Assembly (NCBI RefSeq): GCF_000703045.1
Contig: NZ_JNLJ01000005.1
Span: 411,023 to 475,022 of the forward strand
Origin: Persephonella sp. IF05-L8
GTDB lineage: Bacteria; Aquificota; Aquificia; Aquificales; Hydrogenothermaceae
Length of the DNA: 64,000 bases
Direction of reading: 5' to 3'
Position 1 is the first letter of the stretch. Every line of letters starts with the position of its first letter. Below, in pieces: positions 1 to 64,000 of this stretch. Made by a program: the position numbers and the translations under genes. The notes below the pieces were generated by a model that had not been told where the DNA came from, made no database searches, and saw only the letters and a program-made list of their open reading frames with translations.

Positions 1-623
1 TGTGTATCAAGAGGATAGCCTATCAAGCTATTAAGATTAGCAAGGGATTTTCTATATTCAACCTCAGCACTAATAAGGGAATATTTCACATTTTCAACCC
101 TTACTTTTGCCTGAAGATAATCTGCCCGGGTTGATAATCCCAGCTCAAGTTTTTTTTGTGCCAGTTCAAGATTTTTCTGGGCTGCTTTTAGCTGGATTTG
201 CCGAACTTTGTATATCTGTTTCTTGGCAATGGTCTCATAATAAGATTTTTTCACATTATAGATAATATCTAATACTTTTTCGTTATAGTTTTGCTTTACT
301 GAGTATAAAGTCTCTTTACTTTTTAAAAGTCCCAGTATATTAGTTCCTGAGTTATACAAAATCCAGGAAAATTTAACTGAACGACTTCTGCTAAAACTAT
401 CTACACCAGATAACCCTCTAAATTTCGTATAGTCAAAATTGAAACTTACAGTTGGAGAAAAATTTCCCCAGCTGTATTTGTAATCAAATTCTGAGGCTTT
501 TAGATAGTGATACTGCTCTTTTAGATAGGGATGATTGTTTAACGCCAATCTGATTGCTTCATCAAGGGTCAGACCAAAACCTGTTGAGTATAAAAATAAA
601 ATCAATAGATACAGATATCTCAT
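1..623 (-). CDS. TolC-family outer membrane efflux protein (partial, 3' end off window)
   Basis: The minus-strand frame opens with ATG at 623 and stays open to the window edge, so only the N-terminal ~207 residues are visible. A short signal peptide (MRYLYLLILFLYSTGFG) is followed by LTLDEAIRLALNNHPYL, the classic start of an outer membrane efflux protein repeat, and then by long amphipathic helices ending in NLNSLIGYPLDT, as in TolC-type proteins. Such proteins form trimeric outer-membrane channels for RND, MFP or type I exporters. The gene begins 2 bp after the stop of the Spy-like gene, so the two are probably co-transcribed. The transport partners would lie beyond the left edge and the substrate cannot be told. 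Confidence 0.85.
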   Translation of the reverse strand, partial: MRYLYLLILFLYSTGFGLTLDEAIRLALNNHPYLKEQYHYLKASEFDYKYSWGNFSPTVSFNFDYTKFRGLSGVDSFSRSRSVKFSWILYNSGTNILGLLKSKETLYSVKQNYNEKVLDIIYNVKKSYYETIAKKQIYKVRQIQLKAAQKNLELAQKKLELGLSTRADYLQAKVRVENVKYSLISAEVEYRKSLANLNSLIGYPLDT

Positions 624-625
624 GG

Positions 626-1099
626 TTAAATCATATCCTGACCTGATAAATCAAGTAGTTTTTTAAACTGCTCTTTGGTCATTGCACTTTGCAATGTTCT
701 GACTTCTTTAATATTATAAACTGTGAGTTCTGCTTTTAGTTTTGCAATATCAACCACAAGCTTTTTAATTTTTTCTGGGCTTCCTCCATTTAGCACTAAA
801 CTTTCAAGTTTTTTTTCTTTCTCTTGAATTTTTTTGGCTATATCTACCATTTTTTTGTAATACTTTTTATAGAACTGATTTATGATTTTTAGCTGTTCAT
901 CTGTAAGACCCAGCTCATCTCTGTAATCACGGATTACAGGCAGGAAATTAAATCTCTTAACGAGGAAATATTTATCCATCCAGCTATCATCGTTAATCTC
1001 ATCAATTATGGAAAAGTTTTCTGTGGAATTAAGCTGGGGTTGTGAGTGAGCTACCGAAAAGAAGAAAACCATAGAAAAAAATAAAAATATCTTTTTCAA
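626..1099 (-). CDS. Spy/CpxP-like periplasmic protein
   Basis: A 157-residue protein with an N-terminal signal peptide (MKKIFLFFSMVFFFSVAHS) and a helical body. It carries LGLTDEQLKII (about residues 63-73) and a second weaker copy, AMTKEQFKKLL, near the C-terminus. These are the LTxxQ-type repeats of the Spy/CpxP family of periplasmic chaperones and metal-stress proteins. The start is TTG at 1097-1099, set by a GAGGTGAG ribosome binding site at 1103-1110. It lies directly upstream of the TolC-like gene, a common pairing in metal or envelope-stress efflux loci, so a role in sensing or buffering envelope stress is inferred. The family is short and divergent, so the assignment rests on the motif and topology. 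Confidence 0.65.
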   Translation of the reverse strand: MKKIFLFFSMVFFFSVAHSQPQLNSTENFSIIDEINDDSWMDKYFLVKRFNFLPVIRDYRDELGLTDEQLKIINQFYKKYYKKMVDIAKKIQEKEKKLESLVLNGGSPEKIKKLVVDIAKLKAELTVYNIKEVRTLQSAMTKEQFKKLLDLSGQDMI

Positions 1100-1221
1100 T
1101 TTCTCACCTCTTCTACGAAAGATTTCATTATTAAATTATACTTCATTAATTTGCCTTATTCGTAATTCCTCTGACATGATAAAATATTTATTCTTGAATA
1201 CTTTTGCTGGAGGTTTAAATC

Positions 1222-4065
1222 TTGGACTGGAAAGACACCCTTAACCTGCCTAAAACGTCATTTCCAATGAAAGGGAATTTACCAAATAGAGAACCTGAAT
1301 TTATAAAAAAATGGGATGAGATTAATTTATATAAAAGATTAAGGGAGGAAAGAAAAGGAAGGGACAAGTATATACTCCATGATGGACCCCCTTATGCCAA
1401 TGGTAATATTCATCTGGGACATGCACTTAACAAGGTTTTAAAGGACATTCTTGTTAAATACCAATCTATGCTGGGTAAAGACGCTCCTTTTGTTCCTGGT
1501 TGGGACTGCCATGGTCTTCCTATTGAGCAGCAGGTTGAAAAACAGCTAAAAAAAGAGAAAAAAAGAAAGGAAGACCTTTCCAAAGCAGAGTTTAGAAGAT
1601 TATGCAGAGAATACGCAGCAAAATATGTTGAGATACAGAAAGAAGAGTTTAAAAGACTTGGGATAATCGGGAACTGGGAAAAGCCTTATCTTACAATGAG
1701 ACCTTCTTATCAGGCTCAGGAGATTAGAGAGCTTGGAAAGATATTCAAAAGAGGAATAGCTTACAGAGGTAAAAAGCCTGTTTACTGGTGTATATACGAC
1801 AAAACAGCTGAGGCTGAGGCTGAGGTTGAATATGCAGATAAAAAAGACCCATCTGTTTATGTTGCTTTTGAGCTTGTTGAACCGCCGTTTGATATACAGA
1901 AAAAAACCTATGCTGTGATATGGACAACAACCCCATGGACACTTCCTGCAAACCTTGGGGTTATGGTTAATCCTGAGTTTGATTATGTTTTCCTTGATGA
2001 AGGAGAAAAGGTTTTCATAGTTGCAAAAGAGCTTCTGGAAAGCTTCAAGGAAAAAACAGGGATAGAAGGGAATGTTATAAAAGAGGTAAAAGGTAGAGAG
2101 CTTGAGTTTTTAGAGTATAAACATCCGTTTATAGACAGGGTTTCAAAGATATACCTTTCTGAGTTTGTTGAGCTTGGAACAGGAACAGGGCTTGTTCATA
2201 TGGCTCCTGGGCATGGTCAGGAAGACTATGTGATAGGACAGAGATACGGAGTTGAGCCTTTTGCCCCTGTTGATGATGAGGGAAGGTTTACGAAGGAAGC
2301 TCCTGAGTTTATACAGGGATTAAGGGTTTTTGATGCCAATGAGCCTATTATAGAAAAGCTTAAAGAGGTTGGAGCACTACTTCACCATGAAACAATAAAA
2401 CACTCATACCCACACTGCTGGAGATGTAAAAATCCTGTTATTTTCAGGGCTACACCCCAGTGGTTTATAGCTATGGATGCTGTTTTAGAAAATGGAAATA
2501 CCCTTAGAGGAGAGGCTATTAAAGAGATAGAAAGGGTTAAATGGATACCCCACTGGGGAGAAAACAGAATAAAATCCATGGTGGAAAACAGACCTGACTG
2601 GTGTATATCAAGACAGAGAAGCTGGGGAGTGCCCATAGCTGTTTTTTACTGTGAAAACTGCGACTACATAGTGGAAGAGGAAGAAGTTTTTGAGCATGTT
2701 GCAAAGCTTGTTGAAAACTATGAATACGGTGCTGATATATGGTTTGAAAAAGATGCAAAGGAATTACTCCCAGAAGGATATAAATGTCCAAAATGTGGAG
2801 GCACAGAGTTTAAAAAAGAAGAGGATATCCTTGATGTATGGTTTGACTCAGGGGTGTCCCATGCTTCCGTACTAAAAACAGGTTTCTGGGAAGAACTTAG
2901 ATGGCCTGCTGATATGTATCTTGAAGGTTCAGACCAGCATAGAGGCTGGTTCCAGTCTTCACTCCTTGAAGGTGTGGCATCTTACGACAGAGCCCCCTAT
3001 GACAGCGTTTTAACCCACGGATTTATCCTTGATGAAAAAGGCCGTAAGATGTCAAAATCCCTTGGAAACGTGATAGCCCCTGAGAAAGTCATAAAGATGT
3101 ATGGAGCTGACATCATAAGGCTATGGGTTGTTTCTGAGGATTACACAGAAGATATAAAAATCGGAATGAACCTGCTAAAAGCTATAGCAGACGACTACAG
3201 AAAAATTAGAAATACATTCAGATATTTTCTTGGAAACCTTTATGATTTTAATCCTGAAACGGATATGGTTAAATACGAAGATATGCTTGAGATAGACCGA
3301 TGGATGCTGTCTAAACTCCAGAGATTAATTGATATAGCCCATAGCTCTTACCAGAACCATAGATTTCACAGAATATACCATGAGATAAAGAAATTTATGA
3401 TTGTTGACCTGTCAGCTATATATCTGGATATCCTAAAGGACAGGCTATATGTATATGCACCGGATACAATTGAAAGAAAATCTGCCCAGACAACACTTTA
3501 TATAATGCTTACATCACTTGCCAAACTACTTGTACCAATTTTATCCTTTACTATGGAAGAAGTTTGGAACCATGTTAGAGAGTTTGATAAAACAGCAAAA
3601 GAAAGTATTCATCTTGAGGAAATGCCCCTTGTAAATGAAAGTCTGATAAATCAGGAACTTGAAAATACCTATTCAGACCTGTTGAAAATCAGGGATGATG
3701 TGCTGAAAGCCCTTGAAGAAGCCCGTAAAAAAGATATTATCAGACATCCTTATGAGGCAAAAGTAATTCTTAAGCTTCCAGAACACTATGAAAAACTTGT
3801 TGAAGAGAGAATAGATTGGATTAAATTTTTCTTTACTGTGTCCCAGATTGAACTATCTGAAAAACCTGAGGGTGAAGTGGTAATTGAAGGGGAAAGTGTT
3901 AAAGAGGCTGTTGTGGCTGTTAAACAGGCAGAAGGAGAAAAATGTCCAAGATGCTGGATTTATGACGTATCCGTTGGAAAAGATGGACAACCTGTATGTG
4001 ATAGATGTCTCCAGCAATTACAAATAATGAAAATTGATATCAATCAGATAGAGGAGGATAAATGA
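1222..4065 (+). CDS. ileS: Isoleucyl-tRNA synthetase
   Basis: A class I aminoacyl-tRNA synthetase that charges tRNA-Ile in the cytoplasm, 947 residues, the usual length for the bacterial enzyme. HLGH is at residues 64-67 and KMSKS at about 609-613. The editing (CP1) domain lies between them, with the TTTPWTLPAN segment. A C-terminal zinc finger has CPRC at 908-911 and CDRC at 926-929, as in bacterial-type IleRS. The start is TTG at 1222, preceded by GGAGG at 1209-1213. The stop overlaps the next gene's ATG (ATGA), so ileS and the HU-like gene are translationally coupled. Confidence 0.98.
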   Translation: MDWKDTLNLPKTSFPMKGNLPNREPEFIKKWDEINLYKRLREERKGRDKYILHDGPPYANGNIHLGHALNKVLKDILVKYQSMLGKDAPFVPGWDCHGLPIEQQVEKQLKKEKKRKEDLSKAEFRRLCREYAAKYVEIQKEEFKRLGIIGNWEKPYLTMRPSYQAQEIRELGKIFKRGIAYRGKKPVYWCIYDKTAEAEAEVEYADKKDPSVYVAFELVEPPFDIQKKTYAVIWTTTPWTLPANLGVMVNPEFDYVFLDEGEKVFIVAKELLESFKEKTGIEGNVIKEVKGRELEFLEYKHPFIDRVSKIYLSEFVELGTGTGLVHMAPGHGQEDYVIGQRYGVEPFAPVDDEGRFTKEAPEFIQGLRVFDANEPIIEKLKEVGALLHHETIKHSYPHCWRCKNPVIFRATPQWFIAMDAVLENGNTLRGEAIKEIERVKWIPHWGENRIKSMVENRPDWCISRQRSWGVPIAVFYCENCDYIVEEEEVFEHVAKLVENYEYGADIWFEKDAKELLPEGYKCPKCGGTEFKKEEDILDVWFDSGVSHASVLKTGFWEELRWPADMYLEGSDQHRGWFQSSLLEGVASYDRAPYDSVLTHGFILDEKGRKMSKSLGNVIAPEKVIKMYGADIIRLWVVSEDYTEDIKIGMNLLKAIADDYRKIRNTFRYFLGNLYDFNPETDMVKYEDMLEIDRWMLSKLQRLIDIAHSSYQNHRFHRIYHEIKKFMIVDLSAIYLDILKDRLYVYAPDTIERKSAQTTLYIMLTSLAKLLVPILSFTMEEVWNHVREFDKTAKESIHLEEMPLVNESLINQELENTYSDLLKIRDDVLKALEEARKKDIIRHPYEAKVILKLPEHYEKLVEERIDWIKFFFTVSQIELSEKPEGEVVIEGESVKEAVVAVKQAEGEKCPRCWIYDVSVGKDGQPVCDRCLQQLQIMKIDINQIEEDK

Positions 4066-4349
4066 AAAAGTCAGACCTGATAGAGATTATTGCAGAGGAA
4101 TTTCCACATCTTGACAGAAAGGAAGTGTTCCAGATTGTAAACGGAATTTTTGAGGCTATGATTGAAGGCCTTCAAAATGGGGAAAAGATAGAAATAAGAG
4201 GTCTTGGAACATTCAAGGTTAAAGAAAGACCTGAAAAAATGGCAAGGAACCCAAGAACAGGTGAAAAAATCCTTGTTCCTGCCAGAAAAACAGTTCATTT
4301 CAAAACAGGAAAACTGCTAAAAAGCAGACTTAACGGAAAAGGGGCTTAA
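4062..4349 (+). CDS. HU/IHF-family DNA-bending protein
   Basis: A 95-residue histone-like protein. The body has the HU/IHF fold signature, with the DNA-binding beta-arm segment around [20 protein letters not shown] (about residues 49-68), including the Arg-Asn-Pro tip that intercalates into DNA. The region near IRGLGTF resembles IHF more than HU, but subfamily cannot be decided by eye. It bends DNA and organises the nucleoid. Its ATG overlaps the ileS stop by 4 bp and has a GGAGG site just upstream. Its last codons form part of a terminator hairpin shared with the convergent mnmG. Confidence 0.93.
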
Positions 4350-4362
4350 TGCCCCTTTTTTA
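4337..4362. terminator. Bidirectional intrinsic terminator between the HU gene and mnmG
   Basis: The plus strand reads AAAAGGGGC, then TTAAT, then GCCCCTTTTTT: a GC-rich stem with a 5-base loop and a T-run on one side and an A-run on the other, so it can end transcription from both directions. The loop holds the overlapping stop codons of both convergent genes (plus-strand TAA at 4347-4349, minus-strand TAA at 4348-4346). Confidence 0.85.
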
Positions 4363-6202
4363 TTTTTTCAAGATGTATCATTATTGCTGTTATTGCTGCC
4401 GGAGTAATTCCCTCAAGCCTTGCAGCATGTCCAAGGGTCATTGGTTTTGCCTTTGTTAGCTTCTGCACGATTTCTTTTCTCAATCCTGGAATTTCCTCGT
4501 AGTTTATATCTTCCGGAATTTTTATATTCTCAAGATGTCTCATCTTTTCATTCATTCTTTTTTCTCTTTCAAAATAACCTGAATATTTAACATTTATGTC
4601 TATTTCTTCTTTTATGTAATCCCTCTCAGGTATAGGAATTCCATACTCTTTTAGCTTATCAACATCCATTTCTGGTCTTTTTAAAAGCTCAAAGGCTGTT
4701 ACTGTTTTTTCTCCAACTTTTGTTTTTTCTTCTTTGTATCTATCAAGCCACTGCTGGATTTCTTCTTCAGTTTCTTTTACATATCTATACTGCTCTTCTG
4801 TCAGCATTCCAAGGTTATATGCTTTTTCATAAAGCCTGAGAATAGGATTATCCTGTCTGAGATGAAGTCTGTACTCTGAACGGGATGTAAACAACCTGTA
4901 AGGTTCTATAACCCCTTTTGTTGTAAGGTCGTCAATCATAACTCCGATATAGGCTTCATCTCTTCTTATATAAAATGGTTCTTTTCCTAAAGCTCTGAGA
5001 GCTGCATTTATACCGGCAACAAGTCCCTGTCCTGCTGCCTCTTCGTATCCTGTTGTTCCATTGAAGTTCCCTGCGTGATAAAGCCCTTTTATTCTTTTTG
5101 TTTCAAGGGTAGGATAAAGCTCTGTTGGTGGGACAATGTCGTATTCAATGGCATAGGCAGGTTTTAGAAGAACCACATTTTCAAGTCCCGGAATAGAACG
5201 GTACATCTCCCACTGGACTTCTTCTGGTAGAGATGTTGAAAGGCCGTTTGGATAAATGCTTATCCCGTTCCTTGTTTCAGGCTCAAGCCATACTGTATGT
5301 CTTTCTTTATTGGCAAATTTTACAATTTTGTCTTCTATTGATGGACAGTATCTTGGGCCAATCCCTGTTATTGCACCACCATAAAGGGCTGTTCTGTGGA
5401 GGTTTTCCCTTATTATTCTGTGGGTTTCTGGTGTTGTATGTGTTATATAGCAAGGAATTTGTTCTTTCTGACCTTCTCTGAACCAGTATGAGCCGTAAGG
5501 CTCTGTCCAGAATGAAAACTTTGGTGGTGGTTCATCTCCAGGAGCTTCCTCAAGACCTGAAAAATCAATTGTTCTTTTATCCAGTCTGGCAGGAGTTCCT
5601 GTTTTAAATCTCTGGAGTGGAAAACCTGCTCTTCTGTAAAACTCAGGAAGTTTTGTTGCAGGTTTTTCCCCCATTCTTCCTGCAGGTATCTGTTTATCTC
5701 CTATATGAATAACACCATCTAAAAATGTTCCTGTTGTTACAACAACAGATTTTGTTTTTATTCTGAGTTTTCCATCTATCTCAACACCTTCTACCTCGTT
5801 TGAATGGGGTTTCAGGAATATATCTGTAGCTTCCCCTTCTATAACCGTTAGATTTTCAGTATTCTGGGTTTTATTTACCATATATTTTCTGTATTCCTCT
5901 TTATCTGCCTGTGCCCTTGGAGAACGAACTGCAGGGCCTTTTCTTGTGTTTAGGGTTTTATACTGTAGGCCTGTTGCATCGATAGCTTTTCCCATTTCAC
6001 CGCCAAAGGCATCTATCTCACGGACTACTATTCCTTTAGCTATTCCTCCAATTGCAGGGTTACAGGGCATAAGACCTATTTTTTCTTTGTCCAGTGTTAT
6101 AAGGGCAGTCTTCACTCCTAATTTTGCAGCTGATAGAGCTGCCTCTATCCCTGCATGTCCTCCACCTATAACAACAACATCAAATTCTGTGTCGTAAACC
6201 AT
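4346..6202 (-). CDS. mnmG: tRNA uridine-5-carboxymethylaminomethyl modification enzyme MnmG
   Basis: FAD-dependent subunit that, with MnmE, installs the (carboxymethyl)aminomethyl group on U34 of tRNAs. The 618-residue length is typical. The N-terminal dinucleotide-binding loop [13 protein letters not shown] (about residues 10-22) is followed by [11 protein letters not shown] (about 47-57) and later the [17 protein letters not shown] segment of the GidA family. The C-terminal helical domain that contacts MnmE and tRNA ([15 protein letters not shown]-like) is intact. ATG is at 6202, with GAGGGAA upstream. The gene is monocistronic, converges on the HU gene and ends inside a shared terminator. 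Confidence 0.98.
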
Positions 6203-6259
6203 TCATTTCCCTCAGATTTTTTATTTAAGGCTTAAATAATATAAGAATACAACGACTGA

Positions 6260-6670
6260 TTACAACCTTTCTATCACAAATTCACCTATTGGATTTCTGA
6301 ATTTTTCATCCCCCAGATGATATGCTGTCCAGAGATGCAGACATTTAACCTTAAAAGGTTTTTTATTGTAATCCTGAATACCACCTATACCTGTTGAAAG
6401 TAGTTTATGAACCACATATTCAGGATACTTTTTGTTTGAGATTAGTTTTTCCCTTTCATGAATTTCTTTAAGGTGAAGTTTTACAAAAAAATTAAATAGT
6501 TCTTCATCTTTTGAAACTTTATCTTCCCAGTATTTAATAAAGCCTTTCTCTTCCAGTCTGGATATAGCTGAATGTAGTTCTTTGTCTAAAATCCAGAACC
6601 TTGTAGGCTGGGGGATATAAATTCCTTTTTCTTTATCAAAAACCACTGGAAATTGTTTTGCTACTTTCAT
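6260..6670 (-). CDS. DUF501 family protein
   Basis: A 136-residue cytoplasmic protein of unknown function. It matches the DUF501 layout as I know it: FPVVFDKEKGIYIPQPTRFW, an internal SAISRLEEKG helix, then GIGGIQD, KVKCLHLWTAYHLG and a terminal NPIGEFV. In Actinobacteria this family sits between a divIC-like gene and ppx; here it stands alone upstream of mnmG and divergent from thpR. One conserved Cys-His (KCLH, near residue 109) could bind metal. No catalytic role is proposed. Only 48 bp separate it from the divergent thpR. Confidence 0.7.
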   Translation of the reverse strand: MKVAKQFPVVFDKEKGIYIPQPTRFWILDKELHSAISRLEEKGFIKYWEDKVSKDEELFNFFVKLHLKEIHEREKLISNKKYPEYVVHKLLSTGIGGIQDYNKKPFKVKCLHLWTAYHLGDEKFRNPIGEFVIERL

Positions 6671-6718
6671 ACCTTTAAAATATAAATAGTTAAGTAAAAA
6701 TTCAATGCAGGTGGATTT

Positions 6719-7252
6719 TTGAAAAGGATATTTATTGGTTCATTCGTAAAAATACCAAATTTTAAGTATGAAAAAATAAAAAAAGACTTTGGTGGAATAA
6801 TCGCTGGGAAATGGGTTCCAGAAAAAAACTTCCATATCACATACACATTCATCGGAAACTCTTCAGATAAAGAAATCAGTAATATAAAGCAGGTTTTATC
6901 TCCTGTTCTGAATAAAGAGATAGAGGTTGATATTCAGTTTTCAGGTCTTGGAGCATTTCCAAATATTTATAATCCAAGGGTATTTTTTGTAAAAGTCAAA
7001 GATAACAATGGGGAATTAAGCAGTTTAAATTCATTTATTTCTGAAAAGCTTGCAGTTCTGGGATACAAGTCAGATAAAAATTTTGTGCCGCATATTACTT
7101 TAAAAAGAATAAAGCATGTAAAAAAACAGCAGTTTTTAAACACAATGAAAAGGTATTCTGATATAGATTTTGGCAGTCAGGCTTATATTGAAGTAAATAT
7201 TATTGAGAGTATTCTAACACCTGAAGGCGCCATTTATAAAAAACTGGATTAA
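6719..7252 (+). CDS. thpR: RNA 2',3'-cyclic phosphodiesterase (ThpR/LigT family)
   Basis: A 177-residue 2H phosphoesterase. The two HxT catalytic motifs are visible: HITYTF (about residues 40-45) and HITLKRI (about 125-131). The N-terminus RIFIGSFV matches the family's RxFIAxx start. These enzymes hydrolyse 2',3'-cyclic phosphates to 2'-phosphates and can ligate tRNA halves in vitro; the cellular role in bacteria is unsettled. The start is TTG at 6719, preceded by AGGTGG. It ends about 40 bp before the TPP riboswitch and does not appear to belong to the thiamin unit. Confidence 0.88.
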   Translation: MKRIFIGSFVKIPNFKYEKIKKDFGGIIAGKWVPEKNFHITYTFIGNSSDKEISNIKQVLSPVLNKEIEVDIQFSGLGAFPNIYNPRVFFVKVKDNNGELSSLNSFISEKLAVLGYKSDKNFVPHITLKRIKHVKKQQFLNTMKRYSDIDFGSQAYIEVNIIESILTPEGAIYKKLD

Positions 7253-7291
7253 ATCAGTTCAAAAGTATATATTAATAGAAACTGAATAAGG

Positions 7292-7365
7292 CCACAGGGG
7301 TGACCATAAAGGTCTGAGAAAATACCCTTTGAACCTGATACGGTTGATACCGTCGTAGGGAGTGG
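7292..7365 (+). promoter_or_regulatory. TPP riboswitch (THI element)
   Basis: The sequence shows the thiamin pyrophosphate aptamer: a closing P1 stem (CCAC at 7292-7295 with GTGG at 7362-7365), AGGGGTGACC, a small GACC/GGTC hairpin, CTGAGAAAATACCCTTTGAA, then CCTGAT and the conserved CGTCGTAGGG at the 3' side. TPP binding is expected to repress thiC. The leader continues about 108 nt to the thiC start. A run of seven T follows P1 at 7369-7375, and the heptamer TGACCAT of the aptamer recurs at 7396-7402, so the downstream region may hold the expression platform. Confidence 0.95.
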
Positions 7366-7437
7366 TGATTTTTTTCCTTAAAAACACCCTCTATATGACC
7401 ATTTTCATTTTTTAGGCCATTTTTTGAATGTATATAA

Positions 7438-8832
<1,395 letters not shown>

Positions 8833-8838
8833 AACCTC

Positions 8839-8862
8839 AGGGGGAGCTTTCCCCCTTTTTGA
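8839..8862 (+). terminator. Intrinsic terminator after thiC
   Basis: A perfect 7-bp stem AGGGGGA/TCCCCCT with loop GCTT is followed by five T. It lies only about 5 bp before the ATG of the next gene (8867), so GGGGGAGC in the stem may also act as that gene's ribosome binding site. Confidence 0.85.
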
Positions 8863-8866
8863 AAAA

Positions 8867-9850
8867 ATGGAATATTTTGAGAAGATATTAGAGAGTATAG
8901 AAGACCCATTAATTGTTGTTTCTAAAGAAGGAGATATCATCTACGCTAACCAGGCAGGTCATTTTCTAAAATCCCAGATAGGAAAATCTAAGCTCAATCA
9001 ATTATTCTCTGAGCTATTATCTATGGAAGCAATTAAAACAGGTCGTTCCGTAAAGGGAATTTTTAAAGAGATTAACAATAACAAATTTTTGATAGATGTC
9101 TTTCCTTTTGAAAACAAAGGAATAACACTGCTTGTAAGGGATATAACCAGATTTGTTGAACTTGAAGAAGTGGCCAGAAAAGAAGGACTGATAATAACCA
9201 TTTCAAAACTGTTATCATCTATATTCCATGATATGAAAGGTCCAGTTGGAGGAATAAAAGGAGCAGCCCAGCTTCTTAAAGAGGATATAAATGACAAAGA
9301 GCTTGTGGAGGATATACTATACGAAATCAAAAGAATAGAAAGTTTGATTAATGAAATCACCAATATTACAAAACCTGTTCCCCTTAGAAAAAGAGAGATA
9401 AATATACACAAATTAATTGATGAAGCTATAAAATCTCTGGAAAAACAATATCCAGAAGTGAAATTTGAAAGGCTGTACGACCCAAGTATCCCTGACCTTT
9501 TTGTTGACCCTGATTATATGCTAAGGGTGCTTATAAACATAATAAAAAATGGTATTGAAGCTACAGACAAAAAAGGAATAATCAGAATATCTACAGGAAT
9601 ATCTTGGGACAAGGTTTACTCACCTGCAGGAAATAAGATTTTTATCAAAATAAAAGATAGCGGTTCTGGAGTTCCAGAAGATATGATAGATAAACTCTTT
9701 CTTCCATTTGTCTCAACCAAAAAAACAGGAATGGGTATCGGATTATCATCCTCTTACAAGATAGTAAAAGACCACGGAGGTGTTTTAAGATATATAGGTA
9801 ATTCAACATTTGAAATACTGCTTCCCATATCAGATAGAGGTAAGAAATGA
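8867..9850 (+). CDS. NtrB-like cytoplasmic sensor histidine kinase
   Basis: A 327-residue kinase without membrane segments. Residues 1-100 form a PAS domain (PLIVVSKEGDIIYANQAG), then a HisKA domain with the phosphorylated His at 121 in FHDMKGPVGGIKGAAQLL, then an HATPase domain with the N box (NIIKNGIEAT), G1 (DSGSGVP) and G2 (GMGIGLS). NtrB kinases usually have HExxNPL; the variant HDMKGP is kept in frame with an otherwise intact domain. It overlaps the NtrC-type regulator by 4 bp and is its cognate partner. The signal is unknown; nitrogen control is one possibility but no glnB or glnA gene is nearby. Confidence 0.9.
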   Translation: MEYFEKILESIEDPLIVVSKEGDIIYANQAGHFLKSQIGKSKLNQLFSELLSMEAIKTGRSVKGIFKEINNNKFLIDVFPFENKGITLLVRDITRFVELEEVARKEGLIITISKLLSSIFHDMKGPVGGIKGAAQLLKEDINDKELVEDILYEIKRIESLINEITNITKPVPLRKREINIHKLIDEAIKSLEKQYPEVKFERLYDPSIPDLFVDPDYMLRVLINIIKNGIEATDKKGIIRISTGISWDKVYSPAGNKIFIKIKDSGSGVPEDMIDKLFLPFVSTKKTGMGIGLSSSYKIVKDHGGVLRYIGNSTFEILLPISDRGKK

Positions 9851-11229
9851 AGGCTTTTGTTTTTGATGATGAGAGAACAATAAGAAATGTTCTGAAAAAA
9901 ATTCTACAAAAAGAAGGAATTGAAGTAAAAACATTTGAAACAGGAGGTAATGCATTACAGCTTATTCAGGAAGAGAACCCTGACATCGTATTCCTTGATA
10001 TCTCTCTCCCTGATGCAAATGGTATAGATATCCTTAAATCAATTGTTTCCCTTGAAAACAGACCTTATGTTGTAATGATTTCTGGTCATGATGAGTATAA
10101 CTATCTGATTGAAGCAATGAAACTTGGAGCCTACGACTATATACCCAAGCCCTTTGATATAGAAAAAATTAGAAAAGTAATTCAGGAAATTAGAAAGATT
10201 GCCCCTACAAAAACTACAGCACAACAACCTGAAATAGACATTGTCGGTAAAAGCCCTCAAATGCAAGAAGTTTTTAAGCTAATAGGAAGAGCCAGTGCAA
10301 GTAATCAGCCTGTTTTAATAACAGGAGAAAGCGGAACAGGTAAAGAGGTTGTAGCACAGCTTATACATAGACATAGCAGCAGGGCAGAAGCTCCTTTTAT
10401 CGCAATTAACTGCGCAGCAATACCTGCAGGGCTTATAGAAAGTGAGCTTTTTGGATATGAAAAGGGAGCATTCACAGGAGCAGACAGAAAAAAAACAGGA
10501 AAGTTTGAGGCAGCAAATGGGGGAACGCTGTTTTTAGATGAGATTAGCGAACTACCCCTTGAAGCTCAGGGGAAATTGCTTAGGGCACTGCAGGAAATGG
10601 AAATAACTCCAGTAGGTTCAAACAAAAGTATAAAAGTAGATGTAAGGGTTATAGCAGCTACCAATAAAGACCTTGTTAAGATGGTTGCTTCAGGAAAATT
10701 CAGGGAAGACCTTTTTTACAGGCTATCTGTAGTAGAGATAAACCTCCCACCTTTAAGGGAAAGAAAAGAAGATATACCTGAACTTGTTGAGCTATTTACA
10801 AAACAGGCACTTAAAACCCACAGGCTTAAAAAAGGTGGTTTCACAGAAGATGCTGTTCAAATGCTTATGAATTATGATTTTCCCGGAAATATAAGAGAGT
10901 TAAAAAATCTGGTCAACAAACTGATAGTTATATACAGGGAGAGGCCTATCACTGCTGATATAGTAAGAAAATATATCTATCCCCAGGAAACAACCACTAC
11001 AGACTGGCAGGAAGGAATACGAAAAGAAGTAAAACAGATGCTGGAGAAGGAAAAAAAGAATATTTATGTTAAGCTGATAGAAAAAGCCGAAACTATAATA
11101 ATAGAAGAAGTTTTGAAATATACAAACGGTAATATTTCAGAGGCTGCAAAATATCTTGGAATTCATAGAAATACAATCCACAAAAAAATAGAGGAATTAA
11201 ATATAAGCAAGGGGAAGGTGAGAAAATGA
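9847..11229 (+). CDS. NtrC-family sigma-54-dependent response regulator
   Basis: A 460-residue three-domain activator. The receiver has acidic D7/D8 and phosphoacceptor D51 (VFLDISLPD), with the conserved Lys in YIPKPFD. The AAA+ domain has Walker A GESGTGKE at about 160-167, GAFTGA at about 208-213 (sigma-54 contact), and the RLSVVEINLPPLRERKEDI sensor region. The C-terminal Fis-type helix-turn-helix is intact (ISEAAKYLGIHRNTIHKKI). It activates RpoN promoters when phosphorylated. ATGA overlap with the kinase and again with the lipoprotein gene downstream makes a three-gene unit. I did not recognise a -24/-12 promoter nearby. Confidence 0.95.
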   Translation: MKAFVFDDERTIRNVLKKILQKEGIEVKTFETGGNALQLIQEENPDIVFLDISLPDANGIDILKSIVSLENRPYVVMISGHDEYNYLIEAMKLGAYDYIPKPFDIEKIRKVIQEIRKIAPTKTTAQQPEIDIVGKSPQMQEVFKLIGRASASNQPVLITGESGTGKEVVAQLIHRHSSRAEAPFIAINCAAIPAGLIESELFGYEKGAFTGADRKKTGKFEAANGGTLFLDEISELPLEAQGKLLRALQEMEITPVGSNKSIKVDVRVIAATNKDLVKMVASGKFREDLFYRLSVVEINLPPLRERKEDIPELVELFTKQALKTHRLKKGGFTEDAVQMLMNYDFPGNIRELKNLVNKLIVIYRERPITADIVRKYIYPQETTTTDWQEGIRKEVKQMLEKEKKNIYVKLIEKAETIIIEEVLKYTNGNISEAAKYLGIHRNTIHKKIEELNISKGKVRK

Positions 11230-12398
11230 AGAAAATATTATTTTTATTATTTCTGGTGTCAGGATTGACTTTGTTTTCCTGTGCACCTAAAACAACAACA
11301 GTTTCTGAAACACCACAGGTTAAAAACGCTACCTATTACTATAAACTGGGAATTTCTTATTTACAGGCAGGTAATAATGCACAAGCTATTTATTATCTAA
11401 GAAAAGCATATGAGATTTCTCCTGACGACCCTGACATACTTAATGCACTTGGTGTGGCATACAGTAATGTAGGAGAATTTCAAAAAGCTGAAGAAATCTT
11501 GAAAAAAGCTATAAAAATAGCTCCCAACAAAGCAGAAACATATACCAATTTAGGAGCAATCTTAGCAAAAGAAAAAAAATACAAGGAAGCCATCAAATAT
11601 TTCCATAAAGCAATAGAAAATCCAAACTATATGAAAAAAGACCTTGCATATTACAACATAGCAATGATTTACAAAGAAATAGGAGATAAGAAAAAAGAAG
11701 AAGAAAATCTTAAAAAAGCCATTGCCTACAATGCCTATATATTACCTGCATATATTGCCCTTGGAAATTTATATATACAGGAGAAAAGATATAAAGATGC
11801 ATTAAACGTGTTTCTTTCTGCCATTGATAAAGGTGCATCAGATGCCAGAATTTATCTTGGACTTGGAAAGTCATACTATTACTTAAATCATCCTGAAAAA
11901 GCCAGAATTTATCTAATAAAAGCCAAAAAACTTGCTGAAAATAATGAACTACTTAAGCTTGAGATAGAAAAATATCTTAATTTGATTGACAAAAAAACAG
12001 TCAAAAGAAGAAATATATTTAATATCAATCAGGAAGATAATGTAGCTCCTTCACCCCAAGCTCAACAAAATACAGAAAATGCAAATCCATATACAGGTGG
12101 ACAGACAATAGCAAAATATACCCCTGAAACACAAGAAAAGCCTCAAATAGTAAAACCCAAAATCAGATTTTATGTGCTTGTTGGCAGATACTCAAACAAA
12201 AAAACTGCCATATCCATTGCAGAAAAACTTAAAGCAAAAGGTTACAATCCAGAGATAAAAAGGGATATAATAGATGGTAAAGCTATCTATTCTGTTATAA
12301 TAGGGTATTTCAAAGAGTATAGAGAAGCTTCAAGATTTTATAGAAAAAATTTAAGACCTCTTGGAATAAGGGGTATTGTTAAATTCACAAGGAAATAA
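11226..12398 (+). CDS. TPR-repeat lipoprotein with C-terminal SPOR domain
   Basis: A 390-residue lipoprotein: signal peptide with lipobox LFSC (Cys 19 lipidated), about six TPR-type helical repeats (KLGISYLQAGNNAQAIYYLR, NALGVAYSNVGEFQKAEEIL and so on) to about residue 250, a linker rich in Asn/Pro/Gln (about 265-305), then a SPOR domain (RFYVLVGRYSNKKTAISIAE onward). SPOR domains bind denuded peptidoglycan glycans at division or remodelling sites, so a scaffolding role at the cell wall is inferred. The start overlaps the NtrC-type stop (ATGA), tying it to that two-component system. Confidence 0.88.
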   Translation: MKKILFLLFLVSGLTLFSCAPKTTTVSETPQVKNATYYYKLGISYLQAGNNAQAIYYLRKAYEISPDDPDILNALGVAYSNVGEFQKAEEILKKAIKIAPNKAETYTNLGAILAKEKKYKEAIKYFHKAIENPNYMKKDLAYYNIAMIYKEIGDKKKEEENLKKAIAYNAYILPAYIALGNLYIQEKRYKDALNVFLSAIDKGASDARIYLGLGKSYYYLNHPEKARIYLIKAKKLAENNELLKLEIEKYLNLIDKKTVKRRNIFNINQEDNVAPSPQAQQNTENANPYTGGQTIAKYTPETQEKPQIVKPKIRFYVLVGRYSNKKTAISIAEKLKAKGYNPEIKRDIIDGKAIYSVIIGYFKEYREASRFYRKNLRPLGIRGIVKFTRK

Positions 12399-12406
12399 GG
12401 AGAGAA

Positions 12407-13405
12407 ATGGAAAAGGTAGAATTATCGGTTGTTATCCCTATTTATAATGAAGAGGAGAACCTTCCTCTTTTGTATGACAAACTGAAAAAGGTTCTTGATA
12501 CCCTCGGAAAAAGCTATGAAATTATATTCGTAAATGATGGTTCTACAGACAGGTCATGGGAAATTATAAAAGAGTTATCAGAAAAAGACCCTCATGTTGT
12601 TGGGGTTAATTTCAGGAAGAATTTTGGGCAGACAGCAGCCATGTCTGCAGGTTTTGAAACAGCCAGAGGAGATATTATCATAACAATGGATGGTGACCTT
12701 CAGAATGACCCTGAAGATATTCCTAAACTCTTAGAAGTGCTTAACCAGGGGTATGATATTGTAAGCGGATGGAGAAAGGACAGAAAAGACGCATTCATAA
12801 GCAGAACACTCCCCTCAAGAATAGCAAACTGGCTTATATCAAAGGTTACAGGTGTTCATCTCCATGACTATGGTTGCTCTCTTAAAGCTTACAGGGCTGA
12901 GGTTGCTAAAAATCTGGATTTTTACGGGGAAATGCACAGATTTCTACCGGCTTTATCAAAGGCAATTGGTGCAAAGGTAACAGAAATCCCTGTTAAACAT
13001 CACCCAAGGATATACGGAAAATCAAAGTATGGAATATCCAGGACATTTAAAGTTTTACTGGATTTAATACTTGTTAAGTTCTTACTGGATTATAGAACAA
13101 AACCTTTAAGGATTTTAGGTGGATGGGGAGCTGTTTTACTTTTGATAGGTACTTTTATCTTGATTTATCTGGTGGGATTAAAATTATTTACCGGTGCAGA
13201 TATTGGAAATAGGCCACTGCTAATATTTGGAACATTATTTTTCCTTTCTGGAATACAGCTTATTTCAACAGGTATAGTCGCTGAGCTTATAACAAGAACC
13301 TATTACGAATCACAGGGCAAACGACCTTATATAATCAAAGAAATCATAAGAGATAAAAAGCTTGAAGTGGTAAACAGAGGGCTTGTTGAAGAAAAAAGCC
13401 ATTAA
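12407..13405 (+). CDS. GT2 glycosyltransferase, dolichol-phosphate-sugar synthase type
   Basis: A 332-residue membrane-attached family 2 glycosyltransferase. The N-terminal GT-A domain has VVIPIYNEEENLP (about 9-21), FVNDGSTDRS (about 45-54) and the metal-binding MDGDLQNDPEDI (about 96-107). Two hydrophobic segments near the C-terminus (about 240-258 and 272-295) match the ArnC/GtrB/DPM1-like group, which moves a sugar onto undecaprenyl or dolichyl phosphate. The ribosome binding site AAGGAG is 8 bp upstream of the ATG. The downstream flippase-like gene overlaps it by 23 bp, which suggests a lipid-linked sugar step followed by membrane transfer. Confidence 0.9.
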   Translation: MEKVELSVVIPIYNEEENLPLLYDKLKKVLDTLGKSYEIIFVNDGSTDRSWEIIKELSEKDPHVVGVNFRKNFGQTAAMSAGFETARGDIIITMDGDLQNDPEDIPKLLEVLNQGYDIVSGWRKDRKDAFISRTLPSRIANWLISKVTGVHLHDYGCSLKAYRAEVAKNLDFYGEMHRFLPALSKAIGAKVTEIPVKHHPRIYGKSKYGISRTFKVLLDLILVKFLLDYRTKPLRILGGWGAVLLLIGTFILIYLVGLKLFTGADIGNRPLLIFGTLFFLSGIQLISTGIVAELITRTYYESQGKRPYIIKEIIRDKKLEVVNRGLVEEKSH

Positions 13406-14252
13406 GATATTTGAGTTATTTGTTTCTATCGCTATATCTGCAGGTTTTATATACCTGTTTTACAGGGTAATAGGTTTTGATAAATTTGTGCAGTTTTTTA
13501 AAGAGATAAACCCTGTAAATATTATTATCGCCTTTATCCTTTATGTTGGTTCATATTTGACAAGAGCTTTCAGGTGGAAGCTTACCCTATCTATAAACCA
13601 ATTTAAGAAACTCTTTAAGATTACTGCTTTTAATACGGTATTTAATATTTTTATGCCATTTAGAACAGGGGAATTATCTTTTTTTTATATGCTTAAAAAG
13701 GAAAATATTCCCATATCAGAAAGTGCTGTTAGTTTTGTTTCTGTGAGAATATTTGATGCACTTTCTCTTTTTGCTGTGTTCGGAATGTCTTTTTTTCTTT
13801 TTAAAGGAATGCCTTTGCTGGCTATTCTTACGATTATATTAATGCCTTTAGCCGCATTTGTGCTTAAGTTTTTGGTCTCTTTTATAAAACATGAAAAAAT
13901 AAAGGCGTTTCATGATACAAAATTAACTCCTAAAAATATAATGGTGTTGTATGTTCTTTCTGTTTTAACATTTATTCTTAAATTTACAGCCTTTTATCTT
14001 GTTTTACCTTCAGGAGTAGATTTGTCCTTTGTTGAGGCATTTTTTGCAGCTTCTGCAGGGGATTTGACAACAATACTCCCAATTCACGGATTGGCTGGAA
14101 TAGGAACTTATGAAGGTGGTTATGCAGGGCTTTTAATATTATTTGGAATTGATAAAGAAACAGCTTTATTGGCTTCTGTATTTGTCCATCTGTTTATGCT
14201 AATGGGTGCGGCTTTAATAGCCGCATTTTCTTATATATTCTTAAGAAATTGA
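13383..14252 (+). CDS. Lysylphosphatidylglycerol synthase TM-region / AglD-like flippase family protein
   Basis: A 289-residue integral membrane protein with 7-8 predicted helices. It shows the family's YLTRAFRWK motif after the second helix, FRTGELSFFYMLKK, and the C-terminal TTILPIHGLAGIGTYEGGYAGL, typical of the MprF flippase-domain/UPF0104 family. There is no synthase domain. The start is TTG at 13383, inside the end of the glycosyltransferase gene (23-bp overlap). It probably works with that glycosyltransferase on a polyprenyl-linked or lipid-linked sugar; substrate is unknown. Confidence 0.8.
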   Translation: MLKKKAIKIFELFVSIAISAGFIYLFYRVIGFDKFVQFFKEINPVNIIIAFILYVGSYLTRAFRWKLTLSINQFKKLFKITAFNTVFNIFMPFRTGELSFFYMLKKENIPISESAVSFVSVRIFDALSLFAVFGMSFFLFKGMPLLAILTIILMPLAAFVLKFLVSFIKHEKIKAFHDTKLTPKNIMVLYVLSVLTFILKFTAFYLVLPSGVDLSFVEAFFAASAGDLTTILPIHGLAGIGTYEGGYAGLLILFGIDKETALLASVFVHLFMLMGAALIAAFSYIFLRN

Positions 14253-14270
14253 TGCCCTCTATAGAGGGCA
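14253..14270. terminator. Perfect 18-bp palindrome between convergent genes
   Basis: TGCCCTCTATAGAGGGCA reads the same on both strands and begins at the base after the stop of the flippase-like gene. It sits between two convergent 3' ends (14252 and 14278). There is no strong T-run after it, so it may be a weak terminator, an RNA 3'-end stabiliser or a protein-binding palindrome. Confidence 0.55.
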
Positions 14271-14277
14271 TAGCAGT

Positions 14278-15312
14278 TTATTTCCCTCCACCAAATACTT
14301 GATTAAGTTTTTCCTTCACAAGTTCGGTAGTTATTCTTGTAACATCTTCTTTTATACTTTCTTTAATTTTTTCTTTCAGGTCTGTTTCTATACTTTCAAA
14401 TAATTTTGTTTTTATCTCTTCTTTTATCTGGTCAATAGATTGGGTCATCTCTTTTTCAAGTCTGTCAAAGAAATCTTTTTGTATCTCCTCTTTAATCTTG
14501 TCTAAATCAAGGTCTGTTCTAATTTCTTCTATAAATTTTTCAATTGCTGTTTCCAAAACAATTTTTTTAATTTCTTCTGGAGACAATTCAATACTTATCC
14601 TGATATTCCCAGAATTTATATCTGAGGTTTCTGGTTGTTTATACTCCTTAACAATTTTTTCTTGTGAAACTTTATTTCCATTTCCTGTTATAGCTTCTTC
14701 CATAGAGGAAGTTACTGTTTCAAAAGATGATGTCTTCTTAAAATCTTCTTCAGGGTTAAGTTCTTCAAGTAATGAACCTACATCGGAGATATCCTCTTCT
14801 ATCTCAAGTTCAAATCCTTCTGTTTCTTCTGAAGTGGAAATGGTTTCACCTAAGAGAGCCTCTAAATCTTGTGGAGGAACATAGCCTTCCTCTTTTTGTT
14901 CAACATTTTCTAATGGTTCTTGAGATTTTTCTGTTTCTACAGAGGAATAGGTATTTTCTGAAAATTTACTTTTCAGTTCTTCTATAAGGGCAGATAATTC
15001 CGTTTCTTTGTCGTAAAATTTTAAATTTTCAAATTTTTTTAAATTTTCTTCACTGACAGAACCTTTTTCTATTAAAGCCTTAATTTCAATTCCTTTTACT
15101 TGAGGTCTGGAAATAAAAAATTCAAGTGCATTAAGTGCTATTTCTCCTCCAGAAGCATCATATATAACAATATCTGGTTTTCCAAATTTATCTTCCTTTA
15201 ATTCATTCACCAGACTTAAGGAATCCATATATCCTTTTACTTCAGCACCTGACAACTCTGCAGCTATATTTGCTACAAGCTCACTATCAAAACTAACAAC
15301 GGCTATTTTCAT
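14278..15312 (-). CDS. Receiver-like domain protein with long acidic coiled-coil tail
   Basis: A 344-residue soluble protein I cannot name. Residues 1-115 look like a diverged CheY receiver: MKIAVVSFDSELV, then DIVIYDASGG with a possible phosphoacceptor Asp near residue 50, but no clear KP motif at the end. Residues 120-230 are very rich in Glu/Ser. Residues about 235-340 alternate EEIKKIV, EEIKEEI and DLKEKIKESI repeats that predict a long coiled coil or amphipathic helix. The start is ATG at 15312 with AGGAGGG upstream. Other receiver-plus-coiled-coil proteins act in polarity or motility, but that is only analogy. Confidence 0.6.
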   Translation of the reverse strand: MKIAVVSFDSELVANIAAELSGAEVKGYMDSLSLVNELKEDKFGKPDIVIYDASGGEIALNALEFFISRPQVKGIEIKALIEKGSVSEENLKKFENLKFYDKETELSALIEELKSKFSENTYSSVETEKSQEPLENVEQKEEGYVPPQDLEALLGETISTSEETEGFELEIEEDISDVGSLLEELNPEEDFKKTSSFETVTSSMEEAITGNGNKVSQEKIVKEYKQPETSDINSGNIRISIELSPEEIKKIVLETAIEKFIEEIRTDLDLDKIKEEIQKDFFDRLEKEMTQSIDQIKEEIKTKLFESIETDLKEKIKESIKEDVTRITTELVKEKLNQVFGGGK

Positions 15313-15373
15313 AATACCCTCCTGTATAAATTTCTAATAATTATAAACATTTTTGGTTTTCTAAAAAATTTTT

Positions 15374-16534
15374 TTAGAACCTTATTATAAATTCGTTGTG
15401 AACCCCTTCCACTTTAACTTTTATTTTAAGTTTGTAAAAATCTGCTATCTCTTTCACTATTGCCAGCCCAAGTCCTGAACCTTCGGATGTTCTTGCTTCA
15501 TCTTCTCTGTAAAATCTTTCAAATATCTTGTCCAGATTTTCTTTTTTAATTAATTTTCCTGTATTTTTGATAGATACCTGCTTTTTCTTAATTGTTATTA
15601 TAATCTCTCCATTATCACAGTTATATTTAATGGCATTTTCAAGAAGATTAGAAAATAGTTTTTCCATGTCTGCCTGATTTGCTTCTATGGTTATCTGGTC
15701 TTCTTCTTTGAATATGACACCTATATTTTTTTCTTCTATTTTGGGAGAAAGTAAATGGAGTTGTTTTTTCAATAGCTCGTTTATATTAACAGGTTTTTTT
15801 TCTTTTTCTCCTATCTGGCTGATAAATAGCAGGTCAGCAACTATACTTTTCATATATTCAACTGTTCGTGCGATATTTTCAATATTTTTTTCAATATTTT
15901 GAAATTTTTTCTGTTTAATCAGATATAAGTTGGAAGATATTACGGTTAAGGGTGTTCTAAGGTCATGGGATACATTTTGTGTAAATCTTTCCTGTTTTTC
16001 CACAGTTTCTTTAATAGGGGAGAGTATCTTTTTTGAGATTAAAAATGAAAAAACAAGGATTATTGTTGATATAACAAATGTTACATAAATTAGGATAAGC
16101 TTTAGTTTATCTATACTTGCCAGTATCCTGCTTAGATTTTTCCCGACATATATATAATAAAGATTTCCATTCTTTTCTATTGAGGTTCCAAAGACAACAT
16201 CATGACCAATAACCTGAAATCCGGAAAAGAAATTTTTAATCTCACATAGTTTATGTTTATAAAAAACCATTTTTGCATCGTAGTTGTAAACGCATAAATA
16301 AGTATCATCTGGGATATTTACATTTTTGACTATAGAAAAGTCTCTTAACGGGTTCTCAACTACTTTGGATACCTCAAAGGCTATACTTTTAAGCTCGTCA
16401 GATATCTCATATAAAATTTGCTCCTTGTAAAAATAATAAATACTTCCTGCAAAAGCAGCGAGAATAAAGGTTGATATTGCTGAGATAAGAAGGGTTATTT
16501 TTAATCTTGCTTTAAGAAATTGGTCAAGTTTCAT
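15374..16534 (-). CDS. Membrane sensor histidine kinase (OmpR-system type)
   Basis: A 386-residue kinase. Helix 1 is at about residues 12-35, an extracytoplasmic segment runs to about 145, and helix 2 is at about 146-167. A HisKA domain follows with the phosphorylated His at 190 (VSHDLRTPLTVISSNLYL) and an HATPase with the N box (NLLENAIKYN) and GSGLGLAIV. No HAMP domain is obvious. It overlaps the response regulator stop by 4 bp. The periplasmic part contains two Cys (TYLCVYNYDAK and HKLCEIKN) that could form a disulphide or bind metal. Signal unknown. Confidence 0.92.
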   Translation of the reverse strand: MKLDQFLKARLKITLLISAISTFILAAFAGSIYYFYKEQILYEISDELKSIAFEVSKVVENPLRDFSIVKNVNIPDDTYLCVYNYDAKMVFYKHKLCEIKNFFSGFQVIGHDVVFGTSIEKNGNLYYIYVGKNLSRILASIDKLKLILIYVTFVISTIILVFSFLISKKILSPIKETVEKQERFTQNVSHDLRTPLTVISSNLYLIKQKKFQNIEKNIENIARTVEYMKSIVADLLFISQIGEKEKKPVNINELLKKQLHLLSPKIEEKNIGVIFKEEDQITIEANQADMEKLFSNLLENAIKYNCDNGEIIITIKKKQVSIKNTGKLIKKENLDKIFERFYREDEARTSEGSGLGLAIVKEIADFYKLKIKVKVEGVHNEFIIRF

Positions 16535-17187
16535 TCTATTTTATATCCTACGCCGGAGATATTCTGGATGATATCTTTGTCCTGAAGTATTTTTCTCAGA
16601 AGTTTTATATTTGCCCTGACAGTTTCCTTAGATGGATAATCTGTTATATCCCAGCATTTGTTCATAAGGCTTTCGTATGTAACGATTTTTCCTCGGTTTC
16701 TGATTAGTTGTTCAAGGATACAGAAAAGCTTAGGAGTTATCACAAGACTTTTTCCATCCCTGTAAACTTCTCTTTTTTCAAGGTCAATTTTTATATCACC
16801 TAACTGAACTATCTTATTTTTTTCGGTGGATACTCGTCTTATTAATGCTCTGACCCTTGCAAGAAGTTCCTCTATCTCAAAAGGTTTTACCAGATAATCA
16901 TCTGCTCCTATATCAAGACCTTTTACTTTATCCTGTAATGTATCCTTTGCCGTTAACATCAGAACAGGAGTATTATTTCCCTTCTCCCTTAAAATTTGAC
17001 AGACCTTATAACCATCAATCTTAGGTAGCATGATATCAAGGATGATAAGGTCATACTCATACAGGTTGGCAAACTCTAAGGCTTGCTCCCCATCAAATAC
17101 CGTATCAACAATATAATCATTTATTTCCAGTATTTCTTTCAGCGTATTATTAAGTTCCTCGTTGTCTTCCACTATTAGTATCTTCAT
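16531..17187 (-). CDS. OmpR/PhoB-family response regulator
   Basis: A winged-helix response regulator of 218 residues when started at ATG 17187; the longer upstream frame lacks homology and is rejected. The receiver has E7/D8 acidic residues, phosphoacceptor D51 (LIILDIMLPK), then T (MLTAKD) and K (YLVKPFE). The C-terminal winged helix carries RGKIVTYESLMNKCWD and the terminal GVGYKIE. It heads the RR-kinase unit and is divergent from an alpha/beta hydrolase. An 11-bp direct repeat that could be its binding site lies at 17211-17229. Confidence 0.95.
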   Translation of the reverse strand: MKILIVEDNEELNNTLKEILEINDYIVDTVFDGEQALEFANLYEYDLIILDIMLPKIDGYKVCQILREKGNNTPVLMLTAKDTLQDKVKGLDIGADDYLVKPFEIEELLARVRALIRRVSTEKNKIVQLGDIKIDLEKREVYRDGKSLVITPKLFCILEQLIRNRGKIVTYESLMNKCWDITDYPSKETVRANIKLLRKILQDKDIIQNISGVGYKIE

Positions 17188-17210
17188 ACTAAAAAATTTA
17201 TTCCTGAAAT

Positions 17211-17229
17211 AGTGAAAAGGAAGTGAAAA
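17211..17229. promoter_or_regulatory. Candidate PhoB/OmpR-type direct-repeat operator
   Basis: AGTGAAAA occurs at 17211-17218 and again at 17222-17229, an exact 11-bp period. OmpR/PhoB-family regulators bind tandem half-sites about one helical turn apart. The site lies between the regulator gene and the divergent hydrolase and just upstream of a TATAAT (17234-17239) pointing to the hydrolase. Autoregulation is inferred. Confidence 0.5.
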
Positions 17230-17267
17230 AACATATAATAAAATAAAAAACAAAAAGGAGGGTTCAA

Positions 17268-18029
17268 ATGAGAGTTTTTATACCTGAGGCTGTTTTGTTT
17301 TTACATGCATTTCCATTAAACAAAAGTATGTATAAATATCAGTTTGAAGCTTTGGAGAGCGAAAATATTCCTTATATAGCCGTTGATTATCCGGGATTTG
17401 GGGATGAAAGGAATTATCCTGATGAATACACAATTGAAACCCTTACAGATGCAATTTTATCAAAGGTAAAAGATTTAGGGGTTAAAAAGGTTATTCCTGT
17501 TGGCGATAGTATGGGTGGATACATTATGTTTGACCTGTGGAGAAGATATCCTGATTTTGTTAAGGGATTTGTTTTTGTTTCCACAAGGGCTGAAGCAGAT
17601 ACGGAAGAGGCTAAAAAGGCAAGATATGCAACTATAGAAAGAGTAGAAAAAGAAGGAAAAGATTTTCTTATAGAGTTTATGCTTGATGCCCAGACCTCAC
17701 CTGCAACAAAAGAAAATAAGAAAAAAATGGAAGAGCTTAGATGTATAATGAACCAGGCTACAGAAGAAGGAATTATAAAGGCTCTTAAGGCTCTTGCAAT
17801 AAGACCAGATAATACGGGGCTTCTATCCAGTATAAATGTCCCCACAATTGTTATAGCAGGAGAAGATGATGAAAAGGTCACTCCCCCAGAAATTGTAAAA
17901 AAGATTGCAGATGGCATCCCTGATGCAAAATTTTATGAACTTGATAACAGTGCACATCTACCACCTTTTGAAAATCCAAAAGAGTTTAATAAACTGCTTA
18001 TATCTTTTGTTAAACAAATATCAGGATAA
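17268..18029 (+). CDS. Alpha/beta-fold hydrolase
   Basis: A 253-residue soluble hydrolase. HAFPLNKSMY near residue 13 supplies the oxyanion-hole loop, GDSMGG places the nucleophile at Ser 81, the acid is probably in AGEDDEKV (about 204-205) and the His is in NSAHLPPFENP (about 231). This matches the carboxylesterase/3-oxoadipate enol-lactonase-like group, whose substrates cannot be read from sequence. The GGAGG site is just upstream of the ATG. It is divergent from the OmpR-type regulator and may be controlled by it. Its terminator lies inside the 3' end of the opposing kinase gene. Confidence 0.88.
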   Translation: MRVFIPEAVLFLHAFPLNKSMYKYQFEALESENIPYIAVDYPGFGDERNYPDEYTIETLTDAILSKVKDLGVKKVIPVGDSMGGYIMFDLWRRYPDFVKGFVFVSTRAEADTEEAKKARYATIERVEKEGKDFLIEFMLDAQTSPATKENKKKMEELRCIMNQATEEGIIKALKALAIRPDNTGLLSSINVPTIVIAGEDDEKVTPPEIVKKIADGIPDAKFYELDNSAHLPPFENPKEFNKLLISFVKQISG

Positions 18030-20033
18030 AGGCAGTTCTATCCGGAAAACAGCCCCTTCCTCTGAAGGAAGGGCTTTTATGCTTCCACCATGGTTTTCTA
18101 TTATTTCTTTTGTTATGGCAAGGCCAAGGCCTGAACCTTTTGATTTTTTAGAATAATATGGGATAAAAATTTTCTCCAGTTCTGTCTGGGGAATTCCTTT
18201 TCCGTTATCTTTAAAGGTGATGATAACTTTGTTATCTTCTTTTTCTGCCTTTATTCTCAATACTCCAGTTTCTTTATTAATACTCTCATAACTATTTTGA
18301 ACCAGATTTAAAAATGCCTGCCTGAGTAGTTTTTTGTCAGCTTTTATAGATATATCATCAGGTATATCTATATCTATTTTAAATTTTTCTGATTGATAAC
18401 TGTCTGCTATTTCTTTGATTAGTTGTTTTAGGTTGATGTCTGTTTTGTTTATCTGTCTTCCTGAGGCTGCAAACTGACCAAACTCTTTAACAAGCTTTGA
18501 CAGATGGTCAACTTCTGTAAATATAACATTAACAGCCTTTTCCAGTATTTCTGGGAATTTTGGATTGCCATTATGATACTGGCGTTTTATCCTTTCTGCA
18601 GAAAGTCTGATAGGGGTAAGCGGATTTTTAATTTCATGGGCAATTCTCTGGGCTATCTCTTTCCAAGCAAGGACTTTTTCAGCAGCAACCACATCTGTTA
18701 TATCATCAAAGACAAGGACATATCCTTTGTTTGATAGTTTTGTTATTCTGGCTATTATTATCTTTCCATCAACATTTATGGTCTGTTCTTTTTCAATATT
18801 TTTAATGTCTAAGCCTATACTTTTCATAAACTCTTCTATATCTTTGCCTTTTATCTGTGAAGGGTCTATGCTTAATATCTCTGCAGCTGCTTTGTTTATT
18901 TTTTCTATCCTACCGTGTTTATCAGAATATATAACTCCTGTTCTGGCGTTTTCCAGAATTGCCTCAAGATATTCCTTGTTTTCTTTAAGCTCCTTATTAC
19001 TTCTTTCAAGCTGGAGATAAAGAGCTTTTAGCTCTTTTACCATGTGATTAAATTCATCTATCAGGATACCTATTTCATCAGGAGCTTTAATATCAACCTT
19101 TACATTAAGATTTCCCTGTGCCAGTTTCTTGGAAGCATCAACAAGTCTTTCAAGGGGATAAGTCAGATTTCTAACAACATACTGGGCAAACCACAGGGCA
19201 GCGAAAATAACAAACATGGTAATAGTGAGCATAGTTACGATATAGCTCACCCTGATTGGATTTTTGTAATACCTGAATTTTGAATAAATGTCTGATATGT
19301 AGTTTATTTCCTGTTTATATCTGGACAATAAAGGTGGTAGGCGATACTCAATTATTATGTATTTGTCTTTTTGGAATTTTCTTATATATCTGAGAAAATA
19401 TTGGCCATTTTCCTCAAAAATATATTTTCTTAGCTGGAAATCAAAATCCTCAACCAGTTTTTTAGGTTTTCCATAAATCATTATAGGTTTTTTACTTTTA
19501 TCAAGGATTATCATTGAGTTTATCTTGAATTTTTTAAATGCTTCGTATGGAGTTATTTTTTTGGTTTCTATCATATAGACAACTTCATCAAGTAGCTGGG
19601 AGTATGTTTTGATATCTTCATCTATTATTTTCTGGGTAAGGTCTAATGCTTTTTCTACTTTACCGCTAAACCACAGGTTTGTTGCATTTGATATAAGGCT
19701 TATAGATGCTACTGAAAGTATCATTGCAGGGATAATTACCATTGAAATCAGGATAAATGAAAGTTTCCGTCTTAGCTTACCTGTGGTTTCCCTCTTTTCA
19801 AAAAATAGTTTTATCAGATGCCTGAGGGATATGGCCAGAATAGCGAGGAAAAATACGACATCAATATTTATTATGATTAGGAATATATACGGGTTAAAGA
19901 CGTCTTTTACTTTGGAAATCTCTTTGAAAATATAAAGGTTTCCAACAATAAAAACAAAGACTATAACAGAGATTATAAAAATATTACGGCGTCTTCTTTG
20001 AAAGTCTGCATAGCTTTTATCAAAATCTGTCAT
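18021..20033 (-). CDS. NtrY-like membrane sensor histidine kinase
   Basis: A 670-residue kinase. Three or four hydrophobic segments occupy the N-terminus (about 14-36, 43-68, 88-113), then an extracytoplasmic portion, another helix near 265-285, a HAMP domain (NLTYPLERLVDASKKLAQGN), a PAS domain (about 350-440), HisKA with His at 466 (RIAHEIKNPLTPIRLSAERI) and an HATPase with the N box (NLVQNSYESI) and GSGLGLAIT. This layout matches NtrY, whose usual partner NtrX is absent here. It is co-directional with the citryl-CoA lyase-like gene (ATGA overlap), which is unusual. It converges on the hydrolase gene with a 9-bp overlap. Confidence 0.92.
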   Translation of the reverse strand: MTDFDKSYADFQRRRRNIFIISVIVFVFIVGNLYIFKEISKVKDVFNPYIFLIIINIDVVFFLAILAISLRHLIKLFFEKRETTGKLRRKLSFILISMVIIPAMILSVASISLISNATNLWFSGKVEKALDLTQKIIDEDIKTYSQLLDEVVYMIETKKITPYEAFKKFKINSMIILDKSKKPIMIYGKPKKLVEDFDFQLRKYIFEENGQYFLRYIRKFQKDKYIIIEYRLPPLLSRYKQEINYISDIYSKFRYYKNPIRVSYIVTMLTITMFVIFAALWFAQYVVRNLTYPLERLVDASKKLAQGNLNVKVDIKAPDEIGILIDEFNHMVKELKALYLQLERSNKELKENKEYLEAILENARTGVIYSDKHGRIEKINKAAAEILSIDPSQIKGKDIEEFMKSIGLDIKNIEKEQTINVDGKIIIARITKLSNKGYVLVFDDITDVVAAEKVLAWKEIAQRIAHEIKNPLTPIRLSAERIKRQYHNGNPKFPEILEKAVNVIFTEVDHLSKLVKEFGQFAASGRQINKTDINLKQLIKEIADSYQSEKFKIDIDIPDDISIKADKKLLRQAFLNLVQNSYESINKETGVLRIKAEKEDNKVIITFKDNGKGIPQTELEKIFIPYYSKKSKGSGLGLAITKEIIENHGGSIKALPSEEGAVFRIELPLS
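18051..18078 (+). terminator. Terminator of the hydrolase gene, embedded in the opposing kinase gene
   Basis: On the plus strand GCCCCTTCCT and AGGAAGGGC flank a CTGA loop (one-base bulge) and are followed by TTTT. It begins about 22 bp after the hydrolase stop but is read through, in antisense, as codons near the C-terminus of the NtrY-like kinase. Confidence 0.65.
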
Positions 20034-20803
20034 TTTTTATATCTGTCCGAAAATTCCCTTGGTTTTTCTCCTAAATATTCAACCTCTTTTTCCTCATCAA
20101 GCCTTTTGGAAAATGGTTTTTCCATTGTTAATTCTTCATAAACATGGGCAACTATTCCCGGAACTCTACCTATAATAAAAAATCCCTTTCCAAGTCTCCA
20201 GTCAAATCCCATCTCTGATACAATTGCTGCTATTGCACCGTCAACATTCATTACCAGTTTTTTGCCTTTGATTTTTTCTATGGCTTTTTCTACTTCTTGT
20301 GCAAACTGGCAGTATTTTCCATAAAATCCTGTTTCCTTTGCTATCTCAAATAATGTCTGGGTTCTTGGGTCTGCCTCTTTGTAATATCTATGACCATATC
20401 CGGGAATTCTTTTTCCCTGTGAAAAGTATTCTTTTACAGCTTCTTCAGGATTTTTGTCTATATTCTCCTGTAAAAATTTCATAGCTCCTTCCAGTGCACC
20501 ACCGTGAGCTTCTCCAAAAGCCAAAATTCCAGCACCAACTCCAACATGCAAAGAATTTCCTCCGCTTACAACAGCACGGGCAGCAATTATAGATGGTGGA
20601 GCAATTGAATGCTCAACAGTAGCCACAAATATGGCATCTAACATTCTTTTTTCTTTTTCATCAGGAAGCTCTCCTTTTAGAACAAGGTATATAGCCTCTG
20701 TAAATGTTAGATTTTTTACCATTTCCCTGAGGTTGTATCCTCTTACATAAGCCTCTTTATCAAAATGCCAGCTTATTGCCGTTCTCCATTTTTTCTTTTC
20801 CAA
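20030..20803 (-). CDS. Citryl-CoA lyase-like protein (short citrate-synthase family)
   Basis: A 257-residue citrate-synthase-fold protein, far shorter than citrate synthase (about 370-430) but the length of citryl-CoA lyase, which in Hydrogenobacter cleaves citryl-CoA to acetyl-CoA and oxaloacetate in the reductive TCA cycle. The three catalytic residues are in place: His 100 (GEAHGGALEG), His 138 (GYGHRYYK) and Asp 188 (NVDGA). The start is TTG at 20803, set by GGAGGAG. It overlaps the downstream NtrY-like kinase gene by 4 bp. Whether it acts in carbon fixation or as a side lyase depends on which citrate-cleaving system the rest of the genome holds. Confidence 0.75.
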   Translation of the reverse strand: MEKKKWRTAISWHFDKEAYVRGYNLREMVKNLTFTEAIYLVLKGELPDEKEKRMLDAIFVATVEHSIAPPSIIAARAVVSGGNSLHVGVGAGILAFGEAHGGALEGAMKFLQENIDKNPEEAVKEYFSQGKRIPGYGHRYYKEADPRTQTLFEIAKETGFYGKYCQFAQEVEKAIEKIKGKKLVMNVDGAIAAIVSEMGFDWRLGKGFFIIGRVPGIVAHVYEELTMEKPFSKRLDEEKEVEYLGEKPREFSDRYKK

Positions 20804-20871
20804 TTTCTCCTCCTTCAGATACTCAATTTCTGTTAAATTATATTAAATAACAATTTTTTGTCGGGGGAAGC

Positions 20872-21858
20872 TTGTTTTTATATATAGTTAAAAGACTTAT
20901 TCAGATGATACCCCTTGTTATTGGGATTACATTTATCTCATTTATTATTATCCAAATGGCTCCCGGCGATTATTTAGACCAGCTTAGAATGAACCCCCAG
21001 ATTTCAAAAGAAACTCTGAAAGAGCTTGAAAAGGCTTACGGTTTAGACCAGCCTATCCTGGTTCAATATTTTAAATGGTTAATGAATGCTTTAAAATTTG
21101 ACCTTGGATATTCTTTTTCCTATCATGTGCCGGTGATAGAGCTTATCAAGGAGAGGATAGGGAATACTCTGTTTTTATCTATAACCTCAGCCTTACTTGC
21201 ATGGCTACTGGCCATCCCCCTCGGGATATGGGCTGCTTTAAATCCAAACAGATGGATTGACAAGTTTATACAGTTGTTTTCATTTACATTTATGTCCATT
21301 CCAAACTTTTTTCTGGCATTTTTGCTCTTATTTGTCGCCGTTAAAACCGGCTTGTTTCCAACAGGTGGGGCAACTTCACCTGATTATGACCAGCTAAGTT
21401 TAACAGGAAAAATTATAGACCGATTATGGCATGTATCCCTTCCTGCCTTTGTTCTGGCTATAGGTTCACTGGCAGGTCTTGTTAGACTTGTTAGAAGTGC
21501 AATGATAGAAGCTTTACATTCTGAGTATGTTATGTTTGCCAGAGCAAAGGGATTGCCGGAAAAACAGGTAATATTCAGACATGCTCTTAGAAATGCATTA
21601 AATCCATTTATCACCCTTCTTGGTTTTGAGATTGCAAACCTTCTATCAGGAGCAGCACTTATTGAGATTATTGTAAACTGGCCGGGAATGGGAATGCTTA
21701 TGCTTGATGCTGTCTTATCACAGGATTTATATCTGGTTATGGGTGGATTATATATAGGTGCTATTATGCTGATTATTGGTAATCTGATAGCCGATATCCT
21801 ACTTGCAAAACTTGACCCAAGGGTCAGACAAAGAGAAGTTGAAGGTGTTTTGAAATAA
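20872..21858 (+). CDS. DppB/OppB-type peptide ABC transporter permease
   Basis: A 328-residue permease with six membrane helices, starting FLYIVKRLIQMIPLVIGITF as in DppB/OppB/NikB. The cytoplasmic EAA loop (HSEYVMFARAKGLPEKQVIFRHALRNA) that docks to the ATPase is intact. The start is TTG at 20872 after GGGGGAAG. It forms one half of the channel with the DppC-type permease two genes downstream. The ATPases and the substrate-binding protein are not in the window. The substrate could be peptide or nickel; the sequence does not decide. Confidence 0.92.
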   Translation: MFLYIVKRLIQMIPLVIGITFISFIIIQMAPGDYLDQLRMNPQISKETLKELEKAYGLDQPILVQYFKWLMNALKFDLGYSFSYHVPVIELIKERIGNTLFLSITSALLAWLLAIPLGIWAALNPNRWIDKFIQLFSFTFMSIPNFFLAFLLLFVAVKTGLFPTGGATSPDYDQLSLTGKIIDRLWHVSLPAFVLAIGSLAGLVRLVRSAMIEALHSEYVMFARAKGLPEKQVIFRHALRNALNPFITLLGFEIANLLSGAALIEIIVNWPGMGMLMLDAVLSQDLYLVMGGLYIGAIMLIIGNLIADILLAKLDPRVRQREVEGVLK

Positions 21859-21874
21859 ACTGGGGGTTTGTATT

Positions 21875-22276
21875 ATGGCTATAGAAATTGAGTTTAAGGA
21901 TTTTGAAAAATTTGTTGAGTTTATGGTTAACTGCAACCATAGGTTTAATTGTCCTGAAAATTTTGCACTTGCATTTATCAGACCTGAGTTTAAGGAAGAA
22001 TATGAGAAGCTTAAAGAAGTTGTGAAAGAGATTTTGCGAAATACAGACATCTTCTGTGAGATAGATAATAATCTATTTGTTATACTTACAGGCACAGATA
22101 AAAAGGGAGCTGATTTTATTAGCAAAGCAATATATGAGTTTTTCAACAAAAGTGTTGTTGAGGTTTATATAGATTTTCCAGAGGACGGAAAATCGGCAGA
22201 AGAACTACTTAAAAATCTTGAAACCGCAGTTGAAAATAAATATGGATTTTTGATAGGTAAGTATTTTAGAAAATGA
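21875..22276 (+). CDS. Degenerate GGDEF-fold protein between two permease genes
   Basis: A 133-residue cytoplasmic protein. Aligned by eye with the GGDEF domain at 46988-48292, FALAFI, RNTDIFCEIDNNLFVIL and SAEELLKNLETAVENKYG correspond to FGVAFV, RKSDYIFRYGGEEFVII and the C-terminal helix. The GGEEF signature is replaced by DNNLF, so it should not make c-di-GMP, yet an RxxD (RNTD) remains at the inhibitory-site position. A Cys pair sits near the start (NCNHRFNC, about residues 19-25). The TGGGGG site precedes the ATG and the stop overlaps the DppC gene by 4 bp. A regulatory role on the transporter is a guess. Confidence 0.55.
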   Translation: MAIEIEFKDFEKFVEFMVNCNHRFNCPENFALAFIRPEFKEEYEKLKEVVKEILRNTDIFCEIDNNLFVILTGTDKKGADFISKAIYEFFNKSVVEVYIDFPEDGKSAEELLKNLETAVENKYGFLIGKYFRK

Positions 22277-23331
22277 AAGAAATTCTATATTACATAAAGA
22301 AAAATAAACTGGCTTATGTTTCCCTGTATGTGTTGGGGATATTGTATTTTCTGGCGGTATTTGCTGATTTTATAGCTCCATATCCTTATGATATACAGCA
22401 CAGGGATACTCCATATCATCCTCCTACACAGATACATTTTTTTGATAAAGATGGGAATTTCCATTTAAGACCATTTGTTTATAAATATGAACTTGTAGAC
22501 CCTGTGTTCAAAAAATACAGAATTGATTATTCCCAAAAATACCCTATTTACTTTTTTGTAAAGGGTGAAAAGCATTACTTACTTGGTTTAATACCAACAA
22601 ATGTTCATCTGTTTGGTGTAAAGGAAGGAAAAATATTTTTACTGGGAGCTGACAACTTAGGTAGGGATATATTTTCACGGCTTTTATATGGTGCAAGGAT
22701 TTCTCTTTCTATAGGAATTGTAGGGGTTTTACTATCTTTTTCCATAGGGGCAATTATCGGGGGGATATCTGGTTATTTTGGTGGCAGAATTGATAATATT
22801 TTGATGAGATTGTCTGAAATAGTTATGTCTTTTCCTGGATTTTATCTTATGCTGGCTTTAAGGGCTATTTTTCCTATTACCCTGTCTTCTGTGCAGGTAT
22901 ATTTCTTAATTGTTGTTATTCTTTCGTTTATTGGCTGGGCTGGTCTGGCAAGGGTTATAAGGGGAATGGTTCTGTCTATCAGAGAACAAGAGTTTGTCCT
23001 TGCGGCAAAAAGTTATGGGGCATCTTCTCTCAGGATAATAACCCGTCATATAATTCCTAATACATTTTCTTATCTGCTGATTGCTGCTACTTTGTCAATT
23101 CCAGGATATATCTTAGGGGAAAGTGCCCTTTCTTTGCTTGGTCTTGGTATACAGGAGCCTTATGCAAGCTGGGGTAATATGCTGGCAGCCGCAAGGAGTA
23201 TATCAGCAATATCAAACTATCCGTGGATACTTGCTCCGGGGATAGCAATATTTATAACAATTCTGGCTTTTAATCTGCTGGGAGATGCACTGAGGGATGC
23301 TTTAGACCCTAAACTTAGAAAGAATTTATAA
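22273..23331 (+). CDS. DppC/OppC-type peptide ABC transporter permease
   Basis: A 352-residue permease, second half of the DppBC-type channel. An N-terminal helix (YVSLYVLGILYFLAVFADFI) is followed by a long extracytoplasmic insert (about 40-130) that includes LIPTNVHLFGVKEG and GADNLGRDIFSRLLYGAR, a motif of the OppC N-terminal region. Five further helices and the EAA loop (EQEFVLAAKSYGASSLRIITRHIIPN) follow. The extended insert makes it longer than most DppC proteins (about 300). Its ATG overlaps the upstream gene by 4 bp, so the three genes form one unit. Confidence 0.92.
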   Translation: MKEILYYIKKNKLAYVSLYVLGILYFLAVFADFIAPYPYDIQHRDTPYHPPTQIHFFDKDGNFHLRPFVYKYELVDPVFKKYRIDYSQKYPIYFFVKGEKHYLLGLIPTNVHLFGVKEGKIFLLGADNLGRDIFSRLLYGARISLSIGIVGVLLSFSIGAIIGGISGYFGGRIDNILMRLSEIVMSFPGFYLMLALRAIFPITLSSVQVYFLIVVILSFIGWAGLARVIRGMVLSIREQEFVLAAKSYGASSLRIITRHIIPNTFSYLLIAATLSIPGYILGESALSLLGLGIQEPYASWGNMLAAARSISAISNYPWILAPGIAIFITILAFNLLGDALRDALDPKLRKNL

Positions 23332-23443
23332 AGACTGGATAGGTTATTGTTTTAATTTTTGATATATGTTCTAAAAAGAATTCTGAAATTAATTTCCTAT
23401 TCAGTTATCAAATATGGGTAGGGTTAAAAAAACATTAATATAA

Positions 23444-23480
23444 AAATCTGTGATTGATAATCACACATTTTTGAAATTTT
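23444..23480 (+). terminator. Probable terminator after the permease unit
   Basis: TGTGATT and AATCACA (23449-23455 and 23459-23465) pair around a GAT loop, flanked by AAAAATC and CATTTTT, with a further T-run at 23478. The stem is AT-rich, so strength is uncertain; in this orientation it would end the dppBC-type operon. The rest of 23332-23490 shows no gene. Confidence 0.5.
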
Positions 23481-23490
23481 TTTTCAAAGG

Positions 23491-24177
23491 TTAGTGTAAC
23501 AAATATAAAATACTCTGTAATAACCCAATTAAAAATCCCAGAACTGCTCCTGTATAGGTAATATGTTTTAGTTGTTTTTCGGAAAAACCTATAACAATCT
23601 CCTCAAGGGTCTGGATATCCATTTCCATAAGTGTGTCAACAACCATCTTTTCCACATTAAGCTGGGACAAAATTTGTGGCAGTTCTTCTTCTATGTTTTT
23701 TTCTATGTTATCAGAGGCTTTTTCAAGGAGTTTTTCTTTAAGCTTCTCCTTAAGGTTCTCTGAGAGTTTTTCAAGAGCCTTTTCCAGAGCTGCCGCAATC
23801 AGCGTGGTTTTTATATTTATCTTTCCAAGGGATATTCCTGATTTGATTGTATCTCTTATATCTTCCATTATGTCATCTATTAGCTGGTCTAATACTATTT
23901 CAATTCTCTTTTGTAATCTTTCTTTATATCCGCTTTCTTCAAAAAGTTTATGGAGTTTTTCTGGGGTAAAAAGATGTTTCTCAATGGTCTTAGCAAGTGA
24001 AATGGCAATTTCCTTTCTTCTTTTGGGGATTAATCCAGGGGTGAAAGGAATTTTCACCCCGAATATCCTCTTTTCTTCATAAGGACGGAAAAGCATTTTT
24101 ATAGCTAAATAGTTTGTTATATACCCTATAAAAGCTCCTAAAATTGGTGGTATTAATAACTGAACTAATTCATCCAT
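23491..24177 (-). CDS. DUF445 family membrane protein
   Basis: A 228-residue protein of the DUF445/UPF0754 (YheB-like) family. The N-terminus has a membrane helix and the family signature: GAFIGYITNYLAIKMLFRPY, then IPFTPGLIPKRRKEIA (about 43-58). A long amphipathic, Lys/Glu-rich helical region (about 65-200) follows, and a hydrophobic C-terminal helix (TGAVLGFLIGLLQSILYLLH). The function of the family is unknown; topology suggests both ends in the membrane with a cytoplasmic helical stalk. Its ATG shares a base with the bipA stop (TAATG), so it is translationally coupled to bipA. Confidence 0.85.
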   Translation of the reverse strand: MDELVQLLIPPILGAFIGYITNYLAIKMLFRPYEEKRIFGVKIPFTPGLIPKRRKEIAISLAKTIEKHLFTPEKLHKLFEESGYKERLQKRIEIVLDQLIDDIMEDIRDTIKSGISLGKINIKTTLIAAALEKALEKLSENLKEKLKEKLLEKASDNIEKNIEEELPQILSQLNVEKMVVDTLMEMDIQTLEEIVIGFSEKQLKHITYTGAVLGFLIGLLQSILYLLH

Positions 24178-25982
24178 TATGGTTTCTTTAGTTGTTTTTT
24201 TCTAATTCTTATTGCATCCGGTGTAACTTCAATTAGTTCATCTTCATTAATCCATTCCATAGCCCTTTCAAAATCCATTACTTTATGGGGAGTGACTTTT
24301 ATATTCTCATCATTGGCAGCCGCTCGAACGTTTGTAAGTTTTTTCTCCCTTGTGATATTTACCCAAAGGTCATTATCCCTGTTATGCTCCCCTACCACCA
24401 TCCCTTCATAAACTTCTGTTCCCGGAGGAATAAAGAATATTCCTCTATCCTGCAATGAGTATATTGCATACGGGGTCGCTACCCCTTTTCTATCAGCAAC
24501 AAGGGCACCATTTTGCCTTATTCTTATATCACCAGACCATGGCTGCCAGCTGTCAAATATTGTGTTTATTATTCCTTCCCCTTTGGTATCTGTTTTGAAC
24601 TCTGACCTATAACCGATTAATCCTCTTGAAGGGATAAGAAACTCCAGCCTTACTCTACCACTGCCGTGATTTATCATATTTATCATTTTCCCTTTTCTTG
24701 AACCAAGTTTTTCAGTAACAGTGCCTATAAATTCCTCCGGTATATCAATCAAAACTCTTTCCACAGGCTCAAGTTTAACCCCATTTTCCTCTTTTATGAT
24801 TACTTCCGGTTTTGATACCTGAAATTCATATCCTTCTCTACGCATCATTTCTGCAAGGATTGCCAGCTGAAGCTCCCCTCTACCTTTTACCAGAAAAGCT
24901 TCTGGATTGTCTGTATCCTCAACTCTAAGAGCAACATTTGTAAGGGTTTCTTTGTATAACCTTTCCCTTAAATGTCTTGAGGTTAAGAATTTACCGCTTC
25001 TACCTGCAAATGGGGAGTCATTCACAGAAAAAATCATAGATATTGTTGGCTCTTCTACTGTGATAGGTGGAAGTGCTTCTGGATTTTCTGCATCGGCTAT
25101 TGTATCTCCTATATGGATATCATCAAGACCAGCTATTGCAATAATATCTCCGGCTTTTGCTTCTCTTGTTTCTACCCTTTTTAAACCTTCGTAGGTGTAT
25201 ATATTACGGACTATTCCCTTTACTACTCTGCCATCAGGTTTTACTACAGAAACTTGCTGGTTGACCTTTACACTGCCATTAAAAACCCTACCTATCGCCA
25301 GTCTTCCAACATAGTTGTCATAATCAAGGGATGTGATTAAAAACTGGAATTTTTTCTCAGGGTCGTATTCTGGGGGTGGCATATAGTTTATGATTTCCTC
25401 AAATAAAGGTCTTAAATCTTTACTATCATCATCAAGCTCTTTTTTGGCAATGCCTTCCTTACCTATTGCATAAATAATTGGAAAATCCAGCTGCTCTTCT
25501 GTTGCATCTAAATCTATAAATAAGTCGTATATCTCATCAATAACCTGATTTATACGGCTATCGGGTCTGTCAATTTTGTTTATAACAACAAGAGGTGTTA
25601 ACCCTGCCTCAAGGGCTTTTTGCAGAACAAATCTTGTTTGGGGCATTGGGCCTTCTGCTGCATCAACAAGGAGAATAACACCATCAACCATTTTTAATGT
25701 TCTTTCAACTTCTCCGCCAAAATCAGCGTGTCCCGGTGTGTCAACAATATTTATTTTTATACCTTTGTAATAAATAGCCGTGTTTTTGGCCATTATTGTG
25801 ATGCCCCTTTCCCTTTCCAAATCAATGTTATCCATTATTCTTTCTTCAACTTCTTCATTTTCTCTAAATGTTCCGCTTTGTTTTAAAAGGGCATCAACAA
25901 GGGTAGTCTTCCCATGGTCAACATGGGCAATAATCGCAATATTTCTGATATCTTCTCTAATAGCCTTTTGTGTCTGTTTCAA
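24177..25982 (-). CDS. typA: Translational GTPase TypA/BipA
   Basis: A ribosome-binding GTPase of 601 residues, the usual length. The G domain has Walker [10 protein letters not shown] (about 19-27), the switch [22 protein letters not shown] and NKIDRPDS; then the EF-G-like domains and the TypA-specific C-terminal domain follow ([20 protein letters not shown] and [21 protein letters not shown]). It assists ribosome assembly and stress or low-temperature growth in studied bacteria. The start is TTG at 25982, preceded by GGAGAAAC. The neighbouring DUF445 gene is coupled to it. Confidence 0.97.
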
Positions 25983-26063
25983 ATTTGTTTCTCCTTAAAT
26001 TTGATATTGTTTAAAAACCCATATATATTATAAACTTTGGCAAATTATGCAAAGGGAGGTATT

Positions 26064-26417
26064 ATGATAACAAAAATTGGTAGTCAGGCTCCTTACTTTG
26101 AGTTTTTAGACGGAATAAAAGGGAAAAATCTTTATGACCTGAAACAAAAATATCATATTGTTATATATAAAGCTGAGGATGACCAGCTTGAACAGTATGA
26201 AGACGAGTTTGAAAGGGCAAATGTAAAACTGATTGATTATGTCCAGATAACAACAAAGGATTTTGCAAAACATTTTGGACTTGATGAAAACAGGGATTTA
26301 TTCATCCTGATTGACCAGTATGGTGTGGTTCAATATGTAAGCGACAAAGTTCCTTCCTTTGAAGAAATAATGAACCTGATATCCTTTGCAGAAGATGAAG
26401 GATGCTGTGCCCTCTAA
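26064..26417 (+). CDS. Thioredoxin-fold (peroxiredoxin-like) small protein
   Basis: A 117-residue protein started at ATG 26064, where AAAGGGAGG (26051-26059) is well placed; a TTG 27 bp upstream is less likely. The opening IGSQAPYFEFLDGIKGKNLYDLKQKYHIVIY is like the first strands of the AhpC/Bcp peroxiredoxin fold, and DLFILIDQYGVVQYV resembles the late strands, but no peroxidatic Cys is seen at the usual place. The only cysteines are an adjacent pair at the C-terminus (EGCCAL). It overlaps the uvrC reading frame. A redox or metal role for the Cys pair is inference. Confidence 0.6.
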   Translation: MITKIGSQAPYFEFLDGIKGKNLYDLKQKYHIVIYKAEDDQLEQYEDEFERANVKLIDYVQITTKDFAKHFGLDENRDLFILIDQYGVVQYVSDKVPSFEEIMNLISFAEDEGCCAL

Positions 26418-28137
26418 TAACTTTCAAATACTAAAAAAATATATAGACAAAGCCCCTGAAGAACCGGGGGTTTATCTGTTTAAAGATAACTCCGGTAAGC
26501 ATATTTATATAGGCAAGGCAAAAAATCTAAAATCCCGCCTAAAAGGACACTGGCAGAATTTAAAATTAGACCCAAAAGAAAAAAGAATTTTTGAGGAAAG
26601 CTCAAAAATAGAATGGATTATCACAAAATCAGATTATGAGGCTTTTGTCCTTGAGAATGAGCTTATAAAACAATACAAACCTAAATATAATGTCCGTCTG
26701 AAATCTGGTTCTGGTTATCCTATGCTGGTTATCACCGATGACGAATATCCGACAGTGTTAATCAGCAGAAAATACGGAGAAATAAAAGGTGAATATTTTG
26801 GACCCTTTTTACCTGCCAGAACTGCACGGGCTATGAAGGATTTAATTCATAAACTATTTAAACTTAGAACCTGTGACCCTTTACCCAAAAGGAATATTGT
26901 CTGTTTTGATTATCATCTTGGGCTTTGTTCTGCTCCCTGTGTAAATAAAATCTCAAAAAAGGATTACAACTTTGATGTAAAAGCTGCAAAAGCATTTCTA
27001 TCTGGAAATGTGAAAAAAGTTATCTACCAGCTTTATGACAGGATTGAGGAATACACATCCAAGATGATGTTTGAAAAAGCTGCGATAGTCAGAGACCAGA
27101 TAACAGCAATGGAAAATCTGGTGCAAAAACAGGAAGTTCTGGGACTGCCATTTGAAGAGGCAGACCTTTTTTATTTTGCTGGAAATAAAGTTTTACTGGT
27201 GATAATCAGAGGACACAGAATAGTAGGAAAAAATTTTATAGATATCACACAACAAGGTTTAGAAGACAGCTTTTACGATGCAGTCATAACAGGCTATTAC
27301 TCACGGGGAAATTTTATTCCTGAAATAATAATCTCAAACCAACCTCTATCAGAAAAAGAGAACATTCAAAAATGGCTATCTAACAAAAAAGGCAAGCAAG
27401 TCCAGATTGAATACCAAATTCCTGAACAGATAATAAACTTTATAGAAAGAAATTTCTCATTTATTGATTTAACAGACATTAAGAAAAAATTTGCTGAAGT
27501 TTTTGGCTTTCAACTTCCTGAAAGGATTGAAGGTTTTGATATTTCAACTCTGCAAGGGGAGTTTACAGTCGGCTCCTGTGTTGTCTGGGAAAATGGAGAG
27601 ATGAACAAAAAAGAATATAGAAGATTTAGAGTAAAAACCGTCAAGGGTATTGATGATTATGCATCTTTAAGGGAAGTTTTATACAGAAGATTTAGAAAAT
27701 ACAAAGAATTTGAACAACTTCCTCTTGTGCTTATTGACGGAGGAAAAGGACAGCTAAAACAAGGATTAATCGTAAAAGATGCTCTGGGACTGGAAAATCT
27801 CCGTGTGTTCTCAATAGCTAAAAAAGAAGAGATTATCTATACAGATGACAGCAAAGAGGTTCATCTGTTTGACTATAAAGAGCTACTCAAATTGTTTACC
27901 ACCATTAGAGATGAAGCACATAGATTTGCAATTTCTTATAATAGAAAACTACGGGAGAAAGAAGGTTTAAAGGAAGTTTTAGACAATATCAAAGGAATAG
28001 GCAAAAAAAGAAAAGAAATTCTATATAGAACCTACAAAACCATAGACAGAATTGCCATGGCAAAAGTTGAAGAACTGGAAAAGTTAGGCATTCCAAGAAA
28101 AGTTGCCCAGAATATTAAAGATTATTTATCAAAATAA
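26395..28137 (+). CDS. uvrC: Excinuclease ABC subunit C
   Basis: UvrC makes both incisions in nucleotide excision repair with UvrA/UvrB. The N-terminal GIY-YIG nuclease (PGVYLFKDNSGKHIYIGKAKNLKSRLK), the UVR UvrB-binding motif (KMMFEKAAIVRDQI), the RNase H-like domain (IEGFDISTLQGE, LVLIDGGKGQL, FAISYNRKLREKEG) and the terminal helix-hairpin-helix are all present. The start is uncertain: TTG 26386, ATG 26395 or GTG 26407 are all inside the end of the thioredoxin-fold gene; ATG 26395 is used here (580 residues), with GTG 26407 the best alternative. The stop at 28135-28137 is followed by the Uma2-type gene. Confidence 0.97.
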   Translation: MKDAVPSNNFQILKKYIDKAPEEPGVYLFKDNSGKHIYIGKAKNLKSRLKGHWQNLKLDPKEKRIFEESSKIEWIITKSDYEAFVLENELIKQYKPKYNVRLKSGSGYPMLVITDDEYPTVLISRKYGEIKGEYFGPFLPARTARAMKDLIHKLFKLRTCDPLPKRNIVCFDYHLGLCSAPCVNKISKKDYNFDVKAAKAFLSGNVKKVIYQLYDRIEEYTSKMMFEKAAIVRDQITAMENLVQKQEVLGLPFEEADLFYFAGNKVLLVIIRGHRIVGKNFIDITQQGLEDSFYDAVITGYYSRGNFIPEIIISNQPLSEKENIQKWLSNKKGKQVQIEYQIPEQIINFIERNFSFIDLTDIKKKFAEVFGFQLPERIEGFDISTLQGEFTVGSCVVWENGEMNKKEYRRFRVKTVKGIDDYASLREVLYRRFRKYKEFEQLPLVLIDGGKGQLKQGLIVKDALGLENLRVFSIAKKEEIIYTDDSKEVHLFDYKELLKLFTTIRDEAHRFAISYNRKLREKEGLKEVLDNIKGIGKKRKEILYRTYKTIDRIAMAKVEELEKLGIPRKVAQNIKDYLSK

Positions 28138-28204
28138 GTTATCCTTGTATTATCTGAGCAAAAGATTAGAATTAAATATAGAACCTTTTATAGAGGTGAA
28201 TTTT

Positions 28205-28810
28205 ATGGAAGCTGTAATGAATAAAAAAACAAAAACACGAAAAAGAGTTCCCAAATATCTCATATACGAGATGAGAAAAGGCTCACCTATTTATTACAGG
28301 GATTATGACAAAGTAATATCAGGGGAGAAAACGACGGAGGAAATTATGGGGAGTAGTGAATTACAATCAATTTTTGTTTCTATTATCTTAAAGTGGTTAT
28401 ATAAACAAATCAACGACAAAAAATATTTTATAGCTCCAAACGAAATCGGCTATAAATTTGCACCACGTAGCTGGTATAACCTTGATATAGCAATAATTGA
28501 AAAAGACAAGCTCAAAAAAATATCAGATAAATATCTAACAATTCCCCCAAAAGTTGTAATAGAAATTGATACTAAAGCAGACCTCAGAAAATTTGAAAAT
28601 CCACAGGATTACTTCCATAGAAAAACTCAGGATTTACTTGATAGTGGGGTTGAAAAAGTAATATGGATTTTTACACAGGATAAAAAAGTCTGGGTTGCAG
28701 AAAAAGGCAAAAGATGGATTATAACAGACTGGAACGATACTATAGATGTTATAGACAATTTAAAGCTCAATATTGAAAATCTTTTAAAAGAAGAAGGGGT
28801 GGATTTTTAG
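28205..28810 (+). CDS. Uma2-type PD-(D/E)XK nuclease-like protein
   Basis: A 201-residue protein when started at ATG 28205, which has AGAGGTGA at 28192-28199; longer frames overlap uvrC and are rejected. The core contains NLDIAIIEKDKL and PPKVVIEIDTKADL, the D...E-x-D/K arrangement of the Uma2/DUF820 restriction-endonuclease-like fold, followed by DYFHRKTQDLLDSGVEKVIWIF. Family members are common, often multi-copy, and their role is unknown. This copy stands alone after uvrC with no methyltransferase or antitoxin nearby. Confidence 0.75.
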   Translation: MEAVMNKKTKTRKRVPKYLIYEMRKGSPIYYRDYDKVISGEKTTEEIMGSSELQSIFVSIILKWLYKQINDKKYFIAPNEIGYKFAPRSWYNLDIAIIEKDKLKKISDKYLTIPPKVVIEIDTKADLRKFENPQDYFHRKTQDLLDSGVEKVIWIFTQDKKVWVAEKGKRWIITDWNDTIDVIDNLKLNIENLLKEEGVDF

Positions 28811-28884
28811 GAGAACCCCAAAAAATTCCAAGTAAAAAAAATATCTCATAAAAATATCAATCAATTAAACTTCAAATCATAATT

Positions 28885-29307
28885 TTATTCTCTTATAAAA
28901 TGGGACAAGAAGTGTGCTGTAACAGTATCCATGGTCTGAATATGATTTATAAGCCACGGGAGAAACTGATTTTCAAGGTAGCTTTTTATAATTTCTGGAT
29001 TTTTACTTTTCTCCCAGTTTTTTTGCAAGCTCTGAATTTGACCTAAAACCATATCATGCTCGCCTCTATGCATCGGGTAGGCAAAGAAGTTATACTGCTC
29101 CATCATTTCCTGTTCAGATGAGAAATGATATTTCACATCTTCAACAAACTCATTAAAGGCTTTCTCTATATCTTCAATAGAGGCATTACCTTTTTCATAA
29201 TCCTGCAACAGTTGATAAAGTTTATTCATAATTTCTATTTCTTTTTCATGAACCTTATTCATTCTTTCAAGAGCAACTCTTGGTAATTGTTCTATTTGTA
29301 CAAGCAT
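28885..29307 (-). CDS. Bacteriohemerythrin-type protein
   Basis: A 140-residue four-helix di-iron protein. With ATG 29307, set by GGAGGAAG, the ligands fall at His 20, His 61, Glu 65, His 80, His 84, His 122 and Asp 127, the full hemerythrin set. It reversibly binds O2 at a non-haem di-iron centre, and in bacteria delivers O2 to oxidases, buffers O2 or senses it. The gene is monocistronic. In a microaerophilic hydrogen oxidiser, O2 handling fits, but no oxidase gene is near. The upstream 29320-29400 region is AT-rich with a TTATTAATAA palindrome. Confidence 0.9.
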   Translation of the reverse strand: MLVQIEQLPRVALERMNKVHEKEIEIMNKLYQLLQDYEKGNASIEDIEKAFNEFVEDVKYHFSSEQEMMEQYNFFAYPMHRGEHDMVLGQIQSLQKNWEKSKNPEIIKSYLENQFLPWLINHIQTMDTVTAHFLSHFIRE

Positions 29308-29410
29308 ATCTTCCTCCAAATCAAAGCACTAATTGTTATTAATAATCATTAAAATATAAAGAATGTTTTTGAATTTTTATCAATGACTTAAATCAAGGAA
29401 GAATTAAATT

Positions 29411-29974
29411 TTAGCGATTGAATAAATTATGGATTTTATCTAAGAAGCCCTTTTGTTCTTTCTTATGTCTGGATGTTTCATATTCTATTTTTGCCTCTTC
29501 TATGATTTTATTTATCAATTCTTCTATTTCCTTATCTGTTATCTTTTTAGGTTTATTTTCTTTAATATTTGGTTTCTTCTCTATTTTCTCTTTTGGACTA
29601 ACTATCGCCTTTTTCTGTTCTTTTTTCTGTATCTCATTTTTCTGTTTAGAATTTTTTTCATTTTCTTTTAGAGACTTTTCTTTTGTGGATGGAATTTTGT
29701 CTTCAGTCCTTACTTCATTCTTTTCTTTTTGTTTTGACACAGGTTTTATTTCTTTATTTTGAGTAGTGTTTAGAGAATTCTGTGTGGTAGGAATAGGTGT
29801 TGGCTGAATGTGAGTAGGTTTTTTTTCAGGGGATATATTATTCTTCTCTTCAAGTATAATTATTTCTTTGTTTGGCTTTTTATCCTTAAATAGCAGATTT
29901 TTAGCCAAAAACACATCAATAATTGCTACTATAATTACAAGCATAACAAGAGCAATTCTTTTTGTAGTTTGCAA
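29411..29974 (-). CDS. Lys/Glu/Pro-rich single-span membrane protein
   Basis: A 187-residue protein I cannot name. An N-terminal helix (ALVMLVIIVAIIDVFLA, about residues 8-24) anchors it, followed by about 110 residues of Pro/Lys/Glu/Thr/Gln-rich low-complexity sequence and a C-terminal amphipathic helix (DKEIEELINKIIEEAKIEYE, about 147-166) and a short basic tail. The layout resembles TonB's anchor-plus-rod, but no TonB-box-binding domain is seen. The start is TTG at 29974 with AAGGGGA upstream. It is divergent from mtnP. Composition alone could make homology searches misleading. Confidence 0.6.
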   Translation of the reverse strand: MQTTKRIALVMLVIIVAIIDVFLAKNLLFKDKKPNKEIIILEEKNNISPEKKPTHIQPTPIPTTQNSLNTTQNKEIKPVSKQKEKNEVRTEDKIPSTKEKSLKENEKNSKQKNEIQKKEQKKAIVSPKEKIEKKPNIKENKPKKITDKEIEELINKIIEEAKIEYETSRHKKEQKGFLDKIHNLFNR

Positions 29975-30108
29975 AATATCCCCTTCCCTTTTTAATTTCT
30001 TAGTTTATTGTTTTTCAAAAAAAATGTAAAGTTATAGCAATATTATATATATATTTTCGGATATAATTGTATTTTGGTTAAAAGTTAAAATAAGTTAAGG
30101 AGACGGAT

Positions 30109-30951
30109 ATGTTAGGGATTTTAGGTGGAAGTGGACTTTATAATATTGATGATATAAAAGTTTTAGAGGAAAAAAGAATTTTAACCCCTTATGGAGAACC
30201 TTCTGATAACTACATTATTGCAGAATATAAAAACAAAAAAGTTGTGTTTCTTCCAAGACATGGAAGAGGCCATAAATACCCGCCTCATCTTATAAATTAC
30301 AGGGCAAATATATGGGGATTTAGGAAGCTTGGCGTTGATAGGATTTTATCGATTAGTGCTGTTGGCGGAATAAATCCTATTTTAAAGCCCGGGGATATTG
30401 TGCTATCTGACCAGTTTTTGGATTTTACAAAGGTAAGACCGGTTACTTTTTATGAGGGAATTTATACAATAAAGGATGATGAAGATAATCAGGACGACCT
30501 TGTAAATGAGTATTTATCAAATGATAGGGTTGTCCATATAGATGTTACAAATCCTTTCTGTCCTGATATGAGAAATGTTTTAAAAAATATCTTAAAAGAT
30601 ATGGGAATTCGTTTCCATACTAAAGGAACTTATGCGGCAACCGAGGGTCCCAGACTTGAAACGGCAGCTGAGATAAAGGCTCTTGGATTACTTGGTGCAG
30701 ATGTTGTGGGAATGACCCTTGTTCCTGAGATAGTTTTAGCCCGTGAACTTGCTATGCACTTTGCTTCTGTGAACGTGGTTACTAATCTGGCAGCAGGAAT
30801 TTCGGAAGAAAGGCTTACTTCAGATGAAGTTATTCAGATGATGCATCAGAAAAATGAGGATATCAAACAGCTTGTTCTGAGATTTATAGAAAATCTTCCA
30901 GAAGAGCTAAACTGTAGTTGTAAGGATGTGTTAAAAGGAGCTGCTATATAA
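30109..30951 (+). CDS. mtnP: S-methyl-5'-thioadenosine (or thioinosine) phosphorylase
   Basis: A 280-residue purine-nucleoside phosphorylase of the MTAP family. It begins LGILGGSGLYNID, has the phosphate-binding PRHGRGHKYPPHLINYRAN (about 49-67), GTYAATEGPRLETAAEIK and GADVVGMTLVPEIVLARELAM. It cleaves MTA (by-product of polyamine and ethylene-like reactions) to adenine and 5-methylthioribose-1-phosphate. Whether adenosine or inosine is preferred cannot be fixed by eye. GGAGAC precedes ATG 30109. The gene stands alone; the CRISPR array lies downstream in convergent direction. Confidence 0.92.
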   Translation: MLGILGGSGLYNIDDIKVLEEKRILTPYGEPSDNYIIAEYKNKKVVFLPRHGRGHKYPPHLINYRANIWGFRKLGVDRILSISAVGGINPILKPGDIVLSDQFLDFTKVRPVTFYEGIYTIKDDEDNQDDLVNEYLSNDRVVHIDVTNPFCPDMRNVLKNILKDMGIRFHTKGTYAATEGPRLETAAEIKALGLLGADVVGMTLVPEIVLARELAMHFASVNVVTNLAAGISEERLTSDEVIQMMHQKNEDIKQLVLRFIENLPEELNCSCKDVLKGAAI

Positions 30952-31172
30952 AGTTTTTTCTTTGTGATATCAGTTTTTTGTATTGGAATGTTTATTTGGT
31001 GTTTCAGGAGAAGTGTATTTTTTAGTTTCAAGGCAGAAAAATAGATACTATCAAATTTTGTAATAGATAAAGCAAAATAAAAGCATTTTGAGGAATTTTC
31101 AATAATCAAATTTGCTTTCTGCCCCTAAAGACTATCCCAGATTAATTAGTCAAAAAGTTTTCATAACCAGCC
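30952..31172. other. Non-coding stretch between mtnP and the CRISPR array
   Basis: About 220 bp of AT-rich sequence without a credible gene. A nine-base match to the end of the CRISPR repeat (AGTTTCAAG at 31024-31032) is off the array's period and looks accidental. I see no tRNA, small RNA or terminator signal with confidence. Confidence 0.5.
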
Positions 31173-31350
31173 ATTGTAATACCCTCATTAAACGGGTCAG
31201 TTTCAAGATTGGCATCCAGAGTGGGAGATGGAGATATTCATCGTCGCAATACCCTTATTAAGCGGGTCAGTTTCAAGAGAGTCAACTCAGTCCTTATTTA
31301 GGCTGTTAGATGAAAGTCGCAATACCCTTATTAAGCGGGTCAGTTTCAAG
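31173..31350 (-). CRISPR. Orphan three-repeat, two-spacer CRISPR array, probably read from the minus strand
   Basis: Three 35-bp repeats lie at 31173-31207, 31243-31277 and 31316-31350, separated by unique spacers of 35 bp (31208-31242) and 38 bp (31278-31315). The two right-hand repeats are identical; the left one differs at five positions, as terminal repeats often do. Each contains an ACCC/GGGT hairpin. On the minus strand the repeat ends with ATTGCGAC, the 8-nt 5' tag known from type III crRNAs of Thermus, so transcription toward lower coordinates is likely. A TTGACA-17-TATTCT promoter on the minus strand at 31453-31425 fits. No cas gene is in the window. Confidence 0.85.
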
Positions 31351-31375
31351 AGCCCCCTCTGTAATCCTTGAAACT
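31342..31375. repeat. Inverted repeat at the leader-repeat junction
   Basis: AGTTTCAAG (31342-31350, the leader-side end of the first repeat) and CTTGAAACT (31367-31375, in the leader) are perfect 9-bp inverted copies around a 16-nt loop. It is part repeat and part leader, at the point where new spacers would be inserted. Confidence 0.7.
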
Positions 31376-31424
31376 CAACATATTCAGCTTCCAAGAAACC
31401 TTTGCTCTGTACAGACCTGTTATT

Positions 31425-31453
31425 AGAATACTAATTTTCCTTGATTTTGTCAA
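31425..31453 (-). promoter_or_regulatory. Promoter of the CRISPR leader
   Basis: On the minus strand: -35 TTGACA at 31453-31448, a 17-bp spacer, and -10 TATTCT at 31430-31425. Transcription would begin near 31418, about 70 nt before the first repeat. The rest of 31454-31589 is AT-rich with no gene. Confidence 0.65.
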
Positions 31454-31589
31454 ATTTAAAATCTCAATATTGTCTCAATTACAAAATCCAGATTTTAAGC
31501 CCCTTAGAGAAGATTTTATGATTTATATCATATTCCTATCCGGTACAGATTAGATGTCAGATTTTTAAAAAATTCATAAGATATTTTAT

Positions 31590-32435
31590 TTAAAGTTTAA
31601 AGGGATTTCGGACAGAGCCCAGAATGTCTTTCTGGGTTTTTAGTTTGCCTGTGCATACATTATCCTTCTCAAGTAAATAAATCTGGTCTTGTGTAACCGG
31701 CGGCTCCGGTAATATCTGCATAAAAGGAACCATAATTTGTAATACAGAAAGAGGCATTTCAAAAACAGGTCTTTTTCTTCCTATATATCCTAAAGCAAAT
31801 TGAAAAAGCTCTTTATAAGACACAATTCTATTGCCACAAAGCTCAATAATTTCATTATTCAGTCCGTTCTCTATTCCCTTTAAAACAACATCAACCACAT
31901 CATTTATATGCACAGGCTGAACTTTTCCTTTCGGCGCAAATAAAAATGGAGCGATTAACGATAACTTCCTTAAATCATCAAACAGTTTTTGACCTTTACC
32001 AAGAATTATTGAAGGCCTTAATATAAGATAGTTTAATCCTGAACTAATTATGATTTCTTCTGCTTCTGCTTTTGTTTTTGCATATCTACTTTTTGAGTTT
32101 TTGTCTGCTCCAAGGGCAGATATATGGATAAATTTTTTAACCGAACTTTTTACTGAGCCCTCAACAAGCTGTCTGACATACTCAACATGAACTTTTTCAA
32201 AGGTTATATCTTTATTTTCTAAGAGTATTCCAATGGTGTTTATTACTATGTCAGGTTTGTATTCAATTACAATATCAGATAGAGGTTCTTTAAATGGAAC
32301 TACTATTCCATTGGTAATTTCTGATTTTGATTGAGATAAATTTCTTACAGGGAGAATTAAATCATACCTCCCTTCAAGAGCGTCTAAAATATGCCCTCCC
32401 ACAAAACCTGTGCTTCCAGTAAGAAGAATTCTCAT
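31590..32435 (-). CDS. NDUFA9-like atypical SDR (NAD(P)-binding)
   Basis: A 281-residue extended SDR. The Rossmann loop TGSTGFVGGHI (about 7-17), INTIGILLENKDITFEKVHV, ALGADKNSKSRYAKTKAEAE with the SDR tyrosine context, and LRPSIILGKGQ match the complex I NDUFA9/YwnB-type atypical SDRs. Such proteins bind NAD(P)(H) and act on quinone, ubiquinone synthesis or lipid substrates; specificity is unknown. The ATG overlaps the diguanylate cyclase stop by 4 bp. Confidence 0.85.
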   Translation of the reverse strand: MRILLTGSTGFVGGHILDALEGRYDLILPVRNLSQSKSEITNGIVVPFKEPLSDIVIEYKPDIVINTIGILLENKDITFEKVHVEYVRQLVEGSVKSSVKKFIHISALGADKNSKSRYAKTKAEAEEIIISSGLNYLILRPSIILGKGQKLFDDLRKLSLIAPFLFAPKGKVQPVHINDVVDVVLKGIENGLNNEIIELCGNRIVSYKELFQFALGYIGRKRPVFEMPLSVLQIMVPFMQILPEPPVTQDQIYLLEKDNVCTGKLKTQKDILGSVRNPFKL

Positions 32436-33505
32436 TTTACTTTAACTTGATTTTTACCTGATTTTTTAGCCTCATACATTGCTTCATCTGCTCTATTTAA
32501 TACAATCTCTATTGTATCATCTGGTTTTATCTCTGTTACACCAAAACTGGCAGTAATTTTTATTTTCTTCGATTCATCATGATTTATTTTTATTTCTCTG
32601 TTTTCTATTATTTTTCTTAGTCTTTCTGCAACTTTAACTGCATCATCTATCTCTGTTCCTGGAAGGAGAATTGCAAACTCCTCACCTCCCAATCTACCTA
32701 TAACTGTATTTGCTCTGAGGTAAAATCTAAAAATACTTGCCAGTTCTTTTAAAACCAAATCTCCATTAATATGGCCATATTTATCATTTATCTGTTTAAA
32801 ATTGTCAACATCTACAAATATTAGAGAAGAAGGATAACCTCTCTTTTTTCGGTCTTTTATTGCATCCTCAAGGGCTCTTTCAAACCTTCTCCTATTAACA
32901 AGTCCCGTAAGAAAGTCAATAGTTGCTTCCTTTTTAGCTACGGAAAGTTCTTCCTTAAGAGAAACTACTTCTGAATGGTAGGCTTTAAGCTCACTTTTTA
33001 GTTTGGCATTTTCTGCACGAAGCTGCTTCAGTTCATCAAGGATTTCCATTACAGCTTCGTTAATATTTTCAAGGGTTGCTTTTTCTTTTGTCTGTTCTAA
33101 CTTATCAGCATGGGAATCAAGTCTATCCTGATAACTATCTATGTTATTTATAACTTCTTTGAGTGTTTCATCAAATTTTTCAGCAACATCTCTCAGCTTA
33201 TTGGCTATATTTTCGGATATTCCTTCTTCAGATGATGTATCTACTTTTTTATAATCATCATCATAAGTATCTTTATAAATACCTATGATTTCTAAATCAT
33301 CTAACTCTTTTTGACTTTCTGCTAAAGCACAAAAGATATAAAACCATTTTTCATAATTTTTAGGAACTGGAGGTATATTATGTTTTATAAGAAAACTAAG
33401 TTCCTTTCTAACAATATTCATTAAAAGTTTTATATCTTCATGGTCAAGCTTATTGCTATTTTTAAGTTTTTCGTAGAATTTGCAGTGTATTTTATTTTCA
33501 GCCAT
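32432..33505 (-). CDS. GGDEF diguanylate cyclase with helical sensor region
   Basis: A 357-residue cytoplasmic protein. The C-terminal GGDEF domain (about 190-355) has DFLTGLVNRRRFE, FVDVDNFKQINDKYGH and RLGGEEFAILLPG, so it should make c-di-GMP. The residues before the active site are RANT, so the RxxD inhibitory site is absent and product inhibition is unlikely. The N-terminal part (about 15-185) is helical with a coiled coil (NEAVMEILDELKQLRAENAKL). This two-part layout is common in diguanylate cyclases of the response-regulator-less type. It overlaps the NDUFA9-like gene and lies 6 bp from the U32 gene. Confidence 0.92.
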   Translation of the reverse strand: MAENKIHCKFYEKLKNSNKLDHEDIKLLMNIVRKELSFLIKHNIPPVPKNYEKWFYIFCALAESQKELDDLEIIGIYKDTYDDDYKKVDTSSEEGISENIANKLRDVAEKFDETLKEVINNIDSYQDRLDSHADKLEQTKEKATLENINEAVMEILDELKQLRAENAKLKSELKAYHSEVVSLKEELSVAKKEATIDFLTGLVNRRRFERALEDAIKDRKKRGYPSSLIFVDVDNFKQINDKYGHINGDLVLKELASIFRFYLRANTVIGRLGGEEFAILLPGTEIDDAVKVAERLRKIIENREIKINHDESKKIKITASFGVTEIKPDDTIEIVLNRADEAMYEAKKSGKNQVKVK

Positions 33506-33511
33506 TCAGTT

Positions 33512-34750
33512 TTATCCTCTTGAAGTTAATAAATTTCCTTCAAAATTATTATCGGTTGTATCAATTTCTTTTATTAGATAGACTTTATCACCTGGCCTTA
33601 CTCTATCTTCTGTTTTTAAGCCTATAAGGTCTCCTCTTTTTGTCTCGGTTATATTTTTTCCATCTATCTGCATTGATTTTACTTGTTGTCTGACAACCCC
33701 AGTTTTTTTGCCTATTATATGGATGGTATCTCCTACTTTTATGGGATTATCTATTATTTTTACTTCGGCTACACTAATTTTTGGATAAAACTTTATAACT
33801 TCCCCTGCAAATAATTTCTTTTCTTTGGCTATAGATTTGTTCATACCAAACAGACCTTCTCCAAAGTAAAAACCGCTATCCCATTCTCTGTGGTAAACCC
33901 TTTCAAGTCTATCCCAAAGGTCTTTCCATCCTTTTGTGTGCCATTCTCCATTTAGTATTCTATCCCTTGCCTCTCTATATGCTGAAGTTACCATATAGGC
34001 ATAATCTGCATTTTTGTTTCTTCCTTCTATCTTCCAGCTGTCTGCCCACATTAGTTTGTCAACAAAGTTTATTGTTACTAAGTCTCTGGCAGATAAAACA
34101 TAATCAGACCCCAGATAGAACTCTGTTCCTGTATTTTTAGATACGATTTTTACATCAAATTCATGTCTGCAAACCTGGTAGCACTCTCCTCTGTTTCCTG
34201 ATTTTTCAAATACATCATGGGACAGGAAACATCTACCTGAAACAGCCATACACATTGCACCGTGGATAAATATTTCTACTTCAAGATTTGTTTTATTCTT
34301 TATATCCAGTAATCCCTCAAGTTTTACTTCTCTGGCAGGAACTACCCTTTTTATTCCCATCTTTTCATAAAATTTTGCTGCTTGTGAGTTTGATACCGAC
34401 GCCATTGTAGAAAGATGAGTTTCAATTCCCAACTCTATAGATTTTGACAGAACTGCCATATCCCATCCGATAACAGCGTCAACGCCTATTTCTTTCAGCT
34501 GTTCAAGGGTTTCATTTATGTATGGCAGGTCATCCTCAAACACAATGGAGTTTAAGACAATGTATTGTCTTACCCCTGCGTCCTGAGTTATTTTCCTGAT
34601 TTCTTTTACATCCTCAATAGTAAAGTTAGACTTTAAAGCCCGTTGGTTGATTTTTCCTACACCCATATATATGGCATCTGCTCCAGCTTTTATAACTGCT
34701 GCTAATCCCTCATAATGTCCTACTGGAGCAAGTATTTCAGGTTTATTCAA
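33512..34750 (-). CDS. U32 family protein (TrhP/YegQ type)
   Basis: A 412-residue member of the collagenase-like U32 family. EILAPVGHYEGLAAVIKAGADAIYMG opens the TIM barrel, and EIFIHGAMCMAVSGRCFLS with GECYQVCRHEFDV supplies the family's cysteine cluster. TrhP members hydroxylate U34 of tRNA using prephenate; peptidase activity is doubted for this group. The C-terminal beta domain (about 325-405) is present. The start is ATG 34750. It probably heads the operon with the diguanylate cyclase. A tRNA role is the more likely reading. Confidence 0.9.
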   Translation of the reverse strand: MNKPEILAPVGHYEGLAAVIKAGADAIYMGVGKINQRALKSNFTIEDVKEIRKITQDAGVRQYIVLNSIVFEDDLPYINETLEQLKEIGVDAVIGWDMAVLSKSIELGIETHLSTMASVSNSQAAKFYEKMGIKRVVPAREVKLEGLLDIKNKTNLEVEIFIHGAMCMAVSGRCFLSHDVFEKSGNRGECYQVCRHEFDVKIVSKNTGTEFYLGSDYVLSARDLVTINFVDKLMWADSWKIEGRNKNADYAYMVTSAYREARDRILNGEWHTKGWKDLWDRLERVYHREWDSGFYFGEGLFGMNKSIAKEKKLFAGEVIKFYPKISVAEVKIIDNPIKVGDTIHIIGKKTGVVRQQVKSMQIDGKNITETKRGDLIGLKTEDRVRPGDKVYLIKEIDTTDNNFEGNLLTSRG

Positions 34751-34861
34751 TATAATTACCTCCTAATTTTTTGAATAAATATTGTAATTATATAAAGATT
34801 ATATAAACAATGACGGATATCAACCCTGTTATAATATTTAAAAAAAGGAGCTTAGAGAAAA

Positions 34862-35641
34862 TTGAACATTTTAGATAAGATAATTCAGACCAAAAAAGAA
34901 GAGCTACTTAATTATACCCCTGATTATATAGAATTTCTTGAAAAAAAAGCTGTCGGAAGGGACAAAGTAAGGGATTTTAAAGCTGCTTTAATTAGAGATG
35001 AGATAAACATTATTGCCGAGATAAAAAAGGCATCTCCATCAAAGGGAGTAATTAGAGAAGACTTTGACCCTGTCAAAATTGCAAGAATATATGAAGAAAA
35101 CGGTGCTGCAGCAATATCTGTATTAACAGATAAAACCTATTTTCAGGGTGATATCCAGTATCTCAAGATGGCCAGAAAAGTTACCACAATACCACTGCTT
35201 AGAAAGGATTTTATAATTGACAAAAGACAGATTTTGGAGGCTTATGTTTATGGTGCCGATTCTTTTCTTCTAATAGCGAGAGTTTTATCTGAAAAAGAGA
35301 TGGAAGAGTTAATAAAATACGGCAGAGAGTTTGGAATGGAACCCCTCGTGGAAATCCACAGTTTTGAAGAAGGGGCAAAATCTATCAATGCTGGGGCAAC
35401 TATAATTGGAATAAACAACAGAGATTTAGAAACATTTAAGGTAGATATTAATCTGTCCAAGGAACTTGCTCCTGAACTCAAAAGTCTGGGGGCTCATGTT
35501 GTTGTTGCTGAAAGTGGTATATCCAGTAGAAAGGAAATTCTTGAGCTTAAAGAACACTGTGTTGATGCATTTTTAATCGGCGAATCATTGATGAGAGAGG
35601 AAGATATAGGGAAAAAACTCAGGGAGCTGCTGGGCAAATAA
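34862..35641 (+). CDS. trpC: Indole-3-glycerol phosphate synthase
   Basis: Tryptophan synthesis TIM-barrel enzyme, 259 residues. EIKKASPSKG (about 54-63) is the IGPS signature, with LRKDFIIDKRQILEAY and the phosphate-binding AESGISSRKEI and FLIGESLMR near the C-terminus. It closes the indole ring of CdRP. The start is TTG at 34862 with AAGGAGC upstream. The gene stands alone here rather than in a trp operon. Its stop at 35639-35641 abuts the stop of the convergent phosphoesterase gene. Confidence 0.97.
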   Translation: MNILDKIIQTKKEELLNYTPDYIEFLEKKAVGRDKVRDFKAALIRDEINIIAEIKKASPSKGVIREDFDPVKIARIYEENGAAAISVLTDKTYFQGDIQYLKMARKVTTIPLLRKDFIIDKRQILEAYVYGADSFLLIARVLSEKEMEELIKYGREFGMEPLVEIHSFEEGAKSINAGATIIGINNRDLETFKVDINLSKELAPELKSLGAHVVVAESGISSRKEILELKEHCVDAFLIGESLMREEDIGKKLRELLGK

Positions 35642-36379
35642 TCAATCAAAGGAAAAATACTGCTTTTTTGCCTTTACAAATAAAAACTCATCCCTGAACG
35701 GATTGTAAGCAGTTAGCATATTACCAAGAACACAACCAGTATCAATCCCGTAAGCTTTATTATTTATGTAAGGTTTTTCAAAAACCACATGGCCATAAAC
35801 AATGATTGGAGAGTATTTATCAACCTTTCTGTTTTTTGTCCAGTCCAATCTTTCTGGAAAACCTTTTTCTGTGTATCTGCCTGTTGTTTCTCCAAAAATA
35901 ACAAAATCCTTTATCTTTCTGTTTACTTTTCCAATCATCTCATCTTTTATTCCTGCATGGGCTACGACAACACTGCCATTTATAATTAGATAGAGAGGAA
36001 GGCTTTCATAATAACGGATATATTTCTCTTTTAACTCTTCCTGCTTTTTTTGAGGTATCTGTATAATCTGGTCAATGGTTTTTTTCATTCCTGAACTGAT
36101 GTTGACTTTTCTTCCTTTAAACCATCTATATAGCTTTAGATTATGATTACTCTGGATTTCTATAAATCTGCCTGTTTTTTGAAGTTCAAAGCAGTATTCA
36201 AGGGTTTCAACATTATAATCTCCCCTATCAACTGTATCCCCTACAGACACAATAATTGTATCTTCCCCATATCTGCTGTGGATTTTGGAAACCATTTCTT
36301 GAAACTCAATCAGACAACCATGAATATCACCGATAATCACAACTTCCTTGTCTGTTTCTATTCCCACAGGTCTATCCAT
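35642..36379 (-). CDS. PP2A/PrpE-type metallophosphoesterase
   Basis: A 245-residue calcineurin-fold phosphoesterase. GDIHGCLIEFQEM (about 17-29), VGDTVDRGDYNVET (about 46-59), then SNHNLKLYRWFKGRKV and AHAGI near the end follow the Pnkp-phosphatase/PrpE/ApaH layout. The metal motif GNHE is altered to SNHN, but the metal-binding His and Asn are retained. Likely substrates are Ap4A or phosphorylated nucleic acid/protein; specificity is open. It overlaps the small membrane protein upstream by 8 bp and converges on trpC. Confidence 0.85.
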   Translation of the reverse strand: MDRPVGIETDKEVVIIGDIHGCLIEFQEMVSKIHSRYGEDTIIVSVGDTVDRGDYNVETLEYCFELQKTGRFIEIQSNHNLKLYRWFKGRKVNISSGMKKTIDQIIQIPQKKQEELKEKYIRYYESLPLYLIINGSVVVAHAGIKDEMIGKVNRKIKDFVIFGETTGRYTEKGFPERLDWTKNRKVDKYSPIIVYGHVVFEKPYINNKAYGIDTGCVLGNMLTAYNPFRDEFLFVKAKKQYFSFD

Positions 36380-36620
36380 TCTTTGTCATAACCTCTAAAA
36401 GCTTTAGTATCCACAGGATTAAAACAACTATTAGCCAGAAAACCACAATAAAAACTATACCAAACTGGAGTGTTTTAAACAGGATTTGCAGTAAGATAAA
36501 TATCAGATAAGGAACAGCCAACAGCACCACAAGAAATACCAGTGCAACAAGTAATAAAACCACAAAAGCAAGAAAATACTGAAAAGGGGTTCTCTTCTCT
36601 ACAGGAAATTTTTTGTCCAT
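36372..36620 (-). CDS. Small two-span membrane protein
   Basis: An 82-residue protein of unknown function. Two strongly hydrophobic helices (about 15-42 and 50-73) are separated by a short loop, with a charged N-terminus (MDKKFPVEKRTP) and a basic C-terminus (LEVMTKNG). It overlaps the phosphoesterase start by 8 bp and is likely co-transcribed with it. No motif is recognised. It might help localise the phosphoesterase, but that is speculative. Confidence 0.6.
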   Translation of the reverse strand: MDKKFPVEKRTPFQYFLAFVVLLLVALVFLVVLLAVPYLIFILLQILFKTLQFGIVFIVVFWLIVVLILWILKLLEVMTKNG

Positions 36621-36688
36621 AATACTCCGTTTAGTTTTTTAGGTTATTTAAAACTTAGAAGTTCAGATACAAAATTTTAAAACTTTAA

Positions 36689-37813
36689 CTAATTATAAAC
36701 TTTTATGTGATTATAAAGTGTATCCCTTTCAACAGGTATTTTTCCTGCTTCTTTAATTAATCTGATAAGTTTTTCCTTCTGCTGCTGTGTCGGTGATTTT
36801 GCCCCTGCAAAGTGGGCGATTTTCTCCTCCATAACCGTTCCATCCATATCATCTGCACCGAAATTAAGGGCAACCTGTGCAATCTTTTCTCCAATCATTA
36901 CCCAGTATGCTTTGATATGTGGAACATTATCCAGCATTAATCTGGAAACGGCTATGGTTTTAAGGTCGTCAACCCCGTGGGTATGGTCTGTTATATTCAG
37001 TTCATTATTTTCAGGTTGATAAGCCAGTGGAATAAAACAGGTAAATCCTCCGGTTTCATCCTGAGCCTCTCTTATCTTAATCATGTGGTCAACCCTTTCC
37101 TCTACTGTTTCCACATGTCCGTAAAGCATCGTTGTTGTTGAATGAAGACCAAGTCTGTGGGCAATTTTGTGTATTTCAAGGTATTTTTTCCAGCCTATTT
37201 TGGTTGGAGCAATAATTCTTCTAACCCTTGGTGAGAAAACTTCTGCACCACCACCGGGAAGACTGCCTAAACCGGCTTCTTTTAATTTTTCCAGCACCTC
37301 TTCATAACTGAGACCAGAAATCCTTGAGAAATAATCTATCTCAACAGCAGTGAAAGCCTTTATATGAAGTTGTGGGAAATTTTTTTTCAGCAAAGAAACC
37401 ATATTCAGATAAACATCAAAACTCCAGTCAGGATGAAGTCCACCAACAATATGAACCTCAGAGGCACCATTTTCCACAGCATATCTTGCTTTAGACAGGA
37501 TTTCTTCATAACTCATTTCATAAGCTTTAGGGTCATTTTTGTCCATTGTGGCAAATGCACAGAAACTACAATCAAGGGCACATATATTTGTAGGGTTTAT
37601 CTGTCTGTTAATCACAAAATATGCATATTTTCCATTTAGCTTCTCTGTTTTATAGTTTGCCAGAACTCCAAGTGTTAACAGGTCATTTGTTTTAAATAGC
37701 TTTACCCCATCTTCAAAGGAAAGCCTTTTATCTGAGAGAACCTTATCTATAATTGGAAATAACTCTTTATCTGTGGCAAGGGATAAAGCCCTATCTATAT
37801 CCATAGAAATCAT
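36689..37813 (-). CDS. mqnE: Aminofutalosine synthase
   Basis: Radical SAM enzyme of the futalosine menaquinone pathway, joining SAM with chorismate-derived 3-[(1-carboxyvinyl)oxy]benzoate. CALDCSFC gives the cluster cysteines 78, 82 and 85. HIVGGLHPDWSFDVY, LPGGGAEVFSPRVR and YGHVETVEERVDHM are typical of MqnE/MqnC. The 374-residue length fits. The start is ATG 37813 with GGAGAATAAG upstream. mqnD follows on the other strand two genes away, so the pathway is present in this organism and supplies menaquinone for respiration. Confidence 0.95.
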   Translation of the reverse strand: MISMDIDRALSLATDKELFPIIDKVLSDKRLSFEDGVKLFKTNDLLTLGVLANYKTEKLNGKYAYFVINRQINPTNICALDCSFCAFATMDKNDPKAYEMSYEEILSKARYAVENGASEVHIVGGLHPDWSFDVYLNMVSLLKKNFPQLHIKAFTAVEIDYFSRISGLSYEEVLEKLKEAGLGSLPGGGAEVFSPRVRRIIAPTKIGWKKYLEIHKIAHRLGLHSTTTMLYGHVETVEERVDHMIKIREAQDETGGFTCFIPLAYQPENNELNITDHTHGVDDLKTIAVSRLMLDNVPHIKAYWVMIGEKIAQVALNFGADDMDGTVMEEKIAHFAGAKSPTQQQKEKLIRLIKEAGKIPVERDTLYNHIKVYN

Positions 37814-37949
37814 TTCTTATTCTCCTAAAAAACTTTTTGCTTCATAAAAACATAATAGGAAAATATACAAAATGCAATAATTTATAACACACCGGTGGTA
37901 AAATTTTGAGATAGGTACATATTTAGAAAAAAAGGTTTATGCTGTATAA

Positions 37950-38771
37950 ATGAAAAAGGTTAAAGTAAAAGAAAGTCAGGCATTAAAGGATTTTGTTGCA
38001 CAGCAGCTGGGTATTTCAAAGAAAAAAGCAAAAGAGCTAATAGACAACAAACTTGTGTTTGTGAACAACAAAAGAATATGGATAGCATCCCATCAGCTTC
38101 AGGCTGGAGATATTGTTGAACTTCCTGTTTATCAGGAAACAAAAAACTGGAATATTGAAAACTCAGTTATCTACGAAGACCCTTTTATAATTGCAGTAAA
38201 TAAACCACCTTTCATAGAAAGTGAAAGTAAAAAAGGAAGTGTTGAGGATTTACTGAGAGCCTTAAAAAAAGACCATAAAATCAGGGCAATCCATAGACTT
38301 GATAGGGAAACTTCCGGTGTGCTTTTATTTGCAAAAAACAATAAGGTTTTTGAGAAATTTAAAAAGCTATGGCAGGACAAGTCCGTTGAAAAGACATATC
38401 TGGCAATATCAGTTGGAGAAGCACCTTTCAAGAAAAAAGTTATAAACATTCCTGTAGAGAAAAAATACGCAAAAAGTATTGTTTATACCCAGAAAAAATC
38501 TTCAGGATTTACTCTTTTTAAAATCCAGATACCTACAGGGAGAAAACACCAGATTAGAATACATCTTGCCAAAATAGGCTTTTCTATAGTTGGAGACAAA
38601 ACTTACGGGATTAAAGAAACAACTAATCCCCTACTGAAAAATGTTAAAAGACAGCTTTTACATGCTTACACAATATCATTTTTCCATCCATTTTTAAAAA
38701 GAAAAGTGTTAATAAAAGCTAAACCTTTTCCAGACTTTGAAAACTTTGGAAAAATCACAAGGTTATTATAA
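37950..38771 (+). CDS. RluA-family pseudouridine synthase
   Basis: A 273-residue RNA pseudouridine synthase. An S4 RNA-binding domain comes first (about 1-60, KDFVAQQLGISKKKAKELID). The catalytic Asp 118 sits in IHRLDRETSGVLLFA. The end (GRKHQIRIHLAKIGFSIVGD) is the conserved motif III. It could modify rRNA or tRNA; RluD, RluC and TruC cannot be told apart by eye. The upstream 136 bp is AT-rich and divergent with mqnE. No clear Shine-Dalgarno precedes ATG 37950. Confidence 0.9.
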   Translation: MKKVKVKESQALKDFVAQQLGISKKKAKELIDNKLVFVNNKRIWIASHQLQAGDIVELPVYQETKNWNIENSVIYEDPFIIAVNKPPFIESESKKGSVEDLLRALKKDHKIRAIHRLDRETSGVLLFAKNNKVFEKFKKLWQDKSVEKTYLAISVGEAPFKKKVINIPVEKKYAKSIVYTQKKSSGFTLFKIQIPTGRKHQIRIHLAKIGFSIVGDKTYGIKETTNPLLKNVKRQLLHAYTISFFHPFLKRKVLIKAKPFPDFENFGKITRLL

Positions 38772-38803
38772 AATTTATTAAAACTTTAAAGAGGTAAATA
38801 AAG

Positions 38804-39646
38804 TTGGAAAAAAGAGTTATTAGAGTTGCACACAGCCCTGATTCAGACGACGCATTTATGTTTTATGCAATTAACCACAAAAAAATTGATACAAAAGGTT
38901 ATGAGTTTGTTGATGTTCTTTCAGACATTGAAACATTAAACAGAAAAGCCCTTGAAGGAGAATATGAAGTTTCAGCTATTTCCATACATGCATTTCCCTA
39001 TGTTGCAGACAAGTATGCTCTCCTTTCCAGCGGAGCAAGTATGGGGGACAACTATGGTCCAATGATTGTGGCAAAGGAAAAATTTGACCCATCAGAGCTA
39101 AAAAACAAAAAAATCGCAGTTCCAGGAACATTAACATCGGCATTTCTGGCACTGGAATTATTCCTTGGAACATCTGATTTTGATTACGAAGTAATACCAT
39201 TTGACCAGATTATAAAAGCTGTCAAAGAAGGAAAAGTGGATGCAGGTCTTATTATCCATGAAGGACAGCTGACCTATGCAGATGAAGGTCTTGAGTGTGT
39301 TGTTGACCTTGGAAAATGGTGGTATGAAAAAACTGGTGGTCTTCCACTTCCATTAGGTGGAAACGTTATTCGCAAAGATTTAGGCGAAGAAACAATGAAA
39401 GAAATCTCTGAAATTCTCAGGGAAAGCATCAAATATTCACTTGAACATAGAGAAGAAGCTGTAGAATATGCACTAAAATTCGCAAGGGATATGTCAAAGG
39501 AAAAAGCAGACAAATTCATTGGAATGTATGTTAATGACCTTACAGTTGATTATGGAGAAAGAGGTAAAAAGGCAATTGAATTATTCTTGAAAGAAGCTTA
39601 TGAAAAAGGATTTATTGATAAACTTCCTGAAATAAAATTTGTATAA
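38804..39646 (+). CDS. mqnD: 1,4-Dihydroxy-6-naphthoate synthase
   Basis: Last committed enzyme seen here of the futalosine menaquinone route: converts cyclic dehypoxanthine futalosine to 1,4-dihydroxy-6-naphthoate. The 280-residue periplasmic-binding-protein fold starts RVAHSPDSDDAFMFYA (about 7-22), and IIHEGQLTYADEGL and GGLPLPLGGNVIRKDLG are the family's active-site loops. The start is TTG at 38804 with GAGGT upstream. It is likely co-transcribed with the receiver-like gene that follows 8 bp after it. Confidence 0.95.
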   Translation: MEKRVIRVAHSPDSDDAFMFYAINHKKIDTKGYEFVDVLSDIETLNRKALEGEYEVSAISIHAFPYVADKYALLSSGASMGDNYGPMIVAKEKFDPSELKNKKIAVPGTLTSAFLALELFLGTSDFDYEVIPFDQIIKAVKEGKVDAGLIIHEGQLTYADEGLECVVDLGKWWYEKTGGLPLPLGGNVIRKDLGEETMKEISEILRESIKYSLEHREEAVEYALKFARDMSKEKADKFIGMYVNDLTVDYGERGKKAIELFLKEAYEKGFIDKLPEIKFV

Positions 39647-39654
39647 GGGTTAAA

Positions 39655-40134
39655 ATGAGGATATTACTACTTGACGAAGACAAAGCAACATACGAAGTTT
39701 TAAATGAGGTTGCCCAGCTTAGCGGCTCTGAAATTATACATATAACCTCAATGGAAGAGGCTAAAGAGTTTGTAAAACAGAACACCGACATAGATGGGAT
39801 AGTTGCAGAACAAAGACTAAAAGGCAGACCCACATGGGAAATAATTAACTATATGAAAGACGAACACCTTAAACTTATTCCATTTATTATCTTAAGTGAA
39901 AAACTAACCCCAGATGAAAGGGAATTTTATGAACATCTGGGGGTTGCAGCCATTTTAGAAAAACCATTTAATCCCCTGGAAGTTTTTACAGAAATTCTTG
40001 AACACCTCAAAGAAACTAAGGGAGAAGAATATATAAAAGAAAGACTTGAAGAAGAAGAAGTTGATAAAAATGCTCTTTCAAAAATAGTAGAAAAACTTAT
40101 TTCTTTCTTAAAATCATTATTTAAAAGGAAATAA
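39655..40134 (+). CDS. Stand-alone receiver domain with Glu at the phosphoacceptor position
   Basis: A 159-residue CheY-type protein. The acidic pocket (D7, E8, D9) and the Ser/Lys switch (FIILSEKL, Ser 81; LEKPF, Lys 103) are conserved. The residue that should be the phosphorylated Asp is Glu 52 (GIVAEQRLKG). Asp-to-Glu often mimics the phosphorylated state, so the protein may be constitutively on or bind targets without phosphorylation. A helical tail with EEEEVDKN (about 120-140) and a basic end follow. It lies between mqnD and the mini-Toprim gene and has no output domain. Confidence 0.8.
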   Translation: MRILLLDEDKATYEVLNEVAQLSGSEIIHITSMEEAKEFVKQNTDIDGIVAEQRLKGRPTWEIINYMKDEHLKLIPFIILSEKLTPDEREFYEHLGVAAILEKPFNPLEVFTEILEHLKETKGEEYIKERLEEEEVDKNALSKIVEKLISFLKSLFKRK

Positions 40135-40524
40135 ATGGAATTCGCCTCTCTAAAAGACTGGCTTGAGAGATTAAAGGCGTTTTCAGAAAAAGAAAAGACA
40201 GTTGTTTTAGTGGAAGGTAAAAAGGACAAGCAGAAATTAGAAAAATTTGGTATTAGCCATATATACTCCATAAAAGGAAAAAAGTTCTACGATATTCTGG
40301 AAGAGTTAGAAAATGAAGACCTTGTTATAATCCTCACAGACCTTGATAAACAGGGAGAAAAGATATCCTCAAAAATATCCAGTATGTTCCAGAGAGAAGG
40401 AATTCCTGTAGATTTAGAATTTAGAGAATATCTAAAAAATTTTGATATAAAACATATAGAAGATATACCTGTGAATTTAGAGGAGAAAATAGATGCTGGC
40501 AAAAAGAATTATACCCTGCCTTGA
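40135..40524 (+). CDS. Small Toprim-domain protein
   Basis: A 129-residue protein that is little more than a Toprim domain. [13 protein letters not shown] places the catalytic Glu at 27, and [13 protein letters not shown] the DxD pair at 69 and 71, as in RNase M5, primase and OLD nucleases. The N-terminus [12 protein letters not shown] is an extra helix. It could be a small RNA-processing enzyme like RNase M5, but the usual RNase M5 C-terminal part is missing. ATG immediately follows the receiver stop, and the 3' end overlaps hisF by 32 bp. Confidence 0.75.
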
Positions 40525-41251
40525 TGTAAATAAAGGAAGAGTAGTTAAAGGGGTTAACTTTGTTAATCTTATAGATGCAGGCGACCCTGTGGAAGCTGCA
40601 CAGGCCTATGATGAAGCAGGAGCTGATGAGTTGGTTTTTCTGGATATAACAGCATCGGCAGAGGATAGGGACATAATACTTGATGTTGTTAAAGCAACTG
40701 CAGAAACAGTATTCATGCCTTTAACTGTCGGCGGTGGTGTGAGGACACTTGAAGATATAAGAAAACTACTTGAAAGTGGAGCAGATAAGGTTTCTATAAA
40801 TACAGCAGCAGTGAAAGAACCTATTTTGGTAGAAGAAGCAGCAAAAAGATTTGGCTCATCAACAATTGTTGTTGCCATAGATGCAAAACAGATTGGAAAA
40901 AATAAATGGGAAGTTTATATACACGGAGGAAGAACAGCCACAGGAATAGATGCAGTTGAATGGGCAAAAGCAGTTGAAGACCTTGGAGCAGGAGAAATAT
41001 TACTAACATCCATGGATAAAGACGGAACCAAAAGTGGTTATGATATAAAACTAACCAGAGCAATCAGCGAAGCAGTTTCAATTCCTGTTATAGCCTCAGG
41101 TGGAGCAGGCAAAAAAGAGCATTTTTATGAAGCATTTGCAGAAGGAAAAGCAGATGCAGCACTGGCAGCATCACTTTTTCATTTTAAAGAGCTTACCATT
41201 CAGGAAGTCAAAGAATATCTTAAGGAAAGAAATATTCCCGTTAGACTGTAA
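40493..41251 (+). CDS. hisF: Imidazole glycerol phosphate synthase, cyclase subunit
   Basis: HisF TIM-barrel enzyme of histidine synthesis, 252 residues. [14 protein letters not shown] (about 7-20), [19 protein letters not shown] and [10 protein letters not shown] are all in place, with the catalytic Asp pair in CLDV and DKDG. It makes IGP and AICAR using ammonia from HisH. The start is ATG 40493 with GAGGAGAAAATAG, inside the end of the Toprim gene. No other his gene is in the window. Confidence 0.98.
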
Positions 41252-41338
41252 AAAATCATAAATCCTTTCAATATAAAAACTAAAATAATCAGCTATGCTA
41301 AAATTTAAATTTCAGGTTTAAAAATGGGGTAAACACAG

Positions 41339-42913
41339 ATGGAAAAAAAGGTTTTTATCTATGATACAACTTTAAGGGACGGAACACAGGCTGAAGGGGT
41401 CAGTGTTTCGGTAGAAGACAAACTGAGAATTACCGAGAAGTTAGACAATTTTGGCATCCATTACATAGAAGGTGGCTGGCCAGGTTCAAATCCAAAGGAT
41501 GATGAGTATTTCAAAAAGGTTAAAAAGCTCCATCTAAAAAACTCAAAAATAGCAGCCTTTGGCTCAACAAGAAGGGCTTATCTCAGGGTAGAGGAAGACC
41601 CCCTTATCCAGAACCTGATAAAAGCAGAAACACCTGTGATAACAATTTTCGGAAAAGCATGGGATTTGCATGTTATTGAAGCCCTTAAAACCACTTTAGA
41701 CAATAATCTTGAGATGGTTTATGACACCGTCCAGTATCTCAAGAAAAACACCGATGAGGTTGTTTTCATTGGGGAACACTTTTTTGATGGGTATAAATCA
41801 AATCCTGATTATGCTTACGCCGTTATGAAAACTGCACAGGAAGCAGGTGCAGATTTTCTTGTTCTTGCAGACACAAATGGCGGAACCCTCCCAAATGAGA
41901 TAGAAAAAATAATAAAAGAGCTTAAAGAAAAAGGATTAGACGGAAAGCTTGGAATACACGCCCACAACGACAGCGACACAGCAGTATGGAACTCTATAGT
42001 TGCCGTTTTAAACGGAGCTGTTCAGGTTCATGGAACAATAAACGGCTTTGGGGAAAGATGCGGAAACGCAAATCTCTGCTCTATTATTCCAAACCTTACC
42101 CTGAAACTTGGGTATGAAACAATCCCACAGGAAAATATCAAAAAGCTAAAAGAGGTTTCTAACTTTGTTGCAGATATTGTTAATCTTCCTGTTCCTAAAA
42201 ATATGCCTTATGTTGGAGATAGTGCATTTGCCCATAAAGGTGGAGTTCACGCATCAGCAGTCCTTAAAAATCCAAAACTTTATGAGCATATCAACCCTGA
42301 AGCCGTTGGAAACAGTAGAAAAATCCTTGTATCTGACCTTGCAGGAAAATCAAATATTATTTATAAAGCAAAAGAATTGGGTATAGAGATAGACGAAAAA
42401 GACCCAAGAATTGCAGAACTTGTTCAGGAAATAAAAAGACTGGAAAATTATGGATACCATTTTGAAGCAGCTGAAGCTTCTCTGGAGCTACTTATAAGAA
42501 AACATCTTGGACTGCTTAAAAATTACTTTGACCTTGATGCTTACAGGGTTCTGATTGCCAGAAGATACACAGATAAAGAGCCTGTATCAGAAGCAACAGT
42601 AAGAATAAAAATAGATAACCATTACCAGCATACAGCATCGCTGGGATATGGTCCTGTTAATGCCCTTGACAGAGCATTAAAAAAAGCCCTTGTTGATATA
42701 TATCCATCCCTTGCAGAAGTTGAATTGATAGATTACAAAGTTCGTATAGTCAATGAAAGTGCAGGAACAGCTGCAAAAATAAGGGTTCTTGTGGAAAGTA
42801 GAGACAAAGAGAAAAAATGGGGAACAGTGGGAGTATCAGATAACGTTATAGAAGCCTCATGGCAGGCAGTTGTTGATAGTTTTATATACAAATTGGTAAA
42901 GGATGGTGTCTAA
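41339..42913 (+). CDS. cimA: (R)-Citramalate synthase
   Basis: A 524-residue enzyme of the alpha-isopropylmalate synthase superfamily. [12 protein letters not shown] (about 10-21), [16 protein letters not shown] and [16 protein letters not shown] are the catalytic segments, and the C-terminal regulatory LeuA dimer domain is present. The sequence order matches the CimA group (also called the LeuA2 type) rather than LeuA. It condenses pyruvate and acetyl-CoA to start the threonine-independent isoleucine route. It heads the tight run 41339-48292. The longer C-terminus implies isoleucine feedback control. Confidence 0.93.
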
Positions 42914-43787
42914 ATTGAGAATAGGCTGGATTGGTCTTGGACATATGGGAATAATTCTTGCAAAAAACCTGCACGAAGCAGGATATGATATAAAAGTATG
43001 GAACCGTACCTTATCAAAGGCTCAGGAAAGCGGTCTTCCTTATGAAGAAGACCTTATAAAACTTATAAAAGAACGAGATATTATTATCACAATGCTTTTT
43101 GGCTCCCAATCTTCAGAAGAAATATATCAGGAAATTATTAATTCAGGAATAAACCTTAAAAGCAAAATATTTATAGACCTTACAACAATCCATCCTGAAA
43201 CGGCAAAGAAAATAGCAGAACTGCTTATAAGCAACGGAGCTGAATTTATTGAAGCCCCTGTGATTGGCAGTGTAATCCCGGCACAAAATAAAGAACTTAT
43301 TATTCTAATTAGTGGAGATAAAGAAATATTTGAGAAAACAGAGGAGATATTTAAAAATTTCGGGAAAGATATATTTTACATGGGTGATTATGGCAAAGCC
43401 TCAACAATGAAACTGATTAATAATGCTGTTTTAGGCTCAATGATGGCAATTTTATCGGAAGGGATTTTATTTGGTAAAAAAGCAGGAATTCCACTGGATA
43501 CTGTAGTTCAGATACTTGAAAAAGGTGCAGGAAATTCAGGATTATTAAAGGCCAAAAAAGAAAAAATACTTGAAAATGATTATTCAACCCAGTTCTCTCT
43601 ATCTCTACTTCACAAAGATATCTGCTATGCACAGGATATAGCCAAAAAAATAAATTTCCCTGCTATTTTTACAGGTCAAGCACTTAATCTTTATAGTAGT
43701 GCACGGGCAAACCATCTTGAAGAAAGAGATTTTTCGGCAATAATTGAAATATATAAAAAATTAGCAAACATAGAGGAGGCGTCATGA
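42903..43787 (+). CDS. 3-Hydroxyisobutyrate dehydrogenase family oxidoreductase
   Basis: A 294-residue NAD(P)-dependent beta-hydroxyacid dehydrogenase. [16 protein letters not shown] (about 9-24) is the Rossmann loop, [18 protein letters not shown] the substrate loop, and [12 protein letters not shown] carries the catalytic Lys. Family members include glyoxylate/succinic semialdehyde reductase and tartronate reductase; the substrate is unknown. ATG 42903 overlaps cimA by 11 bp; TTG 42915 is an alternative start. It is coupled by 4 bp to the next gene. Confidence 0.87.
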
Positions 43788-44428
43788 GGAAAGTTGCGTG
43801 GAGTGTAGCCCATCAGGAATTTATCATATCTGACCATTATTATTTTTCAAAACTCCAAAAATATGCCAAGGAAGCAGGCATACATATTGATGAAGTAGAT
43901 GAAATAGAAAAATTTGCAAATTATGATACCATCATCTTTAACTATCCAGAAATACCATTTACAGAAGAGGAAGCAAAATTTATTGAAGAGCTGGTCAAGA
44001 AAGGGAAAACCGTAGGAATTTTCGGCTATTACAAAAATGAAGACAGAATTGCCGATACATGCAATACTCTTTCAGAAAGATTTGGTATCCATTTCAATGG
44101 AGATATTGTAATTGATAATATTAACAACTATGACAACGACAATCTTTTAATTGTTACATCTGATACCTATAACCTGCCAGACAATATTCAAAAAGTTATG
44201 CTTGCCTGCACAGATACCCTAATTACCAGAAAACCTGAAGTAAGACCACTTATTCATGGAGAAGACACAGCAGAATCAAAACTTGAAGAAGAAACTGTGT
44301 TATTTGCTGAATATGTTGACCCATCAGGTGGAAAGTTTATAGCCGGCGGGACATGTGTTTTCTGGGACAACTACTCAATTGACCTGTATAACAACAAGGA
44401 ATTCAGTCTGAACCTACTTACAAGATGA
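43784..44428 (+). CDS. Uncharacterised protein, ABC-transport-auxiliary (GldG/DUF4350)-like fold possible
   Basis: A 214-residue soluble protein I do not recognise with confidence. HQEFIISDHYYFSKLQ opens it, YDTIIFNYPEIPFTEEEAKFIEELVKKG resembles the GATase-like/DUF4350 fold in which a strand is followed by an E-x3-FIxxG helix, and GGKFIAGGTCVFWDN closes it. There is no signal peptide. GGAGG lies just before ATG 43784. The 4-bp overlaps on both sides indicate it is a constitutive member of the cimA-nfi run. Its function cannot be stated. Confidence 0.55.
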   Translation: MRKVAWSVAHQEFIISDHYYFSKLQKYAKEAGIHIDEVDEIEKFANYDTIIFNYPEIPFTEEEAKFIEELVKKGKTVGIFGYYKNEDRIADTCNTLSERFGIHFNGDIVIDNINNYDNDNLLIVTSDTYNLPDNIQKVMLACTDTLITRKPEVRPLIHGEDTAESKLEEETVLFAEYVDPSGGKFIAGGTCVFWDNYSIDLYNNKEFSLNLLTR

Positions 44429-45183
44429 TAAAAGAAGGGGATACAGTTCAGCTTCAGGATAAAAAAAATACATTTTTCCTGATTGTAAAAAAGGGCGAAG
44501 TATTTGGAACCCATAAGGGAAATATAAACCATGATGAGTTATTAAAGAAAGATTATGGACAGACTATTAAAACCCATAAGGGACATGAATTTCTTATACT
44601 TCGCCCTACCCTTTTTGATATTATTCTCCACGGTATAAAAAGAAAAACCCAGATTATATATCCGAAAGACAGCAGTTATATAACCCTAAAACTTGGTATA
44701 ACCGATGGTATGAAAGTTCTGGAGTCAGGAGTTGGAAGCGGAGCATTAACCATTGTTATGGCAAATGCCGTTAAACCTTCCGGAAAAATCTACTGTTACG
44801 AGAAAAATGAAAAATATATACAAAATGCTTACGAAAATCTAAAACTGGCAAAACTGGAAAAATATGTTGAGATAAAACATCATGACCTTTCAGAAGAACT
44901 ACCTGAAAAGGATTTTGATACAGCATTTATAGATGTTAGAGAGCCATGGCTTTACATTGAGAATATCAAAAAAGCACTAAAAAAAGGAGCCCCCATAGGC
45001 TTTCTTGTGCCTACAACTAACCAGATAAGTCTTACACTGGAGGCTTTAGAAAAAAATAATTTTATAAAAACAGAAGTTGTTGAACTCCTTGAAAGGCACT
45101 ACAAACCTGTCCCAGACAGACTTAGACCGGAAGACAGAATGGTTGCCCACACAGGATATCTTATATTTGCAGTCAATAGCTGA
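44425..45183 (+). CDS. trmI: tRNA (adenine-58-N1)-methyltransferase TrmI
   Basis: A 252-residue SAM-dependent enzyme that makes m1A in the T-loop of tRNA, often needed for growth at high temperature. The N-terminal beta domain has GEVFGTHKGNINHDELL, RPTLFDIILHGIKRKTQIIYPKD is the family signature, and VLESGVGSGALTIVMA is the SAM-binding loop (about 95-108). DVREPW and the end (RLRPEDRMVAHTGYL) also match. It lies in the middle of the cimA run, 4 bp overlap upstream. Confidence 0.95.
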   Translation: MIKEGDTVQLQDKKNTFFLIVKKGEVFGTHKGNINHDELLKKDYGQTIKTHKGHEFLILRPTLFDIILHGIKRKTQIIYPKDSSYITLKLGITDGMKVLESGVGSGALTIVMANAVKPSGKIYCYEKNEKYIQNAYENLKLAKLEKYVEIKHHDLSEELPEKDFDTAFIDVREPWLYIENIKKALKKGAPIGFLVPTTNQISLTLEALEKNNFIKTEVVELLERHYKPVPDRLRPEDRMVAHTGYLIFAVNS

Positions 45184-45195
45184 TAGAATAAATAT

Positions 45196-46299
45196 ATGGA
45201 AAAATTCCAGCTTATAAAAAACGCAAATAGGATTGTTGTTAAAGTAGGCTCTCAGCTTCTGGAAAAAAATAACTCAATAGATACCCAATTTATAGAAAAT
45301 CTGGCAGAAAATATAGCCCAGAACTCAAATAAAGAGTTTATTATTGTTTCTTCAGGAGCTGTTCTGGCAGGTGTAAAAAAACTGGGTCTTAAACAAAAAC
45401 CTGTCTCAATTACCGACAAACAGGCTGTTGCATCTGTTGGGCAGGCATACCTTATGCAGATTTACGACAGGATTTTTTCAAAACACGGAAAAAATATTGG
45501 TCAGATACTCCTTACAATAGAGGGTTTACGGGAAAGAAAGAGATATGTTCTTGCCCAGAACACTATAAACCGCCTTCTTGATATGGAAGTTGTCCCTATT
45601 GTCAATGAAAATGACACTATTGCTGTTGAGGAAATTGTTTTTGGGGATAATGATTTTCTTGCTGCCCATGTTGCTGTTTTGACAAATGCAGACCTGCTTA
45701 TTATCCTTTCCACTGCAGGAGGAGTTTATACAGGAGAACCTGGAGAGGAAGGAACCCAGCTTATAGAGGAAATAAAAGATGTATCTCAGGCACTTCAATA
45801 CGCAGGAACTTCCAAATCAAAATTTGGCACAGGTGGAATGAGAAGTAAACTTGAAGCTGCCCAGATAGCCACTTCCCATGGCATTCCTGTAATTATTTCT
45901 CCTAAAAAAGAAGATATAATCTCCCAGACATTAGACGGAAAAATAACAGGAAGTTTTATTTATCCAGAAAAAAGTAAAAAATTATCCAGAAAAAAAAGCT
46001 GGCTAAAACTCCTGTCAGCCCCAAAAGGAAGAATTATAATAGACAGAGGAGCAGAAGATGCAATCCGTAAAGGTAAAAGTCTTCTTCCAGCTGGTATAAA
46101 GGACTTTGAAGGGATATTTTCTAAAAATGATGTTGTTGCCATATTAAACGAGGAAGGCAAAATCATCGGAAAAGGAATTATTAATTACTCCTATAAAGAG
46201 ATTGAAAAAATAAAAGGCAAAAAATCATCAGAGGTAGAAAATTTATTAAATAGAAAGTTTACCGAGGTTATACACAGGGATAATCTGGTGGTGTTTTAA
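45196..46299 (+). CDS. proB: Glutamate 5-kinase
   Basis: First enzyme of proline synthesis, 367 residues, with an amino-acid kinase domain (VVKVGSQLLEKNN; FIIVSSGAVLAGVKKL; VNENDTIAVEEIVFGDND; GTGGMRSKLEAA) and a C-terminal PUA domain (about 280-365, GRIIIDRGAEDAIRKGKSLL). The PUA domain is usual for full-length bacterial ProB. The gene follows trmI by 12 bp and has only a weak ribosome binding site. Its partner proA is not in the window. Confidence 0.97.
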   Translation: MEKFQLIKNANRIVVKVGSQLLEKNNSIDTQFIENLAENIAQNSNKEFIIVSSGAVLAGVKKLGLKQKPVSITDKQAVASVGQAYLMQIYDRIFSKHGKNIGQILLTIEGLRERKRYVLAQNTINRLLDMEVVPIVNENDTIAVEEIVFGDNDFLAAHVAVLTNADLLIILSTAGGVYTGEPGEEGTQLIEEIKDVSQALQYAGTSKSKFGTGGMRSKLEAAQIATSHGIPVIISPKKEDIISQTLDGKITGSFIYPEKSKKLSRKKSWLKLLSAPKGRIIIDRGAEDAIRKGKSLLPAGIKDFEGIFSKNDVVAILNEEGKIIGKGIINYSYKEIEKIKGKKSSEVENLLNRKFTEVIHRDNLVVF

Positions 46300-46991
46300 T
46301 GGAAACAGAAAATATTCCCCGTGAACTTATAGAGCAGCTGAAAGCTGAGCAGATTAAGTTATCTAAAAAGCTAAATCTAAAAGACAGAATACCACCTGAT
46401 AAAGTCAGATATGTTGCAGGTATTGATACAACTTTTACAGATATATGGAAAAATCCAACAACAGCAATATCCTCAATAGTTGTTGTGGATATAGAGAATA
46501 ATTTTGAAATTATTGAGACTGTTTATGCAACAAAAGAAATAGATTTTCCTTATATACCAACATTTCTTGCATATAGGGAACTTCCTGTGATACTGGAAGC
46601 CTACAAAAAGCTTAAAAGTCCGGTTGATGTTTTTATGGTAGATGGAATGGGAATACTCCATCCACGGAAAATGGGAATTGCAGCCCATTTTGGAGTAGTT
46701 ACAGATACAGTTAGTATTGGAGTAGGAAAATCAAAACTAATTGGAGAGTTCAAAAAGCCCGAAAACCGTAAATTTGCTTACCAACCTGTTTATGTAGATG
46801 GGGAACATAGAGGCTATGTCCTTAGGACAAGGAAAAATGCAAATCCTGTTTTTGTATCCCCGGGGAATAATATTTCTGTAGAAAGTAGTTTAAAAGTGGC
46901 AATAAGAACCACAGACAAATATAAACTCCCTGAACCAGTCAGATTTGCCCATAACTTTTTACAAAAAATCAGGAAGGAAAAGTTAAAATGA
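46299..46991 (+). CDS. nfi: Endonuclease V
   Basis: A 230-residue nuclease that nicks DNA or RNA next to deaminated adenine (inosine). VAGIDTTFTD carries the first metal Asp (about residue 45), IPTFLAYRELP the wedge PYxP-like loop, MVDGMGILHPRKMGIAAHFGV the central motif, and VGKSKLIG follows. It shares one base with proB (TAATG). Its place among amino acid and tRNA genes is not informative, but high temperature raises deamination, so demand for the enzyme fits a thermophile. Confidence 0.93.
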   Translation: METENIPRELIEQLKAEQIKLSKKLNLKDRIPPDKVRYVAGIDTTFTDIWKNPTTAISSIVVVDIENNFEIIETVYATKEIDFPYIPTFLAYRELPVILEAYKKLKSPVDVFMVDGMGILHPRKMGIAAHFGVVTDTVSIGVGKSKLIGEFKKPENRKFAYQPVYVDGEHRGYVLRTRKNANPVFVSPGNNISVESSLKVAIRTTDKYKLPEPVRFAHNFLQKIRKEKLK

Positions 46992-48292
46992 AAAGGAATA
47001 TCCTACCAGAAAAGGAATTTAAAGAATTATTAGAAATAGCCTTTCAAGAATATTTTACTCAGCTCTTACAGGAGCCTATAGCACAGAGATTTTTAAAGGG
47101 TAAAAATCCAGAAGAACTACAAAAGAAAGAAATAAAAGGTATTATTCGTTTTTACAATATGTTCATTAATGATAATCTATCCTCTTTAAAGGAAGAATTA
47201 ACGAACTTAGGAAAACTTCATTATAATCTTCAGATAGAATTTGCTATCTTTCTGGAGAAATTAGACAACCTTGAGCTCATTTTTACAAAAAGGCTTTTCC
47301 TATCCAATAAAAATCTGGAAAAAACATATCCCCTTATAACTAAATTTTTTGATATTATAAAAAATTATGTTGCAAAAGGATATCTCCTTGAGCATATAAA
47401 AAGAGAAAGCATAATAATAAGAGCATACATAGAACAAAGTCTTGGAGAAAAGTTCATTAATATCAAATCAATTATAGACAAACATATTATCTGGGAAGAA
47501 AACATACTTGATTATCTAACAACCGGAACTTTAAAAAAAGAAATTCAATTAGATGCAACAAAATGTGAAATGGGAAAATGGTTAAATAGTATTAAAACAA
47601 AAAATAAAAAATCTGTTAGCAGACTTACTAAATTACATGATGAGCTACATATAATTGCCGAAAATATAGTTGCTTTTAGGGAAATGGAAAAATACACTAT
47701 CCTGCTGGATGAATACAATCAGTTCATTAAACAAAACTTAATGTTTATGTCTTCTCTAATAACTTTCTTATTCAATGAAGAAATAGAAGAGCTTCAGAGA
47801 GACCCTCTCACAAATCTTTTAACCAGAAGAACGCTGGAAGAAATATTTGTTAATGTTTTAGATATATCTATGATTACAGGAGAACCCTTTGGAGTTGCCT
47901 TTGTAGATATTGATGATTTTAAAAAAATTAACGACACTTATGGACATGATGCTGGAGATATAGTATTAAAAGAAATTACAAATACAATAAAGAAAAACTT
48001 AAGAAAAAGTGATTATATCTTTAGATATGGTGGGGAGGAATTTGTAATAATCGTACCTGCCACAGATGAAAACACCTTCTACAAGATATTAGAAAAGATA
48101 AGAAAAAAAATAAATCAAACTCCTATAAAAATTAATGGAGACACTATAAATGTGTCCGTAAGTATTGGAGGTGTTATTATAAAAACAAAACATGTTATAC
48201 CATTAAGCAAAGTAATAAAAAAAGCAGACAAACTTATGTATGAAGCAAAAAAAACAGGAAAAAATAAGGTATTAGTTAAAACGTTAGATTAG
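46988..48292 (+). CDS. Diguanylate cyclase with putative globin-like and CZB zinc-sensor domains
   Basis: A 434-residue cytoplasmic signalling protein. Residues about 10-150 are helical and contain LTNLGKLHYNLQIEF, similar to the proximal-His segment of globin-coupled sensors (His 78). Residues about 160-230 form a CZB-type zinc domain: His 166, Cys 193 in KCEMGKW, His 217 and His 221. The C-terminal GGDEF (about 270-432) has DPLTNLLTRRTLEE, FVDIDDFKKINDTYGHD and YGGEEFVIIVPA, with inhibitory site RKSD, so it is an active, product-inhibited c-di-GMP synthase. It ends the cimA run; the overlap with nfi is 4 bp. The globin part is the least certain. Confidence 0.85.
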   Translation: MKRNILPEKEFKELLEIAFQEYFTQLLQEPIAQRFLKGKNPEELQKKEIKGIIRFYNMFINDNLSSLKEELTNLGKLHYNLQIEFAIFLEKLDNLELIFTKRLFLSNKNLEKTYPLITKFFDIIKNYVAKGYLLEHIKRESIIIRAYIEQSLGEKFINIKSIIDKHIIWEENILDYLTTGTLKKEIQLDATKCEMGKWLNSIKTKNKKSVSRLTKLHDELHIIAENIVAFREMEKYTILLDEYNQFIKQNLMFMSSLITFLFNEEIEELQRDPLTNLLTRRTLEEIFVNVLDISMITGEPFGVAFVDIDDFKKINDTYGHDAGDIVLKEITNTIKKNLRKSDYIFRYGGEEFVIIVPATDENTFYKILEKIRKKINQTPIKINGDTINVSVSIGGVIIKTKHVIPLSKVIKKADKLMYEAKKTGKNKVLVKTLD

Positions 48293-48295
48293 ATA

Positions 48296-49336
48296 TTATC
48301 TTCTGCTTTCCTCTTGAACCACTTTAACAAGATATTTAACCTTTTCTACCTCCATATCAGGCATTAGTCCATGCCCCAGATTAAATATATGCCCAGTGTC
48401 TTTACCCCATTTATTCAAGATAGCTACTGCCTTTTCCTTTATTACATCTTTATCTGCATAAAGGACTATAGGGTCAAGATTACCCTGAGCTGCTGCCTTT
48501 CCATTCAGTTTTTTCTTAACATCAGATAGGTCTATCATCCAATCAACACTGTATACATCTGCACCGGAGGTAATCATATCATCAAAAAATCCTGCCACTC
48601 CCCTTGTAAAATGTATAACAGGCTGGTAATCCCTTTTTATTCCCTTTATTATCTTCTTTACCGGTGGCAGTGCAAACTCTCTGTAATCATCAGGAGACAG
48701 ATATCCACCCCAGCTATCAAAAATCTGAACGGCATCTGCACCACTTTCAATCTGGAAGTTAAGATACTCAATAAGCATATCTGATAGCTTATCTAATAAA
48801 TCTTTAAACGCATCTGGATAGTTATACATAAAAGATTTTGCCTTTTTGAAATCCCGTGAGGTTCTTCCTTCTATCATATAGGCCGCAAGGGTAAAAGGTG
48901 CACCACAAAAGCCTATAGTCGGTATAGCTCTATTTAGAGCCTGATTAACTCCTTTTATTATTTCTCCTACATAATAAACATCTTTAGTGTTGAATTTATT
49001 TAACTTTAAAATATCATCAGGGCTTTCAATAGGATTTAAAAATACAGGTCCTTCTCCTTCCCTGAACTCAAATCTCATTCCTATACTTTCAAGGGGAGTA
49101 AGTATATCTGAAAATATTATTGAGGCATCTACCCCAAGAAGTTTATATGGCAGTATTGTGGCTTCCACTGACAGCTCAACATTTTTATAAAAATTCATAA
49201 AGCTCCCTGCTTTTTCTCGTAAAGCTCTGTATTCAGGCATATACCTGCCTGCCTGTCTCATAAGCCATACAGGAGTTCTTTCTATTGGTTCTCTATGAGC
49301 TGCCCTTATAAATAAGTCATTTGCAGGTTTTTTCAT
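48296..49336 (-). CDS. hemE: Uroporphyrinogen decarboxylase
   Basis: A 346-residue TIM-barrel enzyme of haem synthesis, making coproporphyrinogen III. RTPVWLMRQAGRYMPEYR (about 20-37) is the hallmark N-terminus, with IIFSDILTPLESIGM, FCGAPFTLAAYM and GNLDPIVLYAD further on. The start is ATG 49336 with GAGGGAGAA upstream. It converges on the diguanylate cyclase with a 3-bp gap. It lies back to back with the cytochrome c genes, which depend on haem. Confidence 0.98.
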   Translation of the reverse strand: MKKPANDLFIRAAHREPIERTPVWLMRQAGRYMPEYRALREKAGSFMNFYKNVELSVEATILPYKLLGVDASIIFSDILTPLESIGMRFEFREGEGPVFLNPIESPDDILKLNKFNTKDVYYVGEIIKGVNQALNRAIPTIGFCGAPFTLAAYMIEGRTSRDFKKAKSFMYNYPDAFKDLLDKLSDMLIEYLNFQIESGADAVQIFDSWGGYLSPDDYREFALPPVKKIIKGIKRDYQPVIHFTRGVAGFFDDMITSGADVYSVDWMIDLSDVKKKLNGKAAAQGNLDPIVLYADKDVIKEKAVAILNKWGKDTGHIFNLGHGLMPDMEVEKVKYLVKVVQEESRR

Positions 49337-49403
49337 TTCTCCCTCTCAATTTGTAATCTTTTAGTAATATTCTAACTTATGTTAATACAAAAAACTTAAA
49401 AAG

Positions 49404-49419
49404 TTGGTAAAAATACCAA
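49404..49419. promoter_or_regulatory. Perfect palindrome between hemE and cytochrome c, possible operator
   Basis: TTGGTA and TACCAA flank AAAA, a 6-bp inverted repeat. It lies in the hemE-cytochrome c divergent region, about 50 bp upstream of the TTGACT (49467-49472)-TATAAA (49491-49496) pair that may serve the cytochrome gene. A shared operator for haem supply and cytochrome expression is possible. Confidence 0.4.
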
Positions 49420-49466
49420 ATTAGAATATATTAATAACTAATATGATATAAAACATAAAATAAAAG

Positions 49467-49496
49467 TTGACTTTAAACTATAGGTTATATTATAAA
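49467..49496 (+). promoter_or_regulatory. Candidate promoter of the cytochrome c genes
   Basis: -35 TTGACT (49467-49472), an 18-bp spacer, and -10 TATAAA (49491-49496), about 33 bp before ATG 49529. No other region nearby offers as good a match. Confidence 0.5.
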
Positions 49497-49528
49497 AAGA
49501 TTAAATCAAACTAATGGAGGTTAGACAG

Positions 49529-49855
49529 ATGAAAAAATTAGTTGCAGCAGCTACATTCGGACTGGCTGTGGCTGTATCAGCAGCAATGGCAGCTGACGGA
49601 AAAGCTCTTTTCCAATCAAAAGGATGTGCAGCATGCCACCAGGCAGCAGTTGATACTGTAGGACCATCTCTCAAAAAAATAGCACAGGCTTATGCTGGCA
49701 AAGAAGCTGAACTGATTAAATTCCTTAAAGGAGAAGGAAAAGCAATAGTTGACCCAGCTAAATTCAGCGTAATGCAACCACAACTCAACACAACAAAAGC
49801 TATGTCTGATGAGGAACTCAAAGCACTTGCTGAATATATGCTCAGCCACAAATAA
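49529..49855 (+). CDS. Periplasmic class I cytochrome c (c552 type)
   Basis: A 108-residue cytochrome when started at ATG 49529, set by GGAGG in AATGGAGGTTAGACAG; the upstream ATG at 49514 is within this ribosome binding site and is rejected. A signal peptide ends in VSAAMAADGK, the haem attachment is C33AAC36H37, and VMQPQL supplies the axial Met near residue 78. Such small cytochromes carry electrons from the bc1 complex to the terminal oxidase. Its terminator at 49861 lies inside the next gene. Confidence 0.95.
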   Translation: MKKLVAAATFGLAVAVSAAMAADGKALFQSKGCAACHQAAVDTVGPSLKKIAQAYAGKEAELIKFLKGEGKAIVDPAKFSVMQPQLNTTKAMSDEELKALAEYMLSHK

Positions 49856-50252
49856 TATTAAAGCCCCCTTTATCTGGGGGCTTTTTATATTCTTTATACT
49901 CTCTATCCATTCATTTGCTCTTGATGGGAAAACCCTGTTTCATAAATATAACTGCTCATCATGTCATGCACCTGATAGGAGAGTAGTAGGACCCTCTTTC
50001 CTTGAAATATCCAGAAGATACGGCCAGAGTGAAAAAGCCGTAGAAAAGGTAGCAAAGCTCATTATAAAACCAAAGCCTGAAAACTGGCCAGGAATGGCTT
50101 ATATGCCACCTTTTGATATTCCGTTAGAAGAAGCAAAAGCCCTTGCAAGATACGTGCTGATTTATTCTATAAAGGAGTTAAAAAGTAAAAAGGACAACAA
50201 AAAAGAAAAAAGCATAGAAGAGATATTAGACGAAGCTTCCCAGTTTCACTGA
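49809..50252 (+). CDS. Second cytochrome c with an extended tail
   Basis: A class I cytochrome c: hydrophobic signal segment FIWGLFIFFILSIHSFA, haem motif CSSCH, GPSFLEISRRYGQSEK, and MAYMPPFDI with the likely axial Met, then a charged tail (LKSKKDNKKEKSIEEIL). Start choice is unusual: no in-frame ATG or GTG lies between the end of the first cytochrome and the signal peptide. The candidates are ATG 49809 or TTG 49827, both inside the first cytochrome gene, or a rare ATT at 49857. Coupled translation with the first cytochrome is therefore likely. The terminator at 49861 lies inside its signal-peptide region. Confidence 0.85.
   Translation: MRNSKHLLNICSATNNIKAPFIWGLFIFFILSIHSFALDGKTLFHKYNCSSCHAPDRRVVGPSFLEISRRYGQSEKAVEKVAKLIIKPKPENWPGMAYMPPFDIPLEEAKALARYVLIYSIKELKSKKDNKKEKSIEEILDEASQFH
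49861..49885 (+). terminator. Strong intrinsic terminator/attenuator between cytochrome genes
   Basis: AGCCCCC and GGGGGCT pair around a TTTATCT loop and are followed by TTTTT. It follows the first cytochrome stop by about 6 bp and encodes part of the second cytochrome's N-terminal signal region (AlaProPheIleTrpGlyLeu). It would give more of the first transcript than of the second. Confidence 0.85.
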
Positions 50253-50482
50253 GTATATTTTTTATACCTTTCCCTATGTTTTTCTGCATTTGCTTCCTGA
50301 TTTTTCTTAACAAACCAGAGTGTTCCTGCAACAAGAACAATAACTCCAGCAATGATTAAAAATCCTTCTATCAATCCATTTGCATTACAAAAAACACCAA
50401 AAGCAGAATAGGGGTCGCATTGTTCTAATTGTTTATTAAATACTTCTTGCTCAGCGGCAGCATTTAATATAAGCTCTAACAT
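50246..50482 (-). CDS. Small single-span membrane protein
   Basis: A 78-residue protein of unknown function. One strong helix (GFLIIAGVIVLVAGTLWFVKK, about 40-60) is preceded by a segment with two Cys (QCDPYSAFGVFCNANG, about 21-36) and followed by a basic tail (EKHRERYKKYTQ). The Cys pair on one side of a membrane helix could form a disulphide. It overlaps the second cytochrome's end by 7 bp on the opposite strand. The sequence resembles no cytochrome-oxidase small subunit I can name. Confidence 0.55.
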   Translation of the reverse strand: MLELILNAAAEQEVFNKQLEQCDPYSAFGVFCNANGLIEGFLIIAGVIVLVAGTLWFVKKNQEANAEKHRERYKKYTQ

Positions 50483-50518
50483 CTTCCCACCATATAAAAA
50501 TATTCCTATAAAAATATA

Positions 50519-50935
50519 TCATATTCCCAGTATTTTTATAATAACTCTTTTAGGTCTCTGTCCATCATATTCAGCATAAAAAATCTCCTGCCATGGTCCC
50601 AAATCCAGCTTACCGTTTGTAACAGGTAAAACCACCTGAAGATGTGTAAGGAGGTTTTTAAGATGGGCATCTGCATTATCCTCACCAGTTAAATGATGTT
50701 TGTAATCTGGTTTAAATGGCGCAAGTTTTTCAAGCCAGTGCCAGATATCCTCGTGTAATCCTTCCTCATCATCCTGAATAAATACTGAGGCTGTCAGATG
50801 CATTGCAGAAACCAGACATAAACCTTCTTTTATCCCTGATTTTTCAACAGCTTCCTGCACTCTATCTGTTATTTTTATAAGCTCCCTTCTATTTTTTGTA
50901 TTAAAGGTTAGATACTCTGTATAAGCTTTTGTCAT
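50519..50935 (-). CDS. YjbQ family protein (UPF0047)
   Basis: A 138-residue protein of the secondary-thiamine-phosphate-synthase/YjbQ family. The signature [14 protein letters not shown] (about 46-59) and [16 protein letters not shown] are clear, with [19 protein letters not shown] at the end. YjbQ proteins have been linked to weak thiamin phosphate synthase activity. The gene is divergent from lipA with only 46 bp between the ATG starts, so their promoters share space. Confidence 0.9.
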
Positions 50936-50981
50936 GGCAGCCTCCTATTTTGTTATTATTTTTATTATAGGAGGTTTAGAG

Positions 50982-51824
50982 ATGAAACCAAAGGTAAAAA
51001 ATTTCTTATCTGAAGATGTTACAAAAATGAAAGCTATGCTCAGGATGCTTAATCTCCATACGGTTTGCGAGGAAGCATCCTGTCCAAATATAGGAGATTG
51101 TTTTGGAAGAAGAACAGCAACATTTATGATAATGGGTGATAGATGCACAAGGAATTGTGCCTACTGTGATGTTTCCCATGATAAACCACTACCACTTGAC
51201 CCTTCTGAACCTTATAACATTGCAAAAGCTGTAAAATATCTAAATCTTAAACATGTTGTTATAACATCTGTGAACAGAGATGACCTTCCTGATGGTGGAG
51301 CATCTCATTTTGCACGGGTTATCAGAGCAATCAGGGAAGAAAAGCCTGATTGTAGCATAGAGGTGCTTATTCCGGATTTTCTGGGGGATAAAGAAGCACT
51401 TAAGATTGTTGCAGATGCAAAACCTGAAGTAATTAACCATAACATTGAAACAGTTCCTTCTTTGTTTCCTGTGGTAAGACACAGAGGCGATTATCAAAGG
51501 TCATTACAGGTAATAAAATGGATTAAGGAGCTTGATGAAAATATAACCTCAAAATCAGGCATTATGGTTGGGCTTGGAGAAACAAAAGAAGAGATATTGC
51601 AAGTAATGGAAGACTTAGCAAAAGTAAACTGCGAGATACTAACAATAGGGCAGTATCTCAGACCATCAAAAAATCATTATCCTGTCAAAAAATATTACAC
51701 AGAAGAAGAATTCAAAGAATTAGAAAAGATAGGATACCAGATAGGTTTCAAACAGGTTTTTAGCGGAACACTTGTAAGAAGTTCATTTCATGCAGATGAG
51801 GTTTATTATCAGCTTAAAGGGTAA
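50982..51824 (+). CDS. lipA: Lipoyl synthase
   Basis: Radical SAM enzyme that inserts two sulphurs into octanoyl chains on lipoyl proteins. The auxiliary cluster CEEASCPNIGDC and the SAM cluster CTRNCAYC are both present, as are GGGASHFARVI-like and NHNIETVPSLFPVVR. ATG 50982 (281 residues) follows GGAGG; a longer frame starting at 50934 is rejected. It overlaps the hypothetical gene on the minus strand by 11 bp at its 3' end. Lipoate would serve 2-oxoacid dehydrogenases or the glycine cleavage system. Confidence 0.97.
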   Translation: MKPKVKNFLSEDVTKMKAMLRMLNLHTVCEEASCPNIGDCFGRRTATFMIMGDRCTRNCAYCDVSHDKPLPLDPSEPYNIAKAVKYLNLKHVVITSVNRDDLPDGGASHFARVIRAIREEKPDCSIEVLIPDFLGDKEALKIVADAKPEVINHNIETVPSLFPVVRHRGDYQRSLQVIKWIKELDENITSKSGIMVGLGETKEEILQVMEDLAKVNCEILTIGQYLRPSKNHYPVKKYYTEEEFKELEKIGYQIGFKQVFSGTLVRSSFHADEVYYQLKG

Positions 51825-52167
51825 TAGGTTCTAAAACTTGTTTATAAATAATAGGAGCCAATTTTAGATTTAACTCATCACTAAAGATGAAAAAATATAT
51901 ATCGTATATTCTATAGACAAATAAGTATATAAGCTTTTTCCCGATAGAAACCTTATAGTAATACAGAACTTTTTCCTTTAAACGGTTTCTATATTCCAGA
52001 ACCTTTTCTATATGAGAAACATATTTGTAGAAGTTATCAGGATTTTCTTCAACAAAGGGAGCAAACTTATAGGAGATTAAAGAAACATCTTTGTATACGA
52101 AAATAGCTTCAATATGCTTGAAATTCTTCCCTATTATCTGATTTATTCGTTTTCTCAGCTGCTCCAT
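51814..52167 (-). CDS. Uncharacterised protein overlapping the ExeA-like gene
   Basis: A 117-residue protein of unknown function. It has no membrane segment beyond a hydrophobic stretch near residues 78-98 (LIYLFVYRIYDIYFFIF). It overlaps the end of the ExeA-like gene by 59 bp, suggesting strict coupling to it; its start lacks a clear ribosome binding site. The reading frame is intact and in the same direction as the ExeA-like/SPOR pair, which supports a real gene. It could be a partner of the cell-wall ATPase. Confidence 0.5.
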   Translation of the reverse strand: MEQLRKRINQIIGKNFKHIEAIFVYKDVSLISYKFAPFVEENPDNFYKYVSHIEKVLEYRNRLKEKVLYYYKVSIGKKLIYLFVYRIYDIYFFIFSDELNLKLAPIIYKQVLEPITL

Positions 52168-53326
52168 GGTTTATTTTTATGAACTCTTTTTTAACCCAAC
52201 CCTGGAGGGTACCTTTTTTGATTTTTAACCAGTCTCCTGCCTCCTCTATAATCTCTATTTTATCACCTTTTTTTAATTTGTTAATAATTTTTGAGTTTAT
52301 AGATGGATTTTCTCTTACATTTAATATATTTGCAACCACATTTCCAGATTTACCACTAATACTACTAATTATAGAATTATTAATCTTTTGAATATTTGTT
52401 GTTCTCTCATTTTTATCTTTTTGTGAGAAATAAAAATAACTCAAGCCGCCGACTAATATAACAAATAGAACCAGCAAAATAGCTGTTAAAACTGGATAGG
52501 TTCTTTTAGATTTCTCTCTTAATGCCAGACTTTCAGCTGCACTTTCTATATTTTCTTTATCAATCTGGTGTTTATTTTCAACAAAAGCAGACATAAGGGC
52601 TCTTTCCATTAATAGATTAATCAGCCTTAGATTACCCTGTGTATACTTGTAAATAGCCTTATAAGCTTTTTCTGTTATTCTTATTGTTGAATTACCTGCC
52701 TTGGATAATCTGTAATTGATATAATCAACCATTTCCCTGTAATCCAGATTGGATAGATGGGTCAAAATGCTTATCCTTTGTCTGAGTTGTCTAAGGTCTG
52801 TTGAATTCAGTTTTTCTTCTAATTCCGGCTGTCCAAGAAGTATTATCTGTAATAATTTTTCTTTATCTGTTTCCAGGTTTGATAAAATTCTAAGTTCTTC
52901 AAGGGTTTCCACAGGTAAATTCTGGGCTTCATCAATAATCACAAGAACTTTTTTACCTTCTTTTCTTTTTTGTATCAGGAAATCTCTTAATGTTGAAAAA
53001 AGTTTGTTTTTAGAAACCTTATCAGATAGCTGTATTCCAAAGTCCTCTAATATTGCCATAAATAATTCTTCTGGGGATAGATTTGGGAAGAGAATATAAG
53101 CATACTCCACATTATCAGGAATTTGACTGAGGAATTTGCGAATTGTTATTGTTTTTCCTGTTCCAGGTTCTCCTATAATTACTGCAAAACCCTCTTCTGA
53201 GCTAAGTAGATACTCAAGGGAAGCAAGGGCTTCCTGATGGACAGATGACATATAGAAAAAATCCACATCAGGTGTAAGTTTAAACGGATTTTCCTTTAAA
53301 TTAAAAAACTCTAAAAAATCCATCAT
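52109..53326 (-). CDS. ExeA/GspA-like ATPase with membrane span and SH3 domain
   Basis: A 405-residue AAA-type ATPase. The family start FFNLKENPFKLTPDVDFFYMS (about 8-28), Walker A GEPGTGKTI (52-60), Walker B VLVIIDEAQNL (about 125-135) and LLGQPELEEKL follow ExeA, which helps a secretin cross peptidoglycan. After a membrane helix (VLTAILLVLFVILVGGLSYF, about 283-302), the C-terminus is a bacterial SH3 domain (VVANILNVRENP to GWVKKEFIKI) instead of ExeA's usual peptidoglycan-binding domain. It overlaps the AAA-SPOR gene by 4 bp. Confidence 0.9.
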   Translation of the reverse strand: MMDFLEFFNLKENPFKLTPDVDFFYMSSVHQEALASLEYLLSSEEGFAVIIGEPGTGKTITIRKFLSQIPDNVEYAYILFPNLSPEELFMAILEDFGIQLSDKVSKNKLFSTLRDFLIQKRKEGKKVLVIIDEAQNLPVETLEELRILSNLETDKEKLLQIILLGQPELEEKLNSTDLRQLRQRISILTHLSNLDYREMVDYINYRLSKAGNSTIRITEKAYKAIYKYTQGNLRLINLLMERALMSAFVENKHQIDKENIESAAESLALREKSKRTYPVLTAILLVLFVILVGGLSYFYFSQKDKNERTTNIQKINNSIISSISGKSGNVVANILNVRENPSINSKIINKLKKGDKIEIIEEAGDWLKIKKGTLQGWVKKEFIKINHGAAEKTNKSDNREEFQAY

Positions 53327-54528
53327 TTCCCTGTCCTTTTTATTATTGCAGTCAGTTTATACTTTTTTAGCTTATTTTTTATCTTAATGGCTTTTTTCTT
53401 ATCCTCAGCCCTGATTACAACAAGACTAAGTCCTTTTTTAGTCTTAATTACAGTTATATTTGGAAACTCTTTTTTTAGTCTCTCAGCAAATTTCTTTGCG
53501 TTATCAAAATTCCTGAATGCAGCCACCTGAACAAGATAATTATAAACTGGCTGATAAAACTTTATTTCAGGTGTATTAAAAGATAATTTATCTAACTGCT
53601 GATTAATCTCCTGAATAATACTTTTTTCATCAAAATTTACCTTTTTAACAAGGGGTTTTTTATTTTTTTTCGGTTTAGGCTTAATAGGTAAACCTTCTGT
53701 AATTATACCTTCTTCAGGTAATTTTTTGTCTAATTTTTTGATTTTTTCTACTATTTCTTTCTCTTTTGGAGAATTAAAATAATTAAATCCGTAATAAATT
53801 CCGTATGAAATTACACTTATAATTGCAAAAACAACAATTCCCATTAAAACAGGCTTTAAAAAATTCGGTTTATATCCTAAGTCTTTTGGCTCTATAGGAA
53901 ATTTGCCTATTCTCAGGATGGTATTTTCTGCCTCTTCTATAGAACCACCTGTCATTTTGTAAAGTATTTTCAAGGCTTTTCCTTCAATCTGGGAACCATA
54001 TTTATCTGTGAAATATTTTTTGAACTCTTTAAACTCAGGAGGTTTAACCTCAAGAATAAAATTTATATTGCCTTCTATTTTTCCTATCTTAAATGGGTTT
54101 AGCTTTTCCTTCAGCTGTGGTGTGCCTATCACAAAAACAGATAATTTCTCCTTTATATTTAATAGATGTGCAAGTTCTGACAGCTCTTTTTCTGTCAAAT
54201 TTTGTGCATTGTTTATAACAATAAATACTCTGCCATCAAAATTTTCCAGAAAATCTATAAATTTAATTAAAAATTCCTCTTTGGATATTTCTGCATCTGC
54301 TTCTATCCCAAGGGCTGAAAGGATTTCATTTTTCCATAAAGGTGTAGCTTCAATGAAGATTTTTTTATCAAATGATGAAGAAAGATTATTGATTGCACTG
54401 GTTATAACATATTTTTTACCTATACCTTTTTTGCCATAAAGAATTCCAAAAATATTGCTATCTTTTAGAAGATTAAATATAAGCAGATATATATCCTTTT
54501 TTTGCTGCCCGTATATCTTTGAGAGCAT
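53323..54528 (-). CDS. Degenerate AAA-like protein with membrane span and SPOR domain (DamX-like layout)
   Basis: A 401-residue protein with the same arrangement as its neighbour but a broken active site. The P-loop position reads GKKGIGKKY (32-40), with Lys in place of Ser/Thr, and the Walker B position reads VFIVINNAQNL, with Asn-Asn for Asp-Glu. A membrane helix is at about 225-248, a Lys/Pro-rich linker to about 320, and a SPOR domain (YNYLVQVAAFRNFDNAKKFA onward) at about 328-400. DamX has an AAA-like domain plus SPOR and acts at the septum. The start is ATG 54528. It likely forms an active/inactive hetero-complex with the ExeA-like protein. Confidence 0.85.
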   Translation of the reverse strand: MLSKIYGQQKKDIYLLIFNLLKDSNIFGILYGKKGIGKKYVITSAINNLSSSFDKKIFIEATPLWKNEILSALGIEADAEISKEEFLIKFIDFLENFDGRVFIVINNAQNLTEKELSELAHLLNIKEKLSVFVIGTPQLKEKLNPFKIGKIEGNINFILEVKPPEFKEFKKYFTDKYGSQIEGKALKILYKMTGGSIEEAENTILRIGKFPIEPKDLGYKPNFLKPVLMGIVVFAIISVISYGIYYGFNYFNSPKEKEIVEKIKKLDKKLPEEGIITEGLPIKPKPKKNKKPLVKKVNFDEKSIIQEINQQLDKLSFNTPEIKFYQPVYNYLVQVAAFRNFDNAKKFAERLKKEFPNITVIKTKKGLSLVVIRAEDKKKAIKIKNKLKKYKLTAIIKRTGK

Positions 54529-54592
54529 TAAATCTCCCTACAGGTTAAAAATTTATTAAATTTTAACATTTTCACAACTTATAATATTTTCT

Positions 54593-55057
54593 ATGGAAAA
54601 GATTAAACTAACTAACTATGAAGATAAATATCTGGACACAGTTATTGATATACTGATGGATGCTTATCAGGATATTCCTGAATATGGAGAGGCCAATCGT
54701 AAACAGGCTAAAAGATATATCAAATGGCTAAAAAAACATTCCACATTTTTCAAAATATTATTTTATGAAGATGAGCCTGCAGCTTTTATTGTAGGAGATG
54801 GGAACTGGATTGATATTGAAGGGAAACATGTAGGAGAAATCCATGAACTTTCTGTAAAAAAGAAGTTCTGGGGCAAAAGATTAGGAGATTTCCTTTTAAA
54901 CAAGGTTCTACAACACTTTAAAGAGCTTGGATTAAAAAAATCTGGACTATGGGTTGGGGAAAAAAATAAACGGGCAATAGATTTTTATAAAAAACACGGA
55001 TTTCAGGAAACAGGGATAAAGTATTATGGCTGGGTAAGAATGGAGAAAAATCTGTAA
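54593..55057 (+). CDS. GNAT-family N-acetyltransferase
   Basis: A 154-residue acetyltransferase. HELSVKKKFWGKRLGDFLL (about 84-102) is the acetyl-CoA-binding motif A with R-x-x-G-x-G/A in varied form, and KNKRAIDFYKKHGFQETG is motif B. The substrate is unknown. No ribosome binding site is visible; TATAAT at 54580-54585 lies only 7 bp before ATG 54593, as in a leaderless transcript. Its 3' end overlaps the M20 peptidase gene by 34 bp, tail to tail. Confidence 0.85.
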   Translation: MEKIKLTNYEDKYLDTVIDILMDAYQDIPEYGEANRKQAKRYIKWLKKHSTFFKILFYEDEPAAFIVGDGNWIDIEGKHVGEIHELSVKKKFWGKRLGDFLLNKVLQHFKELGLKKSGLWVGEKNKRAIDFYKKHGFQETGIKYYGWVRMEKNL

Positions 55058-56100
55058 AGAAATCTATAGTTATTTATTAATTCCTCAATAGAAATACTTT
55101 CCCTGTCTGAATGGGAAATTGATAAATCTGCAAAACCAAAAATTACACATTCAAACCCTGCTTTATGGTAATTGGAAGCATCTGTCCAGGAGGGCATAAT
55201 ACCTTCTTTTGCTTCGGTGTTAAATTCATTCTGATATGCTTTTTTCAATAGACCAATTAGCTGTCCTTTTTTAAATCTGTTAAACTCTTCATAATCCTCA
55301 ATAATAACTTCTATCTGTGTGTCCATATTATCTATAACATCTGTAAGCCTACTTTCTATGTCAGAAACAAACTCATTTTCAAATATCTTAAACTCACACA
55401 AAACCTCTGCTTTATCAGGAACAGCATAATGTTCCCAGCCACTATTAAATCGGAGGATATTAACAGGTCTGTTTAACTCTTTTTCAATAAGATTTATTGC
55501 CTTAAAGGCTTCTTTTGCAGGATTTTTGAACTTTTCAAACTCAGAGGCGTGGGCAGACGGTAGGTTGACCTTGAGGCGAAATTCATAGGTTCCCATCTGG
55601 GCAGTGCATAGCTTACCGTAGGTTGGTTCTAAAACAAGAATGCTTTCAACAGGCTCTAAAACCTTTATTAACTCCTGTGAACCAAGGGCAGTGTTCTGCT
55701 CCTCATCCACCGTAAAAGCAATGGATACAGGGACAAAGCCATACTTTTTATAAAAATCCTCAAGGGCTATTATGAGGGCTGCTATTAAGCCTTTTGTATC
55801 TGCAGCACCTCTACCGTATATTCTGCCATTTTTTTCATAAGGCCTAAAAGGGTCTTTCATATTGATAGGTGGAACAGTATCTACATGGATGTTAATTAAA
55901 ATTGGCTTTTCAGGAAAAATGCTGTAAATGTTGTAGAGATTATTTTTATTTATTTTCTGGTCTTCAAATTTTATAAAATTTAGTCTGTCTTTTAGATATT
56001 CCTGTATCTGTGAACAATCCCTGTGGGAAGGTATGGATATCAGTTTAAAAAGCTCATCTTTAAGCCTTTTTTCTAAACTGAGTATCTCTGCTCTCTCCAT
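55024..56100 (-). CDS. M20-family metallopeptidase/deacylase
   Basis: A 358-residue zinc hydrolase. IHVDTVPP (about 71-78) gives the metal His and Asp, GRGAADTKGLIAALI the bridging Asp, and FTVDEEQNTALGS the catalytic Glu pair; the C-terminal His is in ISHSDRES. A dimerisation insert (about 170-285) is present. It belongs with ArgE, DapE and LysK; which substrate is used is unresolved, and no arg or lys genes are near. It overlaps the sulfite-oxidase-fold gene by 28 bp. Confidence 0.87.
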   Translation of the reverse strand: MERAEILSLEKRLKDELFKLISIPSHRDCSQIQEYLKDRLNFIKFEDQKINKNNLYNIYSIFPEKPILINIHVDTVPPINMKDPFRPYEKNGRIYGRGAADTKGLIAALIIALEDFYKKYGFVPVSIAFTVDEEQNTALGSQELIKVLEPVESILVLEPTYGKLCTAQMGTYEFRLKVNLPSAHASEFEKFKNPAKEAFKAINLIEKELNRPVNILRFNSGWEHYAVPDKAEVLCEFKIFENEFVSDIESRLTDVIDNMDTQIEVIIEDYEEFNRFKKGQLIGLLKKAYQNEFNTEAKEGIMPSWTDASNYHKAGFECVIFGFADLSISHSDRESISIEELINNYRFLYRFFSILTQP

Positions 56101-56663
56101 GGGTCTCCAAGAATATGATATCCTCTCTGTTCCCAGAACCCCGGTCTATTCTCAGGCATAAACTCAATACCTGACACAAATTTTGCACTTTTCCATGAGT
56201 ATAGTTTGGGAACAATAAGCCTCAACGGATAACCATGGTCTGCAGGTAAAGGTTTGCCAAATAGCTTATAAGCGAATATCACATCTTCATCAAAGAAATA
56301 TTCAAGGGGGATATTAGTAGTATAGCCATCTAAAGAATGTATCATCACTGCTTTTGCAGTATCTTTTATATTTACTAACTTTTTAATCTCATCAACATGA
56401 AAGCCTATCCATTCAACATCAGGATAGCTCCATCTGGTAACACAATGGAAATCAGCTATCAGCTCTACCTTTTCCAGCTCCAGAATATCATCCCAGGTTA
56501 AAACAACAGGCTCTTCAACCTCTCCGAAGATTTTTAACCTGTAAGAAGATAAATCTATATCAGGAGGGTCGGATATACCAAGGATATGGAGTTTACTTGT
56601 CCAGTGCTGCCCAGGAGGGAGCCTATCTGTTCTACTGTTTATGGGACTAACTATTCTTCTCAA
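56073..56663 (-). CDS. Sulfite-oxidase-like molybdopterin protein (cytosolic type)
   Basis: A 196-residue molybdopterin-binding protein. RLPPGQHWT-like start (about 14-22), ADFHCVTRWSYPDVEW (about 71-86) with the molybdenum-ligand Cys, GYTTNIPLEYFFDEDVIFAY, and GYPLRLIVPKLYSWKSAKFVSGIEF match the small sulfite oxidase-like family exactly as I know it. No Tat signal or second domain is present, so it is cytosolic. The substrate is unknown. It overlaps the Fur-family gene by 4 bp and the M20 gene by 28 bp. Confidence 0.9.
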   Translation of the reverse strand: MRRIVSPINSRTDRLPPGQHWTSKLHILGISDPPDIDLSSYRLKIFGEVEEPVVLTWDDILELEKVELIADFHCVTRWSYPDVEWIGFHVDEIKKLVNIKDTAKAVMIHSLDGYTTNIPLEYFFDEDVIFAYKLFGKPLPADHGYPLRLIVPKLYSWKSAKFVSGIEFMPENRPGFWEQRGYHILGDPWREQRYSV

Positions 56664-57055
56664 CTTTGATTACCACTACAAGTAGGACATATTCCGGTAA
56701 ATACTACATCCCACGTTTCCACTGAATATCCTTTTTTGTTCAGAATGTCTGTTTTCATTTCAACAATCCCTTCTGTTTCTATATCATAAATACTATTACA
56801 CTGGGCACATTTAAAATGAAAGTGTCTGTCTATTCTCCCATCAAATCTACTTTGTTTTCCATCATTCAACTCTAATATAAGCCCTTCTTCTTTAAGAATT
56901 TTCAAGTTTCTATAAACTGTACCAAGGCTTATATTAGGGATAACTTCTCTTGCCCTTTCATATATCCAGTCTGCTGTTGGATGGATATCAGTAGACCTTA
57001 AAATATCCAGAATAACCTTTCTTTGCTGGGTATTTCTTCTTTTAATCTCTTTCAT
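56660..57055 (-). CDS. Fur/PerR-family transcriptional regulator
   Basis: A 131-residue metal-dependent repressor. HPTADWIYERAREVIPNISLGTVYRNL (about 31-57) is the winged helix, RIDRHFHFKCAQC the metal-binding region, and CAQC plus CPTC form the structural zinc site. PerR is favoured over Fur by the DRHFHF sequence and the short C-terminal. It would respond to peroxide or iron and repress its own promoter. It heads the unit with the sulfite-oxidase-like and M20 genes. An AT palindrome upstream (57082-57093) is a candidate operator. Confidence 0.9.
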   Translation of the reverse strand: MKEIKRRNTQQRKVILDILRSTDIHPTADWIYERAREVIPNISLGTVYRNLKILKEEGLILELNDGKQSRFDGRIDRHFHFKCAQCNSIYDIETEGIVEMKTDILNKKGYSVETWDVVFTGICPTCSGNQS

Positions 57056-57081
57056 TTACCTCACCTTTTTTAGTTTCATTA

Positions 57082-57093
57082 ATTAATATTAAT
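57082..57093. promoter_or_regulatory. Possible PerR/Fur operator
   Basis: ATTAATATTAAT is a perfect 12-bp palindrome in the 117-bp divergent region between the Fur-family gene and pyk. PerR boxes are AT-rich with a TTATAAT/ATTATAA core, so this is suggestive but short. It could regulate both neighbours. Confidence 0.3.
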
Positions 57094-57172
57094 AGTAATC
57101 TAATCTGTTTTAAAGTATGATATAAAACAGGAAAAACACAACTTATATATTATAAACCATCAGGGAGGCAAG

Positions 57173-58591
57173 ATGAAAAGGGCTAAAATCGTCGCAACAT
57201 TGGGACCAGCCACAAACACAGAAAGTAGAATAAAAGAATTAATCAAAAATGGTGTAGATGTCTTTAGATTTAACTTTTCCCATGGAGACCATCCAACCCA
57301 CAGGGAAAATCTTGAAAAAATCAGAAAGGTATCAAAAAAACTAAAAAAAGAAGTTGCTATCCTCCAAGACCTGTCGGGTCCCAAAATAAGAGTAGGAGAA
57401 GTAAAAGAACCTTTTTATCTACATTATGAAGATGAGATATGGATAGTTAAAGATAATATCGTAGGAAATAAAGATAAAATAACAATAAACCATCCTGAAA
57501 TATTAGACAAACTCAAGAAAGGCGACAGAATATACATAGCAGATGGCACAATCAGGCTGGAAGTTATCAAAAAAACCCAGAAAGGAGTTTTATGTAAGGT
57601 TCTGGTTGGTGGGATGGTTTCATCCCGTAAAGGTGTAAATTTTCCAAATATAAAACTGGATATCCCAGCTTTAACAGAAAAGGACAAAAAAGACCTGAAA
57701 TTTGGTATTGAGATTGGGATTGATATTGTTGCCCTTTCCTTTGTAAAAACAGCAAAGGATGTTCAGGAAGCCAAAAAGTATGTAAAAAAATTTGGTGGGG
57801 ATGTTCCTGTATTTGCAAAAATAGAAAAACATGAAGCAATAGAACATATAGATGAAATAATAGATGAAGCAGATGGGATAATGGTTGCCAGAGGTGATTT
57901 AGGGGTTGAGATAGACATGGAAAAAGTTCCTGTCCTTCAAAAAATGATTATCAAAAAATGTAATGAAAAAGGTAAACCTGTTATAACAGCAACCCAGATG
58001 CTAACCTCAATGCTTACTTCACCCAGACCAACAAGGGCTGAAGTCTCAGATATAGCCAATGCTGTTTTAGATGGAACAGACGCAGTAATGCTGTCTGATG
58101 AAACGGCAGTGGGGAAATATCCTGTGGAAGCTGTAAAGGTAATGAAAAGAACCATTGAGGAAACAGAAAAGATATATCCGTTTTATCAGGATAGACCTGT
58201 TGAGGATACAACAACAGCCATAGCTTCTGCAGGTAGCTCACTTGCAAAAGATGTTAATGCCAGCTCAATAGTGGCATTTACAAAATCAGGTAGAACAGCC
58301 ATAAATGTTGCTAAATTCAGACCTGCCTGCAGAATTCTGGGGATTACACACGATATAAAGGTCTTAAGAAGACTGAATATAGTCTGGGGAGTTGAGCCTT
58401 ATATGGTAATAGAAGAGGAACTGGACACAGATGATATGCTCAGAAGATTTGTTAAACAGGCTTATAAAAAGGATTTCAGCAAAAAGGATATTATTGTTGC
58501 TCTGCTTGGTTATGTAGGAGGGCTTACAGGCTCAACCAGCATAGTCAGGATAATAAGAGATAAAGACCTTAAACAGCTACTTGGCAAATAA
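57173..58591 (+). CDS. pyk: Pyruvate kinase
   Basis: Glycolytic enzyme, 472 residues, making pyruvate and ATP from PEP. KIVATLGPATNTESRI (about 5-20) is the start, with MVARGDLGVEI (about 239-249), TATQMLTSMLTSPRPTRAEVSD and DGTDAVMLSDETAVGKYP. All domains (A, B and C) are present. AGGGAGG precedes ATG 57173. In an autotroph it serves the gluconeogenic/glycolytic branch point. It converges on the sirtuin gene with a 2-bp gap. Confidence 0.98.
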   Translation: MKRAKIVATLGPATNTESRIKELIKNGVDVFRFNFSHGDHPTHRENLEKIRKVSKKLKKEVAILQDLSGPKIRVGEVKEPFYLHYEDEIWIVKDNIVGNKDKITINHPEILDKLKKGDRIYIADGTIRLEVIKKTQKGVLCKVLVGGMVSSRKGVNFPNIKLDIPALTEKDKKDLKFGIEIGIDIVALSFVKTAKDVQEAKKYVKKFGGDVPVFAKIEKHEAIEHIDEIIDEADGIMVARGDLGVEIDMEKVPVLQKMIIKKCNEKGKPVITATQMLTSMLTSPRPTRAEVSDIANAVLDGTDAVMLSDETAVGKYPVEAVKVMKRTIEETEKIYPFYQDRPVEDTTTAIASAGSSLAKDVNASSIVAFTKSGRTAINVAKFRPACRILGITHDIKVLRRLNIVWGVEPYMVIEEELDTDDMLRRFVKQAYKKDFSKKDIIVALLGYVGGLTGSTSIVRIIRDKDLKQLLGK

Positions 58592-58593
58592 TA

Positions 58594-59436
58594 TTATATC
58601 AGCCCTTCTGTTATTGCCTTTATCCCTTCCAGTCCTTTCATTGGGAGGGATATATGCTTTGAAGATGGGACATCATAATCCCGTGGATTTATTCTTATAA
58701 GAGTTCCATTGTATCTGTAAGCAATACTTTCGGATGTTACTCTAACTGTTGGAACCGCTTTTCCAGCTCCTATCTCAACAATTGCAAGTTTGTAATCCAT
58801 GTCGTATATATGTTCAAGCCAGTTTTCAAATCTAAATTCCTGTCCCTGCGTTCTGTGGGAAATCCATTCCCAGTCTCCAAACATCAGTATATTCGGCCGT
58901 GCTATCTCTCCACAATGGATACATCTTGGTAGAGGTTCTTTTGCCTCAAATTTTTCCATATCTATCTCAACTTCTATGTCATCTGCGGGCCATATATCAT
59001 CTGTGCAGGGTAATGTGCACTGGAGATGATGAATTGAACCGTGTATCTCAACAATTCTTTTTTCATCATAACCGGCTTTCTGGAACTGACCATCAACATT
59101 GGAGGTAAAAACAAAATATTTTCCTTTTTTGCTTTCACCTAACTTTCTGAGTATATGAAATCCTTCATGTGGCTGTGTCTTCCTGTATAGATTAAGTCTG
59201 TGTCCATAAAAAGCCCATGCCAGCTTTGGATTTTCTTTAAACCATCTTGGATTGGCAAGCTCTTCAAATCTAAGTCCCAGCTTCTTGGCAATAGGATAGG
59301 CTCTCCAGAAACCCTCTGTTCCCCTGAAATCAGGCAGACCACTATCAACTCCAATACCTGCCCCTGCAGTAATCAGCAGGGCATCTGCCTCTTTTAAAAC
59401 CTCTTTAGCTTGCTGAATATTTTTTTCTAAATCCAT
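58594..59436 (-). CDS. Sir2-family NAD-dependent protein deacylase
   Basis: A 280-residue sirtuin. ITAGAGIGVDSGLPDFRG (about 22-39) is the NAD-binding motif and FTSNVDGQFQKAG the next; EIHGS has the catalytic His. The zinc site is QCTLPC and RCIHCG: the first pair is spaced C-x3-C rather than C-x2-C. It removes acyl groups from lysines using NAD+. The gene is monocistronic. Sequence LMFGDWEWISHRTQGQEFRF is a variant seen in a subset of bacterial sirtuins of about 280 residues. Confidence 0.9.
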   Translation of the reverse strand: MDLEKNIQQAKEVLKEADALLITAGAGIGVDSGLPDFRGTEGFWRAYPIAKKLGLRFEELANPRWFKENPKLAWAFYGHRLNLYRKTQPHEGFHILRKLGESKKGKYFVFTSNVDGQFQKAGYDEKRIVEIHGSIHHLQCTLPCTDDIWPADDIEVEIDMEKFEAKEPLPRCIHCGEIARPNILMFGDWEWISHRTQGQEFRFENWLEHIYDMDYKLAIVEIGAGKAVPTVRVTSESIAYRYNGTLIRINPRDYDVPSSKHISLPMKGLEGIKAITEGLI

Positions 59437-59529
59437 AGCGAATAACTTTATTTATGTTCCAAAATATTTTACGCTATTTCATAAGTTAAAGAAATAATGT
59501 TGCCTAAGCATTCCTGATTAAATTTTCTA

Positions 59530-59865
59530 TCAAATTATTAATCCCTTTTCTCTGACTTCTTGGAACAACGGTATTAAAAGATATTTAGTCCATTCTTCTT
59601 TTGAGACAACTACAGGGCTTATATTGGTATCCAATTTCCAATTAATTTCAGTTATTTTATTAATGATTTTTTTCTTCATTTTCCAATTTAAATCTGGAAT
59701 TATTATTAGTAAATCTAAATCACTTCCCTGTGTATGTTCTCCATAAATTTTTGAGCCATATACAAAAATTTCCCCTCCATTGAAATTTTGACTTAAAAAT
59801 TCCTTAATTTCTTTTAATGCTTTTTCTTCCTTATATGTAAAACTAACTTTAACTAATTTCTTCAT
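59530..59865 (-). CDS. Minimal nucleotidyltransferase (MNT-type)
   Basis: A 111-residue pol-beta-fold nucleotidyltransferase when started at ATG 59865, set by GAGAGGAAATAT. YGSKIYGEHTQGSDLDLLI gives the GS...DxD motif (Gly 37-Ser 38, Asp 49, Asp 51), with a third acidic residue likely in LDTNISP. MNT proteins act as antitoxins that AMPylate HEPN toxins or as stand-alone transferases. Here the upstream partner (59849-60052) is not a HEPN protein but a small Lys/Glu-rich protein, and the two genes overlap by 17 bp. Confidence 0.85.
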   Translation of the reverse strand: MKKLVKVSFTYKEEKALKEIKEFLSQNFNGGEIFVYGSKIYGEHTQGSDLDLLIIIPDLNWKMKKKIINKITEINWKLDTNISPVVVSKEEWTKYLLIPLFQEVREKGLII

Positions 59866-60052
59866 ATATTTCCTCTCTAAGTTCTTCAATAGACTTATCT
59901 GTTTCAAGAATACCGAATAATCTGTCTAAAGCTCTTTTTACTAATTCCTCTTCTTCTAATTCCCTTATTAATTTCTCAATTTTATCTGGAGGTAGATGTG
60001 TTGATATTTCTATTTCCCTTTCGTTATCTGATTTTATTATTACCTTAGTCAT
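59849..60052 (-). CDS. Small protein coupled to the nucleotidyltransferase
   Basis: A 67-residue acidic helical protein I do not recognise. It starts with two beta-strand-like segments (TKVIIKSDNEREIEIS), then a helical region rich in Glu (DKIEKLIRELEEEELVKRAL and SIEELREEIYEEIS). It overlaps the MNT gene by 17 bp and lies upstream of it, like many antitoxin or toxin partners. No HEPN RxxxxH motif is seen. The overlap and the pairing suggest a two-gene module. Confidence 0.55.
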   Translation of the reverse strand: MTKVIIKSDNEREIEISTHLPPDKIEKLIRELEEEELVKRALDRLFGILETDKSIEELREEIYEEIS

Positions 60053-60126
60053 TATTTAAACCTCTAAATTTAATTTCATAAAATTAAACATAATCTTTTA
60101 TACTTTAAAGTCCAGACAAAATATTT

Positions 60127-60873
60127 TTATAATATTTTCATCTTTAGAATTTCTCTAATTCTGTTTGAGATTACTCTGACAGCTTCTTCCATGATTAGTT
60201 TTCCGTATTTTTCTTTGGCAAGCCATGGGGCTGATTCCATTCTGCCATCTGGATAGGCCTGTTTGAATTCTTCACGGGAAAGTGGGTAATAAATCTGATT
60301 TCTCGGTTTGGTTAATCTTTTTTTCTCTGATGGTTTTGTTTTGAAAGCCTCAGGTCTAAGTAATTTTGTTATTGAGACTTCAGATGGAGTGGCATGGTAT
60401 CCATTTTTATCCTCAAATATATCTCTCTCTATCTCCTGAACTTCAGGAAGTAAAAACCAGGATATAATTTCAAATATTCCTTTTTTGTTTTCATATTTCA
60501 GCTGGGTAAAGGCTGTTTTTACAGGCTCTATATTCCCACCATGCCCATTTATAAAAACAATTCTTCTAAAACCATGGTCTAAAAAAGAATTAACAATATC
60601 CTTAATTACACCTACCATTGTTTCAGGTGAAAGTGTTACTGTGCCTTTAAAACCCATGTGGTGTTGGGACATACCGTAAGTCAACGTAGGTGCCACCAGA
60701 ATATCAAGTCTTTTTCCTACCTCTCTGGCAATAGCCTCAGCTGTAATAAAATCCGTCCCAATAAGGCCGTAAGGACTATGCTGCTCCGTTGAACCAATAG
60801 GAATAAGAACAATATCCTTTTCCACTAAATATGCTTCTACTTCCACATAAGATAGATTTTCCAGCAGCATCAC
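60127..60873 (-). CDS. Creatininase-family amidohydrolase
   Basis: A 248-residue metal hydrolase. IPIGSTEQHSPYGLIGTDF (about 23-41) has the metal Glu, His and Asp; GMSQHHMGFKGTVTLSP and FINGHGGNIEP add more ligands; the late Glu lies in HATPSEVS. Members include creatininase and MftE, a peptidase in mycofactocin synthesis. No mycofactocin gene is nearby. The start is GTG 60873 or ATG 60870 with AAGGTGGAG upstream; it overlaps the ComEA-like gene by 4 bp. Confidence 0.87.
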   Translation of the reverse strand: MMLLENLSYVEVEAYLVEKDIVLIPIGSTEQHSPYGLIGTDFITAEAIAREVGKRLDILVAPTLTYGMSQHHMGFKGTVTLSPETMVGVIKDIVNSFLDHGFRRIVFINGHGGNIEPVKTAFTQLKYENKKGIFEIISWFLLPEVQEIERDIFEDKNGYHATPSEVSITKLLRPEAFKTKPSEKKRLTKPRNQIYYPLSREEFKQAYPDGRMESAPWLAKEKYGKLIMEEAVRVISNRIREILKMKIL

Positions 60874-61166
60874 TCCACCTTCAAAAAGTATTTAAATTTT
60901 TTATAGTATCTCAAATTTTTTAGCTGATTTAAATTTGTAAAGCCGCCGTTTTCTTCCCTTAGCTTTATTATTTTCGTTGCAGTTTTTTCTTTTATATATG
61001 GGACTTTTATCAAAGTATTTATATCTGCTGTGTTTATATTAATTTTTAATCTGTCAGGTGAAAATACTTTTCCTTTCTGTAAAAAAATCTTATTTATCCC
61101 AAAGGATAAACCAACCATCAACAACACCAGCAAGACCTGATATCTAAGTAAGACCCTCTCTGCCAT
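60870..61166 (-). CDS. ComEA-like helix-hairpin-helix protein
   Basis: A 98-residue protein with an N-terminal helix (VLLVLLMVGLSFGINKI, about 11-27) and a C-terminal HhH pair (NINTADINTLIKVPYIKEKTATKIIKLREENG, about 44-75), as in the ComEA DNA-uptake protein. It anchors DNA at the cell surface in transformation; competence here is inference. It overlaps NurA by 23 bp upstream and the creatininase gene by 4 bp downstream. No other com gene is seen in this window. Confidence 0.8.
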   Translation of the reverse strand: MAERVLLRYQVLLVLLMVGLSFGINKIFLQKGKVFSPDRLKININTADINTLIKVPYIKEKTATKIIKLREENGGFTNLNQLKNLRYYKKFKYFLKVE

Positions 61167-62292
61167 GAAGCTCCCTCTGAAGACCCAGTAGATTTTCTAT
61201 CAGTTCCATATCTTTGTGTGTTATTCTCACTTCGTTATCTGCTTTTCTCAATGGGAAAGGATATCCTGAGACGGCAAAATAATGCAGGGTGTCCATTATA
61301 TACTCAGGGGTTATATCTGTATGTTCAGGATTTTCATAAACCTCTATCAGTGATATTGTTCTACCTTCATCATATTTAGAATAAAAATATTTTATACTCA
61401 CCTCTTTAAGCTGAAAGGCTATCTCCCTTTCTACCATTTCAAATATCTCAGAAAATTCCCATTTTGTCTCTTCAAGATTTAGATAAACCGGTTTTGTATA
61501 TCCTTCTTCGGTAATATGCTGGTGCAAAATTCTGATATCTGGTAAGGATTTATTAAACAGCTCTGTTGAATGGGAGGTTTTTGCTATTCCAATAACAACA
61601 GGCTTCCAGTCAAGTCCGTAAAATAACTTATGAAGAAGCAGCAGATACTCAAAATATGCAAGTTTTGCCAGTGTTGCTTCTACAACATCTGTTCTGTTTC
61701 CTTTATTTCCCAGAACTTCAACAAGTCTTGCTATTACTTTATTTTTTATTGAAAAAGCAGCTATATCCTCATCAAATAGATTTTCCTTTAGCTCTTTTAT
61801 AAACTCACCTGCAACATTTGCTATTTTTCCTTCAAACTCTTCACCAGAAAACCAGTCTGTTTTAGGAAATATCGTTATAAATCTGCTGCTGAGTGTTCCA
61901 TCTATAAGCAAAAATTCAGGTTTTTCCTTTAAAGCAAGCTTTAACAGAGCTTTCAATTCACACAAAAACATCAGCATTCTGAGATACTGGTCAATAAGCT
62001 CTGTTTTTTTTATCACAGAAAGGCCTATTTCACCTACAACCTCTTCTGAGTATTCCTGCTCCTGATGAAAGTTTATTGCATAACCTGCAACTGAATACAG
62101 ATAAAAACCAAGATAATGTTTTTTGTTCAGAGAGCCGTCCTCTGCTGCTGTTGTTCTAAATACCGGAGATGGTTCATAAGAATTCCATTTTGAAAAAACT
62201 TCTTCTTTTGTTATTTCATCAGAAAGTGTTATTGCAAGCTGGGATAATTCCTGTTTTAAACGGTAAGTTTTATTTAAAAGTTCGGGTCTCAA
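61144..62292 (-). CDS. NurA domain nuclease
   Basis: A 382-residue protein of the NurA family. Motif AAEDGSLNKKHYLGF (about 49-63) has the active-site Asp, and EFLLIDGTLSSRF (about 123-135) a second; VIGIAKTSHSTELFN and the late KADNEVRITHKDMELIENLL match the family. In archaea NurA works with HerA on DNA double-strand ends; a HerA partner is expected elsewhere in the genome. The neighbouring ComEA-like gene points to DNA handling. Confidence 0.85.
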   Translation of the reverse strand: MRPELLNKTYRLKQELSQLAITLSDEITKEEVFSKWNSYEPSPVFRTTAAEDGSLNKKHYLGFYLYSVAGYAINFHQEQEYSEEVVGEIGLSVIKKTELIDQYLRMLMFLCELKALLKLALKEKPEFLLIDGTLSSRFITIFPKTDWFSGEEFEGKIANVAGEFIKELKENLFDEDIAAFSIKNKVIARLVEVLGNKGNRTDVVEATLAKLAYFEYLLLLHKLFYGLDWKPVVIGIAKTSHSTELFNKSLPDIRILHQHITEEGYTKPVYLNLEETKWEFSEIFEMVEREIAFQLKEVSIKYFYSKYDEGRTISLIEVYENPEHTDITPEYIMDTLHYFAVSGYPFPLRKADNEVRITHKDMELIENLLGLQRELHGREGLT

Positions 62293-62316
62293 GTGTATCC
62301 CCTCTTTTTGAGGATA

Positions 62317-62760
62317 TTATACATCAATCGGGTCATCTCTGTGAGGAACCCAGACCTCACGGAAAAACTTTTGTTCGTTTTTTAGATAATCCTCAGGGAC
62401 TTTTTTGATTATATTTTCTGCCCATTGTTCTATTTTTTTGCCTCCTTCTTCTCCAAAACGCCAAAAAATATTCTTTTTGTATTCTTCAGGGGTTTCCACT
62501 TTTCCTGCCACATAAGGCCAGCCGTTATAGGCAGCAAGTTTAAATGTTTTAAATGTTTCCCAGTCCAGCTGTTCCTCTTTTTTCTTCCTTTTTTCTTCTT
62601 CTTCGTGGTATCTCCTTTCTGAATGGGCAAGTCTTTTGAATATGGCATATTTCAGGGCTTCTGCTATTCCTATGGCTTCTGCAAGGTCTTCAGGGTATCC
62701 AAGTCTTAATGCTCGGTATTTTTGTAGGGCAGCCATTTTAGGAAATCTGTTCACCAGCAT
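62317..62760 (-). CDS. Uncharacterised basic helical protein
   Basis: A 147-residue soluble protein I do not recognise. It has a Lys/Glu-rich helical segment (EEEEKRKKKEEQ, about 54-65) and Trp-containing stretches (LAAYNGWPYVAGKV; WRFGEEGGKKIEQWAENIIKK; REVWVPHRDDPIDV). It is preceded by no intergenic space from the next gene upstream (62761), so it is in one transcript with it. The function is unknown. Confidence 0.65.
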   Translation of the reverse strand: MLVNRFPKMAALQKYRALRLGYPEDLAEAIGIAEALKYAIFKRLAHSERRYHEEEEKRKKKEEQLDWETFKTFKLAAYNGWPYVAGKVETPEEYKKNIFWRFGEEGGKKIEQWAENIIKKVPEDYLKNEQKFFREVWVPHRDDPIDV

Positions 62761-63672
62761 TTATCTCTCCTGATATTTGACTTTTATATCAAAGAATTTA
62801 CCTAAATAGCTGAATAAGTCATCAGGTTTATTAGCTACCATCATAAGCACCATCATATCCTGAAATGCCACATCATTTTTTGCTTTTATGTTTATGGTTA
62901 TTTTACCTTTTCCATTTTTTATTATGAAAATAAATCCTTTTATCAGCTCTTTTTCCACAGGATTTGTGGCTTTAGCAAGCTCTTTTTGTAGGTCAGAAAG
63001 GATTTTTGATTTTATTTCCTCAGGGGATTTATGCTCCCTTTTTGCCATATCCTCAATCAGCTGTTGTGTAGCCCCTCTGTCTACATACTCAATACTCAAA
63101 AACTGAGGCTTTATCTGGAGTAATTTGCTAAAAAGCATCATATAATCTGCAGGATTTGACTGTTTATCATAATCATAGTTAAAGATAATCGGGTCAACAT
63201 CTTTTAGGCTGAATGAAAATTTCAGATGGAACTTGTCGTTGTAAATTTCAGTATATTTCAGGTGGTAGATTTTTTTATCAGATTGATAAATATAGGATTG
63301 TTTCAGGTTAAGATTTATATGAAAATCCTTTGAACTGGCCTCAAAATCTTTAACCTCTGCAGTCAGTTTTATTGGGAATTTAAAATCTTTGTTCTCTCCA
63401 AAATCATAAACTTTTATCTCTTTTATCTTTCCTGTGTATCCCTTTTCAGGATAATCCTTTATGGTGATATTTTTTAAAATGGCTGTGTTTGTTATCGGCT
63501 CAAAATCGTATTCACCTATTGTTATTTTTTCTTTCAGTTCATCCTGTGAAAGTATTTTATCAACCGTTTCTTTAACCTTTTGAACCCCTGTCCATTTTGC
63601 ATAAAGATATGTTCCGGATATTCCCAGTAGGATTAAAACAACTGCTCCGATTGCTATCAGTTTTTTGTTCAT
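62761..63672 (-). CDS. Uncharacterised membrane-anchored protein
   Basis: A 303-residue protein with a single N-terminal helix (LIAIGAVVLILLGISGTYLYA, about 5-25) and a long extracytoplasmic, beta-rich region (YEPITNTAILKNITIKDY-like, about 54-130). The repeated strand pattern and length recall AsmA/YdbH-like or DUF945-type proteins, without clear homology. It overlaps obgE by 4 bp and lies in the nurA-comEA run. A role in envelope lipid transport is only a guess. Confidence 0.55.
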   Translation of the reverse strand: MNKKLIAIGAVVLILLGISGTYLYAKWTGVQKVKETVDKILSQDELKEKITIGEYDFEPITNTAILKNITIKDYPEKGYTGKIKEIKVYDFGENKDFKFPIKLTAEVKDFEASSKDFHINLNLKQSYIYQSDKKIYHLKYTEIYNDKFHLKFSFSLKDVDPIIFNYDYDKQSNPADYMMLFSKLLQIKPQFLSIEYVDRGATQQLIEDMAKREHKSPEEIKSKILSDLQKELAKATNPVEKELIKGFIFIIKNGKGKITINIKAKNDVAFQDMMVLMMVANKPDDLFSYLGKFFDIKVKYQER

Positions 63673-64000
63673 CCCCTCTCTCCCGTAATTTTTTCATAAA
63701 GTTTTGAGATTTCTTCTTTTAGTTTATCAACTCCTTCAAGGGTTGCAAGGGAAACAGGAACAAATGTGTACCCTTTTTCTTCAAAATATCTTTTTAGCCT
63801 GTCTATTTCTGTTTTGTCTGACAGGATATCTATTTTGTTTCCTACAACAATCTGTGGTTTTTCAAGTAGCTGTGGGGAGAACTTTTCCATTTCTTTGTTT
63901 ATTACTTCAAAAGCCTCTTCAGGCTCCCTTTCCCTGTAATCTGATATATCAATCATATGAATTAGAGCCTTTGTCCTTTCTATATGTCTTAAAAACTCAT
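63669..64000 (-). CDS. obgE: Obg GTPase (partial, 5' end off window)
   Basis: The C-terminal part of a G-domain. Upstream of the first visible Met the frame reads EFLRHIERTKALIHMIDISDYREREPEEAF, the Obg signature FLrHieRtk, continuing with QIVVGNKIDILSD (the NKxD motif) and PVSLATLEGVDKLKEEI (G5). Obg binds the 50S subunit and regulates ribosome assembly and stress. Its 5' end lies beyond 64000. It is the first gene of the minus-strand unit reaching at least to 60127. Confidence 0.93.
   Translation of the reverse strand, partial: EFLRHIERTKALIHMIDISDYREREPEEAFEVINKEMEKFSPQLLEKPQIVVGNKIDILSDKTEIDRLKRYFEEKGYTFVPVSLATLEGVDKLKEEISKLYEKITGERG

What the first reader, a model, noticed from the sequence alone, without database searches (positions are those of the whole stretch)
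31173..31350. Orphan minimal CRISPR array with a type III-like tag and its own promoter
Three 35-bp repeats and two spacers (35 and 38 bp) sit alone between mtnP and an NDUFA9-like gene, without cas genes. Read on the minus strand the repeat ends ATTGCGAC, the 5' tag known for type III crRNAs of Thermus, and a TTGACA-17-TATTCT promoter lies at 31453-31425 ahead of the first repeat. The last repeat in that direction is degenerate. It could be served in trans by Cas6 and a type III complex encoded elsewhere, or be a relic kept for a regulatory crRNA.
Basis: partly seen in the sequence, partly recalled or inferred. Interest (0 to 1): 0.6.

Follow-up and report, generated by a model that had tools for sequence, protein, structure and literature searches.

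The report
Stand-alone type III CRISPR mini-array
A short bacterial immune-memory cassette (a CRISPR array with its own conserved promoter region) sits alone in a Persephonella chromosome and is most likely processed by a matching Cas6 enzyme 41 kb away and used by a type III complex about 140 kb away; it is a sound new example of a known arrangement rather than a new system.

Summary
Window 31173-31350 has three 35-nt repeats and two spacers (38 and 35 nt), read on the minus strand; this is not a chance match. It is a genuine CRISPR array, with a 223-bp leader (31351-31573) 95-96% identical to arrays at other loci in relatives. The array is orphan only locally. The genome (Persephonella) has a second Cas6 41 kb away, beside a two-repeat array of a sister repeat. 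Its only type III effector (III-C-like, Csx11) lies about 140 kb away. A separate type I-B system uses an unrelated repeat. Relatives carry the same repeat in arrays of up to 15 repeats, next to cas1/cas2 and a CARF gene, or a CalpL-like gene; the sister repeat lies by a III-D operon. At the same mtnP locus, another strain of the species and another species keep leader, promoter and terminal repeat, but every spacer differs. That fits immune memory and argues against a conserved regulatory crRNA. The spacers match nothing searched, self included. The cognate adaptation module is absent and the arrays are very short, so the locus is probably usable memory that rarely grows. New member of a known kind. 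Use by III-C is inferred; no RNA data.

The parts
31351..31573 (-). CRISPR leader, 223 bp, repeat family A
   Evidence: 95.1% and 96.0% ungapped identity over exactly 31351-31573 with leaders at other loci in G025 and G008; homology stops at 31573
31518..31531 (.). Palindrome ATGATTTATATCAT in the leader, CRP/FNR-like (ATGA-N6-TCAT)
   Evidence: Identical in all five A leaders; a similar box in the B leaders; 17 nt shared exactly with a B leader. Regulator binding is inferred
31425..31453 (-). Promoter TTGACA-17-TATTCT
   Evidence: Consensus scan, 10 of 12 matches; conserved in all five leaders
31316..31350 (-). Repeat 1 (leader-proximal), with 4-bp hairpin ACCC/GGGT and tag ATTGCGAC
31278..31315 (-). 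Spacer 1, 38 nt
   Evidence: no match outside the array in 41 family genomes (up to 3 mismatches), phages, plasmids, or IMG/VR by exact or degenerate patterns
31243..31277 (-). Repeat 2, identical to repeat 1
31208..31242 (-). Spacer 2, 35 nt
   Evidence: no credible match
31173..31207 (-). Terminal repeat, hairpin kept, tag degenerate (ATTACAAT)
   Evidence: same degenerate end in another strain of the species (G028)
30109..30951 (+). Flanking mtnP-like gene (MTA/MTI phosphorylase family)
   Evidence: same neighbour in G028 and G019
31590..32435 (-). Flanking SDR/NDUFA9-like gene
   Evidence: same neighbour in G028 and G019

Best explanation
A small stand-alone CRISPR array of a type III system. 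A minus-strand transcript starts from the conserved leader promoter. The genome's second Cas6 (41 kb away, beside an array with a sister repeat) cuts each repeat just after the ACCC/GGGT hairpin and leaves the 8-nt tag AUUGCGAC on each crRNA. The two crRNAs are loaded into the only type III effector of the genome, the III-C-like Csx11/Cmr complex about 140 kb away, and act as immune memory against unsampled viruses or plasmids. Shown: array, leader, conserved promoter, sister array at cas6, presence of the effector, spacer differences between strains at the same locus. Inferred: transcription, the Cas6 cut, loading into III-C, interference.
For: (1) Repeats and spacers are real. (2) Leader of 223 bp conserved at 95-96% at other loci, with identical promoter hexamers. 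(3) Cas6 above the Pfam cut-off at C5:400.7-401.6k, about 320 bp from a B-repeat array with the same core and tag. (4) Of the four other genomes with A/B repeats, three carry this Cas6 at 94-100% identity and G008 has a 60% homologue; more distant Cas6 homologues often sit by variant repeats with the same ATTGCGAC end. (5) Csx11 and Cmr-like genes are present, the only RAMP cluster in the genome. (6) The I-B system has its own cas6 and an unrelated repeat. (7) In relatives the arrays lie by a III-D operon with cas1/cas2 (G019, B repeat), by a CalpL-like SAVED gene (G025, A repeat) and by a CARF/DxTHG gene plus cas1/cas2 (G008, A repeat). (8) Same locus, different spacers in G028 and G019. (9) Spacers of this array class lie antisense to Shine-Dalgarno-ATG sites 12 of 79 times and never in sense, as expected for transcript targeting.
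Against: No RNA data. No protospacer found for either spacer. The III-C operon has no array of its own nearby and its Csx11 is not found (E<=0.001) in G019, G025 or G008, so the pairing with III-C rests on its being the only type III effector here. Cas6-2 scores below the NCBIfam equivalog cut-off (35.4 vs 58.65 bits) and has no sequence match to a solved structure. The hairpin alone is no stronger than in shuffles (z = -0.76). The cognate cas1/cas2 module is absent.
Confidence: 0.8

Rival explanations
1. Decaying leftover: the array is still a type III array by descent but no longer contributes to immunity, because the adaptation module is gone and the array is shrinking.
For: Only a I-B Cas1 in the genome; arrays of 3 and 2 repeats versus up to 15 in relatives; the strain G028 has 2 repeats here and a single repeat at the cas6-linked locus.
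Against: Leader, promoter hexamers, internal repeats and Cas6 are intact and strongly conserved; a type III effector is present.
Confidence: 0.14
2. Regulatory crRNA locus that silences a host gene (CreA-like, or as proposed for some orphan arrays).
For: Small array, no adjacent cas genes, own promoter.
Against: Spacers differ completely at the same locus in the same species and in another species; no host match at up to 3 mismatches in G000; best ungapped matches in 521 kb of fetched loci are no better than shuffles. Weaker, seed-only pairing was not tested.
Confidence: 0.04
3. Anti-cas orphan array that blocks entry of a competing CRISPR-Cas system, as described for E. coli I-F orphan arrays (PMC8616872, citing Almendros 2016).
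For: Precedent; the cognate adaptation genes are absent here and present in relatives.
Against: No match of either spacer in 41 family genomes at up to 3 mismatches, and none better than shuffles in the fetched cas loci.
Confidence: 0.02

Closest known systems
Dispersed or stand-alone CRISPR arrays served in trans by cas genes elsewhere in the genome
   Same: Leader plus repeats plus spacers at a distance from cas genes, sharing the repeat type of a cas-linked array
   Different: Very short (2 spacers); the matching cas1/cas2 module is missing from the genome
Thermus thermophilus type III-A (Csm) crRNAs with 5' handle AUUGCGAC (PMC8157118)
   Same: Identical 8-nt tag at the 3' end of the repeat
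   Different: The likely effector differs (III-C, Csx11); common ancestry of the arrays was not tested
Type III loci of related Hydrogenothermaceae (G019 III-D with SAVED effector; G025 CalpL-like SAVED gene; G008 CARF gene with cas1/cas2)
   Same: Same repeat family (A or sister B); same A leader in G025 and G008; same Cas6 in G019 and G025
   Different: Those arrays are linked to cas or effector genes and mostly longer; the window array stands alone

Membership tests
CRISPR array | Near-identical direct repeats separated by unique spacers of similar length | tested here: met
   35-nt repeats, spacers 38 and 35 nt
CRISPR array | Leader with promoter on one side, degenerate repeat at the distal end | tested here: met
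   223-bp conserved leader; terminal repeat tag ATTACAAT
CRISPR array | Spacer turnover among strains | tested here: met
   Same locus in G028 and G019 with different spacers
CRISPR array | Spacers match mobile elements | tested here: inconclusive
   No protospacer found
Type III array | 8-nt crRNA tag of the type III kind downstream of a repeat hairpin | tested here: met
   ATTGCGAC; 4-bp hairpin directly before it; the hairpin is weak
Type III array | Cognate Cas6 in the genome | tested here: met
   Cas6-2 beside a sister-repeat array; its cutting activity is not shown
Type III array | Type III effector (Cas10 family plus RAMPs) in the genome | tested here: met
   Csx11, Cmr4-, Cmr6-, Cmr1- and Csx10-like genes; Csx11 has no GGDD motif
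Type III array | crRNAs bound to the type III complex | not testable with these tools
   Needs RNA or pull-down data
Type I-B array | Repeat shared with the I-B locus | tested here: not met
   The I-B array repeat is GTTTTATCTGAACTATATGGGATAGAAAG
CreTA / regulatory mini-CRISPR | Spacer matching a host promoter, conserved with its target | tested here: not met
   Spacers not conserved at the locus; no host match at up to 3 mismatches

The most novel reading that the evidence does not exclude
Leader-array cassettes and one Cas6 form a stable, portable crRNA supply in this genus, while the type III effector that uses them is exchanged freely (III-C here, a 57%-identical III-C in another strain of the species, III-D in G019, III-B in G025), with both leader kinds under one CRP/FNR-type regulator.
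Probability: 0.25. Interest if true: 0.5.

Novelty: new member of a known kind. Interest (0 to 1): 0.3.

Why it matters
It gives a clean natural case in which a CRISPR leader and its Cas6 outlive changes of effector subtype, and in which array position, leader and terminal repeat stay while all spacers change. If the III-C pairing holds, it would also give a defined crRNA source for a type III-C complex, a subtype with few studied examples (general knowledge, not surveyed here).

Tried and rejected
Host-gene regulation: rejected because spacers are not conserved at the locus and do not match the host. Anti-cas array: no match to cas loci of relatives. Use by the I-B system: its repeat and Cas6 are different. 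Spacer origin: phages, plasmids, IMG/VR (exact 20-22-mers and degenerate peptide back-translations) and 41 family genomes gave no credible protospacer (one weak plasmid hit, E = 0.3). Known RNA family: none in Rfam (only chance-level hits). Chance repeat: excluded. Solved-structure match for Cas6-2: none. One regex repeat scan timed out and was replaced by a Hamming scan. No genome search was left to look for an empty mtnP site in other species.

Full report
The observation. The two leader-side repeats are identical; the distal one has lost its tag (ATTACAAT instead of ATTGCGAC). A search for the repeat at up to 3 mismatches expects no match by chance, and elsewhere in the genome there is no further copy at up to 3 mismatches. 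The TTGACA-17-TATTCT promoter is at 31453-31425.

The leader. An alignment of the region upstream of the first repeat with four other arrays of the same repeat shows a block of 223 bp, window 31351-31573, that aligns without gaps at 95.1% and 96.0% to arrays at other loci in G025 and G008; homology ends there. The promoter hexamers and their 17-nt spacing are unchanged in all five. A palindrome of the CRP/FNR kind (ATGA-N6-TCAT, 31518-31531) is also unchanged, and a similar box recurs in the otherwise different leader of the sister repeat family. The motif alone is not rare in this window (3 found, 2.3 expected), so the argument rests on conservation.

What serves it. The window is C5:411023-475022 of a 1.83-Mb genome of the genus Persephonella, judged from a 100% identical Cas6 in a named Persephonella bin. 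The genome holds three relevant loci. First, a I-B system with its own cas6, cas1, cas2 and array, whose repeat is unrelated. Second, a III-C-like operon at about C5:293-301k with Csx11 (817 bits) and Cmr-like genes, the only RAMP cluster; Csx11 has no GGDD motif, as expected for a III-C Cas10 without cyclase activity (general knowledge). Third, a second Cas6 at C5:400721-401587, 41 kb from the window array and about 320 bp from a two-repeat array (family B) that shares the core CTGACCCG..AGGGTATTGCGAC with the window repeat.

Relatives. Five of 41 family genomes carry A or B repeats. G000, G028, G019 and G025 hold this Cas6 at 94-100% identity; G008 has a 60% homologue (G008 is a bin with 9% contamination, so its array contig may be foreign to it). 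Homologues at 55-80% identity often sit by variant repeats with the same ATTGCGAC end. In G019 a B array is beside cas1/cas2 and a III-D-like operon with a SAVED protein. In G025 the A array of 13 repeats is beside a CalpL-like SAVED gene, and that genome has a III-B operon with another cas6. In G008 the A array of 15 repeats is beside cas1, two cas2 and a CARF/DxTHG gene. So the repeat family belongs to type III systems, and the effector subtype varies while repeat, leader and Cas6 stay.

Same locus, other spacers. The mtnP-SDR locus carries the A array also in G028 (same species, flanks 97-99% identical) and G019 (other species, flanks 87-89%). Leader, terminal repeat and trailer are shared, but G028 has one spacer and G019 four, none in common with the window. 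At the cas6-linked locus G028 has a single repeat and no spacer where the window genome has two repeats and one spacer. This is spacer gain or loss, and it speaks against a conserved regulatory guide. A Cas1 of the A/B kind is missing from this genome, so present growth of the arrays is doubtful.

Targets. Neither spacer matches anything outside the array in 41 family genomes at up to 3 mismatches, in phage or plasmid records beyond a chance-level hit, or in IMG/VR by exact or degenerate patterns. Against 521 kb of fetched loci, including cas operons, the best matches are as poor as those of shuffled spacers.

Mechanism. Most likely: minus-strand transcript, Cas6-2 cut after the ACCC/GGGT hairpin, two crRNAs with AUUGCGAC handles, loading into the III-C complex, targeting of transcripts of unsampled invaders. 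The handle is the one used by T. thermophilus Csm (PMC8157118). Across this array class in the family, 12 of 79 distinct spacers are antisense to a Shine-Dalgarno-ATG site and none lies in sense, against 1.8% for random stretches of the window. Strand bias of type III spacers through selection is known from Thermus (PMC7515739). Transcription, cutting and loading are inferred.

Verdict. A real array, locally orphan, most likely served in trans within the same genome; new member of a known kind, interest modest.

Noticed in passing
L013, L059, L060, L087, L089, L092, L093, L094 (arrays with ATTGCGAC-type repeats): Spacers of these type III-like arrays are enriched for being antisense to a Shine-Dalgarno plus ATG: 12 of 79 distinct spacers, 0 in sense, 1.8% in random stretches. 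The own cas6-linked array's single spacer is one of them. Not seen for the two window spacers.
   Followed up: partly
L055:2400-4778 (G019) and L060:934-3174 (G008): Adaptation modules beside these arrays hold two cas2 genes, one clear cas1 and one further protein in the place of a second cas1 that matches Cas1 only marginally (L055, E = 0.0026) or not at all (L060); the two are not alike by BLAST.
   Followed up: partly
L054:4954-5280, L055:4763-5331, L056:5045-5370 (G019): Several spacers are G+C-rich and share pieces of one sequence (GGTGGGCCTTTACCCTCCGGGGACGGGGA), as if drawn from a repeated or structured element.
   Followed up: no
L059:1844-5552 (G025): Gene cluster beside the A array with a CalpL-like SAVED protein (best PDB matches 8b0r and 7qda) and neighbours without family match, which could be a CalpL/T/S set.
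   Followed up: partly
window 31518-31531 and L013 about 9138-9152: A similar CRP/FNR-like palindrome is present in two otherwise unrelated CRISPR leaders, suggesting common regulation.
   Followed up: partly

What the first reader, a model, noticed from the sequence alone, without database searches (positions are those of the whole stretch)
52109..54528. Paired active and inactive AAA proteins with SH3 and SPOR cell-wall modules
Neighbouring genes share the layout AAA, membrane helix, wall-binding domain. One has intact Walker motifs and an SH3 domain; the other has GKKGIGKK for the P-loop and NNAQ for Walker B, with a SPOR domain. This looks like an ExeA/DamX-type split system in which a dead subunit targets septal glycan and a live one remodels or opens the wall. 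The extra 117-aa gene overlapping the end by 59 bp may be a third part.
Basis: partly seen in the sequence, partly recalled or inferred. Interest (0 to 1): 0.55.

Follow-up and report, generated by a model that had tools for sequence, protein, structure and literature searches.

The report
Paired live and dead wall-anchored AAA proteins
Two neighbouring bacterial genes make a working and a burnt-out version of the same membrane motor protein, each with a different cell-wall grip, and relatives place the working one beside pilus and secretion-pore genes, so the pair probably helps set such a pore or pilus in the cell wall.

Summary
P1 (52109-53326, minus strand) is an AAA protein with intact motifs, one membrane helix and an SH3 domain. 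P2 (53323-54528) has the same layout, a ruined ATP site and a SPOR domain. P2 overlaps P1 by 4 bp, P1 the 117-aa P3 by 59 bp.

In five other genera 13 of 13 inspected P1 loci lie beside pilus or secretin genes (11 MSHA-type, 1 T2SS, 1 PilQ-type); in the window's genus 0 of 11 do, its MSHA locus being about 410 kb away. A GspB-like gene precedes the MSHA secretin. P1 is best read as an ExeA/GspA/MshM-like assembly ATPase, not a strict GspA.

P2 is a family-level elaboration under purifying selection. The catalytic Glu is gone in 18 of 18 firm P2 relatives, the P-loop in 14. A second Glu-less partner, closer to P1, precedes P1 in genera g4/g5. P1 often occurs without P2, so the pair is not obligatory, and neither wall module is constant: P1 of genus g2 shows no SH3, and probable P2 relatives carry SH3 in place of SPOR. 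P3 has a roadblock-like predicted fold. Nothing was tested experimentally.

The parts
53323..54528 (-). P2: 401-aa degenerate AAA + membrane helix + SPOR protein
54412..54435 (-). P2 degenerate P-loop GKKGIGKK (K in place of Thr)
   Evidence: sequence
54202..54213 (-). P2 degenerate Walker B NNAQ
   Evidence: sequence
54100..54450 (-). P2 AAA_22 domain (residues 27-143)
   Evidence: AAA+ fold in model
53794..53850 (-). P2 membrane helix (residues 227-245)
53344..53541 (-). P2 SPOR domain (residues 330-395)
   Evidence: E 1.3e-9
52109..53326 (-). P1: 405-aa AAA ATPase + membrane helix + SH3 protein
53150..53173 (-). P1 Walker A GEPGTGKT
52922..52933 (-). P1 Walker B DEAQ
52808..53197 (-). P1 AAA_22 domain (residues 44-173)
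   Evidence: E 6.8e-30
52436..52492 (-). P1 membrane helix (residues 279-297)
52175..52324 (-). P1 SH3_3 domain (residues 335-384)
   Evidence: E 8e-14
51814..52167 (-). P3: 117-aa protein, roadblock/LC7-like predicted fold, overlaps P1 by 59 bp

Best explanation
P1 is an ExeA/GspA/MshM-like assembly ATPase: its AAA+ domain works in the cytoplasm, it crosses the inner membrane once and grips peptidoglycan with an SH3 domain, and it helps place an outer-membrane secretin, most likely that of the MSHA-type pilus, through the wall. P2 is a diverged paralogue that no longer hydrolyses ATP (and in this genus probably does not bind Mg-ATP). It forms mixed oligomers with P1, as non-hydrolysing subunits do in other AAA+ machines, and adds a second wall anchor (SPOR). 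P3, a roadblock/LC7-like cytosolic protein, probably made from the same transcript, regulates the complex. Shown: sequence anatomy, motif loss, conservation, synteny of P1 with secretin and pilus genes in relatives, purifying selection, predicted folds. Inferred: the P1-P2 complex, secretin placement, wall binding, which of the genome's three secretins is served, co-transcription and the P3 role.
For: 13 of 13 P1 loci inspected in g2 (5), g7 (1), g12 (5), g17 (1) and g21 (1) lie within 6 kb of pilus or secretin genes: 11 with MSHA-type genes (large pilin-like gene, MshN, MshL), one with GspF-E-D-C, one with a PilQ-type secretin (5 of the 12 g12 genomes with P1 were inspected; G068 counts twice). 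P1 and MshL-type secretins co-occur across 136 genomes: 32 both, 2 P1 only, 12 MshL only, 90 neither, Fisher p 7e-19, not corrected for kinship; by genus 7/1/4/18, p 0.001 (lists drawn by hand). A T2SSB (GspB)-like gene lies just before MshL in the 21 loci, and 20 of 20 of these given to Pfam match PF16537 at E up to 0.05 (the G127 gene was not given), as ExeB partners ExeA and the secretin (PMC4098917, passages). P2 sits directly upstream of P1 on the same strand in 10 of the 14 genomes of the genus, in G080, and in G065, G066, G069. Catalytic Glu: 28 of 28 P1 keep it; 18 of 18 firm and 4 of 4 probable P2 relatives, and 4 of 4 upstream partners in g4/g5, lack it. Those g4/g5 partners match a P1 profile far better than a P2 profile (1e-46 to 1e-60 against 1e-12 to 1e-14; the P1 profile holds the P1 of the same genomes) and fall on the P1 side of the tree. 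dN/dS of P2 0.09-0.14.
Against: In the window's own genus none of 11 inspected P1 loci lies beside pilus genes, nor do the 4 in g4/g5. P1 of genus g2, which supplies 5 of the 13 syntenic loci, shows no SH3 match in the three proteins scanned. A P1-like AAA protein of G080 without SH3 (L102) has no such neighbours. P1 does without P2 in many genomes, and MSHA loci exist without a detected P1 (e.g. G010, G104). Deletion of mshM in Vibrio cholerae did not lower MshA pili (PMC4624765, passages). P1 lacks the PG_binding_1 and C39-like domains of GspA and shows only short chance pieces in BLASTP with E. coli GspA. The tree has long branches in P2 and warnings of long-branch joining. No complex was modelled.
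Confidence: 0.5

Rival explanations
1. P2 is a DamX-like cell-division or pole-marking SPOR protein whose AAA domain serves only as scaffold, and it merely shares an operon with P1.
For: SPOR domain above cut-off in P2; P2 without P1 in G085; SPOR proteins are recruited to denuded septal glycan (PMC9712689, passages). In E. coli damX lies downstream of the hofMNOPQ-aroKB block.
Against: The AAA part of P2 has the lowest dN/dS of its three parts in the three pairs tested (0.03-0.08), so it is not a mere relic, though P1's AAA part is tighter still (0.02); the SPOR match is not kept in all P2 relatives; E. coli DamX shows no AAA domain.
Confidence: 0.22
2. The pair regulates cell-wall enzymes (local opening or remodelling), with no specific tie to secretins.
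For: Two different wall-binding modules; in G066 the P1 gene is next to an L,D-transpeptidase (YkuD) and an M99-type carboxypeptidase gene.
Against: No hydrolase domain in P1, P2 or P3; no wall enzyme was recognised by eye among the window's neighbouring ORFs (not all were scanned); the secretin/pilus neighbourhood recurs in five genera.
Confidence: 0.13
3. P1 is an XrtA/PEP-CTERM-type exopolysaccharide ATPase.
For: TIGR03015 is its best NCBIfam match, 269.8 bits.
Against: Below the curated cut-off of 324.5; no exosortase (PF09721) match in the genome (the same search rang in 1 of 14 control genomes). Exopolysaccharide genes nearby were looked for by eye only.
Confidence: 0.04

Closest known systems
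ExeA/GspA with ExeB/GspB (type II secretion secretin assembly)
   Same: Cytoplasmic AAA_22 ATPase, one membrane helix, periplasmic wall-binding module; a GspB-like gene lies beside the MSHA secretin in the same genome; T2SS genes beside P1 in one relative locus (G068 C183).
   Different: SH3 in place of PG_binding_1 and the C39-like domain; mostly MSHA neighbourhood; a second, catalytically dead AAA partner with SPOR, which the passages read on GspAB do not describe.
MshM of MSHA pili
   Same: ExeA-like ATPase gene close to MshL, MshN and MSHA pilin genes in relatives.
   Different: In the window's genus it lies away from the MSHA locus; it carries a wall domain and a dead partner. MshM is listed among components of unknown function (PMC9815625, passage). 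The MshM sequence itself was not compared.
DamX (E. coli) / PA5037 (P. aeruginosa)
   Same: C-terminal SPOR; in E. coli encoded near hof (pilMNOPQ-like) genes.
   Different: E. coli DamX has no detectable AAA domain. That PA5037-type homologues carry an AAA domain is recalled, not tested.
AAA+ assemblies with inactive subunits (RFC, ORC/Cdc6)
   Same: P2's model matches Cdc6/ORC/RFC/MuB-type AAA+ folds (Z 15-18); active and inactive subunits mix in such machines (recalled).
   Different: Those act on DNA; here both members are membrane-anchored and carry wall modules.

Membership tests
GspA/ExeA | Cytoplasmic AAA ATPase with intact Walker motifs | tested here: met
   P1: (28 of 28 P1). P2 fails this.
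GspA/ExeA | PG_binding_1 (PF01471) and C39-like periplasmic domains | tested here: not met
   against E. coli GspA; P1 has SH3_3, P2 SPOR
GspA/ExeA | Gene linked to gspB and a secretin | tested here: inconclusive
   GspB-like gene and secretin within 6 kb of P1 in G009 and G018; not beside P1 in the window's genus
MshM | ExeA-like ATPase in an MSHA locus | tested here: inconclusive
   Beside MSHA-type genes in 11 inspected relative loci, not in the window's genus (0 of 11)
DamX | C-terminal SPOR after a membrane helix | tested here: met
   P2:
DamX | Alignable with E. coli DamX | tested here: not met
   no alignment above chance
XrtA/PEP-CTERM ATPase TIGR03015 | Curated score 324.5 and an exosortase in the genome | tested here: not met
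   269.8 bits; no PF09721 match
Pseudo-ATPase (P2) | Loss of catalytic and metal-binding residues | tested here: met
   genus g1: T59 to K/R in 12 of 12, E133 to N in 12 of 12, D132 to N in 11 of 12, no Arg finger and no sensor-2 Arg in 12 of 12
Pseudo-ATPase (P2) | No ATP binding or hydrolysis | not testable with these tools
   Needs a binding assay
Roadblock/LC7 (P3) | Roadblock fold | tested here: met
   Model pLDDT 92.4; MglB 3t1r_B Z 10.7, rmsd 3.0, 107 aligned; Mon1 rows score as high or higher (up to 12.2), so roadblock against longin is open
Roadblock/LC7 (P3) | Match to a sequence family model | tested here: not met
   No Pfam or NCBIfam match up to E 1

The most novel reading that the evidence does not exclude
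A two-component, membrane-anchored AAA+ ring in which one subunit burns ATP and grips the wall by SH3, and a purpose-made dead subunit, whose metal site is replaced by a fixed positive charge (Thr to Lys/Arg with the acidic pair turned to Asn), grips denuded glycan by SPOR. A roadblock protein ties it to the genome's small GTPases, so that pilus secretins are inserted at chosen places. The dead partner was invented at least twice beside the same live ATPase.
Probability: 0.2. Interest if true: 0.7.

Novelty: new variant of a known kind. Interest (0 to 1): 0.5.

Why it matters
How secretins and pilus machines cross the peptidoglycan is unsettled, and MshM is listed among MSHA components of unknown function (PMC9815625, passage). 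A natural live/dead AAA pair with two different wall anchors, and relatives that carry only one of the two or another anchor, make the role of ATP hydrolysis and of wall binding separately testable.

Tried and rejected
Obligate pair: rejected, each gene occurs without the other. Relic or pseudogene: rejected by purifying selection. XrtA association: rejected. E. coli DamX homology: no similarity found. Search for the P2 layout outside the phylum: in 198 genomes of the phylum of G136 (the genome of L124, titled Nitrospira sp.), 118 have some match, but none of the listed matches spans both AAA and SPOR (the list was cut after the best matches). Literature: searches listed no title or abstract start describing an AAA live/dead pair with SPOR; several lists were capped (for example 15 of 31, 10 of 24), and only passages of the papers cited were read. 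In one search the P1 list undercounts: G021 and probably G020 carry contig-end P1 fragments beside MshL and were counted as MshL only; G064's contig ends before the place where P1 would lie; G019 and G063 are contig-end fragments and were counted as P1. At G063 the upstream side of P1 is off the contig, so nothing is said on P2 there. The last table (P-loop codons) was anchored at the wrong place for most rows and was not used.

First, alignment A1 holds g2 and g7 sequences, so the matches to them are circular; a profile without G065's gene finds it at 1e-13, and a profile of genus g1 alone finds G080, G066, G068, G070 and G069 at 2.6e-19 or better, so these stay as firm relatives. Second, of the four g3-g5 genes only G076's is clearly nearer to P2 than to P1; G077, G072 and G071 are about as near to either, so the four are called probable and counted apart. 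Third, P1 of genus g2 shows no SH3 in the three proteins scanned. For this the confidence in the best explanation was lowered from 0.55 to 0.5 and two rivals raised by 0.01-0.02.

The tree: P2 rows have long branches and the tool warns of false joins; no topology test was run.
Full report
What is there. The finding's coordinates hold two genes on the minus strand. P2 (53323-54528) comes first, P1 (52109-53326) follows with a 4-bp overlap, and P3 (51814-52167) overlaps the end of P1 by 59 bp. P1 has AAA_22 and SH3_3 domains, P2 has AAA_22 and SPOR, all above Pfam's cut-offs. Each has one strong hydrophobic helix between the AAA and the wall domain. P1 keeps Walker A, Walker B, the arginine finger and the sensor-2 arginine; of the six residues compared, P2 keeps only the P-loop lysine.

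Conservation of the pair. I inspected ORFs in 40 stretches, most from relatives. P2 lies directly upstream of P1 in 10 of the 14 genomes of the genus, in G080 (g7) and in G065, G066 and G069 (g2); in G068 two contigs start inside a P2-like tail just before P1. Of the other four g1 genomes, G091's contig ends at P2, G085 has P2 without P1, G086 has P1 without P2, and in G093 (55% complete) neither was found. G085 and G086 show their single gene at the same place between an SDR gene and lipA; they are 74 and 70% complete.

Which sequences count as P2. A profile of genus g1 alone finds the G080, G066, G068, G070 and G069 genes at 2.6e-19 or better; a profile with g2 and g7 but without G065's gene finds that one at 1e-13. 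With the 12 of g1 these make 18 firm relatives (G068 and G070 cut at contig ends). SPOR passes Pfam's cut-off in the window's P2, G069 and barely G080 (21.4 against 21); it is below cut-off in G066 and unmatched in G065. Four genes of g3-g5 are probable relatives: the tree groups three of them with P2 (the fourth was not in it), and those of G076 and G077 sit next to the SDR and metallo-hydrolase genes that flank P2 elsewhere, but only G076's is clearly nearer to P2 than to P1 by profile. All four carry two SH3_3 stretches.

How the dead member decayed. In one alignment the catalytic Glu of Walker B is present in 28 of 28 P1 and 2 of 2 lpt-linked paralogues, and absent from 18 of 18 firm and 4 of 4 probable P2 relatives. 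The P-loop Lys-Thr pair is intact in 4 of the 18 (all g2) and in 2 of the 4; it is altered in 14 and 1, and missing by truncation in 1. In genus g1 the Thr is Lys or Arg in 12 of 12 and the acidic pair is Asn-Asn in 11 of 12 (Asp-Asn in G085). So hydrolysis was probably lost first and binding later, more than once. Replacing the metal-binding Thr by a cation while the acids become neutral suggests that a fixed charge took the place of the metal; this is inference. Selection is purifying: dN/dS 0.09-0.14 for P2, 0.06-0.17 for P1, 0.03-0.09 for lipA; by part, 0.03-0.08 for the AAA domain of P2 and about 0.02 for that of P1.

A second dead partner. In the g4/g5 genomes G074-G077 P1 has another upstream partner with an intact P-loop, Asn or Asp for the catalytic Glu in 4 of 4, and an SH3 domain. 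A P1 profile finds these four at 1e-46 to 1e-60, a P2 profile only at 1e-12 to 1e-14, and the tree puts them on the P1 side (with long-branch warnings). A hydrolysis-dead partner therefore seems to have been set beside P1 twice.

What P1 belongs to. Of the P1 loci inspected outside g1, g4 and g5, 13 of 13 have pilus or secretin genes within 6 kb: 11 MSHA-type, one GspF-E-D-C (G068 C183) and one PilQ-type (G050). In g1 it is 0 of 11 and in g4/g5 0 of 4, two of these on short contigs; a further P1-like gene of G080 without SH3 has none. SH3 was found in the P1 proteins scanned from g1, g7, g12 and g17 (one each) but not in the three g2 P1 proteins scanned. The own genome holds three secretins: an MSHA-type locus with MshG, MshE, pilin, MshL, MshN and a large pilin-like protein (C5:44-56 kb), a pilMNOPQ-like locus and a T2SS locus (labels by order and similarity, partly recalled; domains of the first). 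Across 136 genomes P1 and MshL-type secretins go together: 32 both, 2 P1 only, 12 MshL only, 90 neither, with the undercounts told under Tried and rejected and no correction for kinship. A 140-190-aa gene just before MshL matches the GspB domain PF16537 at E up to 0.05 in 20 of 20 members scanned, best 6e-8; in the window's genome 3e-4, below the curated cut-off. In Aeromonas, ExeA (AAA ATPase with a wall-binding domain) and ExeB form the complex that assembles the secretin ExeD (PMC4098917, passages); GspA/GspB layouts vary widely (PMC9239104, passages). mshM is a mandatory gene in a model of MSH systems (PMC6668835, passages), its product is similar to ExeA (PMC4624765, passages), is listed among components of unknown function (PMC9815625, passage), and its deletion did not lower pili in Vibrio.

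P3. It is found in 11 of 14 genomes of the genus, more weakly in G080 (8e-12) and G114 (5.5e-4). It follows P1 directly in the 10 genomes with the full pair and is absent from the G085 and G086 loci. Its AlphaFold2 model (pLDDT 92.4) matches roadblock and longin-type domains; MglB scores Z 10.7 and Mon1 up to 12.2 (Foldseek gave E-values of 6.5e-4 and weaker). The own genome has three small GTPase-like genes matching PF08477, two over its cut-off, and two of the three lie beside genes that look roadblock-like by eye. A regulatory role is inference.

Model of P2. AlphaFold2 gives pLDDT 79, pTM 0.53. The first 220 residues match Cdc6, ORC, RFC, MuB and TnsC AAA+ domains (Z 15-18). Such machines mix active and inactive subunits (recalled), which makes a mixed P1-P2 ring plausible; no complex was modelled.

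Verdict. The septal-targeting and obligate-split parts are not. I place it as a new variant of the GspA/MshM kind of assembly ATPase, with a dead partner that I did not find described in the searches listed.

Noticed in passing
L101:6202-7125 (G000:C1:14201-15124): A third AAA paralogue (307 aa, intact motifs, C-terminal hydrophobic segment by eye, no wall domain) lies between an lptA-like gene and aroA; the same order is seen in G080 (L103).
   Followed up: partly
L101:9464-10264: Another SPOR protein (266 aa, E 1.1e-13) lies between an lptF/G-like gene and argS.
   Followed up: no
L185:4930-6399 (E. coli K-12 gspA): E. coli GspA reads IIIENAH at Walker B, so the catalytic Glu is missing there too, while its P-loop is intact.
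   Followed up: no
L111:7369-7851 and homologues: A GspB-like (PF16537) gene precedes the MSHA-type secretin in the 21 loci; 20 were scanned and all 20 match at E up to 0.05.
   Followed up: partly
L087:2060-4200 (G066): An L,D-transpeptidase (YkuD) with an NTF2-like tail and an M99-type carboxypeptidase gene lie next to P1; the same tail domain is fused to a P1-like AAA protein in G080 (L102:4558-5949), followed by related genes.
   Followed up: no
L147 and L152 (G000:C1): Small GTPase-like genes beside genes that look roadblock-like by eye.
   Followed up: no
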